Shown piece by piece: positions 1-20,439 of a DNA stretch of 20,439 bases; position 1 is the stretch's first letter, and each line of letters opens with the position of its first letter. Source of the DNA: a virus; the IMG/VR virus record IMGVR_UViG_3300045019_000153, positions 1 to 20,439 of that record, one strand, 5' to 3'. Both the position numbers and the translations under genes were made by a program. The notes under the pieces were generated by a model, which saw nothing but the letters and a program-made list of their open reading frames with translations, did not search any database and was not told where the DNA came from.

Positions 1-2226
1 CCAAGCGTAAGCGCGGTCTTCGATGCGCTGGTTCACATCGCCCATCTGGCGCGTCCAGATACCACCGTCGAGGTTGAAGGCCACGTTGAAGTTGCCGCCC
101 GAACCGTCGAAGAAGTACATCCAGCCGTTTTCGCGAACTTGCGACTGCCACTGGCGAACGCCAGGATAGATGTAGTTGATGTTCGGGTACGCTTTGTTGA
201 GCGTGAGATCGCCCGTCATCGTGTCGCCGGTCTTGGCTACGCGACCACCGGCAGCAGCACTGGCATGCGCGGCAGCACGATTTTCGATCCGGTCGTGAAC
301 GTCGCCGAACTGCTTACACCAGATAGAGCCGCCGGTAGTGACGTAGAAGAAGTTATCGCCATTATCGCCGTTCTGAAGGATGGTGGTTCCACCACCATCC
401 ACGGTCCACCGAGCGCGCAACACACCACCGCGAACGATGTCGATGGCAGCGGCGTTGAACGATGGGACGCTGTTGACGTACTGAACTGCGCTGGTGGTCT
501 TGTTGAAGTAGTTGTTGGCGGTATTGGTGTTGGCCTCGTCACGACGCGACGCGCTCCATGCGTTTGCACGGTCTTCGATACGGGTGTTGAGGTCGCCAAT
601 CTGCTTGAGGTACAGCGAGCCATCACGGTTCAGGCGCATGCGCACATCGCCGTTGTCGCCGTTACGGAAGTACAACTGCCCATCGTTCACGGCCATGATG
701 TTCCAGTGCTCGACGCCGCCGTTGAACAGGCTTAGGGCCGGCTGCACACTGCCGTAGGATGTGCCGCCGTTGACGAATACACTACCGTTAACCGTGGGCG
801 TTGTCTTCGCGGCGTAGTTCGCCGCTGTGTTGGCGTTGGCTTCATCACGGCCACGATTGCCCTGTGCAGTGGCAACGCTGTCGATGCGAGTTGCGAGATC
901 GCCGAACTGCTTGGTCCACACCGTACCGTTGTCACGAACCTGGAATACCCAATCGCCGCCACTGCCGAGGAAGCCGATGCTGCCGCTGTTGTTGTGAACG
1001 TAGCGGGTGCCCTCGTCGGTATCGCGCATTTGGATAGTCGAGGAGGTCTTACCCTCGCCTACGATCACATCGCCGTAGGTGCGCAGATTGCCGTCCGCGA
1101 GCATATCGAGGCTGTAGGTGCGAAAGGCGTCACCCTGAAGCGCTGCGTACTTGTAGGGAGTGGCGCTCTCACCGGTGCCGGAACGCAGCACCACATTGTG
1201 CGAGCCTGGATCGCCGTAAATGTATCCCTGACCGGAGCCGAGGAACACGCCGTTGAAGCGCGGCGCACTGTTTAGGTCGGCTTTGGCCGCCGGATTGAAG
1301 TTGCCGGCATGCCAAATCTGGTTGCCGCCGATACGCGGTGTGCCGTTGACGAAGTTGTAGTCGCCCTTTTCCGCAGCGATTTCGATGGTGCTGCCAGTAC
1401 CCCAGCCGATGTAGCCGTGGCGCGCACCGTCCTTGTCTCGGAATTCAACATAGCCCGAGCGATCCGCACTGCCGGCCACAAGGCCGGACTGCCCGATACC
1501 GGGCGCACCCTTGACCGTGACGGTGCCGGTGAACACCGAACCCGCGAGATCGGCCTTCAGCGACGGGTTGAAGTTGCCAGTGGTCCAGATGGTGCCACCT
1601 GTGCCACCCTTGAGGTAGAAATCCTCAATCGCACCATCGCTGGGGCGGGTCTGTCGGAATAGCCAGTTGTTGCCGCTGGCACCATCGTTCTTGGTCGAGT
1701 AAATCTGCTTGCGACGGAAAGAGGTGGCCGCCGTGCCGCTGTCCTCGATGGTGAGGATTGCATCGTTTTCCTTCACGATGCTGACGTTGCTCTTGAAGTC
1801 TTTGCTGACCACGTTCTGCGCCAGGAAGTTGGCACCATCGAACACCACCGTGACCACCTGACCGATTACGATTTCGCCTGCCGCAACTTGGCTACCATCA
1901 GCGCGAAGGATCGAGCGCGTACCAGAACCATTGATGTTGAGGGTGCTGGCGCCGGTATTAGTGTGGTTGGCGAAGAACAGGAACTTCTCGCCCTTCACAT
2001 AGCCGGCCTGTAGGGGCTGCTCGTACGTGAGCACGTAAGCGTTAGCCGATCCCGTGCTCGTCACCATGGCATTGCCGTGGTTGTACGCACGCTTGGTCGC
2101 GCCCATCATGGCACGAACCACGCCACCAACCTGAGACGGCAGAATGCCAGACGGAAAACCGCTCGGAGCGGGTTGCGTATTGCTGCTGTCTGTTTCACTC
2201 CAACTGGAGTTATTTAGATCTGCCAT
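1..2226 (-). CDS. Phage tail fibre protein, C-terminus cut off by window edge
   Basis: The frame is open from the ATG at 2226 to base 1, giving 742 codons with no stop, so the C-terminal part (usually the receptor-binding tip) lies outside. The first ~30 residues (ADLNNSSWSETDSSN, then a Pro/Gly stretch and VVRAMMGATKRAYN) match the N-terminal attachment domain common in phage tail fibres. Next come repeated fibre modules with GNFNP (IWTTGNFNPSLKADL, IWHAGNFNPAAKADL) and a TGDTMTGDLTL motif, all typical of fibres. A module beginning (K/R)Q(F/I/M)GD(L/V) followed by a short RI(D/E) helix occurs four times, near residues 439, 541, 638 and 726. The upstream sequence AAGTGGTGATAG offers only a weak ribosome site. 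It lies downstream of the ejection-protein genes, where podoviral fibre or tailspike genes usually sit. Role: host recognition. The call as a fibre is firm; the receptor is unknown. Confidence 0.88.
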   Translation of the reverse strand, partial: MADLNNSSWSETDSSNTQPAPSGFPSGILPSQVGGVVRAMMGATKRAYNHGNAMVTSTGSANAYVLTYEQPLQAGYVKGEKFLFFANHTNTGASTLNINGSGTRSILRADGSQVAAGEIVIGQVVTVVFDGANFLAQNVVSKDFKSNVSIVKENDAILTIEDSGTAATSFRRKQIYSTKNDGASGNNWLFRQTRPSDGAIEDFYLKGGTGGTIWTTGNFNPSLKADLAGSVFTGTVTVKGAPGIGQSGLVAGSADRSGYVEFRDKDGARHGYIGWGTGSTIEIAAEKGDYNFVNGTPRIGGNQIWHAGNFNPAAKADLNSAPRFNGVFLGSGQGYIYGDPGSHNVVLRSGTGESATPYKYAALQGDAFRTYSLDMLADGNLRTYGDVIVGEGKTSSTIQMRDTDEGTRYVHNNSGSIGFLGSGGDWVFQVRDNGTVWTKQFGDLATRIDSVATAQGNRGRDEANANTAANYAAKTTPTVNGSVFVNGGTSYGSVQPALSLFNGGVEHWNIMAVNDGQLYFRNGDNGDVRMRLNRDGSLYLKQIGDLNTRIEDRANAWSASRRDEANTNTANNYFNKTTSAVQYVNSVPSFNAAAIDIVRGGVLRARWTVDGGGTTILQNGDNGDNFFYVTTGGSIWCKQFGDVHDRIENRAAAHASAAAGGRVAKTGDTMTGDLTLNKAYPNINYIYPGVRQWQSQVRENGWMYFFDGSGGNFNVAFNLDGGIWTRQMGDVNQRIEDRAYAW
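42..915 (-). repeat. Four divergent shaft modules within the tail fibre gene
   Basis: The motif (K/R)QxGD(L/V)xxRI(D/E)xxA recurs starting at fibre residues 439, 541, 638 and 726, i.e. around plus-strand bases 912, 606, 315 and 51. Unit length shrinks from 102 to 97 to 88 residues. Each motif is followed by an Ala/Asn-rich helix and then a beta-rich stretch with patterns such as NGDNGD and VRENG. This looks like alternation of short trimeric coiled coils with beta modules. The units are diverged at DNA level, so this is protein-level duplication rather than recent tandem repetition. Confidence 0.7.
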
Positions 2227-2253
2227 CTATCACCACTTTTCTTATCGTTGTTG

Positions 2254-2281
2254 GAGGCCCCGCTATTTACCGCAAGGCCTC
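2254..2281. other. Hairpin between the 973-aa gene and the tail fibre gene
   Basis: GAGGCC at 2254-2259 and GGCCTC at 2276-2281 are perfect inverse complements with a 16-base spacer. On the minus strand, the transcribed strand here, no T-run follows, so it is not a standard intrinsic terminator for the late genes. On the plus strand a short TGTTTTCG follows, so at most it could weakly stop antisense transcription. An mRNA processing or stability element is an alternative. Confidence 0.35.
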
Positions 2282-2289
2282 TGTTTTCG

Positions 2290-5211
2290 TTACTTTGCCT
2301 TCTTGTCGCTGCGGATGCTGATTGCTTCTGCCAGCGCGGCGATGCCTGCACGGGTGGCGTCGTCCACGCCGGGGCTGCCAGCGTACTGGTGCAGCGCTGC
2401 GATGGTGCGCTCCACGCCACCACGCTGCACCTGAGCGCGAGGCAGGTTGGCCACGAGGCTCACAACGGTGGGGTTGGTGAGGAGGCGGTCGCCAATCTTG
2501 GCAGTGGCACCGGTGGTGGCCATGCTGCCGAGGCTGCTCATCACCAGGGCCGTGTTGCCGGCCAGCACGCCGCCCACGGGCACGCCAATAGCCGTTAGGG
2601 CACCCATGATGGTCTGCACGTTGCTGGTGTTGCTGCCGTTGGCGCTCTTGCCGTAGCGCTTCACGTTGGCCGCGATACGCGCAAGGCGGTCGAGATCGGC
2701 GCGGTATGCCTCGTTGGCAGTGCCATCGAACAGCGCGCTCTTGGCCTCGGGGCTCATGTCGTTCCAGCCCTTGAGGAACTTGCTGCTCGAAAAGCCGTCG
2801 CTGGTGCTACCCATGCGCTCCACGGCGGCAGCCGTGAACTGGTCCCACGCCTCGCTGCCCTGACCCTGTAGGATTTGCCTGCGAGCAGCCGCGATCCTGT
2901 TGCCGCCCTTCTCGCTGCCCTTGAGCATGTTGGTGAGCACGTCCTCGTCCACCTTGGCCGTGAGGATGGGCGATAGGTTCTCCTTGACGTTGGTGGGTGC
3001 GCCCTTGGCTACACCGGCCTTGTAGGCGGCATCAGCCTCGTTCCAGGCGGTGCGAGCGCCGTTGCCGGATGCATCAGCGGCAGCGCCCATCTCCACGGTG
3101 AGCGCGTCGTACATGCGTCCAAGATAGCCCTGCTCGGCATCGTTGGTGCTGGCACGCTGCATCTTGCCCACCTGTGTGCGGGCTTCCTTGATGCGGTCGA
3201 AGGTGGCGCCGTTGCCGATGTCCTCGTTGATCGCGCTCACACGGCGCATGGCCGCCTTCAGTTCGCTGCCGTAGGTCTCACGGCCGAACGCGCTGAGGTT
3301 GGCGCTCTCGTTGGCCAGTTCAAAGCCGAGGTTGGCCATGCTGTTGCCGGGCACCGGGGTGTTGCCGGTGAGCGCACCAACCCGACCGTAATTCTGATCG
3401 GCAGCATCAAAGAAGCGCTCCTGCGCCTCGCCGGCAGCCTGCTTGAGAGCACTGCCCACTTCCTGAGCCGTGCCAGGAGTTGCGTTGCGGTTGGTGCTCG
3501 ATGCGATGCCGCTCACGATCCTGTCGTTCTCAGCAGCGATGGCAGCGGCCGAACTCTCAGCGGCGCGGTTGATGCTGTTGCCCAGCCCTGGAATGGCACC
3601 GATGGCGCGCTCCGCGTACTGAGTGGGCTTGTTGCCCGTGACCATGCCCACTGTGGGATCGATGCCGATGGCGCGCATATCCGTGGCCGCCTCGGTGGCA
3701 GCCTGAGTGCCGAAGCCGAGACCGCGACCGGCAGCCTTAGCGCCGCCGATGATCGCACGGCCAAGACCCTCACCAACGGCATTGGTGCCGGCAGTGATGG
3801 CCGCGTCAGTGACCTGTTCGCCCGTGCTGCGGGTGTCGTTGTTGCCGTACCACCAGTTGATACCGCGCTGGGCCAGTTCTCGACCAGCAGTGCCGCCGGC
3901 AGCAGCACCAGCCATGGCACCGGGAACAGCACCCACACCGGCAGCAGCCGCACCAGCGACGCCACCACCAGCCGCACCCAAACCGCCGCCGATCATCTCA
4001 GCGAACAGGGGAGCGGCACCAGCGATATCGCCCATGCTGGGGATCCAGCCCTTGTTATTGTACTTCTGCCACTCGCCCTTTTCGTTCTGGTACTGGAAGT
4101 TGTCGCCATCGTAGGGCATGGCGGTGGGGTAGTGCTTGCGCAGCGCAGCCAACTGATCCTCTGGCTTGCTGAGCGCATCCACCTCGAATCGCACGCTGGC
4201 CGGTGCCTCAGCGGTGTCGTTCCATTTGAACTCCGGAACGGCAGCGGGCTTGGCCTGCGGGGAGGTGTTCTGCACGGGAGTGGCCAGCGCACCGAACGGG
4301 TTGGCTGCTTCACTATTCGTGGCGGGCTTCGCCTCGGCAGGAGCCACGGGCTGAGCCGACTGCACCGGAGTGGCAAGACCACCAAAGGGATTGCCCTGGC
4401 TGCCGGGAGTGCTGCCGATCACCTGAGAGGTCTGCACGGGAGCCGGTGCGGCAGCGATAGGCGCAGCAGCGGCAACCGGAGTGGCACCTGTGAGAGCACG
4501 GAAAGCCAGCGCGTCAGCCTGTCCCTTGTCGGCGGTGGCCAACTGCGCCACGGGCTTGGCCGCCTCACTATTCGTGGGGCCACCCAGCGCGATCATTCCG
4601 GCGAGCGGATCGCTGCCGAGGTTGAAGTTGCCGGCCTGTGCAATCTCACGAGTGCTGGGCGCGGGACCAGCAGCAGGAGCGGCACGGCTGGCAGGAGCCG
4701 GAGCCACCGGAGCCTGAGCACTCTGTGCCGTGATAGCGCTGATCTGCTCGGGGCTCATCGCGCCGATCTGACCGGCGAAGCGGATGCCATCTCCGAGGCG
4801 AGCACGAGCCACAGCGCCAGCGTTGGCGGGAACCTCGTACTGCTTGGTCCAAATGTCGTTGCCGGCCCTCACGTCGTCGCCAGCGGCCAGCAGCGCCTTG
4901 AGCACATGACGATGGCTGCCCTGCAACTCGTTGCCCACGTGGGCAATCTGAGCGCGCGGGTCAGTCCACGAAGTGCCCATCTGCTCGGCAGTGCGACGCA
5001 GGGCCGTTGCTCGACCCTGGTTCCACTGGCCCATACCGATACTATCGGAGCCGTCGCGACCATCACCGGGGTTGATCGCGTTGGGGTTTAGTTTCTCTCC
5101 GCTCTCACCAATCATGGAGCCCACCGCACCAGCAGCAGTGCCAGGGGCCACACCAAGTTCTAGGAACTTGTTATAGAGCATGAGTGCGTTGGGGCTGATG
5201 TTTTTAGCCAT
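2290..5211 (-). CDS. Large ejection/internal virion protein with N-terminal lysozyme-like domain
   Basis: 973 aa, not a simple enzyme. Residues 1-150 resemble the phage tail lysozyme family: a helical start, a candidate catalytic Glu36 in IGESGEKLNPNA, then SIGMGQWNQGR (56-67) and a conserved YEVPA near 125. This would open a hole in peptidoglycan during DNA entry. Residues 160-330 are a Pro/Ala-rich linker containing NPFG(G/A)LATPVQ twice, 30 residues apart (from 274 and 304). Residues 360-395 carry the YQNEKGEWQKYNNKGW segment seen before membrane-active domains in phage internal proteins. Residues 408-440 are a glycine-zipper-like GG/AG stretch, and the rest is mostly Ala-rich helix. It follows two other giant proteins, as P22 genes 7, 20 and 16 form an ejection set. 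The start (MAKNIS) has only a weak AAAGG far upstream. The ejection role is inferred. Confidence 0.75.
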   Translation of the reverse strand: MAKNISPNALMLYNKFLELGVAPGTAAGAVGSMIGESGEKLNPNAINPGDGRDGSDSIGMGQWNQGRATALRRTAEQMGTSWTDPRAQIAHVGNELQGSHRHVLKALLAAGDDVRAGNDIWTKQYEVPANAGAVARARLGDGIRFAGQIGAMSPEQISAITAQSAQAPVAPAPASRAAPAAGPAPSTREIAQAGNFNLGSDPLAGMIALGGPTNSEAAKPVAQLATADKGQADALAFRALTGATPVAAAAPIAAAPAPVQTSQVIGSTPGSQGNPFGGLATPVQSAQPVAPAEAKPATNSEAANPFGALATPVQNTSPQAKPAAVPEFKWNDTAEAPASVRFEVDALSKPEDQLAALRKHYPTAMPYDGDNFQYQNEKGEWQKYNNKGWIPSMGDIAGAAPLFAEMIGGGLGAAGGGVAGAAAAGVGAVPGAMAGAAAGGTAGRELAQRGINWWYGNNDTRSTGEQVTDAAITAGTNAVGEGLGRAIIGGAKAAGRGLGFGTQAATEAATDMRAIGIDPTVGMVTGNKPTQYAERAIGAIPGLGNSINRAAESSAAAIAAENDRIVSGIASSTNRNATPGTAQEVGSALKQAAGEAQERFFDAADQNYGRVGALTGNTPVPGNSMANLGFELANESANLSAFGRETYGSELKAAMRRVSAINEDIGNGATFDRIKEARTQVGKMQRASTNDAEQGYLGRMYDALTVEMGAAADASGNGARTAWNEADAAYKAGVAKGAPTNVKENLSPILTAKVDEDVLTNMLKGSEKGGNRIAAARRQILQGQGSEAWDQFTAAAVERMGSTSDGFSSSKFLKGWNDMSPEAKSALFDGTANEAYRADLDRLARIAANVKRYGKSANGSNTSNVQTIMGALTAIGVPVGGVLAGNTALVMSSLGSMATTGATAKIGDRLLTNPTVVSLVANLPRAQVQRGGVERTIAALHQYAGSPGVDDATRAGIAALAEAISIRSDKKAK

Positions 5212-5243
5212 TCTTGAGCGCGGCCTTTCGTTTTTCTTATTAG

Positions 5244-6842
5244 TTAGTTCTTCTGGTAAATTTGGCCGTTGTACTCGAACCTGTCGCCCGGCTTGAGAGC
5301 CTGGAAACCGGGATCGTTGGGGCTGCTGAACTTGGGCACGCCAGCCGGGGCAGCAGGTGCACCAACGGGAGCACCACCACCGAGAGCGGTTGCGCGCGAA
5401 GCAGCCTCAGCGGCAGTTTTCTCACGCTCCAACTCGGCCGGGCTCTTCCACGGGCTGTGCATCTCGGTGAGGTCGGGAATCACCAAGTTGGGATCGATGC
5501 CGCCGATTTTGCCCGCAAGTGCACGCTGGTTGTCGCGCTGCTTCTCGTAAGTGCGGCGCTGATCCTGATACTTGCCGTCCATGTTCTTGAGGATTTTTTC
5601 TTTGTTCTCAGCGCTCATGCCGCCACCAGTGAGGGCCTGATTGATTGCCGCAATCATGCCTTCGGGCATGCTCTGCGTCTTCGTGCTGAGGGTGGCGATT
5701 TCGTTCTGGCTCACCACCGAACCCGGATCGTTCAACTTGTACCAGTCAAGCACCAACTGAGCCGTACCAAGGCCGCTATTGTCCTTGTAGGCACCGTCGA
5801 AGCCGGCACGGATATTCGTGGCAGCCAGGAACTTCTTGTTGTATTCGTTGGCGTTCCAAGTGGCGTTCATGTCCTTGGCGCGGTCATCGAACGTCTTCTT
5901 GTCGCCGCTCTGATCCTTCGCGGCCTGCTCCTTCATGCGCAGTTCGCTTTCGTTGTTCTGCAACAGCAACTTGCTGGGCAGTTCACCCGCGCTCCTGCCT
6001 GCGCTCTCGCTCTGCGCAACCTGACCCTTGGCAGCCGCGTAACCCGGTGCGGCGCTGATCGAGCCATCCGGCATCAGTACCTGACCGTTGGAGAATGCGT
6101 GCTTCTCCAAAGCCATGGCCTGTTCGTTCAGGGAATTGGCACGGGCATCGTAACCAGCAGCGCGAGCGCGATTGGCCTCTTCGTTGAGCGCCTTGATACG
6201 GGCCACCACCACAGCACCGGCATCGCCGGGTCGTTCGGCAGCCGGACCCTGTACAGGGGCCACAGGGGCAGCCGGGGCACCCGGAGTAACCGGGGCAGCA
6301 ACAGGAGCCCTTGCCCCTGCAGGGGCAGCCTGCGGGCCAGGAACCTGCGCGGGAGGCGCAACAGGTGCAGCGGGAGCGGCAGGACCGGGAGCGGCAGGTA
6401 CAGGGCCGGGCATCGCGCCGGGCGCGGTGTTGATCGCCGTGCTGCCAGCCGCGTTGGGGTTCACCGTGCCGTTGTACGCAGCACGAGCAGCCGCCTGCTG
6501 CGCGGCCTGCTGAGCCTGGATCTGATGCAGCGCGGTGTTGGCGCCCATGTTGCCGATTTGGGCCTTGAGGTACTGGCGCTTGAGACCGTCATCCTGCGAG
6601 CCCTGATAACTGCGGGCAAACGACTGCACGCCATCACCCAGCGCACCCAGGAAGTTCTGCGGGGTGTACGAGGGACCACCGGCCTTCATCATGCTGCCGC
6701 CGAGCGCGATGAGGCCCTGACCGAGACGCGAACGCTTCTCGGGGTCATCGAGACCAAGGCGGCTGAGGAAGCCGCCAACCGGGTTGGCGTTGGGGGCAGC
6801 ACCATTGCCGCCGCCCATGCCGAGAAGATCGAGAAAACTCAT
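5244..6842 (-). CDS. Probable internal/ejection protein, 532 aa
   Basis: The start ATG has a clear GGAGG six bases upstream. The N-terminal ~120 residues are helical and Gly/Ala-rich with a Gln-rich helix (104-118). Residues 142-208 are an extreme Pro/Ala linker. Residues 210-310 are helical and charged. Residues 370-420 (DPGSVVSQNEIATL, then a helix ending in GGGMSAENKEKIL) resemble a small helical domain often found in phage ejection and tail-associated proteins. The last 25 residues (NDPGFQALKPGDRFEYNGQ...) form a short compact module common at the ends of such proteins. It sits 12 bases after the 779-aa gene and 32 before the lysozyme-domain gene, so it is probably co-translated with them. 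No enzymatic motif is seen. Function is inferred from position, composition and motifs. Confidence 0.62.
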   Translation of the reverse strand: MSFLDLLGMGGGNGAAPNANPVGGFLSRLGLDDPEKRSRLGQGLIALGGSMMKAGGPSYTPQNFLGALGDGVQSFARSYQGSQDDGLKRQYLKAQIGNMGANTALHQIQAQQAAQQAAARAAYNGTVNPNAAGSTAINTAPGAMPGPVPAAPGPAAPAAPVAPPAQVPGPQAAPAGARAPVAAPVTPGAPAAPVAPVQGPAAERPGDAGAVVVARIKALNEEANRARAAGYDARANSLNEQAMALEKHAFSNGQVLMPDGSISAAPGYAAAKGQVAQSESAGRSAGELPSKLLLQNNESELRMKEQAAKDQSGDKKTFDDRAKDMNATWNANEYNKKFLAATNIRAGFDGAYKDNSGLGTAQLVLDWYKLNDPGSVVSQNEIATLSTKTQSMPEGMIAAINQALTGGGMSAENKEKILKNMDGKYQDQRRTYEKQRDNQRALAGKIGGIDPNLVIPDLTEMHSPWKSPAELEREKTAAEAASRATALGGGAPVGAPAAPAGVPKFSSPNDPGFQALKPGDRFEYNGQIYQKN

Positions 6843-6854
6843 TCCATGCCTCCG

Positions 6855-9194
6855 TTACTTGGCCATGAGGCCAGCAATGGAGCCAATCGCACCCATCGCC
6901 TGCGCACCGTTGTTCGTGTAGATTGGCTTAGTCTGTGTGCCGCTTGTGTTGTTGAAGCCGCCGCCATTGAGGATGTTGGCCTGATTAATGAGGCCGGTCC
7001 AAACAGCGTTCTGCTCGGCGTTCCACTTGTTGATGTCGTCCTGTAGGAACGCACCCTCACGCGCCTGCTGCGCCTGTCCCACGCCAAGTAGAGCCTGACT
7101 GTCCGCGTAGTCGTTCGCGCGTAGTCCCGGAGCCATACCGGCGGCCTGCAACTGCTGACCCACCTGCGCGTTCTGCGCAGCAGTCTGGCCGTTGGCAGCG
7201 TTCAACTGCACGCCGGCATTGCTGACCTTGTTCGCGAAGTCCTGATTTGCCATGTTGGCACCAGTGGTCATCGCGTTCATGCGGTTGGTGGTGTCGTACT
7301 TGTAGAGGTCGCCCAGCGCGTTCAGGTAGTTGAGGTTGTTGGTCTGCTGCGCAGCGCTCTGGTTGCCCAACTGGTTCGCCGCGCTCAGCCACAGGTTCGA
7401 AGCGTTGTTGCTGAGGTTGCCAGCGTTCAGCAGGGCAGCGTTATTGGTCTGCTGCTGCTGCGCGTCGATGTTGGCGACGTTCTGGCTGGCATTGATCATG
7501 TTCTTGGCAACGCTATCCGCGGTGCTGGCCTGACCAGCCAAAGCGTTCAAGCGCTGGCTCTGCTGGGTGTTGTCGATGTTGGCCCAGTTCTGGTTGGCCG
7601 AGATCGCGTTCTTCGTAGCGCTGTCCGAGAAGTTGCCCATGCCGGTGATGGCGTTGAGCCTGTTCTGCTGCTGCGCATTGTCGATGTTCGCCACGTTCTG
7701 GCTGGCGTTGACTGCGTTCTTGGCGATGCTGTCGGCGGTGCTACCCATGCCGGTGATCGCGTTGAGGCGAGCCTGCTGCTGCTGAGCATCGATGTTCGCG
7801 GCGTTCTGGTTCGCGGAGATGGCGTTCTTCGTGGCCGCATCGCTCGTGCTCGAAAGACCGGTGAGTGCGTTGAGACGTGCTGCCTGCTGGGCCTGATCCG
7901 TGCTGCTGAGGCTGTTGAGCGCGCTCTGCACGTTGCCAACGTTCTGGTTGTAGAAGTTGCCAATCGCGTTCTGAGCGTTCAACTGGTTGGTGCGCTCGTT
8001 ATTATAGTTGTTGTACATGATGTTGCCAGCATTGGTGGCCATGGCATTTGCCGTGGTCTTCTCCGCATCGTTGCGGAGGCTGGCGTAAGCACCCGAGCCG
8101 AGACGGCCCGCAGCAGCCATGCGGCTGTCGATGCCCGGGGCGATGCTGTTGTTGAACTGGTCAACGAAACTCTGGTTGGCGTTCTTTACCGCCTGATCCA
8201 AGTAGGGGTTGGCATTCAGGAAATCGCCATTGGCAGTGCTCTGCAGCATACTGGCCGCAGGGTTGCCGTTGTTGGCGAGGAACGACGCGAATGCCTGCTG
8301 AGCACCCAGCGCGCTGTTCGTATAGCCGGTGGCGTTCTGGAAGCCCGCGATAGCCGGGTTGTTGCCGGCAGTGCCCGCGAGGTTGCGAGCCTGATCCAGG
8401 CTGCCGTTGGTGTAGCCCGTCTGACCCTGGAACGCGGCGAGTGCCGGGTTGGTGTTGGCGAGCGCGGCCGCATCCTGCGCGAGACCGAGCCCACTATTCG
8501 TGTAGCCGGTCTGTCCCTTGAATGCGTCCACAGCGGGGTTGTAGCCAGCGGTACCAGCCAGGGCCGCCGCGCTGCTGCCAGCCGCGTTGGTGTAGCCGGT
8601 GGCATTGGCATAGCCTGCCTGTGCCGGGTTGCTACTGGCATTGGCCGCAGCCTGCTGAGCCAGCCCCATACCGGCGTTGGTGCCGTTGAGGCCGTTGTTC
8701 ATCAGCGCGTTGCCCGCGCTGTTGTTGATCGTGCCGGCTGCCGCTGCCGTGGCAGCCACACCGGGGTTATTCCACTGCGAGCCCGCCGCAAGCGCGTTCT
8801 GACCACCGAAGCCGTTGGCGAGGGCGCCATTGGCTACGCTGTTGACCATTCCCGAATACGGGTTGGCAGTTGGGTTCAGGCCCTGCTGTAGGCTCTCGTA
8901 GGTGCTCTTGGGCGTGCCATCGTAGGCACTGCCGGTCATCACACCGTTGGCCACGCCCTGAGCGTTGCCGTTGAGGACCGAGCCGTTACGGGCAATTGCC
9001 TCGATGTTCGCATAGGCGTCCTGTGTGGGCTTGCTCCAATCGATCACCGTGCTGTTCGGGTACGGTGCGGGAGCGCCGCTCTTACGAGCAGCCTCAGCGC
9101 TGGCGTAGAGATCAGCGTAGTAAGGCTGGGCGCCTGCCCACGGCTCAGTCTTCTGATTGCTTGTTACGGTTTCCGTGCGCGTACTGGTTCCCAT
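6855..9194 (-). CDS. Asn/Ala-rich internal/ejection-type protein with two tandem-repeat arrays, 779 aa
   Basis: The start ATG at 9194 follows AGGG within the stop region of the preceding gene (2-base gap). Residues 10-75 (TEPWAGAQPYYADLY, ... YPNSTVIDWSKPTQDAY) match the opening of many podoviral proteins annotated as internal or tail-tip. Residues 199-318 contain four units of exactly 30 residues, each starting TGYTN and containing an NPA motif. Residues 457-600 contain four units of exactly 36 residues with the core QNxANID, Gln-rich, then RLNAxxG. The C-terminus is Asn/Gln/Gly-rich and ends in a hydrophobic GAIGSIAGLMAK. Asn, Gln and Ala dominate and cysteine is absent. It is the first of three giant proteins in the likely ejection cassette. 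The specific job (pore, scaffold or DNA channel) is unknown. Confidence 0.65.
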   Translation of the reverse strand: MGTSTRTETVTSNQKTEPWAGAQPYYADLYASAEAARKSGAPAPYPNSTVIDWSKPTQDAYANIEAIARNGSVLNGNAQGVANGVMTGSAYDGTPKSTYESLQQGLNPTANPYSGMVNSVANGALANGFGGQNALAAGSQWNNPGVAATAAAAGTINNSAGNALMNNGLNGTNAGMGLAQQAAANASSNPAQAGYANATGYTNAAGSSAAALAGTAGYNPAVDAFKGQTGYTNSGLGLAQDAAALANTNPALAAFQGQTGYTNGSLDQARNLAGTAGNNPAIAGFQNATGYTNSALGAQQAFASFLANNGNPAASMLQSTANGDFLNANPYLDQAVKNANQSFVDQFNNSIAPGIDSRMAAAGRLGSGAYASLRNDAEKTTANAMATNAGNIMYNNYNNERTNQLNAQNAIGNFYNQNVGNVQSALNSLSSTDQAQQAARLNALTGLSSTSDAATKNAISANQNAANIDAQQQQARLNAITGMGSTADSIAKNAVNASQNVANIDNAQQQNRLNAITGMGNFSDSATKNAISANQNWANIDNTQQSQRLNALAGQASTADSVAKNMINASQNVANIDAQQQQTNNAALLNAGNLSNNASNLWLSAANQLGNQSAAQQTNNLNYLNALGDLYKYDTTNRMNAMTTGANMANQDFANKVSNAGVQLNAANGQTAAQNAQVGQQLQAAGMAPGLRANDYADSQALLGVGQAQQAREGAFLQDDINKWNAEQNAVWTGLINQANILNGGGFNNTSGTQTKPIYTNNGAQAMGAIGSIAGLMAK
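7395..7826 (-). repeat. Four tandem 108-bp units (36-aa repeats) in the 779-aa protein
   Basis: Residues 457-492, 493-528, 529-564 and 565-600 align without gaps. Conserved positions are Asn1, Ala/Ile2-3, Gln7-Asn8, Ala10-Asn11-Ile12-Asp13, a Gln run at 15-18, Arg20-Leu21-Asn22-Ala23 and a terminal Ala/Thr-Lys. The fourth unit diverges after its Gln run. A partial unit with QQAARLNALTG precedes the array at residues 435-456. The pattern predicts one long amphipathic helix bundle or coiled coil per unit. Confidence 0.85.
8241..8600 (-). repeat. Four tandem 90-bp units (30-aa repeats) in the 779-aa protein
   Basis: TGYTN begins at residues 199, 229, 259 and 289, exactly 30 apart. Units then show an Ala-rich helix with LxxAQ/LxQAR, an NPA(V/L/I) motif near unit position 21 and an aromatic FxGQ or FQNA ending. 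The fourth unit drifts after residue 305. A weaker unit with NPAQAGYANA precedes the first. The repeat differs in sequence and period from the 36-aa array further along the same protein. Confidence 0.85.
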
Positions 9195-9196
9195 GC

Positions 9197-9604
9197 TTAC
9201 CCTGCAATTCTTTTAATCAAGTTGGTTGACTGAAAATCGTATCCAAGCGGACGCAACGCCCGCTCCCAGCCACGACGACCGCTGAGGATGATTGAGGTGC
9301 AGCCTTGTTCTGCTGCCCACTGCTCAACTACCGGACCGGCGATGTGCTCGATTTCCGAGAGATCGCCGGCAGCAAGGAAAATGAAGAGGCTCTTGTTGAA
9401 TGGATTTTCGTTGATCTGCGTGACACCTGCGCTATTCGCGGTGCGCCACAACTGATAGTGGCCTCGGATCAGTTGCCCGATCAGCAGGGCTTCATTCACT
9501 CGTCCATCGCCGTGGGCAAGGGCTTCCAAGAGAATGTCGCGGCACTCAAGATAATCGGCTAGCAGAGCCTCCAAGCCATCAGCGTTGCAAAACTTTACGT
9601 TCAA
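9197..9604 (-). CDS. GNAT-like acetyltransferase-fold protein in the virion cassette
   Basis: 135 aa, starting at a TTG that overlaps the previous stop (TTGA), with GGTGG just upstream, which suggests translational coupling. The C-terminal SGRRGWERALRPLGYD and the preceding EIEHIAGPVVEQWAAEQGC resemble the short GNAT-fold proteins many podoviruses encode between tail and internal-protein genes. The acetyl-CoA-binding R/QxxGxG/A loop is not clear, so activity is uncertain. Such proteins could modify virion or host proteins or be structural relics. The family call rests on the tail-end motif and gene position. The alternative is an uncharacterised structural protein. Confidence 0.55.
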   Translation of the reverse strand: MNVKFCNADGLEALLADYLECRDILLEALAHGDGRVNEALLIGQLIRGHYQLWRTANSAGVTQINENPFNKSLFIFLAAGDLSEIEHIAGPVVEQWAAEQGCTSIILSGRRGWERALRPLGYDFQSTNLIKRIAG

Positions 9605-9900
9605 ACTGCCACCAAATAAGCGAATGTCCTGTCGGCCTGTGCAAGGTTACGGTGCGTGATAGTGAACGTACCGGGGCCATAAGCACTGATGAAGCAAGCG
9701 CCAGATGCCAGTTCCGCCGCTGCTGTGGGTGTCATGGGCGACAGCACAGCCGCGCTGTTGAAGCCCATGGGAAGTTCCGTCACCACGGTTTGGGTGGCGT
9801 TGATGGCAAGTGTTACCCTGCCTTTAACATTGGTCTTGCGCTCAAGCCGGTTTGTCTGATCGATAACCTGCTTGAGATCGCCATCTGCACGAGTTGCCAT
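9601..9900 (-). CDS. Small putative virion protein, 99 aa
   Basis: The ATG at 9900 lies nine bases after the stop of the tail-closure gene. A longer in-frame ATG at 10020 would overlap that gene by 112 bases and is rejected. A short helical N-terminus (DLKQVIDQTNRLERK) is followed by a beta-rich stretch. The end, GTFTITHRNLAQADRTFAYLV, is close to a motif I recall from small hypothetical structural proteins of podoviruses (TFxITHxNxAQxDRTFxY). No strong ribosome site is visible; ATAAATACCTGC precedes the start. It is probably a head or tail decoration component made with its neighbours. Function unknown. Confidence 0.7.
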   Translation of the reverse strand: MATRADGDLKQVIDQTNRLERKTNVKGRVTLAINATQTVVTELPMGFNSAAVLSPMTPTAAAELASGACFISAYGPGTFTITHRNLAQADRTFAYLVAV

Positions 9901-9908
9901 GCAGGTAT

Positions 9909-11411
9909 TTATCTTGAGCCCGTGGGAACCGCGTCGATTTCCAATCCCATCGCCATGCTCCAACCGCCGCTCAGCGTGAGGCGATAACGGTGGTAGCGGG
10001 CATCGCTGCGCAGAGGGCACCAGCCATTCACGTTGATGGTGCTGCCCGTGCCGTACATGCCGGTCTGCTGCGGTGTGACCTTACCGGCCACCTGCACCGT
10101 GACATCGGCTCGACCGTGCACCTTGGGGCTTACGCCGCGCACGAGAGCCCTATCGCCCTGCACGCCTTGGATTTGCTGAGCCAGCAGCGCAGCCGTTGGG
10201 TACTCGCCGGTCTCGATGGTGGCGAGCATGCTGGGACCGCTGAACGAGTAGATCGTGCCTCGGTCGTTCATGGCGGCGAGGAACGCCCGACCACCGGCCC
10301 ACACAGGGCTGTCCAGAGAAGCCGGTACAGCATCGAGGCTGCCGTAGCGGTCCAGCGCTGCCAACGTCTCGGGAAGGCTGAGGCTGTTAAACAGGAACTG
10401 CACTGGGCTTGCGCCCGTGCTCCATGCGCCCGTGTCGTAGTTGAAGATGAGCAGTTGGTCGGGCGTGAGATCGTAACTGTCGATGCTGGCATAGAGCCAA
10501 ATCACCAGTTTGTTATGCGGATCGATGCTCACGGTCATGCGGTCAAAGCCGGCCTGATTGCTGTTGGCCTTGAACCAAGCGTCAATCTTGCCCTTACCGA
10601 TGGGGTTGAGTTTGTCGTTCTCCATCATGTAGAAGCCATCTTCTCCGTAGAAGAAGATTTTGCCGTCCGCACTGATCACGCTTTGCGGGATCGCGCATCC
10701 TTTGTTCTGGTAGATTGTCTTGAACTCGAAGATGGCAGGCGAGCCCACATAGACCATTTTCACGATCTGGCTCTCGAGCAGCACGGTGCCCTCTTCACCG
10801 CCGATAACAGCCTGCACCGGGCCACCGCCTAGGATGTCCTGAAAGTCTGCCTGCGTGGTGGCGCTGAAGTTCCAATCCATGGGGTTGCCGATGGCGCTCC
10901 AACGAACCCGATAGGGAACGGCACCGTCGAAGGCATCGAAGGTATTTCCGACGAGCACGAAGTCGCGCAGCGTGGTCACGTATCGGGCCTTCACCAGCGT
11001 GGTGAGGTCGCCGAATCGGGTGCCCGTGGTGGCGTTGATGTACTGAGGCGGATCGCTGTAGTTGGTGCCCACCACGAGCCCATAGGCTTCTGTGAAGCGC
11101 CAACCCTCGATCTCGGCCGTGTTGTAGCCGGCCGGGCGGCTGATGTCGGTCCAGTTGGCTGTGCCGGGGTCCTGGGTGAACAGTTTGCGCTGGCTGGCCG
11201 CGTAGACGTGGGCGTTGCGCAGGTTGTCCAGCAGCGAGATAGCCGCGTAGGGGCGGCTGGGCAGGCTCGTAGGAGCATACTGCTCAGGGCTCGGGAACGG
11301 CTTGTAGAATGGGCCGCTGCCGGGGATCACGTTGTGGGCGCGGGTAACGCCGGGATTGTTGAGCGCGGGCTGGTCGGGCAGCCATTCACCGAACGGCACA
11401 TTGAGGCTCAT
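9909..11411 (-). CDS. P22 gp10-like packaged-DNA stabilisation / tail accessory protein
   Basis: 500 aa, close to the length of P22 gp10 (about 470). Many short beta strands repeat with Trp/Tyr/Phe and turns such as YSDPPQYINATTG, GNTFDAFDGAVPYRVRWS, GGEEGTVLLESQIVKM and YGEDGFYMM, consistent with a beta-propeller-like fold. VRWSAIGNPMDWNF is characteristic of this family. In P22 this protein binds the adaptor under the portal and closes the DNA channel. The ATG overlaps the stop of the adaptor gene (ATGA), as expected for two parts made in fixed ratio. The C-terminal ~100 residues form an additional beta-rich region (VHGRADVTVQVAG...). The assignment is by family resemblance and synteny. Confidence 0.78.
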   Translation of the reverse strand: MSLNVPFGEWLPDQPALNNPGVTRAHNVIPGSGPFYKPFPSPEQYAPTSLPSRPYAAISLLDNLRNAHVYAASQRKLFTQDPGTANWTDISRPAGYNTAEIEGWRFTEAYGLVVGTNYSDPPQYINATTGTRFGDLTTLVKARYVTTLRDFVLVGNTFDAFDGAVPYRVRWSAIGNPMDWNFSATTQADFQDILGGGPVQAVIGGEEGTVLLESQIVKMVYVGSPAIFEFKTIYQNKGCAIPQSVISADGKIFFYGEDGFYMMENDKLNPIGKGKIDAWFKANSNQAGFDRMTVSIDPHNKLVIWLYASIDSYDLTPDQLLIFNYDTGAWSTGASPVQFLFNSLSLPETLAALDRYGSLDAVPASLDSPVWAGGRAFLAAMNDRGTIYSFSGPSMLATIETGEYPTAALLAQQIQGVQGDRALVRGVSPKVHGRADVTVQVAGKVTPQQTGMYGTGSTINVNGWCPLRSDARYHRYRLTLSGGWSMAMGLEIDAVPTGSR

Positions 11412-11995
11412 GCGAACCTCCGTGTCTGCAAGGTGCTGCCGCTGAAGGAGCCACGAGCGTGATCCGCTGCGAGGTTGCCCAGTGCAACGCCCAGCAGGGT
11501 GGCGTAACTGGCCTGCTTCTCCTGATCCTGTGCCCAGATCGCGTACTCAACGAGCACCGCATAGAGGTACACATCGGGGAAGGTGCTCAGCAGCCAGTTC
11601 GTGGGGGTGGCCTCGGTGAGCGCTGGCACGCGGGCATAGTAGGTGAGCGCCACGACCAAATCCTTGGCCGGGCGGCTCTGCAACCGGATGGTGCTGCCCA
11701 CGATCGCGTATTGCTCGGTTTCGCCAGGGGTGGCGTTGAGCGCGTCGATGCTAGCCAGGGTGAGCGGCTTGTGGTTCACTTTTAGTGAGCGGCCTTCTTG
11801 GAAGTCCGCAGGCAGCGGGAACGAAGCCGCATCCCGTGCGACCGCGATCTCGACGTGCTTCTCGCTCAGTCGATGTTTCACGCTGCTGGCGAACTTGCTC
11901 TCAGCCAGGGCGATCAGCGTGTTAATGGGCAGATCACTGCGGACGGTGTAGTCGGCTACAGCAGCCTTGAGTTCGAGGATATTCGCCAGGGCCAT
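11408..11995 (-). CDS. Head-to-tail adaptor (P22 gp4-like)
   Basis: 195 aa, slightly longer than P22 gp4 (166 aa). The N-terminal helical segment (ANILELKAAVADYTVRSDL, INTLIALAESKFASSVK) and the central beta part with FPLPADFQEGRSLKV and the PAKDLVVALTYYARVPAL segment are typical of podoviral gp4-type or connector proteins. The C-terminal helices include FPDVYLYAVLVEYAIWAQD. It would bind the portal after packaging and carry the tail-closure protein encoded next, with which it shares ATGA. It begins two bases after the 100-aa gene. The residual doubt is which adaptor subfamily it belongs to. Confidence 0.75.
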   Translation of the reverse strand: MALANILELKAAVADYTVRSDLPINTLIALAESKFASSVKHRLSEKHVEIAVARDAASFPLPADFQEGRSLKVNHKPLTLASIDALNATPGETEQYAIVGSTIRLQSRPAKDLVVALTYYARVPALTEATPTNWLLSTFPDVYLYAVLVEYAIWAQDQEKQASYATLLGVALGNLAADHARGSFSGSTLQTRRFA

Positions 11996-11997
11996 GC

Positions 11998-12300
11998 TTA
12001 CACCTTCAAAGTGTTGGTGCGCAGGTGTTGGAAGTCGCTGTCGTTCAGGCGACGCTTGAATGCTGCATCGTCATCGAGGATGCCTTGCTTCTGCCAATCC
12101 CAATACATGCCGGTCGGGATGGTGGCCACTTGGACCATTTCGCCAAGGCCGCTGCTCTTACTGAAACTGGCCTGAGCGCTCTTGTTGGCGTCCAGTACCG
12201 CATCGACCTTCCACTCGGTTTCGATGATGAGGTGTTCGCCGGTACGGATAAACCAAACGCGCTTATCGGGAGTGTCCTCCCATAGGATCTTCTCGCTCAC
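11998..12300 (-). CDS. Small phage protein of unknown function, 100 aa
   Basis: It starts with GTG at 12300, supported by AGGTG five bases upstream, and is the first gene after the capsid terminator. The sequence contains KILWEDTPDKRVWFIRTGEHLIIETEW, likely a beta hairpin, and ends with WDWQKQGILDDDAAFKRRLND, charged helix. No membrane segment or catalytic motif is seen. Conserved small proteins at this spot between capsid and adaptor are common in podoviruses, so a head-completion or assembly role is plausible but inferred. Confidence 0.72.
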   Translation of the reverse strand: MSEKILWEDTPDKRVWFIRTGEHLIIETEWKVDAVLDANKSAQASFSKSSGLGEMVQVATIPTGMYWDWQKQGILDDDAAFKRRLNDSDFQHLRTNTLKV

Positions 12301-12321
12301 TGAAACACCTGCAATATGAAA

Positions 12322-12358
12322 TCAAATAAAAATGGGGAGAGCCCAAACGGCTCTCCCC
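12322..12358 (-). terminator. Strong intrinsic terminator directly after the major capsid gene
   Basis: On the minus strand GGGGAGAGCC, a 5-base loop (GTTTG) and GGCTCTCCCC form a perfect 10-bp stem (12334-12358), followed by ATTTTTATTTGAT. It lies 14 bases after the capsid stop and just before the 100-aa gene. Partial termination here would give more capsid mRNA than mRNA for the genes downstream. This is the same logic as the T7 terminator after gene 10, although the sequences are unrelated. Confidence 0.9.
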
Positions 12359-12371
12359 GCCCCATCAATGA

Positions 12372-13307
12372 TTAGGGCTGAACGTCTGCAATCTTGGCGT
12401 TGCCGAGTTCGTTCTTGCTCTCCAGGGTCCACTCGGTGAGCAGTGCCTTGCGGTCTGCGTCCGAGGTCTTGGCGAGGTCTTCGGTCTTCATCGCACGCAG
12501 CGTTGCGATGGCCCACAGGCTGGGATCGAACAGGATCACAGTGCGGGTGCGCATGTAGCGGTACGGGATGATCTCGTGGCGGCCGAAATCGCTCACGTAC
12601 ACGTCAACGCCAGCAGTGACGGTCTGGTCCTTGCTGAGGGTGTACTTGGTGGCGTTGCCGGTGAAGCCCGAGATGGCCTGCTTGAGAGCCGGGCCAACGA
12701 TGACCTTCTTGATGTCACCGCCGTTGGTCCATGCCTTCTGGATGCCATCGCGGAACATGGCCTCGGTGAGGGTGCGTGCGGTGCCATCGGTGGGGGCAGC
12801 AACAGTGCCGGCGCTGTAGCCGGGAGTTGCACCACCAGTGCCAGCGAGCACGTTGGTAGCAATCCAACTCTCCATGCCGGCGCTGCGACGAGCAACACCA
12901 GCACCGCCCGGATCGCTGGCGCTATTGCCGACGATGGCAGCCTCGATGTCACGCTTGAGTTCCACGCCGGCCTTGGCGACCTGACGACCGAACTCGTTGT
13001 TGGTGCCTGCGGTGTTCACGGCCTGGACGGTGCCGCTCACGTTGATCACCTTCTGGCTGATCTGGGTGTAGTTGCCCAGACGCACCGGGGTGGTCAGCGC
13101 AGTGTCCACGAACTCGGCGCCCTCGGCCACAGCGTTGCCAGCGTTGGCAGCGTTCAGGGTCTCGGTCAGGAACTCGTGACGGGTGTTGGTTGCCTTCTTC
13201 TTTTCGAGCAGGCTGTAAACCGGGGTCTCCTCGGGGGAGATGTTGTTGATCACATTTGCGAGGTCTTCACGGACGTGAAGAACGTTGCTGGTAACGAGAG
13301 TGGCCAT
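12372..13307 (-). CDS. Major capsid protein, HK97 fold (SU10/DUF5309-like)
   Basis: 311 aa. The start is supported by AAGGAG seven bases upstream. The N-terminus (LHVREDLANVINNISPEETPVYSLL) and the following RHEFLTETLNAAN match the SU10-type coat family. TTPVRLGNYTQISQKVINVSGT is the typical E-loop/P-domain entry. KRDIEAAIVGNSAS and GGDIKKVIVGPALKQAISGF are A/P-domain hallmarks, and the C-terminus holds a GRHEIIPYRYM strand and FDPSLWAIATLR. It follows the scaffold gene after a 38-base gap and is itself followed by a terminator, as expected for the most abundant virion protein. No N-terminal protease-cleaved delta region is evident, which agrees with a separate scaffold. Confidence 0.87.
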   Translation of the reverse strand: MATLVTSNVLHVREDLANVINNISPEETPVYSLLEKKKATNTRHEFLTETLNAANAGNAVAEGAEFVDTALTTPVRLGNYTQISQKVINVSGTVQAVNTAGTNNEFGRQVAKAGVELKRDIEAAIVGNSASDPGGAGVARRSAGMESWIATNVLAGTGGATPGYSAGTVAAPTDGTARTLTEAMFRDGIQKAWTNGGDIKKVIVGPALKQAISGFTGNATKYTLSKDQTVTAGVDVYVSDFGRHEIIPYRYMRTRTVILFDPSLWAIATLRAMKTEDLAKTSDADRKALLTEWTLESKNELGNAKIADVQP

Positions 13308-13331
13308 TTGCTGGCTCCTTATTATTGGGCT

Positions 13332-13351
13332 CTCTAATTCTTGTGTTAGAG
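13332..13351 (-). other. Hairpin spanning the scaffold stop codon, ahead of the capsid gene
   Basis: CTCTAA (13332-13337) and TTAGAG (13346-13351) are perfect inverse complements with an 8-base spacer, and the scaffold TAA lies inside one arm. No T-run follows in the leftward direction; AATAATAAGGAG with the capsid ribosome site comes next. It may affect translational coupling or be an RNA processing point that raises capsid yield. Confidence 0.4.
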
Positions 13352-14338
13352 TAGCCTGCTGATGATGCTTGCAGCGTCATCGACACTGCCGGTTCGTTTG
13401 AGACGCGCCATCTGGTTCTTGTGATCAGTCTGTGCGAGCGTTGCCTTGCCGGTGGTGACACCGGGCTTTGCCAGCGGAGGCTTGCTTGCCACTGCCTGTA
13501 GGGTCTTGGGCTCCTGTGCCTTCATGCGACGAAAACGCATTGCGTCGTACATGAGGCTGAAAAGCCTAGCATCCGTCACCTGCTGCAACAGTTCTTCGGG
13601 CAAACCCACCTCGTTAACGGCGAAGTTGACCAATTCTGTGCTTGCGGGCGAAACTTTACCCTCAGCAGTACGGGCAAACTCAGGGTGCATGTGCACCAAG
13701 TTATTGTATGCCTCTGCCTGTGCCTGAGCGATTGCTGCCTGACGCTGAGCGTTGGCTGCCTGCTCGTGCTGTGCGCGCAACTGCCTGACCGCGTTGAGGT
13801 CAGATAGACGCTTGTTCCACGCTTCCTTCTCGACCGCGTATTGAGCCGGGTTGTCCTCGGCCAACTGCTGCCAATTGGGTTCCTGTGGGAAGTGGTCACG
13901 CAAGTTCTGCTCCACAGTGGAGAGGTACTGCATGGCCTGCGCATTCAGTTCTGCTCGAACCTGACTTTCGGCGTGCTGGCGCTGTTGTGCCAGTTCCTGG
14001 GTCTTGCGCGTATAGTCCGACTGGCGAAGGTAGCCGCTCTTGAGGTCTTTGACCTTGACGCGCTCTCCGTTCACCTCAACCTCGGTGTCCTCACTAATCG
14101 TGTGGGTCTCGGTTGCTTCGGGCTCTGCGTCCTCGGTGGGCTGCTCTACCTCGTCGGTATCCGTTTCCGGGTGTACCTCGGTGGCGTCTGCATCCTCGTG
14201 GGACGGTACTTCAGCCTCAACGGCCGTGGTTTCAGCATCAGCAGCATCGTCGTTACCGAACAATGCAGTGATCTGGCTTGCTGCCTCGGGCAGCGAAAGA
14301 CTTGCAGTCCCCTCAGCGGGGTTATTGCTGTCTGACAT
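13346..14338 (-). CDS. Capsid scaffolding protein
   Basis: 330 aa, start preceded by GGGGGAA. The first ~100 residues are strongly acidic (repeated Glu/Asp/Thr). Around 115-140, GYLRQSDYTRKTQELAQQR begins a long Gln/Ala/Arg helical region (to ~215) expected to be coiled coil. The C-terminal stretch MARLKRTGSVDDAASIISRLL is the basic/amphipathic coat-binding end typical of T7-like and related podoviral scaffolds. It lies between portal and capsid genes, the standard position. It would guide procapsid assembly and be lost on DNA packaging. Confidence 0.85.
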   Translation of the reverse strand: MSDSNNPAEGTASLSLPEAASQITALFGNDDAADAETTAVEAEVPSHEDADATEVHPETDTDEVEQPTEDAEPEATETHTISEDTEVEVNGERVKVKDLKSGYLRQSDYTRKTQELAQQRQHAESQVRAELNAQAMQYLSTVEQNLRDHFPQEPNWQQLAEDNPAQYAVEKEAWNKRLSDLNAVRQLRAQHEQAANAQRQAAIAQAQAEAYNNLVHMHPEFARTAEGKVSPASTELVNFAVNEVGLPEELLQQVTDARLFSLMYDAMRFRRMKAQEPKTLQAVASKPPLAKPGVTTGKATLAQTDHKNQMARLKRTGSVDDAASIISRLL

Positions 14339-14372
14339 CGGTTCCCCCGATTGTTATTTGTTGCTGTTCTAT

Positions 14373-14654
14373 TTAGTGGGTGAGGCCGAAAAGCCCGCGC
14401 TTACGAGCCTCGGTGAGTGTTTCCAGGGCGCGCTTGTCGATTTCGCCGCTGGCAATGGTGCGGCCTACAAACTCATCCACCTTGGAGAGCAGCCCCAGCA
14501 TGAGGTAGATGCGTTCGCGAGTGGCGGTGTCACCGGCTGCGGTCTTGGGAAACGCATCCATGAGCGCTTCCCTGACCTTGTTCCATGGCTCCCGAAATGC
14601 AGGATCGTTGTAATACTGCTTGTAAAGTTCAGCCTTGCGAATGTTGTCTTCCAT
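14373..14654 (-). CDS. Small helical phage protein between portal and scaffold, 93 aa
   Basis: The start has a good AAGGAG site seven bases away and follows the portal stop by nine bases. It is almost entirely helical: LYKQYYNDPAFREPWNKVREALMDAF, then RERIYLMLGLLSKVDEFVGRTI and RALETLTEARKRGLFGL. No known motif is recognised. Position and tight spacing argue for a head-assembly role, for example a portal or scaffold cofactor, but this is inference. Confidence 0.78.
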   Translation of the reverse strand: MEDNIRKAELYKQYYNDPAFREPWNKVREALMDAFPKTAAGDTATRERIYLMLGLLSKVDEFVGRTIASGEIDKRALETLTEARKRGLFGLTH

Positions 14655-14663
14655 GTGCTCTCC

Positions 14664-16766
14664 TTAACGCGGGTCTTTGATCTGCGGCTGAGTGTTCTGC
14701 TGAGTCATCATCTGGAATCCCTTGAGTTGCGTTTCCACACCAATCTCCTCACGACGCAAAGCCATCTCTTGCTCGAATTTATACTTTTCTAGTTCCATCT
14801 TAGCCTGGAACTCCTCGCGCTGCATCTGTAGGTTCATCTCAATCTGCTGCTGCTTCATCTGCATTTCCATCTGCATGCGCTGCGCTTCCATCTGCATCTT
14901 GGCCTGAGCAGCCTGTGCCTCCGGGTCGGGCTTGGAGGGAGGTGCACCCTGCGGCTGCTGGCTCTTGGCAGGGTCGTTCCAGAAGCGCTCGGCGTTCTTG
15001 AAGCCCGAGTTCTCCGCGATCAGCGCCAGGGTGTTGAAGATTTTGCCCATGTCCGTGATGGGGGCCTGAGCCTGTATCGCGGTCATCTGCTGCTGTAGGA
15101 TTGCGTTCAGCGCAGCCAGTTTCTGCGGCTTATCGGTGATGCCGAAAGTGATGTTGGCCTTGATGTCGAGGTCCGGGTTCCACTGGTCGGTACCGTAGGG
15201 AACCCAGCGACCGCGCAACTTCACGGTCATGGCCTGCGTGTCTTCCATGTGGCCAACGAGCAGGCTGGTCACGAGGCGGAAGAGGTAGCGATAGCCGGTC
15301 TCAGCGAACATGCGGGCGATCAACTCCACGCGGAGTTGGCTCATGGTCTGGCGCTGGCTGCTGGCGGTAGCCGTGGTGTTCTGCAGTTGGGTGGGGTCCA
15401 CGCCCATGAGGTTGGGACCGACGCCCGTGCGGTGCTCGATGCTCTGGTTGAGCATGTCGATGACACCGAACGCCTGACCGCCCACGAACGGGGTGGTGGC
15501 GAACGAGAGTGCGTCCTTGTCCTTGACCCTGATGATGCTGTCGGGGCCGCTGTTGAGGAGGTCATCGATGTTGACGCCTTCCACGTCCGCGATGCGCTGC
15601 GGGCGAAGCACCTGCGTGAGGTTGTCGTTGATGCCTCGCATGAACATGCTCTTGAGGCGCTGATCCTTGCCGACCAGATCGCCCGTGCTCATGCCGTTGA
15701 GGGTGTTGGGCATCATGTACGGCACGAAGGCCGCGAACGGGGCTAGTTCCACCTCCTCGTGCGCCAGCAGCACCGCGCCGCTGGCCGGGTTTCCACCAAT
15801 AGTGAGGCGCAGCAGTTCGCGAACGCCGTCGCCGTTGGCGTCCATGCGCATAAAAATCTCGTAGAGGTCCACGTCGGGCTCTACGTCGTTGGTGCCGTCG
15901 GTGTGGCCCTGGTCCTTGTTGCGCTCCTGCGCATACGCGCTGGTATCGCCACCGCTGGCCGGGATGCGAGCAACCTTGGACGCGTCGTAGCCCATCTCGG
16001 TTAGTTCGGCGCGCGCGATGATGCGCTTGAAGCCCTGTAGGTCGGCTGAGATGCCGCCGGTCTGGTAGTCGAATTGGGCGTCCTTGCTGACGAAGAAGTC
16101 CTCGGGCGGCACCACCTGGATGCGAACGCGGCTGCGCACGCGCGCCTCACGAATCTTGAGGTCGCGCATCTCCATGCCGGGGATCATCTCCATGCCGGGA
16201 ATGGCACGGGGCTCACCCGCCTCTAGGATTTCGTGCTGCTCGCTCTCCTCGTACTGCACGGCGAGATCGTTGGGCACGCCTTCCAGCACCTGCGCGGGCT
16301 TCCAGCGCTTGTCCTTGTAGAATTCCGCGGTGACGATGCCGAGGCCGCCGATGAGGCCGTTCTTGAGCCAATCGTGCAGCACCAGGGCGTGGTTGTTCTC
16401 CTGCGTGACCACGAAGTTCACGACATCGGTCTGCTGCTCGGCTAGCGCCTCGTCCTCGGGACCGGTGGGGGAGAACTGAACCACCTTCTCCTGACCGTCG
16501 AACAGGGCCATGAGATTGGCCAGCGTCCACTCAACGTTGTCGAACGTGTCGCTCGTGACGTATCGGCTGCGCCCGACGATCTGCTCGTCCCCGGCAAACT
16601 GATCGCGATTGTACAGTTCCAGGCCAGTGACACGCTTCTGTTCCAACGTGCCCAGCGTGTAGTTTTGGGTGTGCGGGAATGCCGTTCCCACACGATCAAG
16701 CATGTCCTGCTCGCTGAGAGGCTTTACGATAGCGCTATCGGTCTTCTTGGTTGCTTCCTCTTCCAT
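14664..16766 (-). CDS. Portal protein (P22/SU10-like)
   Basis: 700 aa, near the ~725 of P22 gp1. It starts with AAAGGT upstream. The N-terminal third has the family pattern YVTSDTFDNVEWTLANLMALF and a helix with HALVLHDWLKNGLIGGLGIV. Later come VRIQVVPPEDFFVSKDA, the DLVGKDQRLKSMFMRGINDNL helix leading to the tunnel region, and a TGVGPNLMGVDPTQL segment followed by TTATASSQRQTMSQLRVELIARMFAETGYR. The C-terminal ~85 residues are Gln/Met/Glu-rich with repeated MQMEMQM and EEFQAKMELEK, fitting a long barrel helix like that of P22. It forms the DNA channel at one capsid vertex, docks the terminase during packaging and the adaptor afterwards. Confidence 0.9.
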   Translation of the reverse strand: MEEEATKKTDSAIVKPLSEQDMLDRVGTAFPHTQNYTLGTLEQKRVTGLELYNRDQFAGDEQIVGRSRYVTSDTFDNVEWTLANLMALFDGQEKVVQFSPTGPEDEALAEQQTDVVNFVVTQENNHALVLHDWLKNGLIGGLGIVTAEFYKDKRWKPAQVLEGVPNDLAVQYEESEQHEILEAGEPRAIPGMEMIPGMEMRDLKIREARVRSRVRIQVVPPEDFFVSKDAQFDYQTGGISADLQGFKRIIARAELTEMGYDASKVARIPASGGDTSAYAQERNKDQGHTDGTNDVEPDVDLYEIFMRMDANGDGVRELLRLTIGGNPASGAVLLAHEEVELAPFAAFVPYMMPNTLNGMSTGDLVGKDQRLKSMFMRGINDNLTQVLRPQRIADVEGVNIDDLLNSGPDSIIRVKDKDALSFATTPFVGGQAFGVIDMLNQSIEHRTGVGPNLMGVDPTQLQNTTATASSQRQTMSQLRVELIARMFAETGYRYLFRLVTSLLVGHMEDTQAMTVKLRGRWVPYGTDQWNPDLDIKANITFGITDKPQKLAALNAILQQQMTAIQAQAPITDMGKIFNTLALIAENSGFKNAERFWNDPAKSQQPQGAPPSKPDPEAQAAQAKMQMEAQRMQMEMQMKQQQIEMNLQMQREEFQAKMELEKYKFEQEMALRREEIGVETQLKGFQMMTQQNTQPQIKDPR

Positions 16767-16803
16767 CAGTACCTTTCATGTGCGGTAGGTCCGCATCTTT
16801 TTG

Positions 16804-18210
16804 TCAGACGATGTTCCAGCCACGGTTGATGGCGATTGGCTTGTTCCAGGCATATTTACCGTAATGGGTGTTCCTGGCGTCGCTCGCGAAGGTGAGGCAC
16901 AGCGCATCCGCGATGTCAGGGCTCTTTCGGCCCAGTTTGCGAATGTCTTTCTTGCTCTGCACTTTATGCTTGAGCCCTTGGAACTCGTATGAGGGCAGGC
17001 ACAACTCGCTGATGAGCACTGGATCATTGGGGATGCTCACGTTTCCGGTTTCGAACCATTCGCGCGCCCGGAACCACAGTTCGTCGCGCAGGCTCACGTA
17101 GCGGTCGGGATCGCGCGGCTTATGGGAGACGATGACTTCCTTGACCGGCAGTCCCATGGTGCGCAGTAGGCCCGCGATGCCGTGACCCACGCCGATGCCG
17201 TCAACGCAGATCTCTGCGGGCTGGTCTTTCTTGGGGGTGCGGTCGAACTCCTCGCGCACTCGCGCAGCCAACTGCTCGGGCAGCATGGTGCCGTACACGA
17301 TGGGCGGCCCCATCATGAGGTTGTCGCGGCGCTTAATCAGCACCGATCGATCCTTGCCGGTGCCGCTGGGATCAAAGCCCCACACCACGGGGAACGTGGG
17401 CTGAGGAACCACCTCGCGGTCGATGGCCTCGACAACGATGTCCCTCGGGATAACGCCGTCTTCGTCCTCAAGCGGGAACTCACCCAGCACCTTCACCCGG
17501 TACTCGTTGGAGCCCACGCCGCCGAACGAAGCCGTGATGCTCCTCAAGCGCTCAGCGGTGATACCGGGGTTGTCGGTGAGTTTGCCGTGGACCGGCGTCC
17601 ACTCCTTGCTGATCTCAGGGTGTTCCCAAGTGTCAAAGAAGAAGCCGCTCGTTCGTGAGGGGTTGCTGATGATGCAGAGTTTGGGGTTTGGATCCGTGAA
17701 GATGTTCTGCAACTCCGCGAACACTTCATCGGGCACACCCGTTGCCTCGTCTACAAACACAAAGTTGTTTTTCTGGTGAATTCCACGCGCAGTCTCAACG
17801 TTGTCTTTGTTGGCTAGGCGTGTTTCCGCGAATGCTCCAGTTGGGTTATCGCGTCGGTAAATCTTGGTGGCTGTGTAATCGAGGTGTTCCTTCAGGTACG
17901 GAGGCAACTTCGCATAGAGGTTGCCGACCTCTTTCCAGATACCTGCTTTGATCTGGTCCTCACTTGGACCAAAGATCGTCACCTGCACGTCGTTGTGTGT
18001 GATCAGCGCCCAATGGATCAGCACGGCCATGGAAAACGTCTTGCCGAAGCCGATACCGCCTCGGAACGTGATCTGGCTGTTGCGCTGATATTTGGTGACG
18101 AACTCCACCTGCTTGGGGTTCAGCGTCGTACCAAAAGCCTGTTGTGCAAAGAACGAAATATCGTTGCGGAACTGCTCTAGCAGCAGCACCAAATCGTCAT
18201 TGGTTGCCAT
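16804..18210 (-). CDS. Terminase large subunit
   Basis: 468 aa, a complete ATPase-nuclease. A Walker A-like FRGGIGFGKTF sits at 49-59 (Lys57, Thr58), Walker B with catalytic Glu in FVFVDEA at 150-156, and a coupling-type ISNPSRTSGFFFD motif at 181-193. RNase H-like nuclease acidic residues are probable at Asp280 (VVWGFDPSG), Asp337 (EICVDGIG) and Asp432/Asp435 (PDIADAL). It drives packaging through the portal encoded 37 bases downstream. The ATG has no strong ribosome site; the leader instead holds an inverted repeat and a decamer shared with another gene. No small-subunit gene is evident upstream, where one is normally found. Confidence 0.93.
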   Translation of the reverse strand: MATNDDLVLLLEQFRNDISFFAQQAFGTTLNPKQVEFVTKYQRNSQITFRGGIGFGKTFSMAVLIHWALITHNDVQVTIFGPSEDQIKAGIWKEVGNLYAKLPPYLKEHLDYTATKIYRRDNPTGAFAETRLANKDNVETARGIHQKNNFVFVDEATGVPDEVFAELQNIFTDPNPKLCIISNPSRTSGFFFDTWEHPEISKEWTPVHGKLTDNPGITAERLRSITASFGGVGSNEYRVKVLGEFPLEDEDGVIPRDIVVEAIDREVVPQPTFPVVWGFDPSGTGKDRSVLIKRRDNLMMGPPIVYGTMLPEQLAARVREEFDRTPKKDQPAEICVDGIGVGHGIAGLLRTMGLPVKEVIVSHKPRDPDRYVSLRDELWFRAREWFETGNVSIPNDPVLISELCLPSYEFQGLKHKVQSKKDIRKLGRKSPDIADALCLTFASDARNTHYGKYAWNKPIAINRGWNIV

Positions 18211-18213
18211 AAG

Positions 18214-18240
18214 ATACCATTATCTCTGAAACTATGGTAT
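18214..18240 (-). promoter_or_regulatory. Inverted repeat in the terminase leader
   Basis: ATACCAT (18214-18220) and ATGGTAT (18234-18240) are perfect inverse complements with a 13-base spacer. The nearer arm lies three bases upstream of the terminase ATG region and would cover its weak ribosome-binding zone, while the far arm overlaps the GTATTTATGC decamer. It could be an operator or an mRNA hairpin limiting terminase translation. Confidence 0.45.
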
Positions 18241-18246
18241 TTATGC
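18237..18246 (-). promoter_or_regulatory. Candidate promoter/leader element, copy 1 (GCATAAATAC on minus strand)
   Basis: The decamer GCATAAATAC on the minus strand begins its near edge 27 bases upstream of the terminase ATG. The identical decamer lies 28 bases upstream of the GTG of the 266-aa gene. TAAATA is compatible with a -10 hexamer, but no convincing -35 is seen at standard spacing, so a phage-specific promoter or regulator site is equally possible. Confidence 0.35.
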
Positions 18247-18328
18247 AAACTTTACCTTTTTTGCTTTTCGAGCCGGATTTAAGGAAGGCCTAATCAGGCA
18301 GATGGTAATCATGGCACAGGAGGATGCC

Positions 18329-18898
18329 ATGCAAATGAATTTCACAAAGACACTGAATATTATTACCGGACTTATTTGCATCGCAATCGCTGTGCGTGTG
18401 GTTCAAGCATATATGCCAACCTCTAGCGCGCCCAAAACAGTGGCCCAGCAGTCGGCAAATGAAAGTGGCTTCAGAGAAAGTAGCCCCTCCCGCAACATTC
18501 AGCCGGCTATGGCTAAGCAGCATGTTGAAGATAGCACTCTGTCGATATTCAAGCCGGGAACTTATTATTACATAGCGAACCATAAAAGCGATATATCTCT
18601 AAAGCAGATCGCCTCTTACTGCTCAAAAATCGAGAAGTTCGATAAATTTGGAATGCTCGGCTCATTGTCTACAGGGCCTGAATACGGTCCTCTGGCTGAA
18701 CTTGTCAGAGCGAACGGCTATGACCGGATCGAAACGACCACTGGATCTGACGGCCTGTGCAGAGTTAATATTGGAATATCGGGCATTTACAATGGTAAAA
18801 GTTATAAATTTAGGAAAAGTTGCCTTCTCACAGCAGTTCGCATCGACGATGATGGGGCGGTTGCCGCTAAATCTCTCAATATGTACGACTGTGACTAA
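18329..18898 (+). CDS. Membrane-anchored, cysteine-bearing protein of unknown function, 189 aa (moron-like)
   Basis: I do not recognise the family. The start is set by AGGAGG at 18318-18323, five bases before the ATG at 18329. In-frame ATGs at 18302 and 18311 lie upstream but lack such a site. Residues 10-28 (IITGLICIAIAVRVVQAYM) form a signal anchor or uncleaved signal. A Ser/Ala/Gln-rich linker follows to ~70, then a compact domain containing FKPGTYYYIANHKSD, SLKQIASYC, GPEYGPLAELVRANGYDRIE and a C-terminal NMYDCD. Cys98, 144, 165 and 188 could pair as two disulfides outside the membrane. The gene is visibly AT-richer (about mid-40s % GC by eye) than its neighbours and runs opposite to them, suggesting recent acquisition. 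Exclusion or host-conversion roles are possible but unsupported. Confidence 0.8.
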   Translation: MQMNFTKTLNIITGLICIAIAVRVVQAYMPTSSAPKTVAQQSANESGFRESSPSRNIQPAMAKQHVEDSTLSIFKPGTYYYIANHKSDISLKQIASYCSKIEKFDKFGMLGSLSTGPEYGPLAELVRANGYDRIETTTGSDGLCRVNIGISGIYNGKSYKFRKSCLLTAVRIDDDGAVAAKSLNMYDCD

Positions 18899-18945
18899 AA
18901 TGACCAAATCTCGATCAGAAAAAGATCGTACGAAAAATAGAGCCG

Positions 18946-19746
18946 TCAATCAGATTTCTTGCTCTGTAACTCCGTGATGGTGCTGAGCGTGTCGCGGATG
19001 ACGCGCTGAACCTCTTCCTCGCTCTCTGTGATAGCGCCGCGGTTAAGCCAATCGGCACTCAGCGAGCCCGTGGGCAAACCCTGCGGGCTCACCTGTCCGC
19101 ACGCGATTTTGAGGTCCGTGCCGTTCTTGTCGAAGCGGCTGCGCAGGTAACTGCTCTTGATGTCCTCGACGTGCCACAGCCCGCATGCGCCTTCGCGGTT
19201 GCCCAGCGGAAACATCACGATCTGCAATTCGCTGCTGAGGCTGGCCGGCACGCTCTGCGCTCCGGCGATGTCGTAGTCCACGCCCGGCTTGGGATACACA
19301 CATACGGCGCTGGTGTAGCGCCAGGGAAGCGGATTGCTCGTGGTGGGCGTACTCTCGCCGCTGTAGCGGAAGTAGATCAGGCGATGAGCGCTGATGCGCT
19401 TGCCCACGTTCTCAACGAGATTGCAAACCTCGTCCTCTTTGCGGATGTCCTTGCGGGCCTTGGTAGCCTGCTGCTCAAGCACGGTGCTGCTGCTGGCCGG
19501 CAGTAGGCCCACTAGGGCAGTGCGAAAGCCCTCGTTGGCGTAGGAGGCATAGCCGAGCGCTGCCAGGGCAAGGATCGCGGTCACGATTAGTGAGGACACT
19601 GGGCTGCGCTGGAACACGCCCACGATGCTGCCGAAGGCGTTAGCGACGGCGCCGGGGTCTTGGTAGGCGGGCTTGCTGCTGCGCTTGGGCTTGCTCGCGG
19701 GTGCCTGCTCGATCTCATTGCAGGTGTTATCGTTTTCGTCGGCCAC
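18946..19746 (-). CDS. Single-pass membrane protein with cysteine-bearing ectodomain, 266 aa
   Basis: I do not recognise a family. The preferred start is GTG at 19746, seven bases after AGGGGG. An ATG at 19899 would add 51 residues of low-quality sequence and begin inside the loop of an inverted repeat. Residues 1-50 are hydrophilic (probably cytoplasmic). Residues 51-70 (SSLIVTAILALAALGYASYA) form one membrane helix. Residues 85-115 are a charged helix, and the rest is an ectodomain with Cys108, 149, 188 and 216 and strands such as RLIYFRYSG and LQIVMFPLG. The C-terminal helix (EEEVQRVIRDTLSTITEL) may oligomerise. GC content matches the phage genes. It lies upstream of the terminase and convergent with the AT-rich gene. 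Lysis, spanin-like or entry roles can be imagined, but nothing in the sequence decides. Confidence 0.78.
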   Translation of the reverse strand: MADENDNTCNEIEQAPASKPKRSSKPAYQDPGAVANAFGSIVGVFQRSPVSSLIVTAILALAALGYASYANEGFRTALVGLLPASSSTVLEQQATKARKDIRKEDEVCNLVENVGKRISAHRLIYFRYSGESTPTTSNPLPWRYTSAVCVYPKPGVDYDIAGAQSVPASLSSELQIVMFPLGNREGACGLWHVEDIKSSYLRSRFDKNGTDLKIACGQVSPQGLPTGSLSADWLNRGAITESEEEVQRVIRDTLSTITELQSKKSD

Positions 19747-19773
19747 CTGCGGTCCCCCTGTAAGTCCTTTCAC

Positions 19774-19783
19774 GTATTTATGC
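19774..19783 (-). promoter_or_regulatory. Candidate promoter/leader element, copy 2 (GCATAAATAC on minus strand)
   Basis: Identical to the decamer upstream of the terminase gene and placed at almost the same distance (28 versus 27 bases) from its start codon. Flanking bases differ completely, with CCCCC before and GTGAAAGG after, so the shared part is confined to the decamer. Confidence 0.35.
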
Positions 19784-19873
19784 GGGGGCAGCAAAATCGA
19801 GTGCTTTGCAGGGCGGGTAATAATGGTTAGGCATGAAGTGCTGACTACGTCTTCCCCCCTCAGACCGGTCAGC

Positions 19874-19914
19874 CCTCGGCGAGCAGTTTGACCTGTCATC
19901 GCTGCTCGCCGAGG
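19874..19914. repeat. Nested inverted repeat: 13-bp perfect arms with a second dyad in the loop
   Basis: CCTCGGCGAGCAG (19874-19886) and CTGCTCGCCGAGG (19902-19914) are perfect inverse complements with a 15-base spacer. Within the spacer TGAC-CT-GTCA (19889-19898) forms another dyad whose centre is within half a base of the outer one. No T-run follows on either strand, so it is not an ordinary intrinsic terminator. It could be a recombination or attachment site, an operator for a dimeric or tetrameric protein, an origin hairpin or a structured RNA. Confidence 0.8.
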
Positions 19915-19923
19915 CCACAGACA

Positions 19924-19946
19924 GAAAAGGCCCCTTATGGAGGCCT
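19924..19946 (-). terminator. Leftward intrinsic terminator
   Basis: Read on the minus strand, AGGCC, an inner CC/GG pair around ATAA with one bulged base, and GGCCT are followed by TTTCTG. This is the compact layout of many phage terminators. It would stop leftward transcription entering from the right, insulating the 266-aa and terminase genes. No leftward gene is visible to its right within the window. Confidence 0.55.
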
Positions 19947-19977
19947 AGCGGGAGGAATGAACGACGCCCGGATTGGT

Positions 19978-19996
19978 GCGTTGGTGGCACCAACGC
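19978..19996. promoter_or_regulatory. Perfect 19-base palindrome upstream of the response regulator
   Basis: GCGTTGGTG, a central G, and CACCAACGC form a perfect dyad ending 26 bases before the ATG of the regulator. A further TTGGTG half-site lies just to its left (19973-19978), so the element may bind more than one dimer. It fits an operator controlling the regulator, or a hairpin in its leader. Confidence 0.55.
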
Positions 19997-20022
19997 CACT
20001 CACATAGATCAAGCGTGCCGAC

Positions 20023-20439
20023 ATGAGCCAATCGCCGGATGCATCTTCCCCCTACGCCCTTGTGGTGGATGATGACGGGCTGATCCGCATGGATGCCATG
20101 GACATTCTGGAGGATGCCGGCTTTCACACCTTCGAGGCTGCCGATGGCGACGAGGCTATGCACCTGTTGGCGCAGCAGCACGGTGTGATTGTGCTGCTAT
20201 TCACGGATGTTCAGATGCCTGGAACCCGCAACGGCTTTGCAGTGGCCCGGGAGACGGCTCGTCAGTGGCCTCACATCTCCATCGTGGTGGCGTCGGGTCA
20301 TGTGCAGCCGGGGCCGGATGATCTACCCGATGGGGCCGTGTTCATCGGCAAGCCATTCACAGCCGAGATGGTGCACGACCACCTGCAGGAGATTCTACCT
20401 GACGGACAAAAGCCGGAGCCGCTGCGCCGCATGGCCTAA
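20023..20439 (+). CDS. Stand-alone CheY-like response regulator (receiver domain only)
   Basis: 138 aa, a single receiver domain without an output domain. The acidic pocket is Asp16-Asp17-Asp18 (LVVDDDG), the phosphoacceptor Asp62 in FTDVQMPG, the switch Ser91 in VVASGH and the invariant Lys110 in IGKPF. The pattern D-V/I-Q-M-P-G with a WPHISIVVASGH strand and DLPDGAVFIGKPF is typical of alphaproteobacterial single-domain regulators. It would receive phosphate from a histidine kinase and act through protein contact. No good ribosome site precedes the ATG; a TAG lies six codons upstream in frame, so no longer version exists. The stop codon is the last base of the window. It may be a host gene flanking a prophage or a regulator carried by the phage. 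Confidence 0.9.
   Translation: MSQSPDASSPYALVVDDDGLIRMDAMDILEDAGFHTFEAADGDEAMHLLAQQHGVIVLLFTDVQMPGTRNGFAVARETARQWPHISIVVASGHVQPGPDDLPDGAVFIGKPFTAEMVHDHLQEILPDGQKPEPLRRMA

Follow-up and report, generated by a model that had tools for sequence, protein, structure and literature searches.

What role, if any, a perfect inverted repeat plays at the edge of a phage late module is the question raised by the dyad at positions 19874 to 19914. The window, meaning the whole stretch of DNA that was analysed, is an IMG/VR record of 20,439 bases. Its minus strand encodes SU10-type portal, major capsid, and adaptor domains as well as a terminase and a tail lysozyme, and its left end is cut inside a tail fibre gene; this late module belongs to a tailed double-stranded DNA phage and is of a Methylobacterium-type prophage. 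The dyad lies between two divergent genes. On the minus strand, at 18946 to 19746, is the first late-strand gene beside it, a 266-codon gene of unknown function with a GTG start and a likely membrane helix. On the plus strand, at 20023 to 20439, is a CheY-like response regulator (PF00072), whose nearest relatives all come from Methylobacterium or Methylorubrum, at 82% identity or less. Several of these relatives sit in contigs of low GC content for those genera, and one adjoins a ParA-like gene. The palindrome GCGTTGGTGgCACCAACGC (19978 to 19996), 26 nt before the response regulator start codon, is a possible operator. The earlier note had placed the dyad exactly where orientation, gene type, and probably replicon ownership change. 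The divergent genes and the border between phage late and non-phage-type genes bear this out; the switch from phage to host-like DNA is placed only to within about 19785 to 19990. Our preferred answer, held with about as much confidence as doubt, is that the dyad is an ordinary stem-loop of an intergenic spacer, likeliest the U-less second hairpin in a tandem barrier to transcription.

The outer dyad exists as described and is far beyond chance. Its arms, CCTCGGCGAGCAG (19874 to 19886) and the complementary CTGCTCGCCGAGG (19902 to 19914), are each 13 nt long, match perfectly (100% complementary), as had been claimed, and enclose a noncoding 15-nt loop. No other perfect inverted repeat with arms of at least 13 and a loop of 3 to 30 occurs in the whole window, and none of that size arose in 300 first-order Markov copies of the window or in 3,000 such copies of the 276-nt intergenic region. 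As RNA, either strand is predicted to fold at -28 to -30 kcal/mol, with folding z-scores of -4.35 for the plus strand and -3.55 for the minus strand. The inner TGACctGTCA (19889 to 19898) is present as described, and its centre, at 19893.5, lies within half a base of that of the outer dyad, at 19894; by itself it is not significant. A 4-bp dyad centred to within 0.5 nt is found in 4% of random 15-nt loops, and one anywhere in the loop in 13%, so the "nested" character of the structure carries little weight. The sequence TGACNNGTCA is expected 0.38 times per window and has no second copy there. The left arm also holds the palindrome CTCGgCGAG (19875 to 19883), repeated in the right arm at 19905 to 19913. 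Indeed, CTCGNCGAG occurs twice in the window, both times in the arms of the dyad and 30 bp apart centre to centre; since the arms are perfect, the second box is an automatic consequence of the first. Rfam yielded no match to the region at the gathering score, and relaxed limits gave only an implausible subthreshold match at 19751 to 19816. A tRNA scan was empty or below threshold, and a scan for tandem repeats beside the dyad found none.

The tails that flank the dyad, CCACAGACAG on the plus strand and GCTGACCGGT on the minus strand, are not T-runs, and the earlier note was right on this point for both sides. A canonical Rho-independent terminator has a GC-rich stem with a T-run at once after it; the scan for terminators reported only a terminator-like stem on the minus strand at 19946 to 19928, AGGCCTCCATAAGGGGCCT then TTTCTGTCTG, with the T-rich tail TTTTCTGT. 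The dyad begins 13 nt past this stem on that strand. The claim that the structure is not a simple terminator therefore holds for the dyad, which is not canonical, and overlooked the terminator-like stem 13 nt away. Shuffles of 2.4 kb yield about 1.9 terminator-like sites, so that the call at 19946 to 19928, being within the expected number, rests on position and form. What the dyad does resemble is a U-less (I-shaped) hairpin, a strong noncoding stem lacking a U-tract. Such hairpins are common in Methylobacterium DNA: 314 kb contained 11 perfect hairpins with arms of at least 12 and loops of 3 to 20. Five fell outside predicted genes, and all five lacked a U-tract. A strong U-less hairpin is therefore unremarkable here. 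The related phages likewise carry several hairpins with arms of 10 to 13. Ingham reportedly described U-less terminators of actinophage phiC31 in 1995. In GC-rich bacteria, U-less "I-shaped" hairpins lower downstream expression in vivo, and evidence on whether they terminate transcription is contradictory (PMC5335608).

The order of elements suggests how such a hairpin might act. Read along the minus strand, the terminator-like stem is followed after 13 nt by the dyad, then by a TAAATAC motif and the late gene; stem and dyad together lie upstream of the 266-codon phage gene and antisense-downstream of the CheY-like gene. It is because the dyad directly follows the terminator-like stem and precedes a putative late promoter that we propose a role as second hairpin. 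The dyad would be transcribed and would lower read-through, and the pair may stop or slow transcripts that run antisense through the response regulator gene toward the late genes. Several points speak against such a barrier. No known minus-strand gene upstream of the terminator needs a stop, the response regulator being on the other strand; the terminator-like stem is within the number that shuffling produces; and the evidence that U-less hairpins terminate is itself contradictory (PMC5335608). The dyad shares with U-less hairpins (PMC5335608), and with those of phage phiC31, a long GC-rich stem, an intergenic position, and the lack of a U-tract. It differs in its long loop (15 nt) and in its position upstream of a promoter-like motif and not directly after a known same-strand gene.

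The window has five copies of the putative late promoter element, TAAATA[C/G]. The minus strand carries all five, against an expectation of 1.5 for the two strands together. Four of them (at 19780, 18243, 14375, and 2269) stand 33 to 43 nt before the starts of the 266-codon gene (19746), the terminase, a 330-amino-acid gene, and the tail fibre gene, the copy nearest the dyad (TAAATAC, 19774 to 19780, minus strand) being 34 nt before its start codon. In two related phages, L003 and L005, the same four genes have the motif at a similar distance (one L005 open reading frame is called with a longer start). In a third, L004, it was seen before two of the four. The phiEco32-like phages use phage sigma factors and short late-promoter elements; that of phiEco32, tAATGTAtA, differs from the motif in the window (PMC8948821).

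These three relatives are the viral contigs that encode the 266-codon late gene, at 94% (L003), 80% (L004), and 64% (L005) identity; their terminases are 98%, 93%, and 86% identical to that of the window, and profile scans of viral contigs again recovered these three, along with distant terminases. DNA similarity to the window ends between 16 nt (L003) and 38 nt (L004) ahead of the late gene start codon, and the dyad is missing from all three phages. In L003 and L005 the same slot is occupied by a canonical terminator (GGCCCCC..GGGGGCC-TTTTT), placed after the upstream gene and just ahead of the TAAATAC motif that belongs to this late gene. This terminator shares the position of the dyad and differs from it in sequence and in having a T-run. 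L004 has a divergent 289-amino-acid gene there instead of a terminator. Further upstream in L003 and L005 come a DUF5681 gene, whose position suggests a small terminase, a small serine recombinase gene, and about 15 kb more genes, where the window holds the response regulator. The contents of the slot differ in every related phage; it is variable and often insulated. Either the window prophage was rearranged or truncated at this slot, or the response regulator is cargo.

The main rival to a second barrier hairpin, and a possibility we take seriously while thinking it on balance unlikely, is that the dyad is a functionless relic or chance product of cargo exchange, left over as the slot was rebuilt in each phage. 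The searches are consistent with this. A search for the arms, which the earlier note had proposed, turned up no dyad: the exact arm pattern was found in none of the IMG/VR viral contigs and in none of 111 Methylobacterium genomes, and relaxing the arms to 11 bp gave two matches in the viral contigs, both on unrelated GC-rich contigs and each within or next to predicted genes. Against the 111 genomes, the intergenic DNA had short matches only (best E value, 0.003). Comparison with phage and plasmid collections gave no phage match, and the plasmids matched the response regulator gene only. The late gene itself was found in none of 397 family and 397 order genomes at an E value of 1e-6, a search that had no positive control. 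That the searches located the dyad in none of the relatives, host genomes, or viral contigs, that the neighbouring slots are highly variable, and that the arms resemble common GC-rich coding words, with short matches across Methylobacterium genomes, would all fit a relic. However, drift alone is unlikely to produce or preserve a perfect 13-bp dyad. The earlier note would have given up its reading if the dyad lacked conservation and also folded as a simple terminator. Conservation was indeed not found, while the simple terminator lies beside the dyad and is not the dyad itself. Host-side homology before the response regulator was also considered as a candidate. The best of about 21 loci, L010, had a shuffle P value of 0.007, which is not significant after correction for that number, and its leftward extension had a P value of 0.2; it was rejected.

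We think it improbable that the dyad is an operator at which a dimeric or tetrameric regulator, bound to the CTCGsCGAG boxes or to TGACctGTCA, controls the divergent late operon and response regulator. An intergenic position between divergent genes would suit an operator, as would the restriction of CTCGNCGAG to two copies in the window, both at the dyad, but the second box is automatic in a perfect dyad and the inner dyad is not significant. An operator motif might be expected to be repeated or conserved, and neither was observed: there are no copies before other genes and the dyad is not conserved. The one regulator-like protein found in the window is a receiver domain without a recognised DNA-binding domain. 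The proposal of a tetrameric operator is thus not supported, the inner dyad being insignificant, a second copy being absent from the window, and conservation not having been found. A broader proposal makes the dyad the operator or exchange point for a cargo slot that lies upstream of the late operon in a rare family of Methylobacterium prophages; through this slot, a response regulator of host type would have been acquired and linked to the control of the late genes. We consider this proposal very unlikely.

We give scant credence to a recombination or attachment site, or to a scar left when the response regulator gene came to lie beside the late module, an event in which, for instance, the small serine recombinase known from the relatives might have acted. 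The dyad is near the meeting point of phage-like and host-like DNA, and the relatives carry extra genes here that the window lacks. Furthermore, the 15-mer CCTTTTCTGTCTGTG beside the dyad (19916 to 19930, minus strand) recurs in L003 and L004, where it forms the tail of the terminator that follows the small recombinase gene. This sharing is suggestive only and could be due to chance; a 17-mer with the same core is present in unrelated contigs too. No second copy of the dyad occurs in the record. The family integrase is at the wrong place as well. Beyond the tail fibre gene, L003 and L005 encode a large serine integrase with Resolvase, Recombinase, and zinc-ribbon domains, about 20 kb from the position of the dyad, with the late module in between. 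The L005 DNA beyond this integrase matches a genome of the genus Methylobacterium at 100% over 1,080 bases and 99.5% over 1,177 bases, and the similarity ends at CAACCGGCACGGTTAATGG, about 45 nt ahead of the start predicted for the integrase. Because a search of that genome for the late gene found nothing and its sequence across the junction is non-phage, the genome represents an empty site. The L005 junction is thus beside the integrase, at the far end of the late module from the dyad, which it does not resemble. Provided that the window phage uses the same integrase, the dyad is therefore not the attachment site of the family integrase, and the suggestion of an attachment site is not supported for the phage's own integrase. 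An attachment site belongs beside the integrase gene at a prophage end, which is not where the dyad lies; the integrase of the window phage is outside the record. Sites of large serine integrases are short imperfect repeats around a core dinucleotide (PMC5937489). The dyad is like them an inverted repeat of about 40 bp, whereas its arms are long and perfect and no integrase adjoins it. It also lies at the wrong end of the late module and does not resemble the junction of the related prophage.

An origin hairpin for single-strand initiation, which had also been suggested, is scarcely credible: a strong hairpin is all that favours it, there is no adjoining replication gene or tandem repeat, and the module is that of a tailed double-stranded DNA phage.

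As a tandem barrier, the dyad would add one more case of a terminator and a U-less hairpin insulating a late operon. It is ordinary for the Methylobacterium group and matters little by itself. The context is more useful, namely, a little-sampled Methylobacterium prophage family in which a single conserved gene is flanked on either side by variable cargo slots; in a relative, one of these slots holds a SIR2 defence-type gene. In the slot between the 266-codon gene and the terminase, the window has AT-rich DNA (18210 to 18946, about 45% GC) with no recognised gene, L005 has a SIR2-domain gene (5813 to 7198) that matches the candidate defence family PDC-S25, and L004 has a DUF5677 gene (5783 to 6721).

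Several minor observations concern the record and its relatives. The record breaks off within a gene on the left, whereas on the right (20437 to 20439) it ends exactly on the response regulator stop codon, which suggests that a provirus caller cut it at a gene boundary on that side only. In L003, a central 1.1-kb stretch of the tail lysozyme gene (G001:C1:30925-32037; L092, about 9930 to 11040) is inverted relative to the window and L005, which reflects either a segment capable of inversion or a fault in the assembly. The palindrome ATAGAAgcatgTTCTAT is present in L003 (2627 to 2643, downstream of the small serine recombinase gene) and in L004, and L005 (2246 to 2262, likewise downstream of the recombinase) carries its reverse complement, ATAGAAcatgcTTCTAT; this palindrome is a possible recombinase site.
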